A DNA stretch of 64,000 nt, from positions 1 through 64,000 of the forward strand of contig CAJOEZ010000024.1 in NCBI GenBank assembly GCA_905233685.1. Reading direction: 5' to 3'. Positions 1 to 64,000 of this stretch are shown here, in pieces. The position numbers were made by a program, and so were the translations under genes. The notes under the pieces were generated by a model. The model was not told the origin of the DNA, did not search any database, and saw only the letters and a list, made by a program, of their open reading frames with translations. This stretch comes from an uncultured Bacteroidales bacterium. GTDB lineage: Bacteria; Bacteroidota; Bacteroidia; Bacteroidales; F082. The first letter of the stretch is position 1. Every line of letters begins with the position of its first letter.

Positions 1-1
1 C

Positions 2-811
2 CTCAACCTGACCATCAATGAATCCAGTACCCAAGAAACCCATAATTTTAACGGCGAATGTGATGAGGTTGTTTTCCCGTGGTTTGGCGAGATGCTCCGC
101 TTCACCAAGGACTGCGACACCTTGCTTTCGGGCCTGACTCCTGATAGTTGTCTTTATGAGGTCAACCTTCATATCCGTAACATGCAATACACGCCAACGC
201 CGGTTATTGCCTACACCGAGGACAGCAACTACCACGACGGCGACATCATTCCCGTCATTACCAACACGGAGTTTTTCTCGTTCCAATACGACTTCTTCGT
301 GGAGGACTCGCTCAACCACTTCGACTACTGGGACTCGTGTGAGTGGCACATCAGCAAGGAGTCGTGGCTGATTGAGCCTGATCCCGCTGAATATCAGAAT
401 GTGCCTAACAGACGCTATTGCAGGGTCTTTGTCGCTGAGCACGACGACACTCCAGTAGAGCTGAGTTGTACCGTTTACAACAGCCACTGCGAACCTTTCA
501 GCATCACGAAAAAGTTCTATCTAAAGTCGTCATTCTTCGGCGTCAATGAACAGGATTTGGCAAGGTTTGATTTCACCGTCATTCCTAACCCCAACAATGG
601 TTCTATGGAACTGCGTTTCGAGAATATGGCGGGGAGGGTTAATGTCAAGGTGTATGACATGACCGGCAATCTGGTGGACCAGTTTGAAATCCATAATGAA
701 TCCGACAGCTCCACCTTACCTTATAGTATGCGCCATCATGCTGGCGGGGTGTATTTCTTCGTCGCGACAGGCAAGGAGGGTACGGTGGCCAAAAAGGTCG
801 TCGTCGAATGA
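2..811 (+). CDS. T9SS-sorted secreted protein, 5' end cut by window
   Basis: The frame is open from base 2, so the start lies outside the window; 269 residues are visible. The last ~80 residues form a type A T9SS C-terminal sorting domain: it opens with FDFTVIPNPNNGSMELRF, continues with the typical VKVYDMTGNLV strand and GGVYFFVA, and ends in KKVVVE. The protein is therefore expected to cross the outer membrane by the Por system and be released or anchored at the surface. The upstream part resembles no family I recognise; it is rich in aromatic and acidic residues, as in beta-sandwich surface proteins. The next gene starts 14 bases later on the same strand. The sorting domain is seen directly; the function of the passenger is unknown. 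Confidence 0.85.
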   Translation, partial: LNLTINESSTQETHNFNGECDEVVFPWFGEMLRFTKDCDTLLSGLTPDSCLYEVNLHIRNMQYTPTPVIAYTEDSNYHDGDIIPVITNTEFFSFQYDFFVEDSLNHFDYWDSCEWHISKESWLIEPDPAEYQNVPNRRYCRVFVAEHDDTPVELSCTVYNSHCEPFSITKKFYLKSSFFGVNEQDLARFDFTVIPNPNNGSMELRFENMAGRVNVKVYDMTGNLVDQFEIHNESDSSTLPYSMRHHAGGVYFFVATGKEGTVAKKVVVE

Positions 812-825
812 TAAAACTACGTTGA

Positions 826-1464
826 ATGAATACAAACAAGGTCATATTGAGTCTCGCGTTTCTCTTGGCAGGTGGCTTGGCACTTGTTTCCTGCACCAAA
901 AACGACGACACTACCATTGTTCCCATCGGGACGGAAGATTACATCGAAGACATCCTCGCTGTGGTTCCTGACTCGGCGTTTTGGGCGGATTACGGAAGCA
1001 TCCATCGTGGTCCCATCCCGCCCAATATCGAAGGCGCATATCTGATTGCTCCTCGGTTGCGCATCGGGACTAATGTGCCGGGGATGCCCTCGGAATTGGT
1101 GGAGCCTAACGCCAATCTGAGTTTTACTAAACAGCATAACGGCCTCATTGTCATGGATTTGAACGAAACTTCTGAAACCGTGACGGATACGGTCTTTGTG
1201 ATGGGTAGCGGCTCTAATTTTACGGCCTATTGCATCGAGGACAAAAGCTATGACTTGATCTTGGGCAGTACAAGCTATCATGTGAATTGTCGTCGTGGCA
1301 TCGTCATATCAGGAAAGGTCACGGCGGCAGGGATTTCCGACTTCCGTTATGCCACGATTGTCATGTCGGCGGAGAGCCATCCGGCAGGTGCACCCATGCA
1401 GGAAGCAGGCTCTTATTTCTTCTACAAGGACGGCGACAACTTGGCCGAACGTATGACAAATTGA
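826..1464 (+). CDS. Small lipoprotein of unknown function
   Basis: 212 residues. The N-terminus is a clear lipoprotein signal peptide: basic start (MNTNK), hydrophobic stretch and a lipobox ending ALVSC at about residue 23, followed by KNDD. The mature protein has no enzymatic motif that I recognise and looks like an all-beta domain. It lies between a T9SS cargo gene and an outer-membrane barrel gene with gaps of 14 and 4 bases, so the three are probably cotranscribed. Localisation to the outer membrane or periplasm is inferred from the lipobox. Confidence 0.75.
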   Translation: MNTNKVILSLAFLLAGGLALVSCTKNDDTTIVPIGTEDYIEDILAVVPDSAFWADYGSIHRGPIPPNIEGAYLIAPRLRIGTNVPGMPSELVEPNANLSFTKQHNGLIVMDLNETSETVTDTVFVMGSGSNFTAYCIEDKSYDLILGSTSYHVNCRRGIVISGKVTAAGISDFRYATIVMSAESHPAGAPMQEAGSYFFYKDGDNLAERMTN

Positions 1465-1468
1465 GCGT

Positions 1469-2311
1469 ATGAAAAGGATTTGGATTGTTTTTTTGGTATT
1501 GGCTGTAATTCCTGTGGAAACACTGGCGCAGATGAACCGTAACTCTCAAAAGCAGTTTGAGAATCAATGGATTAGTGTTGGTGTGAAAGGCGGCGTGGGC
1601 GTTTCACGGATGTTGTATTGGCACAACGATGCCTTGGCCCGTCTGCCTCAGGATACGATTCTTTCTCCCGTGTTTGGCCTTTTTGCTGATATTCCATTAA
1701 GCTCGCTGCTATCCGTCGCGCCTGAAGTGATGTATGTGAAGCAGGGCGTGGGCATGAGCTATCAGCATTATACGGGTGCGCATGTGGACTATACGATGAG
1801 CCTGAAAAACATCGATTTACGTGTTCCAATAGAGTTACGTTGGCCAATAGTTCCTTGGTTTCAGCCTTATTTGACTGTAGGCGCAGAGGGTGGGATATGT
1901 CTTGGTGATTCCATCCGCATGGTGCGTACCGCTCCTTCCGCTTATGGTGGCATTGCCCTCAATACGACCATTGCCGTGGGCAAGGCCAACATGAGCCTGT
2001 TTCATGCGGGAGCTTTTGTCGGTGTGGGCATCCGTAGCAAGGTGGAAGTGGGTCGTCGCGATGTGCTGCTGAAACTCGCCGCGAGCTATCATCAGGGCTT
2101 GACCGACACTTATTCTGCCATGGAGAAACAAGGCTCTTCGACTGCTGTCAACGTGAACGCATACCAAATCACGGGAAGTCGGCTTCCGCAAGGTCTTGAG
2201 CTGACTTTGGGCATCGGTCTGTCGCTGAAGGCGCACGACAAAGATGCTTGTGCCACATTTGCCCATGACCGAAATCGACGCCGAGGCCACGGACATTTGT
2301 TCGGTTTCTGA
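1469..2311 (+). CDS. Outer-membrane beta-barrel protein (PorT-like)
   Basis: 280 residues with a cleavable signal peptide (KRIWIVFLVLAVIPVETLAQ). The mature part alternates hydrophobic and polar residues with aromatic strand ends, contains VGVKGGVGVSRMLYW near the start and ends in a strand of the LELTLGIGLSLKA type. These are features of the small 8-10 strand barrels annotated as porin family or PorT-like in Bacteroidota. It starts 4 bases after the upstream lipoprotein gene. The last ~15 residues after the final strand are polar and basic, which is unusual for a barrel, whose C-terminus normally ends in an aromatic residue. The exact role is unknown. Confidence 0.65.
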   Translation: MKRIWIVFLVLAVIPVETLAQMNRNSQKQFENQWISVGVKGGVGVSRMLYWHNDALARLPQDTILSPVFGLFADIPLSSLLSVAPEVMYVKQGVGMSYQHYTGAHVDYTMSLKNIDLRVPIELRWPIVPWFQPYLTVGAEGGICLGDSIRMVRTAPSAYGGIALNTTIAVGKANMSLFHAGAFVGVGIRSKVEVGRRDVLLKLAASYHQGLTDTYSAMEKQGSSTAVNVNAYQITGSRLPQGLELTLGIGLSLKAHDKDACATFAHDRNRRRGHGHLFGF

Positions 2312-2328
2312 AGATTTTCGTAAATTTG
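2296..2328 (+). promoter_or_regulatory. Bacteroidetes-type promoter for the BatA/VWA gene
   Basis: TTTG at 2296-2299 and TAAATTTG at 2321-2328 are separated by 21 bases, matching the Bacteroidetes consensus. The element overlaps the 3' end of the barrel gene and lies just upstream of the ATG at 2351, giving a very short leader. Confidence 0.6.
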
Positions 2329-2350
2329 CCGCCCGAAACAGACAGAACTC

Positions 2351-4375
2351 ATGCGTTTCCTCTATCCCAATATGCTCTGGGGCCTGCTTGCCCTGCTCAT
2401 CCCGATAGCCATCCACCTATTCAACTTCAGGCGGCACAAGCTCGTGTATTTCAGCAATACCGCCGTGTTGCGCAGCATCCAACAAGAGAATGCCAAGACG
2501 CGCAAGTTGAAATACTTGGTGACGCTGCTGTTGCGATGCCTGTTTATCGTGGCTTTGGTACTCGCTTTTGCTTTCCCGTATCGGCCTGACAAACAGTTGA
2601 ATGTGAATACGGCAGACAACATCGTCGGCATTTATATCGACAACTCTATGAGCATGAAGGGACAGTCGCGGCGCACCACTTTGTTGGAGGATGCTCGGCA
2701 ATCGGCAAGAGACTTGGTGCACAAGCTCAATCCCTCGAACCGTTACCTGCTGATGACCAACAACTTCGAGGTGCAGAACGAATATCCGATGAACCAGGAA
2801 GAGATGCTCGACCAGCTCGACCGCATGAATCCCGATGGTGGCCCTGTGCCAATGGGGGAGGTCATCGACCGTTTCAAGATGTTGGCTCAACAGCATGGTT
2901 TTACCACCTCGACACTGTTTGTTTACTCTGATTTTCAGCATAATACCTTCGATTTGTCGGCGGCCAAGGCCGACACGGCCATGCAAGTTGTGGTGGTGCC
3001 GATGATACCGGAGTTTACGAGCAATATCTATATCGATACGGTATGGCTCAGTTCGCCCATTGTGCAACCTGGATTGACCAACGACATCAATGTGCACATC
3101 GTCAACCAAGGCGACAAGGAAGTGAAAGGTTTGCCCGTCAACTTCACGATGAACGGCGCGACAGCGGCTTCTACCACGGTTGACTTGGAGAAAAACGGTG
3201 AGGCCGAAATCGCGATGCAGTTTGTGGTCGACGAGACGGGCGAACAGCGTTGCAGTGTTGGTTTGATGGATCATCCTATCACTTTTGATGATTCCTTCCA
3301 TTTTGTAATCAGCGTAAAACCAAGCCTTTCCGTGGTTGAGTTGGGTAGTGAGAGCCCATATTGTTTTCTGATATTTGAGGACGATGAGCAATTCCAATAC
3401 ACGCTGATGGAGCCTTCGCACTTCGATTTGACTACGCTCTCACAAGCTCAATTGCTTATCGTGAACGAGACTGCCGACCTCAATGAGACCTTGCAACAGA
3501 CCCTGATGGATGCCGTTTCCGAAGGAGCGAGCCTCGTGGTGTTCCCTTCTTTAGACAATCTGAAAAGCAACACTTATCTTTATAATCGATTGGGACTTAC
3601 GTTGATGGAAGCCGACACTAACGCCACGGCGACGGAAGACTTGGCCTTGCAACACGCATTTTTCAGCGACATGATTCTCGACCTGCCGCAACACCCTGAT
3701 TTGCCCAAAGTGAAATGCCATGTCCGACTGAAAACCAACGGTCTCGCCACGGCTTTGCTGACTTTACAGAACGCCGACCCTTTGTTGCTTTCAGAGCAAG
3801 TGGGGAAGGGGCAAGTCTTCGTTTTTACCACGACGTTGCATCCCGATTGTAGCGACTTGGCCGACAACGCTTTGTTTGTCCCAACGATGGTCAAGACGGC
3901 TTTGCTGGGAGGACAGGCAGGAAGGATTTTTTATACTATCGGAATTGATAAAGTGTTGATTTTAAATGATGTAAGTCTTATAGGCGACCGTCAATTCCTT
4001 TTTGCCAACGCTGACCGTAGTTTTGAGATGATGCCTGCCTCGGATGCGAGGAACAATAAGGTCTATCTCTATCTCAACGACAACCTGCCTTCGGCGGGCT
4101 TTTACGACCTTTTAGTCAATGACACCCTGAATCGGGTGACGGCCTGGAACGAAAGCCGTGTGGAGTCGCGCATGGACTTCATCGACCGTGATGACATCGA
4201 GCCTGCCATGAAGAAAGCCGGTTTCAATGTGGCTGCCGTCTTGGACATCACCGATTTTGCCACCGATGACTGGGTCGATGCCATGGCACGGCAGTCGTCG
4301 CAATGGAAACTTTTCGTACTTATTGCCTTGTTAGCCTTGTTAGGTGAGGTGGCGGTGCTGCGATTTTGGAAATAA
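2351..4375 (+). CDS. BatA-domain / VWA membrane protein
   Basis: 674 residues. The N-terminal ~75 residues are the aerotolerance-regulator (BatA) membrane domain: one hydrophobic helix at 9-23 (LWGLLALLIPIAIHL), the FNFRRHK turn, and a second helix near 58-75. A von Willebrand A domain follows with an intact MIDAS motif D97-N-S99-M-S101. The middle region resembles the glutamine-amidotransferase-like and beta-sandwich segments of large Bacteroidota BatA-like proteins. The C-terminus carries a final membrane helix (FVLIALLALLGEVAVL). The ATG at 2351 is the first start after the promoter. Such proteins are thought to act in envelope complexes, often near MoxR ATPases, but none is seen here. It converges with the next gene, 11 bases between stops. 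Confidence 0.85.
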   Translation: MRFLYPNMLWGLLALLIPIAIHLFNFRRHKLVYFSNTAVLRSIQQENAKTRKLKYLVTLLLRCLFIVALVLAFAFPYRPDKQLNVNTADNIVGIYIDNSMSMKGQSRRTTLLEDARQSARDLVHKLNPSNRYLLMTNNFEVQNEYPMNQEEMLDQLDRMNPDGGPVPMGEVIDRFKMLAQQHGFTTSTLFVYSDFQHNTFDLSAAKADTAMQVVVVPMIPEFTSNIYIDTVWLSSPIVQPGLTNDINVHIVNQGDKEVKGLPVNFTMNGATAASTTVDLEKNGEAEIAMQFVVDETGEQRCSVGLMDHPITFDDSFHFVISVKPSLSVVELGSESPYCFLIFEDDEQFQYTLMEPSHFDLTTLSQAQLLIVNETADLNETLQQTLMDAVSEGASLVVFPSLDNLKSNTYLYNRLGLTLMEADTNATATEDLALQHAFFSDMILDLPQHPDLPKVKCHVRLKTNGLATALLTLQNADPLLLSEQVGKGQVFVFTTTLHPDCSDLADNALFVPTMVKTALLGGQAGRIFYTIGIDKVLILNDVSLIGDRQFLFANADRSFEMMPASDARNNKVYLYLNDNLPSAGFYDLLVNDTLNRVTAWNESRVESRMDFIDRDDIEPAMKKAGFNVAAVLDITDFATDDWVDAMARQSSQWKLFVLIALLALLGEVAVLRFWK

Positions 4376-4386
4376 TCTTGCCTCGA

Positions 4387-5166
4387 TCATTTCACCTCGA
4401 TAAAATACTCGTCTTCTTGGGCATAGCGCAACTTTTTCTTGTAGGGGTCATACCGAAGTAGAAGCTGATACATGGCATCCTTTTTTCGCAGTTTGGCTTT
4501 CACATAGTCGTTCATCATGTAGTCGTAGGTGTATTCCGCATAGAGCTTGCCAAGATACACAGCATAATTGTAGACATCATTAAGTTGCAGAGTGTCAATA
4601 GTATAACTGTAGTCAATCTTGCCCGCCCAGAAAGAGTAATCCGTATGGGAGTCGAAGCCATCGATGAGGTTGTGCTCGCAAAACAGCACGGGTTTCCATT
4701 CGCCGTCGCAAATCTCGAACCACGAGGCCACGTTGACCGTGTTCAAGGGGTGCTTGTAGCTGTATTCGTCCGTGTCGCTGAATAGATAATCCTCATACTC
4801 GGTGATGCGTCCCGAAATCTCCATCCGCGAAAGCATGACGAGCCAATTCACCGAATCAACCATCACGTTATCAGCATCTTCTGGAATATAAACATCAAGG
4901 CCGTAAGCTTGCAAACCATCAGCGTAGGCATTGTATAGGACATCCAAGAACAAGTCGTAGCTAAAATCTTGAAGCACATTGGTTTGCATTTGGTATTGGG
5001 TGTTGTATTCTACCTTTACATCAGCCTTTTCGGGAAAATAGACCGCCACGCGAGTGTTGGACTGTTCTGCCACGAAGTTTTTGGCCAATTTCAGTTCTGT
5101 CTGACAAGCTGTAAAAGCCAATAAGAATAGAACTGCCATCAGCATTTTATAAGACTTATTCATCAT
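4387..5166 (-). CDS. Lipoprotein of unknown function
   Basis: 259 residues starting MMNKSYK; the second ATG at 5163 is equally possible. A lipoprotein signal is clear, with lipobox LLAFTAC around residues 15-21. The mature part is rich in Tyr, Asp and Glu and has no motif I can assign. It follows parC on the same strand by 18 bases and is probably cotranscribed with it, though no functional link is obvious. Conserved small lipoproteins downstream of housekeeping genes are common in Bacteroidales. Confidence 0.75.
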   Translation of the reverse strand: MMNKSYKMLMAVLFLLAFTACQTELKLAKNFVAEQSNTRVAVYFPEKADVKVEYNTQYQMQTNVLQDFSYDLFLDVLYNAYADGLQAYGLDVYIPEDADNVMVDSVNWLVMLSRMEISGRITEYEDYLFSDTDEYSYKHPLNTVNVASWFEICDGEWKPVLFCEHNLIDGFDSHTDYSFWAGKIDYSYTIDTLQLNDVYNYAVYLGKLYAEYTYDYMMNDYVKAKLRKKDAMYQLLLRYDPYKKKLRYAQEDEYFIEVK

Positions 5167-5184
5167 TTTGCAAGTTTTGAAGGT

Positions 5185-7932
5185 TTATACATTATCAAAC
5201 AAATCCATCTGTACGCCATCGCCTTTGGTTTCCACGATTTCAAGTGGCACATCGGCGGGATTGACTTCGATTTTCTTCTCATTTTCAGGCTCTTCGTCAG
5301 ATTCTGGGGCCTCAGGGTCTTCTGGCTTTTCTTCGGTCGGTTCGGGTTGGAAAGGCTCCAAGAATTGGAAACTTTCTATTTCTCTCGTGGAGAGGCGTTT
5401 ACCCTTGGCTTTGTAGCTCTTGATGCCAATAAACTCCTCCACGTTGATTTCATCGTCGGGGAAGCAATTGCCCGCGTCGCTGACCTTGTAACTCAGCAAC
5501 AGGCGCGGCAAGTCATCCACACTGCGATCCAAATACTTGGCCTCGGGATGTTCGCCAATGAAGGAAATGCGCGCGTTCAACTTGGTCTCCGCCTCGATGC
5601 AGAAACGCTTCAGGTAGTGCTTCTGCGTCTCGCCTTCGATATAGACGACGGAGAAAATTTCGTCGGGGTCGAACTTGCGGATTTCAATCATGTCGTCGTC
5701 GAAGTGGGTGTTGAGGTCGAAGCCCGAAATCTTGAACTCGCCGTTGCTGAAAATCTGCAAAATCTTGTCCTCACCCTTGAACGCGCCAAGGTATTGTCCG
5801 CGCTTGTCGGCATTGAGGCGGCGCACGGTGTCGTCGTACCAAATCTCACGCGCGTTGAGCGTGGAAACGCCTTCCCCGCTCTTCTTGATTTCCTTGACCT
5901 CATACTTGGTGAGCAGATTGCCGCGCACACCACGACCCTTCACGGCCAGGTCGGCAAAGTTGTAATCGACGGTCTTCTGCTTCTTGTTGAACAGCATCAG
6001 TGTCACCTTGATGACTTCCGCCTCTCCGTTGGGGTTTGAGGAGAAATAGCGCACCTTCGAGCCAGGTTTGCCTTGCGTGAGGTCGTATTCCTTGTCGCGG
6101 GTGACGCCCATCACGGCGAAACGCTTCACGTAGTGCGGCGCGCCGTTCTTGCCGTCGCGATACACGGCGTTATAGGTCGTGCGGTCGTCGTTCTTATGGA
6201 ACACATCAACATGGATAACCTTCTGGCCCACAAAGAGTTTCGGCTGCAATTTGGTCACGATGTACTTGCCGTCCTCGTGGAACACGATGATGTCGTCCAT
6301 GTCGGAGCAGTCGCAGACGTACTCGTATGCCTCCTTGTTTTTCTCGCGTTTCAGACCCTCGCCCGTGCAGACGAAGCCTTCCTCCTTGTTGACATACAGT
6401 TTCTCGTTGTTGGCGGCCACCGCCACGGCGGAGATGTTGTCGAAGTTGCGGATTTCGGTCTTGCGATCGCGACCTTCGCCGTATTTCTCCTTGATGTGTA
6501 GGAAATAGTCGATGGTGTAGTCAACGATGTGGTCGAGGTTGTAATGGGCCTCTTCCATACGCATCTCAATATCAGCCAATTGCTCATCGGCTTTCTTGAG
6601 GTCGAACTTGGAAATCTTGCGCACCGGCTTTTCGCACAGTTTCTCCACGTCTTCGCGGGTCACATCACGTTTCAGCAGTTTACGGTAGGGGTCAAAACGC
6701 CGCTCTATGCCCGTCAATTGGTCGTCCCAAGTGGCGTAGTCCTTGTTTTCCAGTTCTTTGTAAATGCCCTTCTCGAAGAAAATTTTCTCCAACGAAACCC
6801 AATGCCAACTGTTTTCCAACTCGTCAAGCAAAATACGAAGCTCGAGGCTGAGGAGTTCCATTGTGCGGTCGGTGCTAAGTTTCAGGATTTCGCTCACGCC
6901 CATGAAGGCTGGATGCTGGTTGACGATGACACAAGCGTTGGGCGAAATCGACACTTCGCAGTCGGTGAAGGCATATAGTGCGTCAATGGTCTGGTCGGGC
7001 GAAACGCCAGGGTTCAGGTAAATCACGATTTCGCACTGCTCGGCGGTGTTGTCGTCGATTTTCTTGATCTTGATTTTGCCCTTGTCGTTACATTTCACAA
7101 TGCTTTCGATGACTCCGCCTGTTGTAGTTCCGTATGGTATTTCGCTGATGACCAACGTTTTCTTGTCCTGTTGGCTGATTCTAGCACGAATGCGCACCTT
7201 GCCGCCGCGCAGGCCGTCGTTGTAGTTGGTCACGTCCATCAGGCCGCCCGTCGGGAAGTCGGGATAGAGCGTGAAAGGCATGTCGCGCAGGTAGGCGATG
7301 GAAGCGTCAATCAGTTCGTTGAAGTTGTGCGGCAAAAACTTGGAGGCCAAGCCTACGGCAATGCCTTCGGTGCCTTGCGCCAGCAGCAGTGGGAACTTCA
7401 CCGGCAGCGAAACAGGCTCTGCGTTGCGGTTATCGTAAGAGCGCGTCCAGTCGGTGGTCTTGTGGTTGAAAACGACCTCTTTGGCGAACTTCGAGAGTCG
7501 CGCCTCGATGTAACGTGGGGCAGCGGCATCGTCGCCCGTGAGGATGTTGCCGAAGTTGCCCTGCGTGTCCATAAGCAGGTCTTTTTGAGCGAGTTGCACA
7601 AGTGCATCACCGATGGAAGCATCGCCGTGTGGGTGGTATTTCATCGTGTTGCCCACGATGTTGGCCACCTTGTTGAAGCGACCGTCGTCGAGTTCGTCCA
7701 TCGAGTGCAAAATGCGGCGCTGCACGGGCTTCAAGCCGTCCTCGATAGCGGGCACGGCGCGTTCCAGAATGACATACGAGGCATAGTCGAGAAACCAGTT
7801 CTCGAACATGCCTTTTAGCGGTATGACATGATATTCATCCTCTTGAGCCTGAGCGTCTTCTACACCTTCAAAAGTCTCGTCCACCGACGGCTCGTCCAAG
7901 GGTTCGTTTTCCAAGTTTTCTTCGATTTCCAT
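5185..7932 (-). CDS. parC: DNA topoisomerase IV subunit A
   Basis: Type IIA topoisomerase cleavage/religation subunit, 915 residues from the ATG at 7932; an upstream in-frame ATG at 8004 would add a non-conserved stretch overlapping the nadE promoter. The breakage-reunion domain starts near residue 38. It shows GLKPVQRRILHSM (66-78), the quinolone-region motif HPHGDASIGDALV (100-112) and the catalytic tyrosine Y141 in AAPRYIEARL. A coiled-coil/tower region and a beta-pinwheel C-terminal domain follow, ending in a long acidic tail with a terminal MDLFDNV. The absence of a GyrA box (QRRGGKG) favours ParC over GyrA. The ParE partner is not in the window. Divergent from nadE. Confidence 0.9.
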   Translation of the reverse strand: MEIEENLENEPLDEPSVDETFEGVEDAQAQEDEYHVIPLKGMFENWFLDYASYVILERAVPAIEDGLKPVQRRILHSMDELDDGRFNKVANIVGNTMKYHPHGDASIGDALVQLAQKDLLMDTQGNFGNILTGDDAAAPRYIEARLSKFAKEVVFNHKTTDWTRSYDNRNAEPVSLPVKFPLLLAQGTEGIAVGLASKFLPHNFNELIDASIAYLRDMPFTLYPDFPTGGLMDVTNYNDGLRGGKVRIRARISQQDKKTLVISEIPYGTTTGGVIESIVKCNDKGKIKIKKIDDNTAEQCEIVIYLNPGVSPDQTIDALYAFTDCEVSISPNACVIVNQHPAFMGVSEILKLSTDRTMELLSLELRILLDELENSWHWVSLEKIFFEKGIYKELENKDYATWDDQLTGIERRFDPYRKLLKRDVTREDVEKLCEKPVRKISKFDLKKADEQLADIEMRMEEAHYNLDHIVDYTIDYFLHIKEKYGEGRDRKTEIRNFDNISAVAVAANNEKLYVNKEEGFVCTGEGLKREKNKEAYEYVCDCSDMDDIIVFHEDGKYIVTKLQPKLFVGQKVIHVDVFHKNDDRTTYNAVYRDGKNGAPHYVKRFAVMGVTRDKEYDLTQGKPGSKVRYFSSNPNGEAEVIKVTLMLFNKKQKTVDYNFADLAVKGRGVRGNLLTKYEVKEIKKSGEGVSTLNAREIWYDDTVRRLNADKRGQYLGAFKGEDKILQIFSNGEFKISGFDLNTHFDDDMIEIRKFDPDEIFSVVYIEGETQKHYLKRFCIEAETKLNARISFIGEHPEAKYLDRSVDDLPRLLLSYKVSDAGNCFPDDEINVEEFIGIKSYKAKGKRLSTREIESFQFLEPFQPEPTEEKPEDPEAPESDEEPENEKKIEVNPADVPLEIVETKGDGVQMDLFDNV

Positions 7933-7948
7933 AAGTGTTTTTCTACTG

Positions 7949-7981
7949 CTTGCAAAAATAGGAAAAATTTCTCTATATTTG
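7949..7981 (+). promoter_or_regulatory. Promoter for nadE
   Basis: CTTG at 7949-7952 and TATATTTG at 7974-7981, 21 bases apart, match the Bacteroidetes consensus. The predicted transcript begins about 25 bases upstream of the nadE ATG at 8015. Confidence 0.65.
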
Positions 7982-8014
7982 CACGGAAAACAACAACGAA
8001 ACAACTTTAACTAT

Positions 8015-8764
8015 ATGGAAACTTTCAACGCAAAACAAGTGAAGGGCCAAGTGGTCCAATGGATTAGGGATTGGTTTGAACAGAACGGCAAGGGTTGCAA
8101 TGCCGTCATCGGCATTTCGGGCGGGAAGGACAGCAGCGTTGTGGCTGGCCTTTGCGCCGAAGCCCTCGGCAAGGAGCGAGTCATTGGTGTGACCATGCCC
8201 AACGGCGTTCAGCCCGACATCGACGACAGCATGAAACTCATCAACCACCTTGGCATCCGCCATTGCTGTGTCAACATTGGAGACACCTTTAATACATTAA
8301 TGGCAGCAGTCAAGGAACAACTTGGCACTTTGGATGCCGAAGTCAGCCGGCAAACGGTTATCAACCTACCACCGCGCCTGAGAATGAGCACTTTATATGC
8401 CGTCTCACAGTCGATGAACGGTCGCGTGGCCAACACCTGCAACCTTTCCGAAGATTGGGTGGGCTATTCGACCCGCTACGGCGACGCCGCCGGCGACTTT
8501 TCGCCTTTGGGCGGACTTACCGTGCAGGAAGTCAAGGCGATAGGGAAGGAGTTGGGCTTGCCCATTGAGTTGGTGGAGAAGACCCCGTCAGACGGCCTCA
8601 CCAACAAGAGCGACGAGGACAACCTCGGCTTCACATACGCCGTTTTGGACAAATACATCCGCACGGGCATCTGTGACGACCCTGAAACGAAGGCCCTCAT
8701 TGACCACAAGCATGTGACGAATTTGTTCAAGTTGCAGCCGATTCCGCATTTCGAGATGAAGTAA
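8015..8764 (+). CDS. nadE: NH3-dependent NAD+ synthetase
   Basis: 249 residues from the ATG at 8015, chosen because it follows the promoter and begins the conserved part; the frame is open a little further upstream. The N-type ATP pyrophosphatase P-loop is SGGKDSS at 35-41. NLSEDWVGYSTRYGD, GDFSPLGGLTVQEV and the C-terminal KTPSDGL and DEDNLGFTYAVLD motifs are characteristic of NadE. No glutaminase domain is present, so ammonia should be the nitrogen donor in the last step of NAD+ synthesis (deamido-NAD to NAD). It is divergent from parC and probably monocistronic. Confidence 0.92.
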   Translation: METFNAKQVKGQVVQWIRDWFEQNGKGCNAVIGISGGKDSSVVAGLCAEALGKERVIGVTMPNGVQPDIDDSMKLINHLGIRHCCVNIGDTFNTLMAAVKEQLGTLDAEVSRQTVINLPPRLRMSTLYAVSQSMNGRVANTCNLSEDWVGYSTRYGDAAGDFSPLGGLTVQEVKAIGKELGLPIELVEKTPSDGLTNKSDEDNLGFTYAVLDKYIRTGICDDPETKALIDHKHVTNLFKLQPIPHFEMK

Positions 8765-8869
8765 AACAAAGTTAAACCCATCCAAAACCCAAACACGAGC
8801 CCAATCCCAGAAGTTAAGCCCGATGTTCAACGTACTGACTACTCCGAGGAGTTCGCCCGTATCAAGAAG

Positions 8870-9106
8870 GTGTACATCAATTACCATAAGGAATTGTCGG
8901 AATTAAAAAGGAGGTCGAATCTGGGTATGCAATTGCCAAGAGTGTTGTTGTCAATGATTCCGGCGGTGTTGGGCCTTGTTATTTTGATTGTCTCAAAAGA
9001 CATGACAATCAGGATAGTCGCAATGTCAGCAGGTTCGGTGCTAAGCGGTTTGATTGGCACTTTGACGATGGGAAGAAGTAGTTCAAAAACAAGAACAGAT
9101 GGCTGA
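8870..9106 (+). CDS. Small membrane protein, start uncertain
   Basis: 78 residues if the GTG at 8870 is used. An internal ATG at 8927 is preceded by a strong AGGAGGT at about 8909-8915 and would give 59 residues. Two hydrophobic segments (VLLSMIPAVLGLVILIV and a weaker IVAMSAGSVLSGLIGTL) suggest a small inner-membrane protein. The frame stays open back to the nadE stop, and the translated upstream stretch looks coding-like (acidic and basic residues, TDYSEEFARIKK) but has no standard start. The stop overlaps the start of the zinc-ribbon gene. I do not recognise a family. Confidence 0.5.
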   Translation: MYINYHKELSELKRRSNLGMQLPRVLLSMIPAVLGLVILIVSKDMTIRIVAMSAGSVLSGLIGTLTMGRSSSKTRTDG

Positions 9107-9257
9107 GGATATCTTGGATTTGCAACTCAAGTATCAGAAAGAATACAAGTGCCCAAAGTGCGGGAAACAGTATAGTCTGGACTTGCACTGGAAAAAACTT
9201 GAAGCCGAGGGGAAATGCCCTAATCCGAAGTGCGATGCGAAATTCGTGAAACGGTAA
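9099..9257 (+). CDS. Zinc-ribbon miniprotein
   Basis: A 52-residue reading frame beginning ATG at 9099 and ending TAA at 9255-9257. Two cysteine pairs, C18-P-K-C21 and C40-P-N-P-K-C45, are spaced as in a small zinc ribbon, with a basic C-terminus (FVKR). The start overlaps the last 8 bases of the preceding membrane-protein gene, which suggests translational coupling. Function unknown; zinc binding is inferred from the cysteines. Too short for standard gene-length cutoffs, but the cysteine pattern and overlap support it. Confidence 0.6.
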   Translation: MAEDILDLQLKYQKEYKCPKCGKQYSLDLHWKKLEAEGKCPNPKCDAKFVKR

Positions 9258-9265
9258 GATGAGCT

Positions 9266-10261
9266 TTACACTAACCGCAGCGAAAACGCCTCGGAATAAG
9301 GAATAAGCTGATTCCCGTCGCGATAATGCTTCCAGGCGTCTTCGTCATGGCTTCTGTCTATCACCTCTTGAGTGCTCATCGGCTGAATTTTGGCCAAAAC
9401 AACACCAAGTGTTTTTAGTTCCTGCTCACTAAATACATTAGTGTCGCATGAATTGCAACTCAAGCGGGTGCTTTCCATGTCGTGAGCCACTACAATCTCC
9501 TTGCAGATACCTTCAATGTTGTCATACACGGTGTCGTAATGGAAGGGAACGGGACCGTATTGTATGGCCTGATATTGCATTCCGCTGATGGACTGGCCGT
9601 GCAGCTTGTAGTGCAGGAAATCTGCGTAAAACATTTCCTTGTTGAGTTTCGTGGGAAACAAGCCGCCCTCTTTGCAGATGAAAAACTTGACCATTTCCGA
9701 TATCTTTCCAACATTTAATTGGCCAAAGCCATTGTAAACGGAACGGCGGATGTCGCGATAGATGAGCCTTTTTTGTGCCTCGTTTTCGGGTTTCGCTTCC
9801 GAGACCAAAATGGATTGATACACCTTGTTAAATTCGGCTTTGTCAAACTCGGCGCGGCTGTCTCCCAACAAATGAAGCATGAACTGGCGATTCATGGCCG
9901 CCGATAGTAGTTTGCCATTGGATTCTGAAGGCATTTGCCCCTTCTCATATTGCGCATACTGATTGATACCGAAGCCAAGAATCTTGGTAATCTGCTGGTA
10001 ATTAAGCCCGTAATGCAGCCGAATGCTCTTGATTTCCTCAGGGAACGGAATGCCATGGTTCACGCGATACTGTGAATAGAGCTCATTGAACAGAAGTTCG
10101 TCTTGTTCCGTTGTCGTAAACCGCTCGCCGGTATCTTCACAGACATAGTAGCGCACGTGAACCGAAAAGTGCTCTTTCCGAAACTCATGCTCTTCCACTG
10201 TGCTGATTTCCTTTACTTTTCCTCCGGTGAAAGGACTCTTTATTTCAACATACTTTTCCAT
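9266..10261 (-). CDS. Antitoxin with HTH and SocA/Panacea domain
   Basis: 331 residues from the ATG at 10261; the longer open frame upstream only overlaps the toxin gene. Residues 1-55 resemble the N-terminal part of MqsA/YgiT-type antitoxins but without the paired CxxC zinc site (a single C41 remains). Residues ~74-118 are an HTH of the LNYQQITKILGFGINQYAQYEKG type. Residues ~175-310 are a SocA/DUF4065 (Panacea) domain (ISEMVKFFICKEG, ISGMQYQAIQYGPVP). This HTH-Panacea architecture neutralises diverse toxins in PanAT systems and usually autorepresses. It follows the toxin gene with one base between toxin stop and antitoxin ATG, and AGGAGGT inside the toxin's last codons is a good Shine-Dalgarno. 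Confidence 0.8.
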   Translation of the reverse strand: MEKYVEIKSPFTGGKVKEISTVEEHEFRKEHFSVHVRYYVCEDTGERFTTTEQDELLFNELYSQYRVNHGIPFPEEIKSIRLHYGLNYQQITKILGFGINQYAQYEKGQMPSESNGKLLSAAMNRQFMLHLLGDSRAEFDKAEFNKVYQSILVSEAKPENEAQKRLIYRDIRRSVYNGFGQLNVGKISEMVKFFICKEGGLFPTKLNKEMFYADFLHYKLHGQSISGMQYQAIQYGPVPFHYDTVYDNIEGICKEIVVAHDMESTRLSCNSCDTNVFSEQELKTLGVVLAKIQPMSTQEVIDRSHDEDAWKHYRDGNQLIPYSEAFSLRLV

Positions 10262-10262
10262 A

Positions 10263-10610
10263 TTATACCTCCTTTTTGAATGCAAAGTTGATTGGATGTT
10301 CCGCAATGTGGAACGAGATGCAGATAGTTTGGCTGTTTGGCTGTCCCATAGCAATCTTGATGTAAAGCTCGGTTCCGTCCATGTCCCTCCCGAACACCCA
10401 CATTTCATCGAAGAAATCGGTGGGCAAGGTTTCAACATAATCGTCAGGTTGCAATTGGCGCACAATCTCGTCCCTTGCCTTAGGGGTAATGCCCAATGCT
10501 TTCAGGGCTTCTTCGTTTTTGTCCCTGTCCAAGTAAAAAATGCCCCAAACATCGAACTTAATGCCAAACTGACTGAGAAAATCTTCGACTTCTTGTTTTG
10601 TCTTAATCAT
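10263..10610 (-). CDS. MqsR-like toxin of a Panacea TA pair
   Basis: 115 residues, first gene of a two-gene operon with the HTH-Panacea antitoxin. The sequence follows the pattern of small RelE/MqsR-fold toxins found beside such antitoxins: N-terminal helix (KTKQEVEDFLSQFG), central LQPDDYVETLP, then strands with EMWVFGRDMDGTELYIKIAM and ICISFHIAEHP. By analogy it is probably an mRNA interferase, but catalytic residues cannot be assigned from sequence alone. The start ATG at 10608-10610 lies 23 bases downstream of a TATCTTTG promoter element. Toxin-first order is as in mqsRA. Confidence 0.7.
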   Translation of the reverse strand: MIKTKQEVEDFLSQFGIKFDVWGIFYLDRDKNEEALKALGITPKARDEIVRQLQPDDYVETLPTDFFDEMWVFGRDMDGTELYIKIAMGQPNSQTICISFHIAEHPINFAFKKEV

Positions 10611-10633
10611 TGGATGATCAGTATATCATGGCG

Positions 10634-10641
10634 CAAAGATA
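10634..10641 (-). promoter_or_regulatory. -7 element of the TA operon
   Basis: Reads TATCTTTG on the minus strand, matching TAnnTTTG, 23 bases before the toxin start. No convincing TTTG is seen at the expected -33 distance. The 212-base gap between this operon and the thioesterase gene is AT-rich and holds the two divergent promoters; nothing else is recognised there. Confidence 0.55.
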
Positions 10642-10794
10642 CAGAATTATTTTGTTATAAAGTGGAATTTTTATAAATATTTACACTTTTTAGTTGTTTT
10701 TCGTCGTAGTGTCTGGTTATTCTCAAAATTCAAATAGACGGCGTGAGTTGTTGGAGACAAATGGAATAAAACAGTTTCCAAAACAAAATTTTCC

Positions 10795-10802
10795 TATTTT
10801 TG
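10795..10802 (+). promoter_or_regulatory. -7 element for the thioesterase gene
   Basis: TATTTTTG at 10795-10802 lies 20 bases upstream of the ATG at 10823; the -33 box is weak. Confidence 0.5.
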
Positions 10803-10822
10803 TGGTTTCAAAATACTAAACC

Positions 10823-11218
10823 ATGTTCTCCTGTCCCATCCAAATCCGAATGAGCGACCTTGATCCTTACAATCATGTCAACAACGGGTCGCAGTGCAAT
10901 TATTTCGACATGGGTCGAAGCCGCTACTTCGAGCATGTCTTCCAGACTGAAATCGACTGGCTTTCATTCAAATACGTCCTCGTCCACGTGGACTTGGACT
11001 TTCGCCATCCCGTGTTGTTCCACGACCCGATCGTCTGTGAGAGTCGCGTCACAGAAATCGGCAACTCCAGTTTCAAGATGGAACAATGCCTTCGCGACAG
11101 CAAGACGGGTGAAATCAAGACCTTGTGCCACTGTGTGGTGGTCTATTTCGACCGCGAGGCGAACAAGTCGGAGCGGATTTCTGATGAGCATCGAAGACTA
11201 TTGGAAACTGGAAGATGA
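10823..11218 (+). CDS. Acyl-CoA thioesterase, 4HBT (YbgC/FadM-like)
   Basis: 131 residues, single hotdog fold. The diagnostic N-terminal motif of the 4-hydroxybenzoyl-CoA thioesterase family is SDLDPYNHVNNG (11-22), with the conserved Asp and His-Val-Asn that start the long central helix. The strand VLVHVDLDFRHPVLFHDPI also fits. Such enzymes hydrolyse acyl-CoA thioesters in the cytoplasm; the substrate cannot be read from the sequence. Apparently monocistronic with its own promoter. Confidence 0.85.
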   Translation: MFSCPIQIRMSDLDPYNHVNNGSQCNYFDMGRSRYFEHVFQTEIDWLSFKYVLVHVDLDFRHPVLFHDPIVCESRVTEIGNSSFKMEQCLRDSKTGEIKTLCHCVVVYFDREANKSERISDEHRRLLETGR

Positions 11219-11283
11219 TGACACGCTTTGCGTCATTGACTTGCTACGCATCGTCGAATCTTCGATTTGCGAGGTCATAGGCC

Positions 11284-15262
<3,979 letters not shown>

Positions 15263-15287
15263 GGAGTGTGGAGTGAGGAGTGTGGCG

Positions 15288-16187
15288 TTAAGAGCTTATC
15301 TCCTTCACCATCTCCCGCACCGCCGCAAAGCCTTGTGGAATCGGAAACATCGCAAAGGTGTGGAACATGCCTTCGTATTCGCGGAACATGGCGGGTTTGC
15401 CTATGGTGTCTAGTTTTTCCTTAAGCAGCAATACGTCGGCTTTCAGGATTTCGTCGGTGCCGTAGTAGACGCTGAGGTTGTCGATGCCGCTGAAGTCGCC
15501 GAAATAGGGACTGACCCAGGGGTGCGTGGCCTCCAAATTGTCCTGCCATACCTTGTTGAGGATAATCAGGCGGTCCAATTGGATCATCGTGTCTTTGTCT
15601 TGCAACTCGCGCATCAGGCCGATGTTGGAGTGGCTAAGGTCGAGGCAAGGGGATAAGAGGGTTATGCAGTCGGGTTTCCGCCAGCCGTTTTTCGCGGCTT
15701 CCTGCGCGATGATGAGACTCAGGCAGGCACCCGCCGAGTCGCCCATGAAATAGATTTCGTCATAGTCTTGGTTTTCAACGCAGTTGTGGTAAAAATCTAA
15801 CAGCGTCGTCACGCAAAACTCACAGTTGTACTCGGGCGATTTGGGATACACCGGCATGAGGATGTCGCAGTGGGCGCGCAGGCTGAGGTCGTGCGTGAAG
15901 CGCCAGTGGAAGAACACGGGCGGATAGATGAAGGCGCCGCCGTGGTTGTAGAAGATGAGCTTGCGTGAAGGATGCTCATGCTTGAAGTACTGCATCTCGT
16001 AACCCGTTGAGGCCGTGTAGGTTTCGGGGGTAAAATAGCCCCTGAAATAGCGTGGCACGCGCACGGGGCGGCGGTTCTCGCGGCGACAATGTTCCAACTC
16101 TTCCTGCACCTGCTCGGGCGTGGCGTCACGCAACTGCTTGAACATCAATTTCAGGTATTTCTCGGTGAATGCAGTTCCTGGATTCAT
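15288..16187 (-). CDS. Alpha/beta hydrolase (HSL-type esterase)
   Basis: 299 residues from the ATG at 16187; the open frame continues upstream into a repeat element and that part is not conserved-looking. The oxyanion motif is HGGAF (82-86), the nucleophile S151 lies in GDSAGA, and D245 (GTDEIL) and H276 (GMFHTF) complete the triad. This is the hormone-sensitive-lipase/acetyl esterase family, acting on short acyl esters. No signal peptide, so cytoplasmic. It converges with the beta-galactosidase gene, which could suggest sugar-acetate removal, but this is only inference from position. Confidence 0.85.
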   Translation of the reverse strand: MNPGTAFTEKYLKLMFKQLRDATPEQVQEELEHCRRENRRPVRVPRYFRGYFTPETYTASTGYEMQYFKHEHPSRKLIFYNHGGAFIYPPVFFHWRFTHDLSLRAHCDILMPVYPKSPEYNCEFCVTTLLDFYHNCVENQDYDEIYFMGDSAGACLSLIIAQEAAKNGWRKPDCITLLSPCLDLSHSNIGLMRELQDKDTMIQLDRLIILNKVWQDNLEATHPWVSPYFGDFSGIDNLSVYYGTDEILKADVLLLKEKLDTIGKPAMFREYEGMFHTFAMFPIPQGFAAVREMVKEISS

Positions 16188-16202
16188 GGCGTTTTGGCTA
16201 TT

Positions 16203-16297
16203 GTCATTGCGAGCGAAGCGCGGCAATCTATGAAATACGTGCTCATCGGGATTAACTCCGTTGAATCTTCGATTTGCTTCACTTCGTTCGCAATGAC
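16203..16297. repeat. MITE-like element with terminal inverted repeats
   Basis: A 95-base intergenic element starting GTCATTGCGAGCGAAG and ending with the near-exact reverse complement CTTCGTTCGCAATGAC (one mismatch in 16). It contains GAATCTTCGATTTGC, also found near 11260. No coding capacity. It separates the esterase start from the MscS stop. Confidence 0.65.
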
Positions 16298-16309
16298 GCG
16301 AAACGGGTT

Positions 16310-17530
16310 TTAGTGCTTTTGATAAATCTTCAAGTCAAACATGGGCGCAGCGGAGATGATGTGGTCGAAGATGTCGCTTTGGATTTCCTCGTAGTTGACC
16401 CATTGTTTGTCGTTACTAAAGGCATAAATCTGCAACGGCACACCAAATTCTGAGGGCTGCATCTGGCGCACCATCATAGTCAGGTTGTGGTTCAGCTTGG
16501 GGTTGTTGTTGATGTAGGCCTTGATATAGGCGCGGAAAACGCCGAGATTGGTCTGCTGTCGCCCGTTCAAGATTTCGCTCGTGTCGATGCGGTTGGCCTT
16601 GTTGTATTCGAGGATATCTTCCTCTTTTTGGGCGAGATAGTCCTTGATGAGGCTATAATGTTTGTATCTCTCAATCATCTCGGGCGTGCAATAACGGATG
16701 GTGTTCACGTCGATGTTGATGGTTCGGGCGATGCGCCGTCCGCCCGATTCCGACATTCCACGCCAGTTGGTGAAGGGGTTCGAAACGAGGCTGTAGGTCG
16801 GGATGGTGGTGATGGTGTTGTCCCAGTTTTGTACTTTTACGGTGGTTAGCTTGATTTCAAGCACGGTGCCGTCGGCAGGCCCCATCACAATCCAGTCGCC
16901 GATGCGGAGCATGTCGTTGGACGAGAGCTGGATGCCGCCCACGAAGCCTTTGATGGTGTCTTGGAAAATGAGCATGATGACTGCCGAAATTGTGCCCAAA
17001 CTAAGTAGGATGCTACTGATTTTGGTGCCCATCAGGTAGGCGATGACGACGATGCCGCAAACAAGGTAAAGCACGATTTTGATGACTTGAATCAAGCCGG
17101 TGATGGGTTTCTGTTTCGACATGTCGAAGGTGTTGTAAGTATCCTCGATGGTGGTGACTATCGCGCTGGCAACCAGTGTGACAATGAAAATTTGGAAAAT
17201 GTTGTTCGTTTTCATGAGCAGCGCGGTGGTTTCAGGGAAATCAGGGAGGGATTTCGACAGCAAGGCACCCAAAAGCAAGGAAGGGAAGAGCAGGCATAGC
17301 CGCGAGATGACCTTGTTCTTGATGAGCAGGTCGTCGTATTTGTTGGTCGAAAGCTGGATGATTTTGTAAACGGTTTTTTTTACGACAAAGCGGACCAAAA
17401 AGTAAAGCAGCACACTGGCTACAGCCAAGCTCAGCGTGGCGAGGGTTTCGGCAAAAGCAAGGGATGTGCCTCCTCCAAGGTGAATGGCATCGCCGATGGA
17501 TTTCAACCAATGAATGTATTTTTCAATCAT
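16310..17530 (-). CDS. Mechanosensitive ion channel, MscS family (YbdG-like)
   Basis: 406 residues from the ATG at 17530, which follows a good promoter. Several N-terminal membrane helices (about 20-45, 65-90, 100-120, 150-170) lead to the MscS pore helix and beta domain, with DMLRIGDWIVMGPADGTVLEI and TTIPTYSLVSNPFTNWRG. The segment NWRGMSESGGRRI is typical of the YbdG/miniconductance subfamily. It releases solutes across the inner membrane on osmotic downshock. The C-terminal ~150 residues are soluble. Monocistronic. Confidence 0.88.
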   Translation of the reverse strand: MIEKYIHWLKSIGDAIHLGGGTSLAFAETLATLSLAVASVLLYFLVRFVVKKTVYKIIQLSTNKYDDLLIKNKVISRLCLLFPSLLLGALLSKSLPDFPETTALLMKTNNIFQIFIVTLVASAIVTTIEDTYNTFDMSKQKPITGLIQVIKIVLYLVCGIVVIAYLMGTKISSILLSLGTISAVIMLIFQDTIKGFVGGIQLSSNDMLRIGDWIVMGPADGTVLEIKLTTVKVQNWDNTITTIPTYSLVSNPFTNWRGMSESGGRRIARTINIDVNTIRYCTPEMIERYKHYSLIKDYLAQKEEDILEYNKANRIDTSEILNGRQQTNLGVFRAYIKAYINNNPKLNHNLTMMVRQMQPSEFGVPLQIYAFSNDKQWVNYEEIQSDIFDHIISAAPMFDLKIYQKH

Positions 17531-17549
17531 GGCATGTAATTTAGTTTTG

Positions 17550-17557
17550 CAAAAGTA
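17550..17557 (-). promoter_or_regulatory. -7 element for the MscS gene
   Basis: Reads TACTTTTG on the minus strand, 19 bases before the ATG at 17530. Divergent from the rpsA promoter. Confidence 0.55.
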
Positions 17558-17605
17558 GGCAAAAAAAAGAAATGCGGCCACGACGGAACAAAAAATCATT
17601 TCATT

Positions 17606-17638
17606 TTTGCAAAGCGAACCAAAAAAGTCGTACCTTTG
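17606..17638 (+). promoter_or_regulatory. Promoter for rpsA
   Basis: TTTG at 17606-17609 and TACCTTTG at 17631-17638 with a 21-base spacer, an excellent match to the Bacteroidetes consensus. The leader to the rpsA ATG is about 120 bases. Confidence 0.75.
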
Positions 17639-17644
17639 CAGCCC

Positions 17645-17767
17645 ATTTTGAGCCACGTTCCGGAATGGCCGAAAAGTCAGTGGCTCAGCGGGTAACAAAA
17701 AGTTTAACCTCCTCAAATGCGGCGTCCGGAACGCAGGCGAGTACAATTCAACAACATCGTTTTTATA
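17645..17767 (+). promoter_or_regulatory. Structured rpsA leader with alternative hairpins
   Basis: TGAGCCAC (17649-17656) pairs perfectly with GTGGCTCA (17680-17687). CGTTCCGGA (17656-17664) can instead pair perfectly with TCCGGAACG (17725-17733), so two mutually interfering folds are possible before the ATG at 17768. In enterobacteria S1 autoregulates through its leader; a comparable control here is an inference. The sequence pairings are seen directly. Confidence 0.45.
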
Positions 17768-19651
17768 ATGGAAGAAAACGAAAACATCATCAACGAGGCC
17801 CCCGTCGAGGAAAAGCCGGTTGAAAAGAAAGCAAGAACTCCAAGACCGAAACCGGTTCCCGCCGAAGATTTCGATTGGACTTCATCACACAAAAAGTTCG
17901 ACAACTATTCAGCTGACGAACGCAAGAATCTCGAAGAGAAGTACGCTGGCACCATGAACCAAGTGGCTGACCACGAGGTCATTGAAGGCACGGTTGTGGC
18001 CATCACCGACCGCGAAGTGGTTGTCAACATCGGCTTCAAGTCAGACGGCGTCATCCCGATTGCAGAGTTCCGCACCAACCCCAACCTGAAGGTGGGCGAC
18101 AAGGCTGAAGTCTATGTCGAGAACCAGGAAGGTCCCAATGGACAGCTCGTCCTTTCACACAAGAAGGCCCTGCTGCTCAAGTCGTGGGATCGCATCAACG
18201 AGGCTTACGAAAGCGGCGAGATTATCAACGGCTACGTTAAGAGCCGCACCAAGGGCGGTCTCATCGTCGACGTGTTCGGCCTTGAGGCATTCCTGCCCGG
18301 CTCGCAAATCGATGTCAAGCCGATTCGCGACTACGACGTGTTCGTTGACAGCGTGATGGAATTCAAGGTGGTGAAAATCAACCAGGAGTTCAAGAACGTG
18401 GTGGTTTCGCACAAGGCCCTTATCGAAGACGAGCTTGAAGCCCAGAAGGCTGAAATCATCAGCAAGCTCGAAAAGGGTCAGGTCCTCGAAGGCGTGGTCA
18501 AGAACATCACCTCTTACGGTGTGTTCATCGACCTCGGCGGCGTTGACGGTCTCATCCACATCACCGACCTCAGCTGGGGTCGCATCAGCCATCCCGAAGA
18601 GGTGGTCAAGTTGGACGAGAAGATCAAGGTTGTCATCCTCGACTTCGATGATAACAAGAAACGTATTGCCCTCGGTCTCAAGCAGTTGTCACCCCATCCG
18701 TGGGATGCGCTGGATGCCAACCTCAAGGTGGGCGACACCGTTAAGGGTAAGGTGGTCGTCATCGCCGACTACGGTGCGTTCGTCGAGATCGCTCCTGGCG
18801 TTGAAGGCCTCATCCACGTTTCGGAAATGTCGTGGTCGCAGCACCTCCGCACCGCTCAGGACTTCCTGAAGGTGGGCGACGAGGTGGAGGCCAAGATTTT
18901 GACCCTCGACCGCGAAGAGCGCAAGATGAGCCTCGGCATGAAGCAACTTATGCCCGACCCGTGGGAGAACATCACTGCCCGTTATCCCATCGGCTCGAAG
19001 CACACTGCCACCGTGCGCAACTTCACCAACTTCGGCATCTTCGTCGAGCTTGAGGAAGGCGTCGACGGCTTGATTCACATCAGCGACCTGAGCTGGTCGA
19101 AGAAGATCAAGCACCCGGCCGAGTTCACCAAGATTGGCGAGACCATCGATGTCGTCGTCCTTGACGTCGACGAGGAGAATCGCCGCCTCAGCCTTGGCCA
19201 CAAGCAGCTTGAGGAGAATCCTTGGGATGTGTTCGAGACCGTGTTCACTGTTGGCTCCATGCACCAAGGCACCGTCATCAACGCTTCTGACAAGGGCGTG
19301 GTCGTCTCGTTGCCTTATGGCGTGGAAGGCTTCTGCCCCAGCCGTTACATGAAGAAGGAAGACGGCACCAACGCGAAAGTGGACGACACCCTCGATTTCA
19401 AGGTGCTGGAATTCAACAAGGAAAGCAAGAAGATCATCCTTGCCCTGCCCAAGATGACGGAGGAGAAGGATGCCGCCAAGACGACGGAAGACAAAGCCGC
19501 TGAAAAAGCCGTCAAGCAAACCAAACGCGCTGTGAAGCAAATCAATGACACCATTGAGCACAGCACGCTCGGCGACCTTGAGGTTCTTGCCGGCTTGAAG
19601 GAAAACCTTGAAAAGCAAGAGAAAGCCCAGGAAGAACCCAAGGCTGAATAA
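17768..19651 (+). CDS. rpsA: 30S ribosomal protein S1
   Basis: 627 residues from the ATG at 17768 (MEENENI). An acidic N-terminal extension of ~65 residues is followed by six S1 repeats at about 70-140, 160-225, 245-320, 330-405, 418-492 and 505-570. Repeats 3-5 carry the canonical G-FV-I--G-EGLIH-SE/DLSW pattern (GVFIDLGGVDGLIHITDLSW, GAFVEIAPGVEGLIHVSEMS). A charged Lys/Glu tail follows. S1 binds mRNA and helps initiation at weak Shine-Dalgarno sites, the normal situation in this phylum. It ends at an intrinsic terminator. Confidence 0.95.
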   Translation: MEENENIINEAPVEEKPVEKKARTPRPKPVPAEDFDWTSSHKKFDNYSADERKNLEEKYAGTMNQVADHEVIEGTVVAITDREVVVNIGFKSDGVIPIAEFRTNPNLKVGDKAEVYVENQEGPNGQLVLSHKKALLLKSWDRINEAYESGEIINGYVKSRTKGGLIVDVFGLEAFLPGSQIDVKPIRDYDVFVDSVMEFKVVKINQEFKNVVVSHKALIEDELEAQKAEIISKLEKGQVLEGVVKNITSYGVFIDLGGVDGLIHITDLSWGRISHPEEVVKLDEKIKVVILDFDDNKKRIALGLKQLSPHPWDALDANLKVGDTVKGKVVVIADYGAFVEIAPGVEGLIHVSEMSWSQHLRTAQDFLKVGDEVEAKILTLDREERKMSLGMKQLMPDPWENITARYPIGSKHTATVRNFTNFGIFVELEEGVDGLIHISDLSWSKKIKHPAEFTKIGETIDVVVLDVDEENRRLSLGHKQLEENPWDVFETVFTVGSMHQGTVINASDKGVVVSLPYGVEGFCPSRYMKKEDGTNAKVDDTLDFKVLEFNKESKKIILALPKMTEEKDAAKTTEDKAAEKAVKQTKRAVKQINDTIEHSTLGDLEVLAGLKENLEKQEKAQEEPKAE

Positions 19652-19670
19652 TTCTTGCCGACTAACGCGA

Positions 19671-19699
19671 AAAGCCGCTCCAAAAGGGCGGCTTTTTTT
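19671..19699 (+). terminator. Terminator after rpsA
   Basis: AAGCCGC plus CC pairs with GG plus GCGGCTT around a short A-rich loop, followed by seven T residues. Confidence 0.7.
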
Positions 19700-19718
19700 G
19701 TGCGTCCGAGAAAAATCG

Positions 19719-19726
19719 TATCTTTG
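19719..19726 (+). promoter_or_regulatory. -7 element for the first S4 gene
   Basis: TATCTTTG at 19719-19726; TTTG at 19697-19700 is 18 bases upstream. The same promoter context is repeated before the second S4 gene near 23200. Confidence 0.6.
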
Positions 19727-19747
19727 CGACAACAAAACACAACGATT

Positions 19748-19990
19748 ATGGCACAGAAACTGAACCGAATCCATTTTGCCCTCCGCGAAGGCGAGGACTA
19801 TATTCCACTGATTTCCTTGCTGAAAGCCTGTGACGTGGTGTATTCCGGCGCCGAGGCCCAAGAGGTCGTCACGGCGGGCATGGTGCTACGCAACGGCGAA
19901 GTGGAGACCCGCAAGCGGGCGAAAATCACCGCCGGCGAAGTGATTGTTTTTGAAAACTTCGAGATTTTTGTTGAAGGGTGGGACGGGTAA
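19748..19990 (+). CDS. S4-domain RNA-binding protein, copy 1
   Basis: 80 residues from the ATG at 19748. The whole protein is one S4/YbcJ-like domain: IPLISLLKACDVVYSGAEAQ, then VVTAGMVLRNGEVETRKRAK and the closing strands ITAGEVIVFENFEI. Such small S4 proteins bind RNA, often rRNA; the target is not known. A near-identical second copy including the promoter is at 23229-23468. Confidence 0.85.
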   Translation: MAQKLNRIHFALREGEDYIPLISLLKACDVVYSGAEAQEVVTAGMVLRNGEVETRKRAKITAGEVIVFENFEIFVEGWDG

Positions 19991-20002
19991 ATTTTTTTTT
20001 AG

Positions 20003-20159
20003 TATTTTTGTGCGCATAAAAGCGTAAAAAGCAGTGTTAAGCTTGTATAAATCATTGATTATCAATATGTTACAGAGATTGGGGGGGTAAACCTGCTCAT
20101 TATCTCTCCGTATGCTTCATCCAAGGCAAGGCGAAATGGTTTTGTCTTGGATTTTTTTT
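20003..20159 (+). ncRNA. Candidate small RNA or attenuated leader
   Basis: TATTTTTG at 20003-20010 is a -7 element. About 110 bases later ATCCAAGGCAA (20119-20129) pairs with TTGTCTTGGAT (20142-20152, one G-T type mismatch) and runs into a T-tract, an intrinsic terminator. The ~140-base transcript has no convincing reading frame and contains a further pairing AGAGAT/ATCTCT around a run of seven G. It could be an independent small RNA, or an attenuator for the gene at 20198. A weak promoter (TTTG 20157-20160, AAACTTTG 20181-20188) may serve that gene separately. Confidence 0.4.
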
Positions 20160-20197
20160 GTGCAAGTCTTTGAATCTTTAAAACTTTGAATAATAAA

Positions 20198-20524
20198 ATG
20201 AAAAACAAAAGAAACCTGAAAGCAATAACGCTTTCCCTCGAGCTGGCAGTGATGACGCTGGCAGCCAGCAACCTGAACGCCCAGGACCGAGGCTTGTTTG
20301 GCCGTGGCGGCGCTGTTGAAAGCACCAGCGGCAATGGCGCGATGAGCCGTGGTGCAACAGGCGGCTACATCATTTCAACCGAGCAGTTCGGCTCCGATGC
20401 CAACGGAGGCTACCAAATCGGCACCGAGCAATTCGGACAAGACGCGCCCTTGGGCAGCGGATTATTCATCATGGCAGCCGCCGGTGCTGCTTACGCACTT
20501 AAAAAACGGAAAATGAACAAGTAA
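20198..20524 (+). CDS. Small exported protein with C-terminal anchor-like tail
   Basis: 108 residues from the ATG at 20198; a TTG at 20186 would add four residues. The N-terminus is a signal peptide ending around NLNAQ. The mature part is short and Gly/Ser-rich with a twofold repeat around STEQFGSD and GTEQFGQD. The C-terminus is tripartite: PLGSG, a hydrophobic helix (LFIMAAAGAAYAL) and a basic end KKRKMNK, reminiscent of sortase or PEP-CTERM-type sorting signals. It lies 14 bases before a fimbrillin-like lipoprotein gene, so both are probably in one operon. No known function. Confidence 0.7.
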   Translation: MKNKRNLKAITLSLELAVMTLAASNLNAQDRGLFGRGGAVESTSGNGAMSRGATGGYIISTEQFGSDANGGYQIGTEQFGQDAPLGSGLFIMAAAGAAYALKKRKMNK

Positions 20525-20538
20525 AAACACGATTACAA

Positions 20539-22371
20539 ATGAAAAAACTTAGCACAATCATCATCGCAATGGCTCTCATGCTCGGAATGGGCCAGTGCAA
20601 GAAACAGGAAACACCCACCACTGACGACACCGAAGGCGGGAAGGTCTATATCACCGTGAACGTGGGTGACAACGGGGCAAAACATGACATTTATCCCAAC
20701 ACGGGAGCCTACGTCTTCACTAACGGGGACAAATTGTATGTGGGCAACGGTGGCCACTTTATCGGCACCTTGGAATACCAAAACGGCGCCTTCAGCGGCA
20801 CCATCACCGGGCCGAGCACCGAAGACTACCTGCACTTCTACTTCGTGGGCGGACTGGCGACGACGCCTGCCGAGCTTACAGCGGGGACGACTTCCTACAC
20901 CGTGAGCATCGCCAACCAAAGCAGCAAGCTGCCCATCCTCTCCTACGGCCCATCCACGCAGAAATACACCGATGCCAGCGGCGTTTATTCCACCATCTTG
21001 AAAAACCAGTGCGCCTTGGTGAAGTTTGTGCCTTCCACGGCCACCTCAAACGAAGTTACCTTGACCGGCATGAAAAACGAGGTCTCCTTGGATTTCGCCA
21101 ACAACACGCTGCAGCCGACCGGAACTACGGGCAACATTAAGCTGAAATCCATGAGCAATACCGAAAAATGGGCGATCCTGCTGCCTCAGGATGCCGCTCC
21201 CGGCACTGCTGTCAATATCCAGGACTACGTTTCGACGACCGACGTCCCGGCCATCACCAACAACATGTACAGCAATTCGGGCATTGGCATCAACATGGAA
21301 GCGGTGGTGACCGTGACCACCCAGACTGTTTATGAATTGGGTACCTCCAAAGCCGTCGCCGGCGGAAACGTGGCCACCCAGGCCACCATCACCGAAAGGG
21401 GCTTCTGCTGGGGCGCGGCCGAGAATCCTACAACCGATGACAGCAGGATTGCAGTTGGCTCGGGAACTGGGAAATTTGTCGCTAATCTGACGGGATTGTC
21501 CGAAGGCACATATCACGTTAGGGCTTACGCCATTTCAACGTCCTTGCTCACCGGTGACCCTGTCACTAATTACGGCAGTGATTTGACCTTTACTACCTGT
21601 ATCGTTCCCGGTGGCGCCGCTTCAGGTGTCTTCACTGTTGCCAACAACAAGAAAGTGCGCTTCGCCAACGGCAACCTGCAGCACCAAGGCAGCAGCTCCA
21701 CCTGGCGCCTTGCCGAAAACCCATGGGTCAGCATGGGCAACACGGCCGGCAATACCGCAACGAGCAGCACGCAAACGGCCTGGACCGACTTGTTCTACTG
21801 GGCTTATTATGACAGCCATGAACATGCAAATAGGGGAAGCGACACTTACATGGAGCCTCCATATAACTTTTCTGAATTCAATGGGACGCTCGACAATGCG
21901 AACAATACGGTCGGTTGGAAGACCTTGTCAGTAAATGACTGGAATATGGTGATTGGGAGTCGTAATGGCAGCACCATCAATGGCGTGGCGAACGCGAGGT
22001 TCCTCAAAGCCAGCGTCAACGAAGTTCATGGCGTCATCCTGTTTCCCGACCTGTTTGTTTGGCCTGATGACCTGAGCCTGCCCTCCGCTATTAATACTCA
22101 AAATAATGGCTACAATGGGGGCAGTTACACCAGCGCGGAGTGGCAAAAGTTAGCCTCCAACGGAGCGGTCTTTTTACCTGTGACGGGTGCGGTTCATTAT
22201 AATCAGGGGAGTGTTACGTTTGATCATGACGACGAAGGCGTTTATCATTCATGCTCTCGTTCAGGGAATCACTCTGTGTATTTTCTCCTGTTTGATCAAT
22301 ATAGTGTCTATAAAGATTATCGAAACGATTATTATAGGGGTGCAGTACGACTCGCATACGAATACAACTAA
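20539..22371 (+). CDS. Fimbrillin-like lipoprotein with C-terminal FISUMP-like region
   Basis: 610 residues with lipoprotein signal (lipobox LGMGQC, Cys at about 20). Residues ~30-250 follow the fimbrillin (FimA/Mfa-like) pattern, including YTDASGVYSTILKNQCALVKF and a late WAILLPQD strand. Residues ~270-350 look like a fibronectin-III-type domain (GTYHVRAYAIS). The C-terminal ~250 residues are Trp/Tyr-rich with VNDWNMVIGSRNG and VFLPVTGAVHY, resembling the paralogous FISUMP-like domains of surface proteins in Fibrobacterota and Bacteroidota. Probably a surface-exposed adhesin or minor pilus-type component; the domain names are from memory of family patterns. Confidence 0.65.
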   Translation: MKKLSTIIIAMALMLGMGQCKKQETPTTDDTEGGKVYITVNVGDNGAKHDIYPNTGAYVFTNGDKLYVGNGGHFIGTLEYQNGAFSGTITGPSTEDYLHFYFVGGLATTPAELTAGTTSYTVSIANQSSKLPILSYGPSTQKYTDASGVYSTILKNQCALVKFVPSTATSNEVTLTGMKNEVSLDFANNTLQPTGTTGNIKLKSMSNTEKWAILLPQDAAPGTAVNIQDYVSTTDVPAITNNMYSNSGIGINMEAVVTVTTQTVYELGTSKAVAGGNVATQATITERGFCWGAAENPTTDDSRIAVGSGTGKFVANLTGLSEGTYHVRAYAISTSLLTGDPVTNYGSDLTFTTCIVPGGAASGVFTVANNKKVRFANGNLQHQGSSSTWRLAENPWVSMGNTAGNTATSSTQTAWTDLFYWAYYDSHEHANRGSDTYMEPPYNFSEFNGTLDNANNTVGWKTLSVNDWNMVIGSRNGSTINGVANARFLKASVNEVHGVILFPDLFVWPDDLSLPSAINTQNNGYNGGSYTSAEWQKLASNGAVFLPVTGAVHYNQGSVTFDHDDEGVYHSCSRSGNHSVYFLLFDQYSVYKDYRNDYYRGAVRLAYEYN

Positions 22372-22396
22372 AACTCTTCTATGAAGGGAACAAGGG

Positions 22397-22430
22397 AGGC
22401 GGCCATCGTTTGAGGTGGCCGCCTTTTTTG
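22397..22430 (+). terminator. Terminator after the fimbrillin-like gene
   Basis: AGGCGGCCA pairs with TGGCCGCCT, followed by a T-tract. Confidence 0.75.
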
Positions 22431-22470
22431 GTTTTTTTCAGCAATTTAGGTTGTTTTTCGGGAAAATGTG

Positions 22471-22478
22471 TAATTTTG
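22471..22478 (+). promoter_or_regulatory. -7 element of the RelE-type TA operon
   Basis: TAATTTTG at 22471-22478, 21 bases before the antitoxin ATG. Confidence 0.55.
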
Positions 22479-22499
22479 CGGCAAGAAAACAAAACCAAC

Positions 22500-22751
22500 A
22501 TGTGTACTTATAACATCACATTGAATGATGCTTTGGTTGAGAAAGCGCGTCCTGCTTTCGCCAACGACAAGGCTCTGCAAAAGTGGTTGCAAGAGCAAGT
22601 TTCGGCCATTTTGGAACGTTACGTGAGTAGCCGTATTGAATCAGAGTCGGTTCATCAACATGCCATGGTAGAAGAGAGCCTGACAACAGCTTTCAACGAA
22701 CTACATTCGGGTCAGGCCAAGAAAAACGCACGCGGCTTGTTTGCGCAATAA
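22500..22751 (+). CDS. Antitoxin of a RelE-type TA pair
   Basis: 83 residues from the ATG at 22500 (MCTYNIT), which follows the promoter; the frame is open further upstream but runs through the preceding terminator. The pattern NDALVEKARPAFANDKALQKWLQEQV is typical of small Bacteroidales antitoxins that precede RelE/ParE toxins: a dimerising N-terminal half, then a flexible toxin-wrapping tail. The toxin gene starts 11 bases downstream. Confidence 0.7.
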   Translation: MCTYNITLNDALVEKARPAFANDKALQKWLQEQVSAILERYVSSRIESESVHQHAMVEESLTTAFNELHSGQAKKNARGLFAQ

Positions 22752-22762
22752 TACATTATTCC

Positions 22763-23125
22763 ATGACTGTTATTATTGACTTCCTGCCCGAATTTGAAAG
22801 ACGGGCAAAGGTATTGGCCAAAAAATACAAGTCTTTTCCATCTGATTATGATGCTTTTTTAGATGAGTTAGAGAAGAATCCTTTTGGGGGCGACCCGTTG
22901 GGTCACAACACCTACAAATGTCGTATGACCATTGCATCGAAAGGCAAAGGGAAAAGTGGCGGCGCACGTGTAATAACCTATAATGTCCAGAAGCAAACGA
23001 CTGATGAAGTTCTGATAACATTGATGTCCATTTACGACAAATCGGAAATTGACAATGTTTCAGATGCATATTTGCGCCAACTGGTGCAATCTATTGAGAG
23101 TAGGAGTAACTATGCAACGCGTTAA
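22763..23125 (+). CDS. RelE/ParE-family toxin
   Basis: 120 residues. Family pattern: helix FERRAKVLAKKYKSFPSDY, then LEKNPFGGDPLGHNTYKCRM, the basic strand ASKGKGKSGGARVITY and LITLMSIYDKSEIDNVSD. This matches the RelE-like toxins whose conserved KGKSGGAR-I strand carries the basic residues for ribosome-dependent mRNA cleavage. Partner of the upstream antitoxin. Located between two terminators, next to a duplicated S4 gene. Confidence 0.8.
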   Translation: MTVIIDFLPEFERRAKVLAKKYKSFPSDYDAFLDELEKNPFGGDPLGHNTYKCRMTIASKGKGKSGGARVITYNVQKQTTDEVLITLMSIYDKSEIDNVSDAYLRQLVQSIESRSNYATR

Positions 23126-23147
23126 CCCAATCGTAATCATAATTGCG

Positions 23148-23179
23148 AGGCGGCCATGAGGGGAATGGCCGCCTTTTTT
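23148..23179 (+). terminator. Terminator after the RelE-type TA operon
   Basis: AGGCGGCCAT (23148-23157) pairs perfectly with ATGGCCGCCT (23165-23174), followed by Ts. Confidence 0.75.
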
Positions 23180-23199
23180 GTGCGTCTGAGAAAAAAGCG

Positions 23200-23207
23200 T
23201 ATCTTTG
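23200..23207 (+). promoter_or_regulatory. -7 element for the second S4 gene
   Basis: TATCTTTG at 23200-23207, in a context nearly identical to that before the first S4 gene. Confidence 0.6.
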
Positions 23208-23228
23208 CGACAACAAAACACAACGATT

Positions 23229-23468
23229 ATGGCGCAGAAACTGAACCGAATCCGTTTTGCCCTCCGAGAGGGCGAGGGCTTTATTCCACTGATTTCCTTG
23301 CTGAAAGCCTGTGACGTGGTCTACTCTGGTGCCGAGGCCCAAGAGGTGGTCACGGCGGGCATGGTGCTCCGCAACGGCGAGGTGGAGACCCGCAAGCGGG
23401 CAAAGATTACCGCTGGCGAAGTGATTGTTTTTGAGAATTACGAGATCTTGGTTGAAGGCTGGGATTAA
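23229..23468 (+). CDS. S4-domain RNA-binding protein, copy 2
   Basis: 79 residues from the ATG at 23229. It differs from copy 1 (19748-19990) at only a handful of positions (IRFALREGEGF for IHFALREGEDY, NYEIL for NFEIF, and lacks the final Gly). The upstream 40 bases, including the promoter and the ACAACAAAACACAACGATT leader, are also almost identical. A recent segmental duplication about 3.5 kb apart with TA and surface genes between the copies. RNA-binding role inferred from the S4 fold. Confidence 0.85.
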   Translation: MAQKLNRIRFALREGEGFIPLISLLKACDVVYSGAEAQEVVTAGMVLRNGEVETRKRAKITAGEVIVFENYEILVEGWD

Positions 23469-23509
23469 TTTGATGACTTCAATGCACTTTTGAAAAACCA
23501 CATTGACAA

Positions 23510-23542
23510 TTTGGATTGATTAATTAAAAGATTGTATCTTTG
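23510..23542 (+). promoter_or_regulatory. Promoter for the FGE-domain lipoprotein
   Basis: TTTG at 23510-23513 and TATCTTTG at 23535-23542 with a 21-base spacer, 22 bases before the ATG. Confidence 0.7.
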
Positions 23543-23564
23543 CACAAATTTAAAATTTATCACA

Positions 23565-25166
23565 ATGAAAACTCTCAAATCATGGGCGCTTGCCGCCATC
23601 ATCGTCTTCAGCGCCGCGACCCTCACCGGCTGCAAGAAGGACAATCCAAACAACAACCAGTGGGGCGCAGAGACGCTCACATTCAAGGTGAACAATTCCT
23701 CTGACGAGTTTATTTTGAAAAAGGTGGAAGGAGGCGATTACTCGATGGAGTATATGTACGAAAGCCATGTGAAGACCGTCACAGGAACGCTCTCCGACTT
23801 TTACATCTGTCCCGTCGAGGTGACCAACAAGCTTTGGTACGATGTTATGGGCTGGAGACCCGAAGGACAGTTAAACAATGGCGACTCATACCCCGTCAGC
23901 AACCTGAACTACTACGACATCGTCAAGGAAGGCGGCTTCATTGACAAGCTGAACACGTTATGCGCCAACCAGCTGCCCTCAGGCAAGCGCTTCGCGCTGC
24001 CCACCGAAGCCCAATGGGAATATGCAGCCCGTGGAGGACAAAAGTCGAATGGTTACAAATATTCCGGATCCAACACGTTAGACGAAGTGGCCTGGTACGC
24101 CGGCAACTCGGACGGAACAACTCACCCCGTTGGCCTGAAGCAACCTAATGAGCTCGGCCTTTACGACATGACCGGCAACGTCTGGGAATGGACCCGCGAC
24201 AATTTCGTCTACTTTGACAAACTCACCACCAACCAAGGGCTCGACTACGTCTGCACTGCCGAAAACAACTACCGCGTAACCCGCGGCGGCAGCTACGGCA
24301 CCAGACAGATGGGTCTCGAAATCGCCTACCACACATGGCTGGGAATGCACCAGTCCTATAAAAACCGCGGCCTGCGCCTCGCCCTCGTGGATGACTTCGT
24401 CGAAGAAAAACTTGTGGAACCTACCCAGCCCGACAACCTCCTCTCCATCGCCGTGAACAACGGTACAGTCGGCTACTACCTCCCGATGGTTGAAGTGAAG
24501 GGCGGCGACTACGAACTGGTTTACGAGCGCGGCGGCGAACTGAAAACCGTCAGAGGAACGCTTTCCGATTTCTATATCTGCCAAACCGAAACGATGAACT
24601 ACATCTGGGAAACCGTCATGGGCTCGGTACCCCAAGGCCAAACAGAGAGCGAAGGTCTCTATCCAGTTACGATGGTCAACTACGAGGACATCACTGGCCC
24701 CGGTGGTTTCCTCGACAAGTTGAACACGATGTGCGCCGACCAATTGCCCGCCGGGATGCAGTTTGCCCTCGCTACTGAGGCCGAATGGCACTACGCCGCC
24801 ATCGGCGGACGCAAGTCGCAGGGCTATGTCTGCGCAGGTTCAAACACAATAAGCGATGTGGCCTGGTATGTCGACAACGGCGGACGAGCCTCCCATTTCG
24901 TGGCCTCCAAGCAGCCTAACGAGCTTGGCCTCTACGACTTGAGCGGTAACGTCTGGGAATACTGTAACGACTGGTATGCCGAATTGGCCGACCTCCCTGC
25001 CGACCAGGGCACTGACTATGCCGGTCCAGAGTCAGGCGAAGTTATTGTTGGTTGCGGCGGCTGCTACGACAGTGAACCCTACGCCTGCACATGTTTTTAC
25101 CATGGCCGCGAGATTGAACACAATGGCCGCAACGCCACTGTGGGCTTCCGCATCGTTTTGAGATGA
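23565..25166 (+). CDS. Lipoprotein with two FGE-sulfatase-like domains
   Basis: 533 residues from the ATG at 23565 (MKTLKS). The lipobox is TLTGC with Cys23. Two tandem formylglycine-generating-enzyme (SUMF1-type) domains follow at about 55-270 and 300-530. Each has the FYIC(P/Q)-E-TN/MN start, LPTEAQWEYAARGG or LATEAEWHYAAIGG, NELGLYDMTGNVWEW or NELGLYDLSGNVWEY, and a C-terminal GLRLAL or GFRIVLR. The first lacks Cys in its RGGSY segment; the second has several Cys near its C-terminus (VGCGGCYDS). Most Bacteroidota proteins of this kind are non-catalytic or of unknown activity. Surface or periplasmic by lipobox; no sulfatase is adjacent. Confidence 0.8.
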   Translation: MKTLKSWALAAIIVFSAATLTGCKKDNPNNNQWGAETLTFKVNNSSDEFILKKVEGGDYSMEYMYESHVKTVTGTLSDFYICPVEVTNKLWYDVMGWRPEGQLNNGDSYPVSNLNYYDIVKEGGFIDKLNTLCANQLPSGKRFALPTEAQWEYAARGGQKSNGYKYSGSNTLDEVAWYAGNSDGTTHPVGLKQPNELGLYDMTGNVWEWTRDNFVYFDKLTTNQGLDYVCTAENNYRVTRGGSYGTRQMGLEIAYHTWLGMHQSYKNRGLRLALVDDFVEEKLVEPTQPDNLLSIAVNNGTVGYYLPMVEVKGGDYELVYERGGELKTVRGTLSDFYICQTETMNYIWETVMGSVPQGQTESEGLYPVTMVNYEDITGPGGFLDKLNTMCADQLPAGMQFALATEAEWHYAAIGGRKSQGYVCAGSNTISDVAWYVDNGGRASHFVASKQPNELGLYDLSGNVWEYCNDWYAELADLPADQGTDYAGPESGEVIVGCGGCYDSEPYACTCFYHGREIEHNGRNATVGFRIVLR

Positions 25167-25187
25167 GAATCAACAAGACTAAATTCA

Positions 25188-25219
25188 AAAAGGCGACCCC
25201 AACAGAGGTCGCCTTTTTT
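25188..25219 (+). terminator. Terminator after the FGE-domain gene
   Basis: AGGCGACC (25191-25198) pairs with GGTCGCCT (25207-25214), flanked by A-rich and T-rich tracts, so it may work in both directions. Confidence 0.75.
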
Positions 25220-25229
25220 GTAAAAATAC

Positions 25230-25257
25230 GTAGAGACGAGTCATGGCACGTCTCTAC
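25230..25257. repeat. Inverted repeat between convergent genes
   Basis: GTAGAGACG (25230-25238) and CGTCTCTAC (25249-25257) form a perfect 9-base stem with a 10-base loop, 5 bases after the gcvP stop on the minus strand. It may stabilise or end the gcvP transcript, or be a small dispersed hairpin repeat. Confidence 0.55.
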
Positions 25258-25262
25258 AAAGG

Positions 25263-28094
25263 TTAGAATTTGCAAACCAAATTCCTGTCGCCGTAGGCGT
25301 CGTCGATGCGGGTGACGTGCGGGAAGTACTTGTCCTGGACGTCGCTCTTCATCGGGAAGCCGGCCTCTTCGCGGGTGAAGGGGAAGTTCCACTCGTTGGC
25401 CATCAGCATCTCGGCGGTGTAAGGCGCGTGGCTGATAATGTTGTTGCCCTTCTCAGCCTTGCCGTCTTCGATGTCCTTGATTTCCTTGCGTATCTGGATC
25501 ATGGCTTCGACGAAGCGGTCAAGCTCGGCGATAGGCTCGCTCTCGGTGGGTTCCACCATCAGGGTCTCGTGGACCGGGAAGGCCACGGTAGGAGCGTGGA
25601 AGCCGAAGTCCATCAAGCGCTTGGCGATGTCGATGGCGGCGACGCCAGTGGCCTTATTGATGCCGTTGATGTCGAGAATCATTTCGTGGGCCACATGTCC
25701 GTGGTTGCCGGTGTACAGAATCGGGTAGTAGTCCTTCAGTCTGTCCTTCAGGTAGTTGGCGTTCATGATGGCACCCAAGGTGGCTTTCTTCAGACCTTCA
25801 CCGCCTAACATCTTGATGTAGCAGTAGGTGATGGTGAGGATCTGAGCGCTACCGAACGGAGCGGCTGAAACAGCGCCTTCTTGCTTTTCGCCACCGCAGT
25901 GGAACAGGATGTGTGAAGGCAGGTAGGGCTTCAGGTGTTCGGCCACGCCGATGGGGCCTACGCCAGGACCGCCACCGCCGTGCGGGATGGCAAAGGTCTT
26001 GTGCAGGTTGAGGTGGCACACGTCGGCACCGATGAAGCCGTTCATGTTGGCACCGTCCATGTAGACTTGGCCGCCGTTGTCGTGAACGATCTTCACGAGG
26101 GTGCGGATGCCGTCCTCATAGATGCCGTGGGTGGAAGGATAGGTGACCATAAAGGCAGCCAGATTGTCCTTGTACTGCTCGGCTTTGGCCTTAGCGTCCT
26201 CAAGGTTGATGTTGCCGTGCTCGTCGCAAGCCACCACCACCACCTGCATACCGGCCATAGCAGCCGAAGCGGGGTTGGTGCCGTGAGCCGAAGCGGGAAT
26301 CAGGCAGATGTTTCTGTGACCCTGACCGTTGGCCTCCTGATAACGACGGATGGTGAGCAGACCGGCATATTCGCCGCTGGCACCCGAGTTAGGCATGAAA
26401 CTCATGCCCTTGAAGCCCGTGATTTCGCAGAGGTCTTTCTCCATCTCGCTGATGAGTTCGAGATAGCCTTCCACTTGGTCAGCGGGGACGAAGGGGTGGA
26501 TGTTGCCGAATTCAGGCCAACTGAGAGCATACATCGAAGTGGCGGGGTTCAGTTTCATCGTGCAAGACCCCAACGGAATCATGCAGCGGTTGAGGCTGAG
26601 GTCGCGGTTCTCGAGTTTCTTCATGTAGCGCATCATGTCGGTCTCGCTGCGGTACTTGAAGAACATCGGGGCCTGCATGAACTTGGAGGTGCGCTGCATT
26701 TCAGGTTGGATGCCGCTGAACTTCTGGCAATTCGGGTCGCAGACCAGCTCTTCGTGCTGCTTCCCAAGGGCTTCGGCGACGACGATACCGATTTCGTTGA
26801 TGTCCTCGCGGGCCGTGGTCTCGTCGATGCTGATGCCGAAGTGCTGTTTGTCGATGATGCGGAAGTTCATGCCGTGTTTCTCGGCGGCTTCCTTCACCTT
26901 GCAGGTGCAAACGCCTTCGGGCAGTTCGAGCAACAGTGTGTCGAAGAAGTGCTTGTTGAGTTGCTTCACGCCGAGTTTGGCCAATTCGGAGGTCAGCTTA
27001 CCAGCGAGGCAGTTGATATGATGTGCGATTTCGGTCAAGCCGTCCGGGCCATGATAGAGGGCGTAAAAGCCTGACATGATGGCCAACAATGCCTGCGCGG
27101 TGCAGATGTTGGACGTGGCCTTTTCGCGCTTGATGTGCTGCTCGCGGGTCTGCAAAGCCAGACGGTAGGCGGGATTGCCGAGTGCGTCAATGCTGATGCC
27201 GATAATACGGCCAGGCATGTCGCGCTTGTAGGCTTCGGTGGTGGCGAAGTAACCGGCGTGCGGGCCGCCGAATCCCATCGGCAGGCCAAAACGCTGGTTG
27301 GAACCGAGCACCACGTCGGCACCCCATTCGCCGGGAGGCGTGATGAGGGTGAGGCTCAGCAAGTCGGCGGCAACGGCCACCTGCATTCCCTTGGCCTTCC
27401 ATTCGGCAACTTTGGCGCGGTTGTCCACGATTTCACCGAACTGGTTAGGGCACTGGAGCAGGATACCGAAATATTGCTCGCTGCAATCGAACTTCTCGAC
27501 TGGAGCCACTTCAACCTCGATGCCCTGGAAGTGGGCGCGGGTCTTGATGACCTCGATGCTCTGCGGGAACACATCGTCGGCCACGAAGAACTTCTTCACA
27601 CCGGCCTTCACTTGGGCGCGGCTACGGCTGTGCCAGAACATCAGCATGGCTTCAGCGGCGGCGGTGCCTTCGTCAAGCAAACTAGCGTTGGCCAAAGGCA
27701 TGGCGGTCAGCTCGCTGATGACGGTCTGGAAGTTCAAGAGGGCTTCGAGGCGGCCTTGCGAAATCTCGGCTTGATAAGGCGTGTAAGAGGTGTACCAGCC
27801 CGGATTTTCAAGGATGTTGCGCATGATGACGCCCGGAGTGATGGTGTTGTAGTAGCCCAAGCCGATGTAGGTGCGGAACTGCTTGTTCTTGGCACCCAAG
27901 GCCTTGAGGTGGCTGATGACTTCGTATTCGTTCATGCCTTCGCCAATGTTGAGGTCTTTCGGCAGACGGATTTCGGGAGCGATGATTTCGTCCACAAGTT
28001 GTTCTTGCGATTTCACGCCGATGACCTTGAGCATCTTTTCAGCGTCGGATGCAGTGGGTCCGTTGTGGCGTTTGATGAAGTTGTTTCTAATCAT
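25263..28094 (-). CDS. gcvP: Glycine dehydrogenase (decarboxylating), full-length P protein
   Basis: 943 residues, both P-protein halves fused as in E. coli. Start RNNFIKRHNGPTASDAEKMLKVIG is the typical N-terminus. The PLP-binding lysine is K699 in HLNLHKTFAIPHGGGGPG, with GSCTMKLNPA and MSFMPNSGASGEYAGL upstream. It decarboxylates glycine and passes the aminomethyl group to lipoylated GcvH. gcvT and gcvH are not in the window. Transcribed alone or with the upstream membrane-protein gene, whose stop lies 21 bases before this start. Confidence 0.95.
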   Translation of the reverse strand: MIRNNFIKRHNGPTASDAEKMLKVIGVKSQEQLVDEIIAPEIRLPKDLNIGEGMNEYEVISHLKALGAKNKQFRTYIGLGYYNTITPGVIMRNILENPGWYTSYTPYQAEISQGRLEALLNFQTVISELTAMPLANASLLDEGTAAAEAMLMFWHSRSRAQVKAGVKKFFVADDVFPQSIEVIKTRAHFQGIEVEVAPVEKFDCSEQYFGILLQCPNQFGEIVDNRAKVAEWKAKGMQVAVAADLLSLTLITPPGEWGADVVLGSNQRFGLPMGFGGPHAGYFATTEAYKRDMPGRIIGISIDALGNPAYRLALQTREQHIKREKATSNICTAQALLAIMSGFYALYHGPDGLTEIAHHINCLAGKLTSELAKLGVKQLNKHFFDTLLLELPEGVCTCKVKEAAEKHGMNFRIIDKQHFGISIDETTAREDINEIGIVVAEALGKQHEELVCDPNCQKFSGIQPEMQRTSKFMQAPMFFKYRSETDMMRYMKKLENRDLSLNRCMIPLGSCTMKLNPATSMYALSWPEFGNIHPFVPADQVEGYLELISEMEKDLCEITGFKGMSFMPNSGASGEYAGLLTIRRYQEANGQGHRNICLIPASAHGTNPASAAMAGMQVVVVACDEHGNINLEDAKAKAEQYKDNLAAFMVTYPSTHGIYEDGIRTLVKIVHDNGGQVYMDGANMNGFIGADVCHLNLHKTFAIPHGGGGPGVGPIGVAEHLKPYLPSHILFHCGGEKQEGAVSAAPFGSAQILTITYCYIKMLGGEGLKKATLGAIMNANYLKDRLKDYYPILYTGNHGHVAHEMILDINGINKATGVAAIDIAKRLMDFGFHAPTVAFPVHETLMVEPTESEPIAELDRFVEAMIQIRKEIKDIEDGKAEKGNNIISHAPYTAEMLMANEWNFPFTREEAGFPMKSDVQDKYFPHVTRIDDAYGDRNLVCKF

Positions 28095-28115
28095 AAACGT
28101 TTGATTTATAAATTA

Positions 28116-28904
28116 TTAATTGATTTCTTTCAGTTTGCTTTTCAGTGCGTCAACCGTTTCGATGGAGGTGATTTCGCTTGAAGGGATTTTGCGGAGTTTT
28201 CTACTCCATTCCAAATATGACGGTGAGTCTTTCAGGATGGTAAAACGCAGATAATCATACTCATCACCCGTGACTTTGCCTTTGTATTGCTTGTAAAGCC
28301 CATCATAGTCATCCATTTGAATGGCGCGCTGATGAATCAAGGTCCAAAACTCCTCTTTGAACTTCACGTTGTCGTCTATGACTGCGGGTTGTGGTGTAAT
28401 CGGTTCTGGAGTTTCGACGACGGGCGTTTGCTCTTCTATTATAATATCTTGATTTTCAGTTGTTTGTTCAACGAAAATAGTCGTGTCTTTGGGCGTTTCG
28501 GTTTCCGTTTCAATAGTGGAAAGCGAATCGCTGACAACGATTGGCGTTTCGGTCTCTGGCTTATTTTCGAGAGGCTGTGACTTTTTCGGCTTGAAGATGC
28601 CGACAGTCAAAAAGATGATAATTCCGATGATGACGGCGGCAATAAGCACCCAAATCACCACCTGGAGAATCGTGTTCATCCGTTCTTTCAAAGGCTCCTT
28701 CTCATATTGGGCGATCAGTTTTCCGTCGTAAACCTGATTGCCAGCATTGGGCTCGAAGATGAATTTTGTGAAAACATATCCTTTAGGAGCAAGGATATAG
28801 TCTTGAACATCATGACCATCCTCAAAGATTGAATAGGGGCATCCATCCATTTTTTTACCAATGCCCGCATCAACACTGTAATGCTTTTCAACAAAATCAG
28901 TCAT
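28116..28904 (-). CDS. Single-pass membrane protein of unknown function
   Basis: 262 residues. An N-terminal cytoplasmic domain of ~75 residues (GCPYSIFEDGHDVQDYILAP, KGYVFTKFIFEPNAGN) is followed by one membrane helix at ~79-104. Then comes a Pro/Glu/Thr-rich linker (~105-178) and a small C-terminal helical domain (KFKEEFWTLIHQRAIQMDDYDGLY). The layout resembles a membrane-anchored sensor or scaffold, but no family is recognised. It lies 14 bases downstream of the LEA14-like lipoprotein gene, so the two are probably cotranscribed. Confidence 0.65.
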   Translation of the reverse strand: MTDFVEKHYSVDAGIGKKMDGCPYSIFEDGHDVQDYILAPKGYVFTKFIFEPNAGNQVYDGKLIAQYEKEPLKERMNTILQVVIWVLIAAVIIGIIIFLTVGIFKPKKSQPLENKPETETPIVVSDSLSTIETETETPKDTTIFVEQTTENQDIIIEEQTPVVETPEPITPQPAVIDDNVKFKEEFWTLIHQRAIQMDDYDGLYKQYKGKVTGDEYDYLRFTILKDSPSYLEWSRKLRKIPSSEITSIETVDALKSKLKEIN

Positions 28905-28918
28905 TGCCGAAAAAAGAA

Positions 28919-29509
28919 TTAATTCAGGGTTTTGTTCATTGAGATGTAGTTGGGGTAGGAGAGTTGTTGGCCGTTGATGCTGATGTATGGCTTCACCTTC
29001 AGACCCACATTCACAGGATTGCTACTGGCTCCGGCCAGTTTGAAGGCCAGATTGACAATGGCGTCCGCCGACTCCCCGCTAAACAGTTGGAACAAATCGG
29101 TGGTGATGGGAATGGTGACTACGTTGCTCGAGTTGGCGGGCACGTTGATAGCTTGGTTCATCGTCGTGCTTACGACTTGTTTTCCGTTGAGGGTCAAAAT
29201 ATAGTCCATCTTGGCCATCGAGGCAGCAATGGAGTTGGGATTGCTCACGTTGAGGTTCACGTTAAAGGAGACGGGTAAAGTCCTGTTGGTGATGGCGTTG
29301 ACGAGGGCTAGACCTTGCGTGATATTGAGGCTTTCTGCCGTCATGCCCTTGCTCAAGTTGATGCCGAGCATCTGGATTTGGTTGATGTTGTTGAAATTGA
29401 AGGTGCAGTTGGCGAAATTGGCCATCTGGGCCACTTGGTTCAACACGTCGCAAGAGGCGAGTCCAAGTGTGACAAACAGGATAATCAGGGTTTTCTTTAA
29501 CTTTGACAT
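28919..29509 (-). CDS. LEA14-like (WHy-type) lipoprotein
   Basis: 196 residues. Lipobox LGLASC with Cys20. The mature protein has the alternating Asn-rich strands of the LEA type 2/WHy fold (FNFNNINQIQMLGINLSKG, LPVSFNVNLNVSNPN, VVTIPITTDLFQLF). Bacterial members are periplasmic-side lipoproteins of unclear role, sometimes linked to desiccation or stress. First gene of a likely operon with the membrane protein at 28116. Confidence 0.7.
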   Translation of the reverse strand: MSKLKKTLIILFVTLGLASCDVLNQVAQMANFANCTFNFNNINQIQMLGINLSKGMTAESLNITQGLALVNAITNRTLPVSFNVNLNVSNPNSIAASMAKMDYILTLNGKQVVSTTMNQAINVPANSSNVVTIPITTDLFQLFSGESADAIVNLAFKLAGASSNPVNVGLKVKPYISINGQQLSYPNYISMNKTLN

Positions 29510-29588
29510 ATTTCTAATATTTTAATTTTCAATGATTTAAATCGAATCTAAAGCCCCAAATGGGCTATGCTTACAAAAGTGCAATAAT

Positions 29589-29619
29589 ACAAAAAAGTCG
29601 GACACGCGGCCCGACTTTT
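29589..29619 (-). terminator. Terminator after typA
   Basis: On the minus strand AAAAGTCGG pairs with CCGACTTTT and is followed by TTG; the stem lies 22 bases beyond the typA stop. It also has T residues on the plus strand. Confidence 0.65.
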
Positions 29620-29640
29620 GGGAAATATTTTTTTGTTTTT

Positions 29641-31455
29641 TTACTCCTCCCCACGGCGTGAGGCACGTTTGCGCTCTAACTCGTCGAGGATGATCTTGCG
29701 CAGGCGCAGGCTCTTGGGCGTCACCTCAAGATACTCGTCGTCGCGGATGTACTCCATGTATTCCTCCAACGAGAAACGCACGGGCGGGATGAGGCGGATG
29801 GCCTCGTCGCTTCCGGAGGCACGTACGTTGGTCAAGTGCTTGGTTTTGCACACGTTGATGACGATGTCGTTGCTGCGGGTGTTCTCACCGATGACCTCTC
29901 CGGCATACACATCCTCGTTGGGGTTGACGAAAAACGTGCCACGGTCCTGCAATTTCCAGATGGCGTATGGGATGGCTTGACCGGTTTCCATCGAAATCAA
30001 GGCACCGGTGTTGCGGGTCGGCATTTCGCCCTTCCACGGCTCATAGTCCTTGAAGCGGTGCGAAACGACGGCTTCACCCTCCGTGACGGTCAACAGCGTG
30101 TTTCTCAGGCCGATAAGTCCGCGCGACGGGATGTCGAAGTCCAAGCACATGCGGTCGCCTTTGGGCTGCATCTGGGTCATTTCGCCCTTGCGTGCGCTGA
30201 CCTGCTCGATGACGCGACCCGCAAAGTCTTCTGGAACAAGCACGGTCAAGGCTTCGATAGGCTCGCACTTCACATCGTCGATGTACTTCACAATGACTTT
30301 CGGCTGACCAAGCTGGAACTCATACCCTTCGCGGCGCATGGTCTCAACGAGGATGCTCAAATGCAGGATGCCGCGACCGTAAACCATCAGAGCGTCAGGC
30401 GAATCTGTGTCCTCGACCTTCAGCGCGAGGTTCTTTTCGGTTTCCTTGTAGAGGCGTTCACGCAAGTGGCGCGAGGTGACGTATTTGCCTTCCTTGCCGA
30501 AGAAAGGTGAGTTGTTGATGGTGAACAACATGCTCATCGTCGGCTCGTCGACATGGATGGGCGGCAGCGGCTCGGGGTTCTCGTAGTCGGCCACGGTGTC
30601 GCCAATCTCGAAGTCGTCGATGCCCATCAGCGCGATGATGTCGCCTGCCTCGACGGGTTTCTTGGTGCGTTCCTTGCCCAAACCCTCAAAAGTATAGAGC
30701 TCCTTGATGGTGGAGCGGGTGACGGAGCCGTCGCGCTTCACCAACGAGACGTTCTGCCCGGCCTGCAAGGTGCCGCGTTTCAGACGGCCCACGGCGATAC
30801 GGCCTACATACGAGCTGTAATCCAACGAGGTAATGAGCATCTGCGGCGTGCCTTCCTCGAATTTCGCAGGCGGAATCGTGTCGATGATGACGTCCAAAAG
30901 GTAGGAAACATTGTCGGTGACGTTGTTCCAGTCGTCCGACATCCAGCCTTGTTTCGAGGAACCGTAGACGGTGGGGAAGTCCAATTGGTCTTCGGAAGCG
31001 CCGAGGTTGAACATCAGGTCGAAGACGGCCTCTTGCACCTCGTCGGGTCGGCAGTTGGGCTTATCCACCTTATTAATAACCACGATGGGTTTCAGACCCA
31101 GTTCGATGGCCTTTTGCAGCACGAAACGGGTCTGCGGCATGGGGCCTTCAAAGGCATCGACGAGCAGCAAAACGCCGTCTGCCATGTTCAAGACGCGCTC
31201 CACCTCGCCGCCAAAGTCAGCGTGGCCAGGGGTGTCGATGATATTGATTTTCACATCCTTGTACCGCACGGACACATTCTTCGAAAGGATGGTGATGCCG
31301 CGTTCGCGTTCTAGGTCGTTGTTGTCGAGAATGAGTTGCCCCGGAGCCTCGTCCGATTCCTTGAAGAGTTGTGACTGGTAAAGAATGCGGTCCACGAGGG
31401 TGGTCTTGCCGTGGTCAACGTGGGCAATGATTGCTATATTTCTGATATTCTGCAT
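29641..31455 (-). CDS. typA: Translational GTPase TypA/BipA
   Basis: 604 residues, close to the family's usual length. G1 motif [10 protein letters not shown] (11-20), G2 region [13 protein letters not shown]3 [17 protein letters not shown]4 [12 protein letters not shown]. Then domain II, EF-G-like domains III and V, and the TypA-specific C-terminal domain ([43 protein letters not shown]). It binds the ribosome and matters for subunit assembly at low temperature and under stress. Own promoter, own terminator. Confidence 0.95.
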
Positions 31456-31489
31456 TTTAGTAAAAATTGCTTTGAAAATTCAAGCGGCA

Positions 31490-31497
31490 AAATTACA
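31490..31497 (-). promoter_or_regulatory. -7 element for typA
   Basis: Reads TAATTTTG on the minus strand, 34 bases before the typA ATG. Confidence 0.55.
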
Positions 31498-31515
31498 AAA
31501 AAGGAATGATACATA

Positions 31516-32175
31516 TTATTTGTTTGGGAAGAATTTGTCATCAGGCCAATGGGCGGGGTTGTTGATGATGTAATTGGATATTTCGCAAAGGGATTGGTCG
31601 TTGCGTATAATGTGTTCATAATAATTGCGTTGCCACAATTTGCGGTCGAAAGGCGGCCAATCCAATTGTTTCACCCCACGAATGTATTCGTTGGTGGACA
31701 TGGTTTTGAACCAACCCACCACCGCCGACAATGGTGAACCCGATACATTTTCAACCCAATCCGAATCGTTCACGACATCCCGTAGGGGCGCACCTGCGTG
31801 TGCGCCCTCATTAATTACGTGGTTGTTTTTTACAGGGCGAACACATGGGTTCGCCCCTACATCCAACGCATTTTCCAACCCCACGTTTTCCCAAATGCAA
31901 TGGAAATGGTTGGGCATGACAATCATTTCGTGACAAACGATGTCGGGGAAATTCTCTTGGGTTTTGTGATACCACCGTTCGACCATGCGTCCCGCGTCGT
32001 TCAAAACCATTTCGTCGTTTTCGATTTCACCGAACAGACATTCGCGGTTTTGTGTGCAAATGGTGACAAAATACAATCCCGCCGAGGCGTAATCGTAGCC
32101 TTTTAGGCGGATGGAACGGCGGTGATGAATGTTGGGATCATAGGGGGACATGGGCGTTAGAATTTGATTGCGCAA
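31516..32175 (-). CDS. REP-associated tyrosine transposase (RAYT)
   Basis: 219 residues (211 if the second ATG at 32151 is used). A Y1 HUH single-strand nuclease of the IS200-like RAYT branch: N-terminal HHRRSIRLKGYDYASAGLYF, HUH motif H90-F-H92 in MIVMPNHFHCI, and catalytic tyrosine in NYYEHIIRN (~185-186). RAYTs are single-copy housekept transposases thought to move REP hairpins. Adjacent composite REP units with GTAG feet fit this. Residues ~106-132 (GANPCVRP to GAPLR) are encoded by one composite REP unit (31782-31860) lying in frame inside the gene, so a loop between the HUH and Tyr motifs has been extended without breaking the frame. Confidence 0.85.
   Translation of the reverse strand: MRNQILTPMSPYDPNIHHRRSIRLKGYDYASAGLYFVTICTQNRECLFGEIENDEMVLNDAGRMVERWYHKTQENFPDIVCHEMIVMPNHFHCIWENVGLENALDVGANPCVRPVKNNHVINEGAHAGAPLRDVVNDSDWVENVSGSPLSAVVGWFKTMSTNEYIRGVKQLDWPPFDRKLWQRNYYEHIIRNDQSLCEISNYIINNPAHWPDDKFFPNK
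31782..31860. repeat. Composite REP unit A, inside the RAYT gene
   Basis: Left arm 31782-31808 starts GTAGGGGCGCAC and closes with GTGCGCCCT. Right arm 31834-31860 starts AGGGCGAAC and closes GTTCGCCCCTAC. Each arm is a hairpin and the outer ends (GTAGGGGCG / CGCCCCTAC) are inverted relative to each other, as in E. coli BIMEs. Confidence 0.75.
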
Positions 32176-32191
32176 AAATAATGATTTTCCC

Positions 32192-32257
32192 GTAGGGGCG
32201 CACCTATGTGTGCGCCCGTTTCAAAAATTTGTGTGCCTGTATTAACCGTGTGCGCCC
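32192..32257. repeat. Partial REP unit B
   Basis: A complete left arm at 32192-32217 (GTAGGGGCGCAC, loop, GTGCGCCC), then a lone GTGTGCGCCC at 32248-32257 without a right arm. First repeat upstream of the RAYT start. Confidence 0.7.
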
Positions 32258-32293
32258 ATTTTAAAAACATCATCGTTTTGTTTTGGTGACCCC

Positions 32294-32396
32294 GTAGGGG
32301 CGCACCTATGTGTGCGCCCTCATTAATTATGTGTGCGCCCTTTTGAAATGCGATATCGTTTTGTTTGGTAGGGCGAACACATGGGTTCGCCCCTAC
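32294..32396. repeat. Composite REP unit C
   Basis: Left arm 32294-32320, a partial extra GTGTGCGCCC near 32340, and right arm 32370-32396 ending CGCCCCTAC. Same organisation as unit A. The spacer contains GATATCGTTTTGTTT, shared in diverged form with unit E. Confidence 0.75.
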
Positions 32397-32419
32397 GATG
32401 GTGTGTCATTGTTTATGGT

Positions 32420-32467
32420 GGGGCGAACATTTATTTGGGGTGGGCGAACACATAGGTTCGCCCCTAC
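32420..32467. repeat. REP right arms, unit D
   Basis: A truncated GGGGCGAACAT followed by a complete right arm (GGGCGAAC, loop, GTTCGCCCCTAC) ending at 32467. No left arm. Confidence 0.65.
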
Positions 32468-32485
32468 GGCGGCGCACGGACCCAT

Positions 32486-32549
32486 GTTTTCCCAAATGCA
32501 ACGGAAATGGTTGGGTATGACAATCTTTCGTGGCAAATAATGTCGGGAA
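32486..32549 (-). pseudogene. Decayed RAYT fragment
   Basis: About 64 bases are close to the HUH-encoding part of the intact RAYT gene (31886-31948): the minus-strand translation includes IPNHFRCIWENMG against MPNHFHCIWENVG. Substitutions and indels (for example His to Arg in the HUH pair) show it is dead. It indicates a former second RAYT copy at this place. Confidence 0.65.
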
Positions 32550-32582
32550 TTTGTTTGCGTATCTATCTTTTTTCTATATTTG
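32550..32582 (+). promoter_or_regulatory. Promoter of the structured RNA / methylase operon
   Basis: TTTG at 32550-32553 and TATATTTG at 32575-32582, 21-base spacer. It is the only good promoter upstream of the methyltransferase gene at 32899. Confidence 0.7.
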
Positions 32583-32587
32583 CGCTC

Positions 32588-32845
32588 GGTTTCGGGGGAG
32601 AAATCCCGATTCCGCAAACGAAGCATTTGCTATTATTTCGCGTTCAGCCAAGAGAGCCTAGGAAACTTTGATTGGTATAACAAGCACGGAAATAATAGGT
32701 GACAGGTGAACCGTTCAGGTTCTTCTGTTATGTGGTTATAGCAATGCACACGCATGGCGTGTTGCATTCTTGTTCACATACAGAGGTACCATATTCCTAG
32801 GCTTCACCTCTTGCTGAACGCTATAAGAGGCATCACGCCTTTTTG
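32588..32845 (+). ncRNA. Long structured RNA or leader, unknown class
   Basis: About 258 bases with dense complementary pairing. A 5' hairpin uses TCGGG/CCCGA near 32592-32609; GCAAA/TTTGC forms a second at 32614-32630. GCGTTCAGCCAAGAG (32640-32654) pairs with CTCTTGCTGAACGC (32808-32821, one bulged base). Next to it AGCCTAGGAA (32655-32664) pairs perfectly with TTCCTAGGCT (32794-32803), giving a ~24-pair closing helix. Inside are AACAAG/CTTGTT (32679/32769), a hairpin GAACC/GGTTC (32708-32722) within ACAG/CTGT, and an 11-pair hairpin at 32743-32768. A short stem AGGC/GCCT with Ts (32828-32844) may terminate it. No long frame. It does not look like tmRNA, RNase P RNA, SRP RNA or a tRNA. Confidence 0.65.
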
Positions 32846-32862
32846 TTGCGTCTTGGCGTGAT
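32827..32862 (+). promoter_or_regulatory. Possible terminator/antiterminator pair before the methylase
   Basis: AGGC and GCCT around ATCAC, followed by a five-T tract, form a weak terminator at 32828-32844. ATCACGCC (32832-32839) can instead pair perfectly with GGCGTGAT (32855-32862), which would break the terminator stem. The arrangement suggests controlled read-through into the methyltransferase gene; this is inference from pairing only. Confidence 0.4.
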
Positions 32863-32898
32863 TGGTAGTCGATGCTAAACCATTAACTATCAATCATT

Positions 32899-34049
32899 AT
32901 GGCAAACACGAATTTGGCAAACGCCAAAACTGCAAAAAACGACGAGTTCTATACGCAGTATCCCGACATCCAAAAGGAAATCAATGCCTATTTGGACTAC
33001 AACCCCGATGTGTTTCGGGGCAAAACGGTGCTTTTGCCCTGCGACGACCCAGAATGGAGCAATTTCACGAAGTTTTTCGCGCAAAACTTTGAGTTGTTGG
33101 GCCTGAAGAAACTGATTTCCACCAGTTATCACCCGAAAGCAAGAAATACAAAGTCCCTTGGCAGCCCACGCTTTTCGAGACAGAACAACCTTATTATGAC
33201 GTGGACAAAAGCAAGACCAACGGCAAAATCTTTGTTTTGGAGCGCGACATAACGGGCGACCGCCGCATCAATATTGATGATTTGGAGTGGCAGTATTTGG
33301 AAGGAGATGGCGATTTCCGCAGCAAAGAGATTCGCAAATTGCGCGACGAGGCCGACATTATTGTAACTAATCCACCGTTTTCATTATTTCGTGAGTTCAT
33401 GGCCTGGTTGATGGAATCAGGAAAGCAATTTGTTATTGTTGGTAACATGAATGCTATAACTTACCGTGACATCTTTCCACTATTGAAAGACAATAAGATA
33501 TGGCTTGGCAATGGATTTCAAAACGGGAATGCTTACTTTCGGATTGAAACTCCCAGAAACGATTATTCAGAGGGCGTTTATGATGAAAGCACCCAACTCG
33601 TAAAGTTTCGAAATTGTTGTTGGTTTACTAATATAGACCATGGTCGTCGTCATCAACCTTTACGTTTAATGACTATGGCTGAAAACTTTAAGCATAGCAA
33701 GCATAAGGAGATAAGAGAAAAGAAGAAGTATGAACGCTATGACAATTTCGATGCAATAGATGTTCCCTACACAGATGCGATTCCAATTGATTACGATAAG
33801 GTAATGGGCGTGCCGATTTCTTTTATGGAAAAATATTGCCCCGAACAATTTGAGATTGTTTGGCGTGGCGGAGATATTGATTGGTGTGAAAAAGAATGTG
33901 ATTTCTATACGCCACCAACTAAGGAAAGAGCAGATTATTACAAAAAACAAGATAAAACTTGGCGAATTCAAAATCCGTATGTCTTAGATGAAAATGGGAA
34001 TGCTATCGTGGTCTATCAAAGAATTCTAATCAGAAAAAAGCAATCATAA
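32899..34049 (+). pseudogene. EcoRI-family adenine-specific methyltransferase, frameshifted
   Basis: The N-terminal part (from the ATG at 32899, MANTNLANAKTAKNDEFYTQ) continues in frame to about 33130; then the homologous reading moves to another frame (PESKKYKVPWQPTLFETEQ, then KTNGKIFVLERDITGDRRIN). A single missing base in the CCC run at 33132-33134 would restore one continuous protein of ~383 residues. Seen: LLPCDDPEWSNFTKFF (AdoMet-binding region), NPPF in IVTNPPFSLF (catalytic motif IV of N6-adenine methylases), and the long EcoRI-methylase C-terminal part ending before TAA at 34047-34049. The frames taken singly end at 33252 and 34049. The stop overlaps the start of the DUF262-HNH gene (TAATG). 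Real mutation, sequencing error or programmed shift cannot be separated here. Confidence 0.8.
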
Positions 34050-35218
34050 TGAAAACGACATTTGAAACCTACACCGTCGAGCAGATTTGCGACGGTTTTG
34101 AATATAACGAATTGGAGGGAAAAGGTCTTTACGGCTTGTCGGGCAAATTGACCATCCAACCTGAATACCAGCGAAATTACATCTATGCCGATGGCAAGCG
34201 CGATGTGGCCGTAATTGAATCCGTTTTGAAAGGCTATCCATTAGGCCTTATCTACTTCAACAAAGTCGATGACGGTCGGCTCGAAGTGCTTGACGGTCAG
34301 CAGCGTATCACCTCGCTTGGGCGTTTCCTGAAGAACAAGTTCGCCGTGAAAATCAACGGTTTGGAGCAAATTTTCGATGGTTTGAACGAAGGAATGCAGC
34401 AGAAAATATTGCAAACGAAACTATTGGTCTATATCTGCGAAGGCGAGGGCGAGAATGCCGAGGAGGAAATCAAGGAATGGTTTAAGACCATCAACATTGC
34501 GGGTATTCCGCTTAACCATCAAGAGGAATTGAATGCTGTTTATAGCGGGCCTTTCGTCACATTGTGCAAGGCGGAGTTCAGCAACTCGCAAAACGCCAAC
34601 ATCCAGCGTTGGGAGAGTTATGTGAAAGGACCGGCCAACCGTCAGCAGTTTTTGGCCACGGCACTTGAATGGGTGAGCAAGGGTAATGTGGATAGTTACA
34701 TGAGTGCCCATCGCCGCGACACCAACATCGGCGAAATCAAGACCTACTTCAACACCGTCATCGATTGGGTGGACTCCAAATTTGACGATGTTTACGACGA
34801 AATGCAAGGCTTGAACTGGGGCGAACTGTACGAGCGTTTCCACGCCAACGCCTACAACCATTCGGAATTGTCAGTCAAGGTTCATCAGTTGATGCATGAT
34901 GATTTTGTGACTAATCGCAGAGGTATCTTCGAATATGTGTTTGGCGGCTGCAATGACACCAAACTGTTGAATGTCCGTTTGTTCGACAAACCCACCATGC
35001 GCAAGGTGTATCAAGAACAAACCGAAAAAGCCAAATCCGAAGGCGTGAGCAATTGCCCATATTGCGCCATCGGCCACGACCAAAACGCCCGCCGCATTTG
35101 GAAATTGGAGGAAATGGATGCCGACCATGTGACGGCATGGAGCAAAGGCGGCGCAACGGACATTGAAAATTGCCAAATGTTGTGCAAAACGCACAATCGG
35201 GCGAAGGGGAATCGGTAA
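34049..35218 (+). CDS. DUF262-HNH nuclease
   Basis: 389 residues. N-terminal DUF262 (GmrSD-N/ParB-like) domain: IQPEYQRNYIYADGKRD and the hallmark DGQQR at 82-86, used for nucleotide binding or hydrolysis in relatives. C-terminal HNH endonuclease: C336-P-Y-C339, D359-H360 in MDADHVTAWSKGG, and C375 with C379-KTHN, a zinc-stabilised beta-beta-alpha metal fold. This combination occurs in modification-dependent or restriction-like phage-defence proteins. Its ATG overlaps the methyltransferase stop by one base, so translation is probably coupled and the pair acts together. A REP unit starts 1 base after its stop codon. Confidence 0.85.
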   Translation: MKTTFETYTVEQICDGFEYNELEGKGLYGLSGKLTIQPEYQRNYIYADGKRDVAVIESVLKGYPLGLIYFNKVDDGRLEVLDGQQRITSLGRFLKNKFAVKINGLEQIFDGLNEGMQQKILQTKLLVYICEGEGENAEEEIKEWFKTINIAGIPLNHQEELNAVYSGPFVTLCKAEFSNSQNANIQRWESYVKGPANRQQFLATALEWVSKGNVDSYMSAHRRDTNIGEIKTYFNTVIDWVDSKFDDVYDEMQGLNWGELYERFHANAYNHSELSVKVHQLMHDDFVTNRRGIFEYVFGGCNDTKLLNVRLFDKPTMRKVYQEQTEKAKSEGVSNCPYCAIGHDQNARRIWKLEEMDADHVTAWSKGGATDIENCQMLCKTHNRAKGNR

Positions 35219-35219
35219 C

Positions 35220-35301
35220 GTAGGGGCGCACCTATGTGTGCGCCCTATTGAAATGTGATATCATTTTGTTTTTTAGGGTGAACACGCAGGTTCGCCCCTA
35301 C
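35220..35301. repeat. Composite REP unit E
   Basis: Left arm 35220-35246 (GTAGGGGCGCAC to GTGCGCCCT) and right arm 35275-35301 (AGGGTGAAC to GTTCGCCCCTAC). It lies between the DUF262-HNH stop and the ABC ATPase stop, closing the island opened by units B-D. Confidence 0.75.
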
Positions 35302-35308
35302 GGTTTCA

Positions 35309-36064
35309 TCATTTCATCCAATAAAATTCGTTTTTGGCTATAATCGGCCTAAAATATTCATCAATAATCCCTTGACCAACAAGATCTTTCGGTGTGCCTT
35401 GGCGCAAGGGTTGCTGAGGCGCGACGACCCACATCACGTCGGCATGGCGGAGCAAAAGGTCGAGGTCGTGGCTGCTGAAGAGGATGGTTTTGTGCTTCTC
35501 GCATGAGAGTTTGTGCATGATGTTCACCAACTCGATTTTGCTGGGATAGTCCAAAAAGGCGGCGGGTTCGTCCATGAAGATGAGGGGCGTGTCTTGTACC
35601 AAAGCCTTGGCAATCATTACTTTTTGTTGCTCGCCGTCGCTGAGGGAAACGAAGTTGCGGTTGATCAAATGGCCGATGCCTACAGTTTCAAGGCTGTCGT
35701 AGATGATTTGCTCGTCGTCCGGTTTCAATCGGGCGAGAAGGCCAAGATGGGGATATCGACCGGCGGCCACGATGTCAAAAACCTTCAAAAAAAGGTCGTC
35801 AGGCTTCTCGGTTAAGACGAGGCTGAAAAGGGAACTGCGGTCGGTGGGGGAGTAGTCGCGCAAGTCTTTCCCGAACAGTTTGACTTCACCTCCAACGGGT
35901 TTGATGCTCGCCGAAAGCGTCTTAAACAGCGTCGTCTTGCCTGAACCGTTGGGTCCCGCCAAAGCCACAATGTCGCCTTCGCTGAGGCTCACGTTGATTT
36001 CGGGCATCAGGGCTTGGCCTTTGTATCCAATGAGCAAGTTGTTGGTTTTCAGGACTTCCTTCAT
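35309..36064 (-). CDS. ABC transporter ATP-binding protein, iron/cobalamin type
   Basis: 251 residues from the ATG at 36064; the longer frame would overlap the permease gene. Walker A GPNGSGKT (37-44), signature LSDGEQQK, Walker B LIFMDEP and the H-loop SSHD are all intact. The closest pattern is FecE/FhuC/BtuD, energising uptake of iron-siderophore, haem or cobalamin. The upstream permease overlaps by 4 bases. The binding protein is not within the window. The C-terminus ends close to REP unit E. Confidence 0.9.
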   Translation of the reverse strand: MKEVLKTNNLLIGYKGQALMPEINVSLSEGDIVALAGPNGSGKTTLFKTLSASIKPVGGEVKLFGKDLRDYSPTDRSSLFSLVLTEKPDDLFLKVFDIVAAGRYPHLGLLARLKPDDEQIIYDSLETVGIGHLINRNFVSLSDGEQQKVMIAKALVQDTPLIFMDEPAAFLDYPSKIELVNIMHKLSCEKHKTILFSSHDLDLLLRHADVMWVVAPQQPLRQGTPKDLVGQGIIDEYFRPIIAKNEFYWMK

Positions 36065-37113
36065 TTCAACACTTTTTGACGGTGAAAGATGACCCACAGC
36101 ACAATAGGCGCGCCAATGAGCGCCGTGACGGAATTGATGGGCAGGTTGCCTTCAAACGAGGGCAGCCGCGCAATGAGGTTGCAGAACAGAGCCAAGTCCA
36201 TGCCGAGGAAGGCCGTGGCTGGGATGAGCAATTTGTGGTCGCTGCTGCGGAAGAGGAATCGGGCGATGTGCGGCACGGCCAAGCCCAAGAAGGCGATGGG
36301 ACCGCAAAACGCTGTAATAATGGCCGTCAGGAAGCCTGAAACCAAGATGATGAGCATGCTGCTCTGCTTAATGTTCACGCCAAGGTTTTCGGCATAACGC
36401 TCGCCCAAAAGCAAGAGGTTCAGGGTCTTGAACAGCAGGAACGCTCCAACGACACCTATTAATATGGTCACCGCGAAGAAGGGCAGTTGGGCTTTGCTCA
36501 CATTGGAAAAACTGCCCATGCCCCAGATGACGAAAGAATGAAGCCCTTCCTTTTGGCTGAAAAATTTCAGAATATCGGTGACTGACCCTGCGATGTAGGC
36601 AATCATAATGCCCACCAAAACAAGGCTGACCATGCTCCTGAGCCTTGTGCTGAGTGCGAGGATGAGCAGCAGCACCAAAAATGCCCCGACAAAGGCCGCC
36701 AAAGTCACCCCAAAGGTGGACCACAAGGCCAAAGTGCTGACCGAAATTCCACCAAAACCGCCAGCCAAAAGGATGACCAAAGCCACCCCAAGGCTTGAAC
36801 CGCTGCTGATGCCCAATAACGACGGGTCGGCCAAAGGATTGCGGAACAAAGTCTGCATCAAAAGGCCTGAAACAGAGAGACCTATGCCCGCCAACAGTGC
36901 TGTGATGGCTTGTGGCAGGCGGTAGTCTAATATGATGGCGCGGTAGGTGGATGCTTCACCGCCGAAGACCGCTTTGCGAAACTCTTCAAACGGTATTGAC
37001 ACCGAACCCAGCATCAGATTAAGGACAAACAATACCACGCCAACGGCTACTATCGCGATGGAAATCAGCGCGATGGACGGGGCTTGGCGGCGTTTTTCGA
37101 AAGTGTTGGACAT
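36061..37113 (-). CDS. FecCD-family ABC permease
   Basis: 350 residues with ~10 membrane helices. The family signature is seen in RLPQAITALLAGIGLSVSGLLMQTLFRNPLADPSLLGISSGSSLG and in the late GPIAFLGLAVPHIARFLF. It forms the inner-membrane channel for ferric-siderophore, haem or B12 uptake with the ATPase just downstream; substrate undetermined. First gene of the two-gene operon. Confidence 0.92.
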   Translation of the reverse strand: MSNTFEKRRQAPSIALISIAIVAVGVVLFVLNLMLGSVSIPFEEFRKAVFGGEASTYRAIILDYRLPQAITALLAGIGLSVSGLLMQTLFRNPLADPSLLGISSGSSLGVALVILLAGGFGGISVSTLALWSTFGVTLAAFVGAFLVLLLILALSTRLRSMVSLVLVGIMIAYIAGSVTDILKFFSQKEGLHSFVIWGMGSFSNVSKAQLPFFAVTILIGVVGAFLLFKTLNLLLLGERYAENLGVNIKQSSMLIILVSGFLTAIITAFCGPIAFLGLAVPHIARFLFRSSDHKLLIPATAFLGMDLALFCNLIARLPSFEGNLPINSVTALIGAPIVLWVIFHRQKVLK

Positions 37114-37144
37114 GTCCTTGCTGTGTTGGTGTCGAATTTCGCTG

Positions 37145-37178
37145 CAAAGATAAAGCTTTTATCTTCACAATTTCCAAA
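37145..37178 (-). promoter_or_regulatory. Promoter for the FecCD/ATPase operon
   Basis: On the minus strand TTTG (plus 37175-37178) precedes TATCTTTG (plus 37145-37152) with a 22-base spacer. It overlaps the 3' end of the upstream helix-hairpin-helix gene. Confidence 0.6.
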
Positions 37179-39333
37179 CCAGCTCCACCTTCAAGTCGGT
37201 CTTGTGATTTCCTTCGATGAGGGTGAGGCCGCTACCGATTTCATCGCGGTCGCGGTAAATCGTGCTACCGATGCGAGCATAAAGTGTCAAGTTGTTGATT
37301 ATCTGCCATTTGCCTAAGAGATACATTCGCATTCCCTTACCGTAAAGTGCGGGCACAGAGAAGGAATATAGCACATCGTTCTCATAGGCATACACGCGGG
37401 AATCATAGTCATCGGTGTCGAACAGGGCATAGCGGAAACTGAGGCTAAATGGCTTGTTTTCAGGTTTGTAGGCCACGTCTTGGCAGATGAAAAAACCATG
37501 GCTGTTGCTGCCGTCTTCGTTGCGGTAATGGGCATATTCGGCTTTGTTGCAGAAATGGAAATCACGGACGCTGTAGTTGATGTTGAACCGCACGGAATTT
37601 TTCGTGTAGAAAATGGGGTAGCGGCTGAAAACAAAGCCGTCCGTGCTGTTCTTCATCTTGGTTTTTGAGCGGATTTGCAGGTAGGCGGTGGTGCGGCGGT
37701 TGAAGCTGTGGCTGAGGCGCAGGTAATAGTCGTGGCCCCAACTCGGCGCATACACTTGCGAAGTCAACCAAGTGAATTTAAAGAGGTCGGCGTAGGCTTG
37801 AATGTTCCAATACGGCGCCGGAGCGACTTCCACGCCAAGATACATGCCGCGCTGCCCTTGGTTGCGGCTGCCTTCACCAAAAGCGTTGCTGAACAGGTTT
37901 TGGTAGGCTTTGCCATAATCGCGATAGGCGAGGGTAAAGTTCAGATAACCAGCGGGTTTTACGCTCATTCCAATCAATCCGGCAAACCTTGACAGCCCCT
38001 CGGCTTGAATAAGGGCTGTGCTATCCGTATTAAAACACATCGCACCTTCGCCGAAGAAGGCGAACTTGCCTTTAACATACTTGAAATCAATGCCTTGGTT
38101 GGTGAGTTGACGCCCTTGGAAATAGTATTGGTTGTAGTTGGAGGGATTGAGCAGTAATGCAGCACTGAGCCATGTGTGGTGCAACGTATAGCCGACCTCA
38201 AAATGCGAAACGGCAAAGCTCAAATGTCCGCCCACGACCTGCTGCCGTATGGCGCGACTGTCAAGTATTTCACCTATAGTGCGGTGATAACCAGTCTCTT
38301 GCAGGCTGCTGATGTATTCCGCTTCATCGAGGGTGTCAGTCACGGTGATGTTGGCGTCAACCATGCGGTTGGAGTAGAACACAGTTCCTCGGAATGGTCC
38401 GCCGCCAAGGGTGACTGCAGCGCCGCGCATATAGGAATACTCTGACGCAGAGGTCTTTGGCGCGACACCACGACCTTGCTTCATCACGCTGCTACCGGTC
38501 ACGACTTTGCCGTAGTTCATGCCTGTCCACATCGTAAGTCCTTGACCGAAAGAGAGTTGGTAATCACCTAAAGCGGCAGCTTTCACGATGCCCAAGTCCT
38601 TGGCATAGAGATGGAACCCGATATGGTCGAAACCGCGACGGTACTTGTCACCCAACAGCGCCTTAATCGTATCGCTCACATTGTCAGTGAAAAACATCTC
38701 GCCAGGATCCTTTTCCAACACAAAACCAGCGCGAATCTTGTTCCTATAATTATAGGTGTATTTCAGTTGGTAGCGTTGGGGACTGCCCAAATAGCGTGAG
38801 TTGGGCTTAGCCAACAAAGCCGAGTCACTGATAGGGTCGTAACCCTGTTGATGCTCAAGGATTTGCTCGTAGCGACCCAGCACTTGATGCTTGCCGTAAC
38901 GAGCCATTTTGCTGAGCGTAATCTTGTCCTTGCTGTTGTCTTTCCCGACATAGACGATGGGTGCGATGATGCTCAGGGTCTGTTCGTCAAAGCCTTCCAC
39001 CATCTCCAATTCCTCAAGAAACAGAAAATCACCGTAATAGCGGCGGTATTTCTTCAATGCCTCGCATTGGAAAACACTGATGAGGCGCAACTCAAGCAGC
39101 TCAATGATGTCGTCGCTGTTCAGGTTGATGGGGTTGTCGATGAAAAAGATGTACTGCTCTAAAAGCTCCTCATAATTATAATTAGCGTCTTCGTCGCTAT
39201 CGTCGGCCAATCGTTCCACTTGCTCAATGAGCACTTCGTTCAAGGCTTCGGTGCTAATCGTGTCGATGACGATTTGTGCCTTCGCGAAAAGACAGCAACT
39301 TAGTACTACTATGGTGAGAATCAGTCGTTTCAT
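37165..39333 (-). CDS. Helix-hairpin-helix outer-membrane protein
   Basis: 722 residues with signal peptide (LILTIVVLSCCLFAKAQ). Residues ~45-130 contain two helix-hairpin-helix-like units (INLNSDDIIELLELRLISVFQ, GDFLFLEELEMVEGFDEQTL). The remaining ~550 residues look like a large beta-barrel with many Tyr/Phe-ended strands and a final HKTDLKVELVWKL. Bacteroidota members are annotated simply as HhH-domain proteins. HhH normally binds DNA, but at the periplasmic side a protein-protein or DNA-uptake role is equally possible. A PorV/PorQ-like gene is 2 bases upstream. Confidence 0.75.
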   Translation of the reverse strand: MKRLILTIVVLSCCLFAKAQIVIDTISTEALNEVLIEQVERLADDSDEDANYNYEELLEQYIFFIDNPINLNSDDIIELLELRLISVFQCEALKKYRRYYGDFLFLEELEMVEGFDEQTLSIIAPIVYVGKDNSKDKITLSKMARYGKHQVLGRYEQILEHQQGYDPISDSALLAKPNSRYLGSPQRYQLKYTYNYRNKIRAGFVLEKDPGEMFFTDNVSDTIKALLGDKYRRGFDHIGFHLYAKDLGIVKAAALGDYQLSFGQGLTMWTGMNYGKVVTGSSVMKQGRGVAPKTSASEYSYMRGAAVTLGGGPFRGTVFYSNRMVDANITVTDTLDEAEYISSLQETGYHRTIGEILDSRAIRQQVVGGHLSFAVSHFEVGYTLHHTWLSAALLLNPSNYNQYYFQGRQLTNQGIDFKYVKGKFAFFGEGAMCFNTDSTALIQAEGLSRFAGLIGMSVKPAGYLNFTLAYRDYGKAYQNLFSNAFGEGSRNQGQRGMYLGVEVAPAPYWNIQAYADLFKFTWLTSQVYAPSWGHDYYLRLSHSFNRRTTAYLQIRSKTKMKNSTDGFVFSRYPIFYTKNSVRFNINYSVRDFHFCNKAEYAHYRNEDGSNSHGFFICQDVAYKPENKPFSLSFRYALFDTDDYDSRVYAYENDVLYSFSVPALYGKGMRMYLLGKWQIINNLTLYARIGSTIYRDRDEIGSGLTLIEGNHKTDLKVELVWKL

Positions 39334-39335
39334 GC

Positions 39336-40160
39336 TTATTTCCCAATGCTGAAGATCATGCCGATTTGGATGGAAGCGCCGAGTACCTGATGCAGTTGTG
39401 CCGCCACGTCAATGCGGACGAAACGGATTTCGTAGCCGAGGCCGAAAGTGAGTAGGCCGGGATTGGTCTGCAAGCCTGCACGGAGATAGAAGTTCTTAAA
39501 GGCTTCGTATTCCAATCCGCCACGCAAGCTAACGCCTTCGCGCTCAGTGTTTTTCTCAATCTCGCATTGCCCGACAAAGTCTTTGGTGAATTGGTAGGCC
39601 AAGCCGAAACGGAACACGATAGGCAGCTTTTCCTGGTTGAGGGTTTGCTTCAACTTGAAACTGACGGGATTGAAGATATAGGTGCCAAGTCGCAGTTTTT
39701 CAGTAACTTGCGATTGTAAACCCAATTCAAAAGTCACGGCGCTTTGTTTGCCATAGTTCTCGCCGTTGTTGATCAGAAGGTAGTCCAATTGCAGGCCGAT
39801 TTGCAAATAAGGTCCAAAGTCCTTGGCATAGGCCAAACCGAACTTGTTTTCGCTGTATTTCGACGAACCGAACTGGTTGAAACTCAGTCCTAAGCACCCG
39901 AATTTGACGGGAACGGCCAAGGCCGCGCTTTTATAGGCCGTTTCAGGCAAAAACCAGCGGTTTTCGTAATAGAGTCCAAGGCTGAATTTGTCCAAATAGG
40001 CCATGCCGGCAGGATTGTTTTGCATGGCCCATAGTCCGCGCGAGGCCACCGAACAGCCGCCCATGGCCGCCGCACGTCCACCAATGGGATTGATGAAATC
40101 ATGGGCAAACAGGTTGAAACTTAGTACAATAAGTGTTATCAGGAGTAAAGGTTTCTTCAT
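39336..40160 (-). CDS. PorV/PorQ-like outer-membrane protein
   Basis: 274 residues, signal peptide ending at about LFA. The mature N-terminus INPIGGRAAAMGGCSVASRGLWAMQNNPAG is the hallmark of the FadL-like PorV/PorQ family in Bacteroidota. The rest is barrel strands ending SIQIGMIFSIGK. PorV and PorQ belong to the type IX secretion system; this member could be a paralogue rather than PorV/PorQ itself. Operon with the HhH barrel protein downstream. Confidence 0.75.
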   Translation of the reverse strand: MKKPLLLITLIVLSFNLFAHDFINPIGGRAAAMGGCSVASRGLWAMQNNPAGMAYLDKFSLGLYYENRWFLPETAYKSAALAVPVKFGCLGLSFNQFGSSKYSENKFGLAYAKDFGPYLQIGLQLDYLLINNGENYGKQSAVTFELGLQSQVTEKLRLGTYIFNPVSFKLKQTLNQEKLPIVFRFGLAYQFTKDFVGQCEIEKNTEREGVSLRGGLEYEAFKNFYLRAGLQTNPGLLTFGLGYEIRFVRIDVAAQLHQVLGASIQIGMIFSIGK

Positions 40161-40179
40161 AGATTATGATTTAATGGCG

Positions 40180-40187
40180 CAAATTTA
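40180..40187 (-). promoter_or_regulatory. -7 element of the PorV-like/HhH operon
   Basis: Reads TAAATTTG on the minus strand, 19 bases before the ATG at 40160. The divergent DUF456 gene has a weaker TATTTTCG at about 40239. Confidence 0.55.
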
Positions 40188-40266
40188 GTGGAATTTTCCC
40201 AAAAAACAAAATAATTAACCAGAAAAGCCAAAATTTTCCTATTTTCGCAAACTCAAATCCATTGTA

Positions 40267-40767
40267 ATGAATGTAGTTCTCATCATTTTGGCGGTAGTTT
40301 TGATGCTTGTCGGGCTGGTCGGGGCCATTGTACCGGGCATTGCCGGACCGCCATTCAGTTTTTTGGGCTTGTTGGCTGTTTCTTTTGTCGAAGGCGTGAA
40401 CCATTCCACTGAGTTCCTGGTGGTTATGGGCGTGATAGCCGCTGTCGTCTATGCTTTGGATTACGTGGTTCCAGCTTGGGGAACGAAGCAATTGGGCGGC
40501 ACGAAGGCGGGTGTTCGCGGCAGCACGATTGGCCTGGTTTTGGGCTTGTTGGTCACCTTTGTTTTTCCGATTGGCTTTATCGCCGTGCTGTTGGGACCGT
40601 TCATCGGTGCCTATATTGGCGAGAAATCAGCAGGAACGGACGACCATAGGGCTTGGAAGGCGGCTTTCGGATCGTTTGTCGGCTTTTTGGCTGGAACCGG
40701 GCTGAAAATTATCTATGCTTGCGTATGTATCTTTTTTATTATCAAGGATTTGATAATACTAATTTAA
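40267..40767 (+). CDS. DUF456 membrane protein
   Basis: 166 residues with four to five hydrophobic helices and the glycine-rich pattern of DUF456: LVGLVGAIVPGIAGPPFSFLG, DYVVPAWGTKQLGGTKAGVRGS, GPFIGAYIGE. Small inner-membrane protein; function unknown in the family. Divergent from the PorV-like operon. Confidence 0.85.
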   Translation: MNVVLIILAVVLMLVGLVGAIVPGIAGPPFSFLGLLAVSFVEGVNHSTEFLVVMGVIAAVVYALDYVVPAWGTKQLGGTKAGVRGSTIGLVLGLLVTFVFPIGFIAVLLGPFIGAYIGEKSAGTDDHRAWKAAFGSFVGFLAGTGLKIIYACVCIFFIIKDLIILI

Positions 40768-40801
40768 ACTATTTGTTTAATAAGAAAGAGTTGAAGCCTG
40801 T

Positions 40802-42511
40802 TTAATAAACTACCTTCATTTTCAATGTCTTGCTGTTTCCCACACCATCCGTAACCACGACCTTCACATTGTTGGTTCCGGCCTTGATTTTGTCATCGAA
40901 CTCGTAATAGAGTAGGGCGTTCTTGGCGTCGTATTGCCCCAAAACCCATACGTCGTCCAAATAGATGTCGTAGGTCTCGATGCCGGCCATGTCGTCGGTA
41001 ATCTTGAATCTCAGCGACTTGAGCTCCTTCACCGACTGGCCGTCCTTGAAGTTGGAGGCACTCACTTTCGGGGCCACCGAGTCGATTTTGATGGTGTACT
41101 CGCCCAACGAGCGCGTTTCGGTCTCCATGCAGCCGTTCTTCATCTTGCCGCCAAGCGATGACACCTTGCCGCTGTTGTCAATATAGGCGATGTATTTTCG
41201 TGGATGGTCGGCCCATTTTTCCTCGGGGCGGATGCGGACGGTGAACGGTTTGAAGGTGGTCAATTCCTCGTCGCCAAAGCGGTAAACCTTTGAGCAACAA
41301 CCTTTTTCGTCGCGCTGGCCAGTCTGAATCCATTCGTCACGGAAGAGGGTGCCTTTCTCCATCGAGACGCTGAAATCGTCGATGATGATGTTGCTGTTGA
41401 GCGAGCCGTCTGCCTTGACGAAATACTCGCTGCGGCGGTGCTCGGGACGTTGCACCTCAACGGGTGCCGTGCCCACCAACTTGAAGCTGATTTGTGAGCT
41501 ATTGCCCACAAAATCAGAGATTTTGAAGCGCACATTCACTGTGTCGCCCTCGTCCACCACGATCGTTCCGTTCTTGACCTCAATCATGTGGAGCTTGTTG
41601 AACGGGTCGGTCTCGGTGCGCACGTAGCTTGACTTTTTTTGCTTGTAGTGACGGTAGTCCAAGAGGCTGTTCACATAGCGCGGCTCGCTGTAAGAGAAGC
41701 TGTCGGCCTCCACCTGGAAGGCCAGCTCATCGTCCAAGAAAAGCTCATAGAGATATGGCCCGTTCTTATGCGGCGAGGTGCCCACTTGGTCGTAGGTGCA
41801 AATGCCGAAAGCCATCTCACCGTTTCCTTTTACTATCGTTCTGTCTTTCAGTTTGTAACGACCGTTTCCACTTTCCTCAACGGAGAAATACATCGGCTTG
41901 ATGCCGCCTTCGAGCGTCGATTCGTCGCCCAAAGGATACACTGCCACACCTTGTATTAAAGGTTTCACGTTGTCCTCGATCTTGTAGCCGAAATATAGCG
42001 GATTGACAGGTTTCTCGCTCGCCGTGTGGCGGATTTCAAAGTGCAAATGCGGTCCGCCTGAGCCGCCCGAATTGCCCGAATAGCCAATCAAATCGCCCTT
42101 CTTGACGGGGAACTTGTCCTTGTCGGGATAGATTTGCGAGGCGAATTTTTTGTTCCTGTATTGGTATTGCTTCACGTATTTGGCAATCTCGCCCGAGAAA
42201 CGTTGCAAGTGCGCATAGACGCTTGTATAGCCATCGTAATGCGTGATATACAGCACGTTACCATAACCGTAGGGCGAAACCCCAATGCGGCTGACATAGC
42301 CGTCGGCGACGGCAAAGACTTTCTTGCCTTCCACAGCCTGTGTCTTGATGTCTAAGCCGGCATGGATGTGATTAGGCCTTATTTCACCGAAAGTGGCCGA
42401 GAGGTAAATCGGAATGTCGACGGGCTTGCCGTACTGCGGAAAAGATTCCTGCGCCATGAGCGTCGTCGCGGTCATGGCCAAAATGAGGAGAAAAAACGGA
42501 CGTATTTTCAT
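40802..42511 (-). CDS. M23-family metallopeptidase, periplasmic
   Basis: 569 residues from the ATG at 42511 (MKIRPFFLLILA); the GTG-started longer frame overlaps the divergent gene and is not plausible. Signal peptide to about MAQ (21). The LytM/M23 domain has zinc ligands H50 and D54 (HAGLD) and H155/H157 (GPHLHFEI). The C-terminal ~350 residues are beta-rich, probably Ig-like modules. It should cleave peptidoglycan cross-bridges or regulate amidases; all zinc ligands are present, so it is likely active. Confidence 0.88.
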   Translation of the reverse strand: MKIRPFFLLILAMTATTLMAQESFPQYGKPVDIPIYLSATFGEIRPNHIHAGLDIKTQAVEGKKVFAVADGYVSRIGVSPYGYGNVLYITHYDGYTSVYAHLQRFSGEIAKYVKQYQYRNKKFASQIYPDKDKFPVKKGDLIGYSGNSGGSGGPHLHFEIRHTASEKPVNPLYFGYKIEDNVKPLIQGVAVYPLGDESTLEGGIKPMYFSVEESGNGRYKLKDRTIVKGNGEMAFGICTYDQVGTSPHKNGPYLYELFLDDELAFQVEADSFSYSEPRYVNSLLDYRHYKQKKSSYVRTETDPFNKLHMIEVKNGTIVVDEGDTVNVRFKISDFVGNSSQISFKLVGTAPVEVQRPEHRRSEYFVKADGSLNSNIIIDDFSVSMEKGTLFRDEWIQTGQRDEKGCCSKVYRFGDEELTTFKPFTVRIRPEEKWADHPRKYIAYIDNSGKVSSLGGKMKNGCMETETRSLGEYTIKIDSVAPKVSASNFKDGQSVKELKSLRFKITDDMAGIETYDIYLDDVWVLGQYDAKNALLYYEFDDKIKAGTNNVKVVVTDGVGNSKTLKMKVVY

Positions 42512-42528
42512 AATTAGTGAATTTGGGG

Positions 42529-42536
42529 CAAAGATA
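42529..42536 (-). promoter_or_regulatory. -7 element for the M23 peptidase gene
   Basis: Reads TATCTTTG on the minus strand, 17 bases before the ATG at 42511. Confidence 0.6.
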
Positions 42537-42549
42537 CATCTTTTTTCCC

Positions 42550-42557
42550 TACTTTTG
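42550..42557 (+). promoter_or_regulatory. -7 element for the LTA-synthase-like gene
   Basis: TACTTTTG, 20 bases before the ATG at 42578. Divergent from the peptidase promoter only 14 bases away, so both may be controlled together. Confidence 0.5.
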
Positions 42558-42577
42558 CAACCTAAACGGAATTTTGA

Positions 42578-44554
42578 ATGCGTTACCAAACCCGAAAAAA
42601 GATCCGGAAGGAATGGCTTTCTGCGCCTGTCGTGCTGCTGATTTACAGGCTGTTGGCTATCCTTGTGGCCCTCAGCATCAGCCGATGGCTTGTCTATCTT
42701 TTCAACCTGCAGTTTTTCCACCAGTTGTCGCTCGGCGAGTCGTTTAGGCTCTATTTCCTCGGGATGCGCTTCGACCTTTCCGTCATCATGGCGCTCAATT
42801 TGCCGCTTATCATCTATTATTGTTTCCCCTCACGGAAAATCATCAACAAGGTGCCGCAGAGCATCATCGATCTGATCTATATCGCCACCAACGGTGTTGC
42901 TATCTTCCTGAATTTCATGGACACAGTGTGTTTCCATTTCTTCGGCAAGCATATCACCTTGGAGTTCTTCGGGCAACTCGGACGCTCGGAGGAACTGTCA
43001 TTGGGCATCATCGGGCAGGTGGTGTTTGACTTCTGGTATCTCATTGTGATTTTCGTGCTTTTTATCCTGACTATTGATGTGGTGACGCGCTTCACCCGAC
43101 TGCGCCAGCCTATCAAGGAGGCCGAGCCGATTTGGATTCCAAGGCAGTGCGTCAGCCTCGTGGTCATGCTGTTGCTGGCTTTTGTGGCTTGGCGAGGCGG
43201 TTTGCAGGCCGAACCTATCGGCATGGACACTGCGCGACGCTACACCGACCCGCAAAACGCGCCTATTTTGCTTAACACGCCGTTTTGCATTGCTAAAAGT
43301 AGTGACACGCAACTCACTGAACGCCACCAGTTTCCCGAAGACACCACTGCTTTTGTCCACAACAATCTGAAAGCAAATCGTTTTATCAACGACACCCTGC
43401 AAAACGACAGCCTTCCTGCTAATCTGGTGCTTATCATCATGAAAAGCGTCGGGCAGGAGATGATTGGTTATTACAATCCCGTGCACCGCTACCCACTGAC
43501 GCCGTTTTTGGATTCGCTTTTGGCGCAGAGCCTCACCTTCGACGGGCGTTCCAACAGCCGCCGCAGCCTTGAGGCTTTGCCGGCACTTTTGGCCAGTCTG
43601 CCCTCGCTGATGAACACCTCTTTCATCGCTTCGCCCTACGCTGAAAACGACTTTGATGCCTTCGCGCAACACCTTCAGAAACAAGGCTATAACACCATCT
43701 TCATGCACGGCGGCGACAACGGTATCATGGGCTATGATGACTTCTCCCACCGCGCAGGCTTCAAGAACTATTTCGGCCGTACCGAATACGGCGACGACAG
43801 CGACTACGACGGTCGATGGGGCATCTACGACGGTCCGTTCCTGCAATATGCCGCCAAGGCTCTCAACCGTTTGCACGGGCCTTTTGCCAGCGCCATTTAC
43901 ATGCTCTCGTCACGCTATCCCTACAAGGTGCCGAATGACTTTGTTTTCCCCGAGGAAAGCTACTATTGGACTGGCTTTGAGAAAACCGTGTATTACTCCG
44001 ACTGCGCCCTTCGTGACTTTTTCGCCACTGCCGAGCGGATGCCATGGTATCGTAACACGCTGTTTGTCATCACTTCCGACTTCTCCAACAACGAGCATTT
44101 CCAGCCCGAATACAGCAACGTGTGGGGTATGTATGCCATTCCCGTGGCGTTTTTCTGGCCTGAAAAAATCGAGGCGCGCCGTTGTCCCGAAACTGCCCAA
44201 CAGATTGACCTTGGGCCGTCCATCCTTTCCGCGATGAACGTTAACGACACGCTGTTTGCTTTCGGGCGCAACCTGTTCGACACGCTCAGCGAGCCGGCCT
44301 TCATCAGCTATTACAACCTCACTTATCAATATTGCGACGGTCGCTATCTTGTGCAGTCCGATGGTGAGATGTCATTCGGCATTTACAAGCCCCAAACCGA
44401 CCCGCTTCTGACCGACAACCTTATCGACCGTCTGCAATGTCCCGACATCTTCGAGAAGCTTTATCGGTTTGTTCAGGAATACAATAATAGGATGATACTC
44501 AATCAATTAAAGATTGAGAAGGTAAGGATAGAGAACGACAGCATTCCCCAATAA
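42578..44554 (+). CDS. LTA-synthase-like sulfatase-fold protein, probably inactive
   Basis: 658 residues. Five N-terminal membrane helices (~18-42, 60-82, 98-115, 147-168, 190-206) precede an extracytoplasmic sulfatase-type domain from ~280, as in LtaS/MdoB phosphoglycerol transferases. Family landmarks are recognisable but changed: the usual ESF metal-ligand segment reads KSV (K289), the SSH(H/Y)P segment reads SSRYP (R446), and the SDH/ADH segment reads SDF (D501, F502). The nucleophile position is Ser (S330 in NSRRSLEALPALLASLP) instead of Thr. With three of the expected metal ligands replaced it is probably a pseudoenzyme with a binding or scaffolding role. Stop adjacent to the convergent DUF4301 stop. 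Confidence 0.75.
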   Translation: MRYQTRKKIRKEWLSAPVVLLIYRLLAILVALSISRWLVYLFNLQFFHQLSLGESFRLYFLGMRFDLSVIMALNLPLIIYYCFPSRKIINKVPQSIIDLIYIATNGVAIFLNFMDTVCFHFFGKHITLEFFGQLGRSEELSLGIIGQVVFDFWYLIVIFVLFILTIDVVTRFTRLRQPIKEAEPIWIPRQCVSLVVMLLLAFVAWRGGLQAEPIGMDTARRYTDPQNAPILLNTPFCIAKSSDTQLTERHQFPEDTTAFVHNNLKANRFINDTLQNDSLPANLVLIIMKSVGQEMIGYYNPVHRYPLTPFLDSLLAQSLTFDGRSNSRRSLEALPALLASLPSLMNTSFIASPYAENDFDAFAQHLQKQGYNTIFMHGGDNGIMGYDDFSHRAGFKNYFGRTEYGDDSDYDGRWGIYDGPFLQYAAKALNRLHGPFASAIYMLSSRYPYKVPNDFVFPEESYYWTGFEKTVYYSDCALRDFFATAERMPWYRNTLFVITSDFSNNEHFQPEYSNVWGMYAIPVAFFWPEKIEARRCPETAQQIDLGPSILSAMNVNDTLFAFGRNLFDTLSEPAFISYYNLTYQYCDGRYLVQSDGEMSFGIYKPQTDPLLTDNLIDRLQCPDIFEKLYRFVQEYNNRMILNQLKIEKVRIENDSIPQ

Positions 44555-46066
44555 TCAGTTGTGCATCGGCTTCAGCAAGTCGTTCACCGTCTTCACGGGG
44601 TTGAAGGTTTCAATGGGCACTTCCACGAAAATGGTGATCCAGTCGGCCATGGCACCGTTCCAAAGTCCAGGCAGTTCAAGGGCACGCAGCTCGCGTCCGT
44701 CTTTCGATTTGTTGGAAATGAAGCCCGTGTTGGCATCAACATAATCGGTCAGGATGAAAGCCTCGCCCTTGTAGTTCCAGCAGCCGCACACAAGGTCGAC
44801 GGGATTGAAATGCGTTGAGCCTTGGAAGATGGCTTCCTGTTGTGCGTTTTTGTGGTCAATTTGCGATGACTCAATAATTTGCAGAGAAACTTCATCGTCG
44901 TCATTTTTCACCCAGAAAGGACCGCCGCCGGGTTCGCCTTCGTTTTTCACCATGCCGCAAATGCGCATCGGGCGGTTGAGTTTATTGTACAGATAATCAA
45001 TCTTTTCGATGTCGTTGTATTCCAAAACGAAGTCGGGAATCTCAATCATCAGCTTCTCTTTGGCGAAACGGATGATGTCGTTTAGGTCGTTGTCGGAGAC
45101 ATTGCCTTCGTCGAGCAAATTCAGGAAGTCAAAAGCCTTTTGCTGCAACTGGAGCAGCAATCCAGCCAGCACCTTTTTATATAGGATGGTCGTCGCGGCC
45201 TTGGTTTCGGGCACGATGTTGTCGATGTTCTTGATGAAGACGATCTCCTCGGCAAGGTCGTTGAGGTTCTCGATGAGTGCGCCATGACCACCCGGACGGA
45301 ACAGCAGCTTGCCGTCAGCCTCGCGGAAAAGGTTTCCGTCGGCATCGATGGCTACGGTGTCCGTGGATGGCTTTTGGCAGGAGAAGGTGATGTCGTAACG
45401 GACGCCATATTTCCTTTCGTAACTGTCTTTCAGCGCATTGACTGTCTTTTTGAAGGGTTCCTCATGTTCGGGTGAGACCGTGAAATGCAGCTTGGCGATA
45501 CCCTCGTTGTCGGTGGCGTATTTGGCTGCCTCAAACAGGTGTTCTTCCAACGCAAGACGGTCGAAATCAGCATAATGGTGGAATTTCAGCAGAGCTTTGG
45601 GCAGCTTGCCATAGTTCAGGCCGTCCTCCAACAGCAAAGCCTTCACGACGTCCACTTTTCGGCCTTGTTGCAGCAGGGTGTCGATGTCGAGGCCGTAAAG
45701 CTTTTTCACGGCTTCGTTGAGGTCGCTGAAGAAGGCAAAACTATGGATATGAGCGAAGAAGATGTCCGTGAACTTGCTTTCCTCAGCGGTCTCGATGAAG
45801 TTGAACAAGTCCTTGAACATGCGCGAGGCCGCGCCTGAGGCAGGCACGAATTTCGTGAACTGGTAGTACTCCTTGTCGGCGTCGAAGGTCTGAGTCATGG
45901 CCTTGACTTGCTCCTCGTCTAAGCGCAGAATGCCGTCGCCGAGGGTGGCAGGACGCATCAATTCGACATATTTTGTGCCTCTTTTCAGTTGGGCAACTTG
46001 TTGTAACACTTGATTTTCGGTGATATTTCTACCCGAAAGTTGGTTGAGGTCTTTTTCTGTAAGCAT
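44555..46066 (-). CDS. DUF4301 family protein
   Basis: 503 residues from the ATG at 46066 (MLTEKDLNQLSGRNIT); the open frame continues upstream through the tRNA genes and cannot be coding there. Typical DUF4301 features: FVPASGAASRMFKDLF (~77-92), FRPGGHGALIENLND, ICGMVKNEGEPGGGPFWV and the C-terminal FNPVDLVCGCWNYKGEAF. The fold is related to sugar nucleotidyltransferases and the GxAxRM-like motif suggests NTP binding; the reaction is not known. Divergent from the tRNA-Leu genes. Confidence 0.88.
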   Translation of the reverse strand: MLTEKDLNQLSGRNITENQVLQQVAQLKRGTKYVELMRPATLGDGILRLDEEQVKAMTQTFDADKEYYQFTKFVPASGAASRMFKDLFNFIETAEESKFTDIFFAHIHSFAFFSDLNEAVKKLYGLDIDTLLQQGRKVDVVKALLLEDGLNYGKLPKALLKFHHYADFDRLALEEHLFEAAKYATDNEGIAKLHFTVSPEHEEPFKKTVNALKDSYERKYGVRYDITFSCQKPSTDTVAIDADGNLFREADGKLLFRPGGHGALIENLNDLAEEIVFIKNIDNIVPETKAATTILYKKVLAGLLLQLQQKAFDFLNLLDEGNVSDNDLNDIIRFAKEKLMIEIPDFVLEYNDIEKIDYLYNKLNRPMRICGMVKNEGEPGGGPFWVKNDDDEVSLQIIESSQIDHKNAQQEAIFQGSTHFNPVDLVCGCWNYKGEAFILTDYVDANTGFISNKSKDGRELRALELPGLWNGAMADWITIFVEVPIETFNPVKTVNDLLKPMHN

Positions 46067-46146
46067 ATCATTAGGTTTTAAACGCTTCAAAAATAAGAAA
46101 TTAAGAGATACGATGAAAAAAATCTGCAAAATTTTTCTGAAAAACG

Positions 46147-46176
46147 TTTGCGTGAACGAAAAAAGTTGTACTTTTG
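46147..46176 (+). promoter_or_regulatory. Promoter for the tRNA-Leu genes
   Basis: TTTG at 46147-46150 and TACTTTTG at 46169-46176; 18-base spacer. The first tRNA starts 10 bases later. Confidence 0.6.
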
Positions 46177-46186
46177 CAGCCGTTAA

Positions 46187-46270
46187 GCCCAGGTGGTGAA
46201 ATTGGTAGACACGCCACTTTGAGGGGGTGGTGCCGATTACGGCATGCAAGTTCGACTCTTGTCCTGGGCA
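46187..46270 (+). tRNA. tRNA-Leu (GAG)
   Basis: Class II tRNA of 84 bases. The acceptor stem GCCCAGG pairs with CCTGGGC (46263-46269). The anticodon stem-loop CCACT-TTGAGGG-GGTGG gives anticodon GAG. A long variable arm (GCCGATTACGGC) is as expected for leucine, and the T arm contains GTTCGACTC. CCA is not encoded (ends A-C-A). Confidence 0.93.
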
Positions 46271-46280
46271 CAGTCTCCAA

Positions 46281-46362
46281 GCCCCGATGGCGGAATTGGT
46301 AGACGCGTGCGTTTCAGGTGCGTATATCGAGAGGTGTGCAGGTTCGACTCCTGTTCGGGGCA
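46281..46362 (+). tRNA. tRNA-Leu (CAG)
   Basis: 82 bases. The acceptor GCCCCGA pairs with TCGGGGC (46355-46361). The anticodon loop TTCAGGT gives CAG. A long variable arm and GTTCGACTC T arm are present. Ten bases after the GAG isoacceptor, so the two are cotranscribed, possibly with uvrB further downstream. Confidence 0.93.
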
Positions 46363-46424
46363 CAAAATCACAACCCAATTCGTTGAAGTTCAATGAGTTG
46401 GGTTTTAACTTTATTTGCTGAGGT

Positions 46425-48431
46425 ATGAACTTCAAACTGACTTCCGATTTCCAGCCCACTGGCGACCAGCCTGAAGCCATCAAGGAATTGGTCGATGGCA
46501 TCCGGCGCGGCGACCGTGCCCAGACGCTGCTTGGCGTGACGGGTTCGGGCAAGACGTTCACCATCGCGAATGTCTTGGCCCAACTGAACCGTCCGGCCTT
46601 GGTGCTGAGCCACAACAAGACCCTCGCGGCGCAACTTTACGGCGAGTTCAAGCAGTTTTTCCCCGAAAACGCGGTGGAGTATTTCGTTTCCTATTACGAC
46701 TACTACCAGCCTGAGGCATTCATTCCGGCCACGAACACCTATATCGAAAAGGACTTGGCCATCAACATGGAAATCGACAAGATGCGCTTGGCCACGACTT
46801 CGGCTTTACTTTCGGGACGGCGCGACATTATCGTAGTTTCTTCAGTGTCATGTCTTTACGGTATCGGCAACCCCGAGGACTTCGGCAAAAACGTGATTTA
46901 TTTGGAACGCGGGATGAAAACCACTCGCGACGATGTGGCGAAGGCTTTGGTCGGGGCGTTGTATGTGCGCAATGAGATTGAGTTCACGCAGGGCAAGTTC
47001 AGGGTGAAAGGGGAGACGATGGATGTGTTTCCGGCCTACGCCGATTACGCCTACCGCATCGTGTTTTGGGACGACGAAATCGACAGCCTTGAGATGTTCA
47101 ACCCCGTGACGGGCAGACGGATGGAGGAACTTTCCGAACTGACCATTTTCCCCGCCAACATTTTCGTGACCTCGCAAGCCAAACTCAACGCCGCCGTGAC
47201 GGAGATTCAGGACGACATGTTCAAGCAGGCCGAGTATTTCCGAGAAATCGGCAAGCCGTTGGAAGCCAAGCGTTTGGAAGACCGCGTGAATTTCGATATT
47301 GAGATGATGAAGGAGTTGGGCTATTGCTCTGGCATTGAGAACTATTCGCGCTATTTCGACGGGCGCAGTCCGGGGACGCGGCCTTTCTGCCTCCTCGACT
47401 ATTTCCCCGACGACTTCATCACCGTGATTGACGAGAGCCATGTCACCGTGCCGCAGATTCGCGGGATGCACGGCGGCGACCGCTCGCGCAAGCAAACCTT
47501 GGTGGAATACGGTTTCCGGCTGCCTTCGGCTTTGGATAACCGGCCTTTGCAATTCGATGAGTTTGAGTCGCTTACGGGACAAACTATCTATGTCAGCGCC
47601 ACGCCTGCCGACTTTGAGTTGCAGCAGAGCGAGGGCGTGTATGTGGAGCAGGTGATTCGACCCACGGGTTTGCTCGACCCGATCATTGAAGTGCGCCCCA
47701 GTCTGAATCAAGTCGATGACCTCATCGATGAAATTCATAAGGTGACGGAGAAGAACCAGCGCGTTTTGGTCACCACCTTGACCAAACGCATGGCCGAAGA
47801 ACTGAATACCTACCTTAACGGATTGAAAATCAAGACGCGGTATATCCATTCCGATGTGGATACTATGGAGCGTGTGGAGATTTTGCAAGGCCTCCGTATG
47901 GGCGATTTTGACGTGTTGGTGGGCGTGAATTTGCTTCGTGAGGGTTTGGACTTACCCGAAGTCAGCCTTGTGGCCATCCTCGATGCCGACAAGGAAGGCT
48001 TCCTGCGTTCTGAGCGTTCCCTGACGCAGACTGCAGGCCGCGCTGCCCGCAACGCCGAGAGCAAGGTCATCATGTACGCCGATACCATCACCGACTCGAT
48101 GCGCAAGACCATCGACGAAACCGCTCGCCGTCGCGCCAAGCAAATGGCTTACAATGAGGTACATGGCATTGTGCCCAAGACCATTGTCAAGGCCATTGAC
48201 AATTCACTTGGCACTCTGAAGGGAACCCAGCCTGTGCCTTATTCCCAATCCGACCTTCCGACGAGCATGGCCGCTGAAAGTCAGGCGGTTTATATGTCGA
48301 AAGAGCAGATTCAGAAGGCCATCGCGCAGGCCAAGAAGAACATGGAGAAAGCCGTCAAGGAGATGGACTTCCTCGCGGCGGCGAAGTATCGCGACGAGAT
48401 GGTGGCGTTGCAGGAGCGGGTGAAAGACTAA
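46425..48431 (+). CDS. uvrB: Excinuclease ABC subunit B
   Basis: 668 residues, the usual length. Walker A GVTGSGKT, the beta-hairpin region YYDYYQPEAFIP, DESHVTVPQIRGMHGGDRSRK, helicase motifs FDVLVGVNLLREGLDLPEV and QTAGRAARN, and the C-terminal UVR motif (EMDFLAAAKYRDEMVALQER) that binds UvrC. It loads onto damaged DNA with UvrA in nucleotide excision repair. Located 62 bases after two tRNA genes on the same strand. Confidence 0.96.
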   Translation: MNFKLTSDFQPTGDQPEAIKELVDGIRRGDRAQTLLGVTGSGKTFTIANVLAQLNRPALVLSHNKTLAAQLYGEFKQFFPENAVEYFVSYYDYYQPEAFIPATNTYIEKDLAINMEIDKMRLATTSALLSGRRDIIVVSSVSCLYGIGNPEDFGKNVIYLERGMKTTRDDVAKALVGALYVRNEIEFTQGKFRVKGETMDVFPAYADYAYRIVFWDDEIDSLEMFNPVTGRRMEELSELTIFPANIFVTSQAKLNAAVTEIQDDMFKQAEYFREIGKPLEAKRLEDRVNFDIEMMKELGYCSGIENYSRYFDGRSPGTRPFCLLDYFPDDFITVIDESHVTVPQIRGMHGGDRSRKQTLVEYGFRLPSALDNRPLQFDEFESLTGQTIYVSATPADFELQQSEGVYVEQVIRPTGLLDPIIEVRPSLNQVDDLIDEIHKVTEKNQRVLVTTLTKRMAEELNTYLNGLKIKTRYIHSDVDTMERVEILQGLRMGDFDVLVGVNLLREGLDLPEVSLVAILDADKEGFLRSERSLTQTAGRAARNAESKVIMYADTITDSMRKTIDETARRRAKQMAYNEVHGIVPKTIVKAIDNSLGTLKGTQPVPYSQSDLPTSMAAESQAVYMSKEQIQKAIAQAKKNMEKAVKEMDFLAAAKYRDEMVALQERVKD

Positions 48432-48465
48432 TTTCCCAGCCCCGCCAACTTTTTCCTGCCTTTTC

Positions 48466-48496
48466 TTTGCATTGTAACAGAATTATTGTAATTTTG
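48466..48496 (+). promoter_or_regulatory. Promoter for the giant LRR protein
   Basis: TTTG at 48466-48469 and TAATTTTG at 48489-48496, 19-base spacer, about 60 bases before the ATG at 48557. Confidence 0.7.
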
Positions 48497-48556
48497 CTCC
48501 CACCTAATCTCCTCAAAGCCTAAAAAATAGGACAAATAATCTAAATTTATAACTCT

Positions 48557-51500
48557 ATGAACGTAAGAATTATACTCCGAAAAGGGGCGACCCGACTCGC
48601 CCTGCTCATCCTACTGCTGAGTGCGGCGGGAATGACGAACGCTATGGCCCAAACCTTCACCTTGGGCAACCTCAACTACTCCCTCAACAACGATGGAGCT
48701 TCCGTGACCGTGATTGGCCACGTGGACGGCCAAAACGCCACCGGCGAGCTGGTGATTCCCGAAAGCGTGGAGCTTTATGGCACTACTTATCCTGTGACTG
48801 CGATTGGCAACAATGCTTTTAGTGGCTGTAATGGCTTAACTGGCTCTCTTGTGATTCCCAATTCGGTGATTACCATTGGCAATGAGGCTTTTCGTGGCTG
48901 TTCTGGCTTTACAGGCACTCTGACCATTGGCAGTTCGGTTCAAAGCATTGGATATGAGGCTTTTTACAATTGTTATGGTTTTGTAGGTGATTTAACTATT
49001 CCTGAAAGTGTGACTTATGTCTATTACCGCGCATTTCAGTATTGCAATGGTTTCACTTGCCTAAATTACAATGCTACTAACTGTGGCCTTTATAATTCAA
49101 GCTGGTTGTCTAATTCCATTACAACCTTAAACATCGGTGACAATGTGCAAGTAATACCTGCCTCTTTCTTGACAAACCGCACTTCTTTCACTGGCGAATT
49201 GGTTATTCCCGAATCAGTTACTTCAATTGGCAGTGACGCTTTTTATGGCTGTACAGGCTTCACGGGTTCGCTCAATATTCCTGAATCGGTTACGACCATC
49301 CAAAACAATGCTTTTCGTGGGTGCAACGGCTTAACGGGTTTGAATCTTGGAAATGCTGTGACTACCATTGGTGATAACGCTTTCGATGGTTGCACAGGCT
49401 TTACGGGTTCGCTCACCATTCCTAACTCGGTGAACAGCATCGGTGCCAATGCTTTCTCGGGCTGTACAGGCTTTTCTGGCACATTAACGCTCGGAAACTC
49501 ATTGACGCAAATTGGCAACACGGCCTTCTTCGGGGCTTGCCAAGGCTTCACTTCGTTTATCGTGCTGCCTGTGGTGCCGCCCACGCTTGGCAACAATGTC
49601 TTTGTCAGCATGGATTACGGCATGACCGTTTCGGTGCCTTGCGGCTCGTTGGAGGCCTATCAGAGCGCTACGGGCTGGAGCGTGTTCACTGACCTTCAGG
49701 AAACCGACCCTTGCTTGTGGGCAATTTCAGCCTCGGCTACTCCTAACGTGGGTGGCACAGTAAGTGGCGGCGGTCTTTACTATCAGGGGCAGACCTGCAC
49801 CCTGACAGCCATGCCCTTAGGCGATTTTGTGTTCAGTCGTTGGACGGAAGATGGCATAGAAGTCTCGACTAACCCTGTCTTCACCTTTACAGTGGAAGGG
49901 AACCGCACCCTTGTGGCCCAGTTCATCCGCCCCAACTACATCTACTTCGTTGACCCCAACGTAGAAGCCCGCTGCTTGGAGCTTTGGGACACCGATGGCG
50001 ATGGTAACCTTTCCTACGATGAAGCTGCCGCAGTGACTAATTTGGGACAGGCTTTCCGCAACAATGACAACATCACCTCTTTCAATGAATTGCAGTATTT
50101 TACGGGACTTGCCTCACTTAATAGCGAGGAGTTTTACAATTGTGAATACCTTGTTTCCATTACCCTTCCTGTAGGACTTACTACGATTGGATACTATTCT
50201 TTCAATGATTGTTATAGATTGACTACTGTTGTTCTTCCCGAAGGCCTTACCTCAATTGGAGGCAGTGCTTTTGAGCATTGCAGTACTTTATCGTCCATCA
50301 CTCTTCCCGAAAGCCTCACCTCAATTGGTGAGTATGCTTTCCAATATTGTTATGCTTTGGCATCTATCAACCTTCCTGAAGGCCTCTCTTCAATAGGGTA
50401 CTATGCTTTCTATGATTGCAATGCCTTGACTTCCATCATCATTCCAGAAAGTATCACTTCTATTAGCTATAGAGCTTTCTCTTCTTGCGATGCTTTGTCA
50501 TCGGTCACTTTACCCTCAAGCCTTACTTCGATTCAATTTGAAGCATTTAGAAATTGCACTTCATTATCGTCTATCACACTTCCCGAAAGCCTTACCTCAA
50601 TTGGAAACAATGCTTTTGAATACTGCAATGCCTTGTCGTCCATCGATGCGCTGGCGGTGGTGCCGCCTACTTTAGGCTCCAATGTTTTCAACGGCTTCAA
50701 CCTTTACAATGTGGTGGTCAACGTGCCTTGCAACACCACCGCTGACTATCAGAGTGCAAGCGGCTGGGATGTGTTCACCAACTTCCAGGAATCCAACGAA
50801 TGCTTCTATGATGTCACTGTTTCGTTCAGCCCCGAGATAGCGGGAACGGTGACTGGTGCGGGCACCTATCAGCGGGGCGAAATGTGTACTTTGACCGCCA
50901 CGCCAGCCGAAGGCCGCGACTTCGTTTGTTGGATGGAAAACGGACAAGTTTACTCCACGGAGACGAGCTTCTCGTTCTTTGTGACGGGTTCGAGGAGTTT
51001 CGGGGCGGTGTTCACGGCCCTGCCTTCCGAAATCATCGCCTTCCTTGACGCGAGGGTGAAAGCCATTTGCGTGGAACACTGGGACATCGACGGCGATGGC
51101 GAGTTGAGCTATTCCGAAGCCGCCGCCGTGACGGATTTGGGCAACTGGTTCCAAGGCAACACCGAAATCATGTTGTTCAATGAGTTGCAGTATTTCACGG
51201 GATTGTCAACCATTGGCCCCAACGCTTTCAAGGATTGCAGCCTGCTGAATTTCATCGTGTTGCCCAATAATTTGACTTCGATTGGAAATTCCGCATTTTA
51301 CAATTGTAGCGGTTTGATTGGTGGCCTCACCATTCCTGACTCCGTCATCAAGATTGAGGACTATGCCTTTTACAATTGCAGCGGTTTCATGGGCTTGCTG
51401 ACCATTGGTGAATCTGTTCAGAGGATTGGAAACTACGCTTTCTACAATTGCCGCAATTTCACGGGCAGCATTGTCATTCCCAACTCTGTTACCTACATCG

Positions 51501-54500
51501 GCAATTATGCTTTTTATGGCAGCACGGCCTATTGGGGCACGCTGACCCTTGGCGAGAACGTGCGAACCATTGGTAACTACGCTTTCTACGGCTGCAACGG
51601 CCTTGTGGGCGACATTGTGATTCCTAATTCCGTGACCACGATTGGAGCCTATGCTTTCTATGACTGCCACAGTTTTGGAGGCACATTGACGCTTGGCAAC
51701 TCCGTGACTTCGATTGGAAACAATGCTTTCAGAGAGTGCTACAACCTTACGGGTGACCTTGTGATTCCTAACTCCGTGACAACGATAGGATACGAAGCGT
51801 TCCGCAATTGCTCTGGTTTTACAGGCACATTGACCATTGGAAATTCCGTGGCCACAATTGGAGAGGCCGCTTTTTACTATTGCAACGGACTTGTTGGCGA
51901 TATTGATATTCCTCATTCCGTGACTACGATTGAACAAGGTGCTTTTGCCAATTGCAACGGATTTACGGGCAGTCTGACGATACCCAGTTCCGTGACCTGG
52001 ATTGGAAAAGGCGCATTTTATTATTGCACTGCAATTTCGGAAGTGAATTATAATGTGACAAGTCATCCAGATATTTCAATTGGCGATTATTATTATAATT
52101 ATTCTTATATGCCGCCTTTTTATTACTGTGGAGGCCATCTGAATATAGGCGACAATGTAATTATGATACCATGTAATATGTTTAGAGAGGCTGATTTCAC
52201 TGGCACTCTGACCATTCCCAATTCCATCATCACCATCAGGGATTATGCTTTCTACCGTTGTGACCAATTGACTGGCACTTTGGTATTTCCCAACTCGATG
52301 AACACCATTGGAGTCAATGCTTTCCAATACTGCACGGGCTTCACGGAGGTCATCATGGGTATCAATTTGATGATTGTGGGCAACCGCTCGTTTAGCAACT
52401 GCACGGGCTTGCAGAAAGTCATCCTTCCGGATGTGGTCACCGTCATCGGCATCGAGGCCTTCAGGTATTGCAGCCAATTGGCCGAGGTGAACATGCAGGC
52501 ACCCGAAGCGCCGTCTATCGGCTGGGATGTGTTCTCCGACAATGCCCAGGGCAGAATCATCACCATTCCTTGCGGCATGACGGAAAACTATTCAGAAGGC
52601 TATTGGGAAGAGTGGGCAGATGCCTTGGTGGAGATGTGTGACGACAACATAATCACGGTGTTAGTCGATCCCACCATTGCAGGAAGCGCAACAGGCGGAG
52701 GCACCTTCAACTACAGCCAGATTTGCACCCTCACCGCCACGAGCAATTTGGGCTATCCTTTCCTCTATTGGACGAGAAACGGTGTGATAGTCTCGACAGA
52801 GCCGGTCTATAGCTTCGGTGTCACCGAGTCGTGCACCTACGTAGCCAACTTCTCGCAAGAACCTGTTTCCTACGACATTACTGTGGCTTCCAACATGCAA
52901 GAAGCCGGCACGGCAAGCGGCGCAGGTACCTTCCTTTATGGCGCACAGGCCATAGTGAGTGCCACGGCGAACGAGGGCTATCATTTCGTCAACTGGACGA
53001 AGGACGGCGTGGCGGTTTCCACTTCGGCCATTTATGCCTTCACCGTGACGGAGGCGGGCGACTATGTGGCCAACTTCGCCCCGAACAACTACGACATCCT
53101 CGCCGAGGCCAACCCGACCGCAGGCGGCAGCGTCACGGGAAGCGGCACTTACGGCCACAACACGACGGTCACCTTGACCGCCACGGCCAATACGGGCTAT
53201 ACCTTTATTAATTGGACGAAGGACGGCACCGAGGTCTCGACCGAAACTACCTATAGCTTCATCGCTACGGAGTCGGCCAACTATGTGGCTCATTTCGAGC
53301 TGAACAGCTTCGAAATCACTGCCGAGGCCAATCCGGCCGAGGGCGGTACGGTGGAAGGCGCTGGCACCTATTATTATGGCAGCACCGCCACGCTGGTTGC
53401 CATGCCTAACGAGGGCTATCCTTTCGTCAACTGGACCAAGAATGGCATGGTGGTCTCCACCAACACGACTTACAGCTTCGTCGTGACGGAGGCTAACAAT
53501 TATGTGGCTAACTTCAACGAGGAGGCCATCTATTATGAAATCACCGCCGAGGCCAATCCTGAAGAAGGCGGCACGGTGACGGGCGCAGGTACATACGGCC
53601 ACGGCGCCATTGCCACGCTGACCGCAACGCCCAATCCTTATTACGACTTCCTCTATTGGACAAAGGATGGAGCGGCAGTCAGCACCGACACCATCATCAG
53701 CTTCACCGTTACCGAGTCCGCCGACTATGTGGCTCACTTCGAGGCTTACACTTACGAGATTTCATTGGCGGTCAATGTTGAGGAAGGCGGCACCGTCACT
53801 GGAGGCGGCACTTACAGCTATGGCGAGACCGTCACGGTGACGGCCATCCCGAACGAGGGCTACAGCTTCGTCAGTTGGGTGGAGAACGACAGCATTGTGG
53901 TCTCCACCGATGCCGAATATTCCTTCATCGCTTCCGCCGACAGAAGCCTGACAGCCAACTTCAGCCTGAACATCTACCTCATCGCTGTGGCTGCCAATCC
54001 TATGGAAGGCGGCATGGTGGAAGGTGGCGGCGCGTTCCATTATGGCGGCGAAGTCGTCATGACCGCAGTTCCCAATACGGGCTATTCCTTCGTCAATTGG
54101 ATGGAGAATGGTGAGGTGGTCTCGTATGATGCCACATACACCTTCATCGTGACCTCCAGCCGGAACTTGGTCGTTAACTTCGAGCTGACCGACATCACCC
54201 AAACCACGAACCTCGGAACAGGATGGAACTGGTATTCCACTTACATTGAGCAGTCGGACATCGACGGCTTGGGTCAGTTGGAGAACAGCCTCTATAACAA
54301 CGGCTTGTTGATTAAGTCGAGAAACGAAGGCTTTGTGGAATATTACAACATCAACGGCATGACGGGCTGGTATGGCAACTTGGAGAACATCGGCAACGAG
54401 CAGATGTACAAGATTAAAGTCGGCGCGCCTTGCAACGCCAGCATCACCGGCTATGTTGCGCAGCCTGCCGACCACCCCATCACCCTCTATAACGGCTACA

Positions 54501-55345
54501 ACTGGATTGGATTTCCCTATGCTCAAGCCGTGAACGTGGAGGTGGCCTTGGAAGGCTTCGTTCCTGAAACGAACGACATCATCAAGGGAAGAGACGGATA
54601 CACGACCTATTACTCCTACGAAGGAAGCAGCATGTGGTTCGGTTCCTTGAACAGCTTCGAGCCTGGTCAGGGCTATATGTACAAGTCGAACAGCGCGGAG
54701 CCGAAGGTTTTGACCATCCAGACGGGACGCGGCGAGTTGGCTTTGGCCAACATCACGGCTGAAGGCAATGTGTTCAGTCCGAGAGGGGAGAACTTTGCTG
54801 ACAACATGACCATCACCGCCTTTGTTGAACTCGACGGCATAGAGCTTCGTTCTGAGGCTTACGAACTGGCCGCTTTCGCAGGCGACGAGTGCCGTGGCAG
54901 CATCAAGTTGATGTATGTTGAGCCTCTCCAGCGCTATTTGGCTTTCCTGACCGTATTCGGAGAAGGCGAGGAAACTTTGCGTTTCCGCCTCACCGACGGC
55001 ATGGAAACGGCGTTTGCCAAGGACGAATTGACCTTCGTTGTCGACGGCGTGGCAGGCAGTTTGACTGAGCCTTACGTGGTTCGTTTTGGCGAATTGACCG
55101 GCATCGACGAGGACGAAACCGCCTTCGTGAAGGTCTATCCCAATCCTTCCCATGGAGTGTATTGCATTGAAGGACAGGGCATCAGTAGGGTAGAGGTGTA
55201 CGACGGTCTCGGCCAGCTCGTCCATACTGAGGAAGGTGGCAGCGATTGCATGAGCCTCAACTTGAGTAACCGTGCCAACGGTGTGTACGTGCTTCGCGTC
55301 ATCACTGAAGGCGGAGTGAAGAACCAAAGGATCATTAAGCAATGA
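48557..55345 (+). CDS. Giant BspA-type leucine-rich-repeat surface protein, T9SS-sorted
   Basis: 2262 residues with signal peptide to about residue 31 (ALLILLLSAAGMTNAMAQ). BspA-like LRR (LRR_5) blocks, with repeats such as IPNSVTTIGNEAFRGCSGFTG, occupy about 55-390, 520-730 and 880-1345. Two EF-hand-like loops (DTDGDGNLSYDEA and DIDGDGELSYSEA) introduce blocks 2 and 3. Nine divergent InlB B-type (Flg_new_2) repeats with the GYxFVNWTKDG core lie between and after the blocks, five or six of them in tandem at ~1430-1880. Then come a twin GWNW module, a ~105-residue CGEECRG-type module and a T9SS type A sorting domain (VKVYPNPSHGVYCIEGQG to the end). Probably a surface adhesin. The start of the next gene overlaps the stop. 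Confidence 0.9.
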   Translation: MNVRIILRKGATRLALLILLLSAAGMTNAMAQTFTLGNLNYSLNNDGASVTVIGHVDGQNATGELVIPESVELYGTTYPVTAIGNNAFSGCNGLTGSLVIPNSVITIGNEAFRGCSGFTGTLTIGSSVQSIGYEAFYNCYGFVGDLTIPESVTYVYYRAFQYCNGFTCLNYNATNCGLYNSSWLSNSITTLNIGDNVQVIPASFLTNRTSFTGELVIPESVTSIGSDAFYGCTGFTGSLNIPESVTTIQNNAFRGCNGLTGLNLGNAVTTIGDNAFDGCTGFTGSLTIPNSVNSIGANAFSGCTGFSGTLTLGNSLTQIGNTAFFGACQGFTSFIVLPVVPPTLGNNVFVSMDYGMTVSVPCGSLEAYQSATGWSVFTDLQETDPCLWAISASATPNVGGTVSGGGLYYQGQTCTLTAMPLGDFVFSRWTEDGIEVSTNPVFTFTVEGNRTLVAQFIRPNYIYFVDPNVEARCLELWDTDGDGNLSYDEAAAVTNLGQAFRNNDNITSFNELQYFTGLASLNSEEFYNCEYLVSITLPVGLTTIGYYSFNDCYRLTTVVLPEGLTSIGGSAFEHCSTLSSITLPESLTSIGEYAFQYCYALASINLPEGLSSIGYYAFYDCNALTSIIIPESITSISYRAFSSCDALSSVTLPSSLTSIQFEAFRNCTSLSSITLPESLTSIGNNAFEYCNALSSIDALAVVPPTLGSNVFNGFNLYNVVVNVPCNTTADYQSASGWDVFTNFQESNECFYDVTVSFSPEIAGTVTGAGTYQRGEMCTLTATPAEGRDFVCWMENGQVYSTETSFSFFVTGSRSFGAVFTALPSEIIAFLDARVKAICVEHWDIDGDGELSYSEAAAVTDLGNWFQGNTEIMLFNELQYFTGLSTIGPNAFKDCSLLNFIVLPNNLTSIGNSAFYNCSGLIGGLTIPDSVIKIEDYAFYNCSGFMGLLTIGESVQRIGNYAFYNCRNFTGSIVIPNSVTYIGNYAFYGSTAYWGTLTLGENVRTIGNYAFYGCNGLVGDIVIPNSVTTIGAYAFYDCHSFGGTLTLGNSVTSIGNNAFRECYNLTGDLVIPNSVTTIGYEAFRNCSGFTGTLTIGNSVATIGEAAFYYCNGLVGDIDIPHSVTTIEQGAFANCNGFTGSLTIPSSVTWIGKGAFYYCTAISEVNYNVTSHPDISIGDYYYNYSYMPPFYYCGGHLNIGDNVIMIPCNMFREADFTGTLTIPNSIITIRDYAFYRCDQLTGTLVFPNSMNTIGVNAFQYCTGFTEVIMGINLMIVGNRSFSNCTGLQKVILPDVVTVIGIEAFRYCSQLAEVNMQAPEAPSIGWDVFSDNAQGRIITIPCGMTENYSEGYWEEWADALVEMCDDNIITVLVDPTIAGSATGGGTFNYSQICTLTATSNLGYPFLYWTRNGVIVSTEPVYSFGVTESCTYVANFSQEPVSYDITVASNMQEAGTASGAGTFLYGAQAIVSATANEGYHFVNWTKDGVAVSTSAIYAFTVTEAGDYVANFAPNNYDILAEANPTAGGSVTGSGTYGHNTTVTLTATANTGYTFINWTKDGTEVSTETTYSFIATESANYVAHFELNSFEITAEANPAEGGTVEGAGTYYYGSTATLVAMPNEGYPFVNWTKNGMVVSTNTTYSFVVTEANNYVANFNEEAIYYEITAEANPEEGGTVTGAGTYGHGAIATLTATPNPYYDFLYWTKDGAAVSTDTIISFTVTESADYVAHFEAYTYEISLAVNVEEGGTVTGGGTYSYGETVTVTAIPNEGYSFVSWVENDSIVVSTDAEYSFIASADRSLTANFSLNIYLIAVAANPMEGGMVEGGGAFHYGGEVVMTAVPNTGYSFVNWMENGEVVSYDATYTFIVTSSRNLVVNFELTDITQTTNLGTGWNWYSTYIEQSDIDGLGQLENSLYNNGLLIKSRNEGFVEYYNINGMTGWYGNLENIGNEQMYKIKVGAPCNASITGYVAQPADHPITLYNGYNWIGFPYAQAVNVEVALEGFVPETNDIIKGRDGYTTYYSYEGSSMWFGSLNSFEPGQGYMYKSNSAEPKVLTIQTGRGELALANITAEGNVFSPRGENFADNMTITAFVELDGIELRSEAYELAAFAGDECRGSIKLMYVEPLQRYLAFLTVFGEGEETLRFRLTDGMETAFAKDELTFVVDGVAGSLTEPYVVRFGELTGIDEDETAFVKVYPNPSHGVYCIEGQGISRVEVYDGLGQLVHTEEGGSDCMSLNLSNRANGVYVLRVITEGGVKNQRIIKQ

Positions 55346-57975
55346 GAGCCATGAAACGGATTATTTTCATCCTTTGGGCTGCTTTGGCATCCAATGGTTG
55401 GCTGATGGCTAACCATTGGACGCCCAACAGCACGCCTTACGAGGACAACATGACGCTGACGGGCATCGTCCGCATCGACGGCGTGGAGCAGCAGTCCACG
55501 GCCATCGAAATGGGTGCATTTTGCGGCGAGGAATGCCGTGGTTCGGCCCGACTTGCCTTCTTCCCGCCGACGCAGCACTTTGTGGTGCAGATGGAAGTCT
55601 TCGGCGAGAGCGGCGAAGAGATTGTTTTCAGGCTCTATGACCATAATCTGGGCGAGGAGCTTGAGCTGATTTCATTCGATACGCTCAGTTTTACGAGCGA
55701 GAGTTACGGCTCGTTGGCCGAACCTTATCTGTTCAATTTCTACAGCGAATATCCTGGGCCACATCTGATTACGGTATCGGCAGACCCTATTGGGTGCGGT
55801 AGTGTGACAGGTGGCGGCTCCTACGACCATGGCACGATGGTCACCCTGACCGCCACGGCCAACGAGGACTACGCTTTTGTCAACTGGACCAAGGACGGGG
55901 AAGTGGTTTCGACCAATGAGACTTACAGTTTCGAAGCGACCGAACCTGGCGATTACGTGGCCCATTTCGAATTGAGCATTATCCACCATTGGACACCAAG
56001 CAGCTCGTCCTTTGAGGACAACATGACATTGACAGGCGTGGTGAAAATCAACGGTCAGGAGCAGCAAACTCCGATGCTTGAAGTGGCTGCGTTTTGTGGC
56101 GAGGAATGCCGAGGTTCGGGAACATTGTCGTTTTTTGCGCCGGCGCAACGCTATGTGGTTCAGATGGCTATCTTTGGCCAAAGTGGTGATGTCATGACTT
56201 TCAAGCTGTATGACCACGAGCTGAACCAGGAACTTGACCTTTATTCCACTGATGCCCTCAGCTTCACGGCCAATGGCTATGGTTCGTTGGCGAATCCATA
56301 TGTGCTTGATTTCACAGAAACGGTCACTGAGAGCCATACTGTTACGGCGACAATTAACCTTGCGGAGAGCGGAACCATCGAAGGTACAGGTACTTACCTT
56401 CATGGCGCGACCTGCGTTCTGACGGCGACACCCAATGAAGGCTACGCTTTCGTCAACTGGACGGAAAACGGCGCAATGGTTTCTGCTTCAAGCTCATACG
56501 GATTTGAAGTGACCACTGACCGTACCTTTGTGGCGAATTTTGTACCCGTTGAGGGCAACCATTGGACACCAAACAGTGCACCTTACGAAGACAATATGAC
56601 TTTGACGGGCATTGTGCTGATTAACTTTGTTGAGCAGCAGACTACCGCGCTTGAAGTGGGTGTGTTTTGTGGTGAGGAGTGCCGTGGCACAGGACGGATG
56701 ACCTTCTTCCCCTTGACACAACACTATGTGGTTCAGTTGGTTGTCTATGGCGAAAGCGGTGACGAGCTGACCTTCAAGCTTTACGACCATACTTTGGGCG
56801 AGGAGCTTGACTTGGTTCCGCCTGAGGCCATCGTTTTCACGAATGACAGTTACGGCTCGCTGCAAAGCCCATACGTGCTGAGTTTCAGGGAGAGCTATGC
56901 CATTACCGTTGAGGCTAACCCCGAAGTGGGCGGCACGGTGAGTGGCGCAGGTATCTATGTTTACGGCACGACGGCAACTTTGGGGGCGACTGCTAACGAG
57001 GGCTATCACTTCGTCAATTGGACCAAAGACAATGAAGCAGTCTCGACAGAAGCCTCATACAGCTTCACCGTGACGGAAGCACTGACTTTCGTGGCGAATT
57101 TCGAGCTGAACAGCTACGAAATCACAGCCGAAGCTAACCCGATTGAGGGCGGCACAGTCGCAGGTGCGGGTGTTTACAACCACTTCGATACCTGCACTCT
57201 GACCGCTATGGCTAATGAAGGCTATCATTTCTTGAATTGGACTCTGGATAGTTTGGTTGTATCGACTGATACTATATTCAGCTTTGAGGTAATAGGAGCT
57301 GCGAGTTATGTGGCGAACTTTGAACTGAACAGTTACGAAATCACGGCCACGGCCAATCCCGAGGAGGGCGGTACGGTATCTGGTGCAGGCACCTACGACC
57401 ATTTTTCGACTTGCACTTTGACGGCGACTGCAAATACGGGTTACCATTTCGTGAACTGGACGAAGGACGGCGAGGAGGTCTCGGCCGAGGCCACCTACAG
57501 TTTTGAGGTTGACGGTCCCGCCGACTACGTGGCGAACTTCGAGCTGAACAGCTACGAAATCACAGCCGCAGCCAACCCGATTGAGGGCGGCACGGTTGCA
57601 GGCGCAGGTGTTTACAACCATTTTGATACCTGCACTTTGACCGCTATGGCTAACGAGGGTTATCATTTCTTGGGCTGGACATTGGATAGTTTGGTTGTAT
57701 CAACTGATACTATTTTCAGCTTTGAGGTGACGGGAGTTGCCGACTATGTGGCGAACTTCGAGCTGACCGCCATTACCCAGACAGTGGCCCTCAGCGCAGG
57801 CTGGAACTGGTGGAGCGGCTACATCGAGCTTGACGGCGCGAACAGTTTGCAAGACCTTGAAGAAGCCCTCGGCACAAACGGCCTGATGATCAAGTCGCAA
57901 AACAACGGCTATGCCGTGTCAACAACGAATCCATGTACCAAATGCGGGTCGGCATTAGCTGCACGTTGGAACTGA
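55342..57975 (+). CDS. Repeat surface protein, frameshifted near 3' end
   Basis: 877 residues to the premature stop; the ATG at 55342 overlaps the stop of the giant LRR gene (ATGA), and a second ATG at 55351 is equally good. Signal-like N-terminus (RIIFILWAALASNGWLMA). Three copies of a ~105-residue module (HWTPN--PYEDNMTLTGIV, CGEECRG, YGSL-EPY) alternate with six Flg_new_2 repeats (NWTKDG core). It then begins a GWNW module (SAGWNWWSGYIELDGANSL) but loses frame at about 57915. Compared with the same module of the upstream protein, the YY--GWYG part is missing, consistent with a small deletion. The rest continues in another frame to 58268. Confidence 0.8.
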   Translation: MRAMKRIIFILWAALASNGWLMANHWTPNSTPYEDNMTLTGIVRIDGVEQQSTAIEMGAFCGEECRGSARLAFFPPTQHFVVQMEVFGESGEEIVFRLYDHNLGEELELISFDTLSFTSESYGSLAEPYLFNFYSEYPGPHLITVSADPIGCGSVTGGGSYDHGTMVTLTATANEDYAFVNWTKDGEVVSTNETYSFEATEPGDYVAHFELSIIHHWTPSSSSFEDNMTLTGVVKINGQEQQTPMLEVAAFCGEECRGSGTLSFFAPAQRYVVQMAIFGQSGDVMTFKLYDHELNQELDLYSTDALSFTANGYGSLANPYVLDFTETVTESHTVTATINLAESGTIEGTGTYLHGATCVLTATPNEGYAFVNWTENGAMVSASSSYGFEVTTDRTFVANFVPVEGNHWTPNSAPYEDNMTLTGIVLINFVEQQTTALEVGVFCGEECRGTGRMTFFPLTQHYVVQLVVYGESGDELTFKLYDHTLGEELDLVPPEAIVFTNDSYGSLQSPYVLSFRESYAITVEANPEVGGTVSGAGIYVYGTTATLGATANEGYHFVNWTKDNEAVSTEASYSFTVTEALTFVANFELNSYEITAEANPIEGGTVAGAGVYNHFDTCTLTAMANEGYHFLNWTLDSLVVSTDTIFSFEVIGAASYVANFELNSYEITATANPEEGGTVSGAGTYDHFSTCTLTATANTGYHFVNWTKDGEEVSAEATYSFEVDGPADYVANFELNSYEITAAANPIEGGTVAGAGVYNHFDTCTLTAMANEGYHFLGWTLDSLVVSTDTIFSFEVTGVADYVANFELTAITQTVALSAGWNWWSGYIELDGANSLQDLEEALGTNGLMIKSQNNGYAVSTTNPCTKCGSALAARWN

Positions 57976-58268
57976 CGGGGCTCGCCGTCCATCCCGCTGA
58001 CCATCCCATCACGCTTGTCACCGGCTGGAATTGGATTGGCTATCCTGTGACGACCAGCATGACCATTGAAGAGGCTTTATCCGGCATCACGCCGCATACC
58101 GGCGATATGCTGAAGTCACAAAACAACGGCTATGCCTCGTATCTTGAAGGCTTTGGCTGGTATGGCTCCTTGAACACTTTGGAGCCTGGCATGGGTTTGA
58201 TGTACAAGTCGAACAACAGCCAGCCGATCACTTTCACCTTCCCGATGGAAGAAGGGGGAGGGCAATAG
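57920..58268 (+). pseudogene. 3' remainder of the frameshifted repeat protein
   Basis: In a different frame from 55342-57975, the sequence VNNESMYQMRVGISCTLEL continues the GWNW module: AVHPADHPITLVTGWNWIGYPV, LKSQNNGYASYLEGFGWYGSL and MGLMYKSNNSQPITF, matching the end of the module in the upstream giant protein. It stops at 58268 without a T9SS sorting domain, so even the repaired protein would lack the secretion signal present in its neighbour. Confidence 0.7.
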
Positions 58269-58313
58269 TGGTCTTGTTATAGAGTAATCTCACATTTTTA
58301 ACATTAATATGCC

Positions 58314-58347
58314 AAAACGGTCGCTTCCTAGGGGAGGCGACCGTTTT
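58314..58347. terminator. Bidirectional terminator between convergent genes
   Basis: AAAACGGTCGC (58314-58324) and GCGACCGTTTT (58337-58347) form a perfect 11-pair stem with A and T tracts on the two sides. It serves the repeat-protein gene and tsaD. Confidence 0.8.
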
Positions 58348-58365
58348 CAATTTGCTTCCAATACA

Positions 58366-59388
58366 TCATGCGTTCAAACTTTGACGAGCGTAAGGCACCA
58401 GATCTTGCGAGGCGAACTCGCCCTTCAAATACTTGAAATAGCCCGCCACGGCCACCATTGCGGCGTTGTCGGTGGAATAGGAGAGGCGCGGGATGAACAC
58501 CTTCCAGTGGTATTTTTCGCCCAAGGCGAGCATGGCGTCATGCAGGCCGCTGTTGGCACTCACGCCGCCGGCGATGGCCACCGTCTTGATTCCCGTCTGT
58601 TTGCTGGCCTTCACCAACTTGTTCATCAAGATGTCAATGATGGTCTTCTGAACCGAGGCGCAAAGGTCGGCCTTGTTTTCTTCGATGAAATTCGGGTTGA
58701 GCTTCAGATTGTCGCGGACGGTGTATAAAATGCTGGTTTTCAGTCCGCTGAAGCTGTAGTCGAGGTCGGGGATTTGGGGCTTGGCAAAGACGAAAGCATT
58801 CGGGTTGCCGATTTTGGCCAATTTGTCAATGACGGGACCGCCAGGGTAAGGCAGGCTGAGAATTTTGGCCGTCTTGTCGAAGGCCTCGCCTGCCGCGTCG
58901 TCAATGGTCTTGCCGATGACTTCCATGTCGAAATAATCCTTCACGACCACGATTTGGGTGTGGCCGCCCGACACGGTGAGGCACAAAAACGGGAAGTCAG
59001 GCACTTCGGTATGGGTGTCATCGGTGGCAAAATGCACCAAGATATGCGCGTTCATGTGGTCGATTTCCACCATGGGGATATTTAAGGTCTGAGCGAAAGC
59101 CTTTGAAAATGAGGTTCCTACGAGTAACGAACCTAAAAGTCCAGGTCCACGAGTAAAAGCGATGGCGGATAACTGATTTTTATCTATCTTTGCAGTCTTC
59201 AAGGCCGTGTCGATGACGGGGATGATATTCTGTTGGTGGGCGCGCGACGCGAGTTCGGGGACAACGCCGCCGTACTGCTCGTGAACCTTTTGTCCGGCAA
59301 TGACATTTGACAGCACACGCGTGCCTTGGAGCACTGCGGCAGAGGTGTCGTCGCACGAAGATTCGATGCCTAAAATGTATTCGTTCAT
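58366..59388 (-). CDS. tsaD: tRNA N6-adenosine threonylcarbamoyltransferase
   Basis: 340 residues from the ATG at 59388 (MNEYILGIESSCDDTSAAV, the conserved start). Metal-binding H111 and H115 lie in EIDHMNAHIL, with SGGHTQIVVVKDY and the C-terminal GGVSANSGL and YSTDNAAMVA motifs. It transfers the threonylcarbamoyl group to A37 of ANN-decoding tRNAs with TsaB and TsaE. It is divergent from tamB. Confidence 0.95.
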   Translation of the reverse strand: MNEYILGIESSCDDTSAAVLQGTRVLSNVIAGQKVHEQYGGVVPELASRAHQQNIIPVIDTALKTAKIDKNQLSAIAFTRGPGLLGSLLVGTSFSKAFAQTLNIPMVEIDHMNAHILVHFATDDTHTEVPDFPFLCLTVSGGHTQIVVVKDYFDMEVIGKTIDDAAGEAFDKTAKILSLPYPGGPVIDKLAKIGNPNAFVFAKPQIPDLDYSFSGLKTSILYTVRDNLKLNPNFIEENKADLCASVQKTIIDILMNKLVKASKQTGIKTVAIAGGVSANSGLHDAMLALGEKYHWKVFIPRLSYSTDNAAMVAVAGYFKYLKGEFASQDLVPYARQSLNA

Positions 59389-59406
59389 AGTCTCAATTTG
59401 AAGGGT

Positions 59407-59414
59407 CAAAATTA
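59407..59414 (-). promoter_or_regulatory. -7 element for tsaD
   Basis: Reads TAATTTTG on the minus strand, 18 bases before the ATG at 59388; it lies in the region that may encode the N-terminus of TamB. Confidence 0.5.
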
Positions 59415-59446
59415 TCAAAAAAAAGATTATCCATAGCATCCTGATT

Positions 59447-62400
59447 TTGATTACGGTGGTGATTTCTGCCGTCGTGACCTTGTTTGTGGCTATACAAGAC
59501 CCTATTATTCAGCGTTTTGCGGTGCGTTTTGCAGGCGGTTTTCTTTCCGAAAAAACTGGTGCCGATATTCGTGTGGGTCGACTTGCCGTCACACCCGATT
59601 TGCGCATCTATCTCCGCGATGTTTCTGTTAAGGACTTGAACGACAATACTTTGGCTAAAATCGGTGGATTGAGAGCCAAATTCCACATCACTGACCTGTT
59701 GGAAGGCAAAATCCACCTTGCATTTGTGGAATTGAGCGACACGGAGGCCAATCTCATTCAATACGAAGGCTCAAAGGACTTCAATTTCAAGTTCCTCGTC
59801 GACTTTTTCAGCTCTGACAAGGGAAAGGAAAAAGACCCCAACAAGCCTCCCTTGGCACTTTTTATCGACCGTATTTCGCTGAAGAACATTGACTTTCAGC
59901 TATGGAACCAAAATCGTGCCGACTCGACGAAAACAGCCCAGAACCGCATGGACTATGCCCATCTTGACCTCGACAACATCAATTTGGAGGCAAAGCATTT
60001 CGCCTTTGTCGGCGATTCGGTTTATGCGGTCGTCGAGATGCTGCGGGCCAAGGAGCAATGCGGCTTGGATTTGAAGCATTTCCAGTCGGATGTAGTGGTA
60101 TGCCAGAAAGGTATCTTCTTGAAAGACATGCAGATGGAGACCAACAACAGCCTTTTCCACATGGATCTCGACATGAAGTTCAACAGCTACAAGGCCTTCA
60201 AGAGATTCGTTGATTCTGTGGAGTTTGACGCAAAGATTCATCCGACTGATGTGTTGCTTTCTGATATCGGCTATTTCGCGCCTGTCATGTATCAAATGCC
60301 TAACAGACTGCGCTTTAAGGGAAACATGTCGGGACCAATAGAGCATTTCAGCGTCAAGGACATGGAGGTGAATTTCGGCAAAATGACCTGTATCAAAGGC
60401 GACGTGAGTATGCACCCGTTGAATTTCAACGATGGAAAACATGTGCTGAATATCAAGGATATGCGTTTTTCGTACGAGGATTTGACGAACTTCTACATCC
60501 CGGGCAAGTCGGGTACGATTCCGATACCCGAGTCGCTGAGTACGCTCAATTCGGGAAACATCAAACTTAATTTCAAAGGCTCTTATAAAAATTTCGATTC
60601 ACACGTTGTCCTCGTTTCCAACATTGGCAGCCTCGACGCTTCGGTGAGACGCGACAAGCAAGGCATGGCGGCCAATGTGTTTTCGGGGAACCTTGATGGC
60701 CAACGAATTGATGTTGGTATGTTTGCCAATACCAATTTAATTGGCAAGCTTGACCTCAACACGGTGTTTAGGCTGAAGTTTCCACAAAGCGGTAACCCCG
60801 AGTTGGACTTGAATGGTAAATTACTTCATGCCGAACTACTTGGAAATCAAATTAATGAGGTGGTGCTGAATGGCGAGATGAAAGAAAACAGATTTAAGGG
60901 TAAGGTCGATATTGACGACGACGAGCTGTATCTTGCCTTCAACGGATTGATTGACTTCAGTGATGTCAAGCAGCCCAAATCCGACTTTGAGGCTGTCATC
61001 CGCCACGCCGACCTCCATTCTCTAAATATCATGAAAGGGGATTCGGTTTCTGTTCTCAGTACAACGGTTTACGCCAATATGAATGGTTTCGACATCGACA
61101 AATTGGAGGGTGTGCTGCACTTGGACAGCACGCTGTATCGTGACAGCCGAGGCGAGTATTTCATGCGCAGTTTTGACGCCCGTATCGTCAATGACAACCT
61201 GATGCAACGTCGCATCAACCTGCGCAACGACTTCTTCGATTTCGAGATGGGCGGCAAGATGAATTTCGCCCATTTGATGATGACGCTCAACGAGTACGGC
61301 GATTCTTTCGTGCATTTCCCGGTTTTTGAAGAGAATTTGGAAAAATTCCAGAATTATAAGCTCGAGAACGATGTGGAGCAGGATTTCTTCCTGCAACTGA
61401 CCCTGAAAGATACGCGAACGTTGAGCCGATTGTTCATGCCGACGTTGCAAATTGCGAAAAACACTACGGTGAACGGTACTTTCACCTCGCGCTCGAATCA
61501 GCTGAACTTGACGGTTCGTTCTCAAAGTGTGCAAATTGGAAAGTTGAATGTCAACGACTTGGAGCTGAGGAACTTCAACACAAAAAACTACTCCTTTGGG
61601 TCGCTCTCGTTGGGCAAGGTTGCCTGGATCAACATAACCGAGACCGACACGGTTTCCTACGGACTTGACAATATCAACATGCTTGCCAAGATGGGTAACG
61701 ACACCATTTCTGCCCGAATCGTTTGGGACGATGTTTCTGAAGAAGACCACAATAAAGCGTTGATAGAGGGCGCATTCCATCCGCATGAAGGTGGTGGAAT
61801 CGTTACCGTCAAAAAGGCTGATATTGTCATCAACGACACGCTGTGGCAGATTGACTCGAATAATTTCATCAATGTGGATCAAGACAGGGTTGAAATCTCG
61901 AACATCAACTTTGGTCATAAGAATCAATCCATTCAAGTGGATGGATATGTTCCTATGACTGAACAAGATACATTGTCGGTAAGCTTGAATCGCTTTAATA
62001 TCTCAGTCATAGATATTCTGACCGATCGTATGAGCTTCGATGTGGACGGCTTCATCACAGGCAATGCGATGCTCAGCAATTTGAAGCAAAACCCAATGGT
62101 GTTGGCCGACCTTGTCGTTAAGGACTTGGGGATGAACGGCGACAGTATCGGCGATGCCAGCATTCTCAGCAGCTGGGACAATGCAGAGCAGGCCATCCGT
62201 GCGAATATGGGTATTTTGACTTCCAATAAGCAGACGCTGAATGTTTTAGGCTCTTATTATACCAAACGTGATGACGAGAATTTGGACTTCACTGTTCAGA
62301 TGGATTCGTTGAATCTGGCCATAATCAACCCATTTGTATCCAGCTTTATTACCCGAGTGCAAGGCTTTGGCCACGGTGATATTACAGTGAAAGGCTCGCC

Positions 62401-63922
62401 CAAAGTGCCGCGCATTGACGGCAATTTGACCATCAAGGATGGCGGCTGCAAAGTGAAGTATTTGAACACTTTCTATACCTTTAGTCCAACTATTTTGTTG
62501 AATTCTAAGGAGATAGAGTTCGAAAATATGGTGCTTTGCGATACTTTGGGCAACAAGGCTACCGTGGAGGGCAAGATTTATCATAACTACCTGAAAGACT
62601 TTCGATTCGGCCTTAAAGTCTATCCGCGCGACTTCTTGGTCATGTCCACTACGATTAAGGAAAACGATACATTCTATGGCTCTGTGATTGCCAACGGAGT
62701 GGCAGAGGTGAGCGGTCCTCTGAACGACATTTTGTTGGATGTCAAGGCAATGACCCGAAAAGGCACCAAGTTGACCCTTCCGCTGAACAGGGTTTCGACC
62801 GTGTCGGACAATGATTTTATCGTCTTCATCAATAACGTTGAAGAAGAAGAGGAGCTTGAAATGCAGGAAGAAGTGAAAAGGAGCAATTTTGCCATGAATC
62901 TTGACGTGAGTGTGACGGATGATGCTACCATGAAAATTTATCTTCCCGCCGATATTGGCACTATTGACGCCACCGGACACGGCAACCTGAAAATAGGCAT
63001 TGCGAAAGACGAACCCTTTATGCTTAGTGGAACCTATATAATCAATACTGGCCGTTTCATGCTGAATTTCAAGGACATGCTATTTAAAACCTTCACGTTG
63101 CAGCAAGGAGGTACCATTGCTTGGACAGGCTCGCCAACGGATGGCCGAATCAATGCGACGGGTGTGTATTCCCTCAAAGCACCACTGTCTTCCTTGGGCA
63201 TCCAGTATGACTCCACTTCTTTTTCTTCATCTGATAATGTCAACGTGAACTGTCTCATCCATTTGAAGGATGCCTTGCTGAACCCGACCATTACCTTTGG
63301 AATGCGATTGCCTAATGCTTCTGAAGAAGTGACCCGAACTGTGTTTTCAATGATTGACACTACAAATCAGGCAGTTATGAGCTCGCAGGCTATTTCGTTG
63401 TTGGTTTTTGGCTCGTTTGCCAATGTGGGAAGTGTGGAGAGTGGTAGTGGTGCCACCTTAGCCTCTCTTATCAATAATTTTCTGCCCAATGTGACTTTGG
63501 ATTTGGGAGCTGATGTGGATGTGGGCCTAAAGTATTATTCCAATTCCTCTTATTACGACGAGATGCAAATTGCCCTGAAGACAGAACTGTTTGATAATCG
63601 ACTGATTGTGGAGACCAATGTGGGTGTCATTACAAGCGTCAACACCAATGCGGGAAACGCTTCCAACATTGTGGGTGAGTTCGATATCAGGTACAAATTG
63701 ACCCAAGACGGGCGACTGATGGCCTATTTCTACAACCATTCCAATTATGACAATTATTTTTCCGCTTTGTCATTCGACAAGCTCTCCCTTTATACGCAAG
63801 GTTTGGGTCTTTCATACGGGCATAGCTTCGATAGCTTCCGCGACCTTTTCCGTCGAAAAAAGACGACCGTTCCGGGCGCACCGTTAATCAACAGAATCAA
63901 TAGTGGGACAGTAAAGCCATGA
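59447..63922 (+). CDS. tamB: TamB-like translocation and assembly module protein
   Basis: About 1491 residues. The N-terminal signal-anchor (VVISAVVTLFVAI) is followed by an AsmA-like start (FLSEKTGADIRVGRL, LRDVSVKDLNDN), a long beta-helical middle and the C-terminal DUF490/TamB domain (~1090-1470) with GTKLTLPLNRVS, NTGRFMLNFKDMLFKTFTLQQGG and a late LSYGHSFDSF. It spans the periplasm and works in outer-membrane protein insertion or lipid transport. The start is uncertain: TTG at 59447 is the first standard codon, but the frame is open from 59402 and encodes KIIKKKIIHS, an ideal basic n-region before the helix. The stop overlaps the next ATG. Confidence 0.85.
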   Translation: MITVVISAVVTLFVAIQDPIIQRFAVRFAGGFLSEKTGADIRVGRLAVTPDLRIYLRDVSVKDLNDNTLAKIGGLRAKFHITDLLEGKIHLAFVELSDTEANLIQYEGSKDFNFKFLVDFFSSDKGKEKDPNKPPLALFIDRISLKNIDFQLWNQNRADSTKTAQNRMDYAHLDLDNINLEAKHFAFVGDSVYAVVEMLRAKEQCGLDLKHFQSDVVVCQKGIFLKDMQMETNNSLFHMDLDMKFNSYKAFKRFVDSVEFDAKIHPTDVLLSDIGYFAPVMYQMPNRLRFKGNMSGPIEHFSVKDMEVNFGKMTCIKGDVSMHPLNFNDGKHVLNIKDMRFSYEDLTNFYIPGKSGTIPIPESLSTLNSGNIKLNFKGSYKNFDSHVVLVSNIGSLDASVRRDKQGMAANVFSGNLDGQRIDVGMFANTNLIGKLDLNTVFRLKFPQSGNPELDLNGKLLHAELLGNQINEVVLNGEMKENRFKGKVDIDDDELYLAFNGLIDFSDVKQPKSDFEAVIRHADLHSLNIMKGDSVSVLSTTVYANMNGFDIDKLEGVLHLDSTLYRDSRGEYFMRSFDARIVNDNLMQRRINLRNDFFDFEMGGKMNFAHLMMTLNEYGDSFVHFPVFEENLEKFQNYKLENDVEQDFFLQLTLKDTRTLSRLFMPTLQIAKNTTVNGTFTSRSNQLNLTVRSQSVQIGKLNVNDLELRNFNTKNYSFGSLSLGKVAWINITETDTVSYGLDNINMLAKMGNDTISARIVWDDVSEEDHNKALIEGAFHPHEGGGIVTVKKADIVINDTLWQIDSNNFINVDQDRVEISNINFGHKNQSIQVDGYVPMTEQDTLSVSLNRFNISVIDILTDRMSFDVDGFITGNAMLSNLKQNPMVLADLVVKDLGMNGDSIGDASILSSWDNAEQAIRANMGILTSNKQTLNVLGSYYTKRDDENLDFTVQMDSLNLAIINPFVSSFITRVQGFGHGDITVKGSPKVPRIDGNLTIKDGGCKVKYLNTFYTFSPTILLNSKEIEFENMVLCDTLGNKATVEGKIYHNYLKDFRFGLKVYPRDFLVMSTTIKENDTFYGSVIANGVAEVSGPLNDILLDVKAMTRKGTKLTLPLNRVSTVSDNDFIVFINNVEEEEELEMQEEVKRSNFAMNLDVSVTDDATMKIYLPADIGTIDATGHGNLKIGIAKDEPFMLSGTYIINTGRFMLNFKDMLFKTFTLQQGGTIAWTGSPTDGRINATGVYSLKAPLSSLGIQYDSTSFSSSDNVNVNCLIHLKDALLNPTITFGMRLPNASEEVTRTVFSMIDTTNQAVMSSQAISLLVFGSFANVGSVESGSGATLASLINNFLPNVTLDLGADVDVGLKYYSNSSYYDEMQIALKTELFDNRLIVETNVGVITSVNTNAGNASNIVGEFDIRYKLTQDGRLMAYFYNHSNYDNYFSALSFDKLSLYTQGLGLSYGHSFDSFRDLFRRKKTTVPGAPLINRINSGTVKP

Positions 63923-64000
63923 GTCAAGGTGCTAATTTTCAAGTGTTTCAAGCCTCGGCAGGGTCGGGGAAAACCTATACCATCGTCAAGGAGTACTTGA
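63919..64000 (+). CDS. UvrD/RecB-like helicase, 5' end only
   Basis: The ATG at 63919 overlaps the tamB stop by four bases (ATGA). The first 27 residues, FQVFQASAGSGKTYTIVKEYL, contain a Walker A motif ASAGSGKT in the position found at the start of UvrD-type helicases of the RecB/AddA kind. The rest lies beyond the window edge, so the exact subfamily is open. Confidence 0.7.
   Translation, partial: MSQGANFQVFQASAGSGKTYTIVKEYL

What the first reader, a model, noticed from the sequence alone, without database searches (positions are those of the whole stretch)
32550..35219. RNA-led methyltransferase plus DUF262-HNH island
A well-formed promoter is followed by ~258 bases of highly structured non-coding RNA, then an EcoRI-family adenine methyltransferase and a DUF262-HNH nuclease that overlap by one base. 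No other promoter is visible before the methylase, so RNA and proteins appear to form one unit. The protein pair looks like a modification/restriction-type defence system. A long structured RNA heading such a pair is not something I know of. It could be a cis regulator of methylase expression or a functional partner of the nuclease.
Basis: partly seen in the sequence, partly recalled or inferred. Interest (0 to 1): 0.85.

Follow-up and report, generated by a model that had tools for sequence, protein, structure and literature searches.

The report
Shared leader RNA of defence genes
A folded RNA about 270 bases long, matching no Rfam family, sits in front of a DNA-methylase/nuclease pair here and, in related gut bacteria, in front of several unrelated restriction systems and surface-modifying enzymes, so it looks like a common RNA switch for genes that may protect cells from viruses.

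Summary
The RNA is real. It folds far better than shuffles (z -7.7), reaches no Rfam threshold, and its helices covary in 35 relatives (94.6% of cells paired, 35-41% when slid). It is not a dedicated partner of the methylase/DUF262-HNH pair. A covariance model over 393 Bacteroidales genomes gave 37 hits: 20 lead EcoRI-type methylases, 8 other restriction-modification or helicase genes, 5 envelope enzymes, 4 unclear genes. A sister model hit 119 of 393 genomes; in 70 loci inspected, its 'T' subtype leads methylase/R-M genes in 20 of 38, subtype 'D' in 2 of 32. Architecture: promoter, pseudoknotted domain closed by P1, terminator-like hairpin, inverted repeat, ATG. P1 shares a strand with a competing downstream helix; in class B the competitor is an intrinsic terminator, with a few three-way changes. 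Best reading: a new cis-acting attenuator-type leader family shared by restriction and envelope genes of Bacteroidales. Expression and ligand are untested. The window's own methylase frame is broken.

The parts
32550..32582 (+). Putative Bacteroidetes-type promoter (TTTG 32550-32553, TATATTTG 32575-32582)
   Evidence: TAnnTTTG upstream of 54 of 82 relatives. Consensus recalled.
32588..32620 (+). 5' leader with small hairpin (TTTCGGGGGAGAAATCCCGA type), also seen in some Prevotellaceae relatives
   Evidence: Comparison by eye
32622..32631 (+). P0 mini-hairpin AGC-AUUU-GCU at the start of the conserved box
   Evidence: Box conserved in A2/A3; a P0 hairpin is in the consensus of sister model R3
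32631..32697 (+). PK1: UAUUAUUUC (32631-32639) with GAAAUAAUA (32689-32697), crossing P1
   Evidence: 93.2% of cells paired but no pair changed on both sides: kept, not proven by covariation
32640..32821 (+). P1 closing helix: 32640-32648 with 32813-32821
   Evidence: 98.4% paired, 7 of 9 pairs changed on both sides
32656..32802 (+). P2: about 32656-32664 with 32794-32802
   Evidence: 98.8% paired, 7 of 7 counted pairs changed on both sides
32745..32766 (+). Apical hairpin; GGCGUG at 32756-32761 can also pair with CACGCC at 32834-32839 (PK2)
   Evidence: PK2 84.6% paired, 3 of 6 pairs changed on both sides
32813..32859 (+). Competing helix T (32813-32829 with 32837-32859), with a U tract at 32840-32844
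   Evidence: Helix T z -2.5 here, 33 of 35 relatives at z <= -2, but 35 of 79 in the wider set; terminator-like hairpin in 47 of 82 relatives against 1.7 in shuffles
32860..32895 (+). Inverted repeat GATTGGTAG ... CTATCAATC just before the ATG
   Evidence: 95.6% paired, 4 of 9 pairs changed on both sides
32899..34049 (+). EcoRI-type adenine methylase gene with broken reading frame (ORFs 32899-33252 and 33201-34049)
   Evidence: PF13651 in both pieces, PADLOC MTase_II
34049..35218 (+). DUF262 (GmrSD_N)-HNH protein, 389 aa, probable restriction endonuclease
   Evidence: PF03235 and PF01844, PADLOC REase_II

Best explanation
32623-32897 is one member of a large, undescribed family of cis-acting leader RNAs in Bacteroidales. 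Transcription starts some 35-80 nt upstream of the conserved box at a Bacteroidetes-type promoter. The RNA folds into a pseudoknotted domain closed by P1. The 3' strand of P1 can instead pair with a downstream segment, forming a hairpin with a U tract shortly before the gene; in sister class B this competitor is a plain intrinsic terminator. P1 then acts as antiterminator: a signal that stabilises or destabilises the domain decides whether RNA polymerase reads on into the restriction-modification, helicase or envelope-modification gene. Shown here by comparison: the RNA family, its helices, its position, its gene set, the shared strand. Inferred: that the leader is transcribed, that the choice is termination rather than translation, and that one signal unites the genes. 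The ligand is unknown.
For: Covariation in class A and class B. Same-strand position, box about 230-285 nt before the first gene, ahead of PF13651 in 29 of 32 close matches; 2 of the other 3 are at contig ends. Same leader ahead of unrelated R-M, helicase and envelope genes. Promoter motif 54 of 82 against 4.7. Competing helix 33 of 35 at z <= -2. Class B: terminator with U tract in 10 of 11 core sequences, P1 at z <= -4 in 9 of those 10; columns 148-149 change together with both partners in L043, L106 and L324. No Rfam family.
Against: No expression data. The T-helix signal falls to 35 of 79 in the wider class A set. The class B terminator helix covaries only weakly: 128 of 500 shuffles reach its 4 both-side pairs, though none reaches its covariation score, and of 9 further low-scoring relatives only 5 showed a terminator (no shuffle control in that call). 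PK1 does not covary. The inverted repeat could be a DNA operator. 12 of 38 type T loci lead other genes (for example PAP2, mechanosensitive channel, BspA-like, DnaJ), and type D leads mostly secreted or unknown proteins. The window's own methylase frame is broken.
Confidence: 0.66

Rival explanations
1. Free-standing trans-acting small RNA that ends at the terminator-like hairpin; the genes behind are expressed by read-through or from their own promoter.
For: Terminator-like hairpins in 47 of 82 class A copies, stronger ones in class B; a full class A copy (L250) ahead of an acyltransferase with no R-M gene behind it.
Against: In class A the inverted repeat and the ATG follow within tens of bases; similar gene types recur behind copies of different subtypes; a strand shared between P1 and terminator is the mark of an attenuator.
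Confidence: 0.18
2. RNA partner of the methylase or of the DUF262-HNH nuclease (guide, antitoxin or cofactor), as in type III toxin-antitoxin or RNA-guided nuclease systems.
For: Tight pairing in the window's relatives (29 of 32 close matches); promoter-RNA-terminator-gene order resembles ToxIN (recalled).
Against: 17 of 37 Bacteroidales hits have no PF13651 gene behind them, and 50 of 74 named PF13651 loci scanned lack class A RNA. Pfam found only GmrSD_N and HNH in the nuclease.
Confidence: 0.08
3. DNA-level mobile or recombination end carried with exchangeable genes; the folding is a by-product of inverted repeats.
For: Unrelated genes behind the same element; repeats flank this island; 5'-only copies exist (L251, L325).
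Against: Multi-helix covariation with a kept pseudoknot and a terminator sharing a strand are RNA features; promoter motif on the RNA strand.
Confidence: 0.06

Closest known systems
Riboswitches and other attenuator leaders (recalled)
   Same: 5' leader, conserved folded domain, closing helix sharing a strand with a terminator
   Different: No known ligand; genes are R-M, helicase and envelope enzymes rather than one metabolic pathway; pseudoknotted and about 270 nt
JUMPstart RNA (RF01707; table passage of PMC2864571 seen; function recalled)
   Same: Leader RNA of surface-polysaccharide genes
   Different: Gammaproteobacterial; no Rfam match here
DUF3800, AbiF and ToxIN ncRNA loci (recalled; for AbiF title and abstract start of PMC12373285 seen)
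   Same: Structured RNA beside a defence-type gene; in ToxIN a terminator lies between
   Different: There the RNA goes with one protein family; here one RNA family leads several unrelated gene families
Type II R-M pair of EcoRI-type methylase and DUF262-HNH nuclease (PADLOC MTase_II/REase_II)
   Same: The protein pair is of this kind
   Different: Those models include no RNA leader

Membership tests
cis-acting attenuator/riboswitch-like leader | Same-strand position directly ahead of the gene | tested here: met
   29 of 32 close matches ahead of PF13651, 2 at contig ends, 1 ahead of an acyltransferase
cis-acting attenuator/riboswitch-like leader | Conserved structure with covariation | tested here: met
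cis-acting attenuator/riboswitch-like leader | Functionally coherent downstream genes across copies | tested here: met
   Class A: 28 of 37 R-M or helicase, 5 of 37 envelope, 4 unclear. Type T 20 of 38 methylase/R-M against type D 2 of 32, so coherence holds for A and T, not for D
cis-acting attenuator/riboswitch-like leader | Expression platform: terminator exclusive with an upstream helix | tested here: inconclusive
   Good in class B core though terminator covariation is weak; class A: helix T in one subclass, terminator-like hairpin 47 of 82
cis-acting attenuator/riboswitch-like leader | Ligand or trans factor that changes expression | not testable with these tools
   Needs bench work
Any Rfam 15 family | Score at or above the gathering threshold | tested here: not met
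   Window and 20 loci at gathering: only tRNAs; window region and 15 loci at E-value: only sub-threshold hits. RF00013 6S: none in the genome, 5 of 14 controls rang; the 6S-Flavo search rang in no control and is uninformative
Type II restriction-modification system | Methylase and nuclease of R-M type side by side | tested here: met
Type II restriction-modification system | Intact methylase reading frame in this copy | tested here: not met
   Two overlapping ORFs; an assembly error is possible
Type III toxin-antitoxin (ToxIN) | RNA dedicated to one toxin family | tested here: not met
   Unrelated genes follow the RNA
RNA-guided nuclease (IscB/TnpB/Cas) | Cognate nuclease of those families beside the RNA | tested here: not met
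   Pfam shows GmrSD_N and HNH only in the nuclease

The most novel reading that the evidence does not exclude
Bacteroidales use a superfamily of riboswitch-like leader RNAs as a common gate for anti-phage functions: one RNA domain senses a shared signal (an infection-linked nucleotide, a metabolite or a trans RNA) and, by antitermination, switches on restriction systems, DarT- and helicase-type defence and surface modification, as a horizontally shared RNA regulon.
Probability: 0.28. Interest if true: 0.95.

Novelty: new variant of a known kind. Interest (0 to 1): 0.85.

Why it matters
How restriction systems are kept quiet and then switched on is an open question; known controls are mostly proteins or phase variation (recalled). 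An RNA leader shared by many unrelated restriction operons and by envelope-modification genes would make induction of defence in a dominant gut order testable with reporter fusions, and would mark unknown genes behind it as candidate defence genes.

Tried and rejected
Rfam at gathering and E-value thresholds gave nothing relevant. 6S RNA idea: RF00013 absent from the genome; the RF01685 search is uninformative. NCBIfam gave nothing for the pair. Plasmid and phage collections: no blastn match for the window RNA, nor for a type T RNA in plasmids. IMG/VR, exact patterns only: none for one class A box and one class B box, one type T box, apparently a truncated copy. Phylum-wide R2 search: 1 of 345, the window's own genome, with strict filters. 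Alternative pairing of the P1 3' strand with the middle of the RNA: 30 of 82 at z <= -2 on a crude subclass split, not used. Literature searches listed no title or abstract start naming this RNA; PMC8040213 and PMC2864571 were seen only as term-search passages, supplements not seen. Weak model hits (L287/L304, L297/L332, L300, L319, L326, L330, L331) are not relied on. The different RNAs ahead of PF13651 genes in Clostridia (L062, L064, L083) were not modelled. In one search I had labelled one SNF2 helicase (L386) as R-M but not a ResIII helicase of type D (L397); on checking I took both out of the methylase/R-M count, which changes type T from 21 to 20 of 38 and leaves type D at 2 of 32.

Full report
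OBSERVATION. The window holds a promoter-like TTTG/TATATTTG (32550-32582), then a strongly folding stretch (32580-32850, -106.8 kcal/mol, z -7.7, 0 of 200 shuffles as good), then EcoRI_methylase (PF13651) and GmrSD_N/HNH genes that match PADLOC models of type II methyltransferase and restriction enzyme. The methylase frame is broken: profile positions 1-80 lie at 32911-33162 and 79-345 at 33171-34040 in another frame. Nothing in Rfam matches.

RELATIVES OF THE RNA. BLASTN of the RNA region over 199 related genomes matched some part of it in 38 at E <= 0.01; several matches cover only the promoter region or the 3' end. The box GCATTNGCTATTATTTCGCG with at most one mismatch occurs 32 times in these 199 genomes: 29 ahead of a PF13651 gene, 2 at contig ends, 1 (L250) ahead of an acyltransferase. 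With up to two mismatches there are 42 matches against 7 for the reversed pattern. I looked upstream of 39 PF13651 genes from these genomes (loci, partly chosen by me): 30 have class A RNA, 2 have a sister RNA (class B), 7 have neither (my count). Of 80 named-genome loci fetched with the methylase, 24 of the 74 I scanned have class A RNA, all labelled with Bacteroidales groups; 16 of the 24 are members of the model itself. Over the 160 loci hold a DUF262 homologue. The 280 nt upstream of the methylase fold at z <= -4 in 47 of 156, against 1 of 160 coding stretches (25 shuffles each).

STRUCTURE. On a sequence-only alignment of 35 class A RNAs (A2), 40 pairs in five helices are 94.6% paired; 21 pairs have changes on both sides against 12.2 in shuffles; slid controls pair at 35-41%. 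P1 and P2 carry most of the covariation. PK1 is kept but has no change on both sides. PK2 and the inverted repeat before the ATG covary in part. A Bacteroidetes-type -7 box lies within 140 nt upstream in 54 of 82 copies, against 4.7 by mono-shuffling and 19 on the other strand.

NOT TIED TO THIS GENE PAIR. Model R1 over 393 Bacteroidales genomes gave 37 hits in 24 genomes. Genes behind them: 20 PF13651 methylases (DUF262 seen in the fetched flank of 19); 8 other R-M or R-M-like genes (N6_N4 methylases L277 and L298, Tsp45I L281, D12 L282/L334, MmeI L291/L303 and L295, ResIII-HNH L296, SNF2 helicase L299); 5 envelope enzymes (Acyl_transf_3 L273, Sulfatase L280, L283 and L284, GDSL L292/L302); 4 unclear (L276, L287, L297, L300). 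Model R2 (82 sequences) run on 30 of these and related genomes (chosen because they had hits) found up to five copies at 89 bits or more in one genome (G431) and added Eco57I and type III Mod genes; the nine low-scoring hits that I looked at are class B/T-like. In a phylum sample of 345 genomes R2 hit only the window's own genome (strict filters, so absence is not proven).

SISTER CLASSES. Model R3 (14 RNAs: 11 class B and 3 type T) hit 119 of 393 Bacteroidales genomes although only five candidates per genome were scored, and its list is cut. I inspected 70 loci: the 30 returned (best of their genomes) and 40 that I chose from the rest of the list, not at random. By 5' box, 38 are type T: 20 lead methylase/R-M genes, 1 an SNF2 helicase (L386), 1 a DarT-domain protein (L352), 3 small HTH proteins, 1 ends at a contig end, 12 other (PAP2, mechanosensitive channel, BspA-like, DnaJ, dynamin and others). 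32 are type D: 2 methylase genes (L393, L402), 1 ResIII helicase (L397), 1 small HTH, 28 other; of these 28, 20 were Pfam-tested without an R-M family, 8 were judged by eye. R-M calls rest on Pfam, PADLOC (L364 and L393) or BLASTP to Pfam-typed relatives. The window's own genome has a further such RNA ahead of a partial DNA methylase (G000:C6, L359).

MECHANISM. In 33 of 35 class A RNAs of A2 the 3' strand of P1 can pair instead with a segment downstream (helix T, mean z -3.66). Over 79 of the 82 A3 copies this falls to 35 at z <= -2; those without it look like a second subclass. A terminator-like hairpin between RNA and gene occurs in 47 of 82, against 1.7 in mono-shuffles. In class B, 10 of 11 core sequences show an intrinsic terminator with U tract, and in 9 of these 10 P1, on an overlapping strand, scores z <= -4; of 9 further low-scoring relatives 5 show one (no shuffle control for the terminator). 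P1 and P2 of class B covary. The terminator helix pairs in 89.0% of cells and its covariation score exceeds all 500 shuffles, but 128 of 500 reach its number of both-side pairs. Columns 148-150 belong to both P1 and the terminator; 148 and 149 change together with both partners in L043, L106 and L324 - few events, but the anatomy of a terminator/antiterminator switch. Direction of switching, ligand and expression are inferred or unknown.

COMPARISON. The kind - a cis-acting attenuator leader - is known. This family, and its use as a shared leader of restriction and envelope genes, was not found in Rfam or in the paper searches listed. ToxIN-like and RNA-guided-nuclease readings are disfavoured because the RNA precedes several unrelated gene families. 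I rate it a new variant of a known kind with high interest.

Noticed in passing
31516-32175 (-) and repeats around 31800-32460, 35219-35300: Y1_Tnp-like (IS200/RAYT-type) transposase, sub-threshold in Pfam, with several copies of a palindromic repeat (GTAGGGGCGCACCTATGTGTGCGCCC and variants) on both sides of the island (by eye): looks like a REP/RAYT pair.
   Followed up: no
about 33140-33171: Reading frame of the methylase is broken in this assembly; intact relatives exist (L256).
   Followed up: partly
L359 (own genome C6:47532-47759): Further leader RNA of the sister class in the same genome, ahead of a partial N6_N4 methylase.
   Followed up: partly
L030/L251 and L325: Leaders of which only the 5' part remains, ahead of a C5 cytosine methylase and a DUF1016/YhcG nuclease.
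   Followed up: partly
L062, L064, L083 (Clostridia): PF13651/DUF262 pairs preceded by different, strongly folding RNAs (z -6.3 to -7.9); in L062 and L083 a terminator-like hairpin lies just before the ATG (by eye). Possibly independent leader families.
   Followed up: partly
L357, L361, L370, L372-L375 and other type D loci: Type D relatives (AAAAGCGUUAGCUUUUAUUC box) precede secreted, BspA-like or unknown proteins; several hits lie near contig ends.
   Followed up: partly
L258 (own genome C9:231500-235500): A divergent PF13651-type methylase next to what looks by eye like a DUF262-type protein.
   Followed up: no
L331:503-538: Sub-threshold DUF805b RNA hit just downstream of a weak leader hit.
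   Followed up: no
L354, L363, L365, L413, L317, L332: Leader copies directly ahead of very small HTH proteins of one look (about 70-100 aa), a possible regulator class.
   Followed up: no
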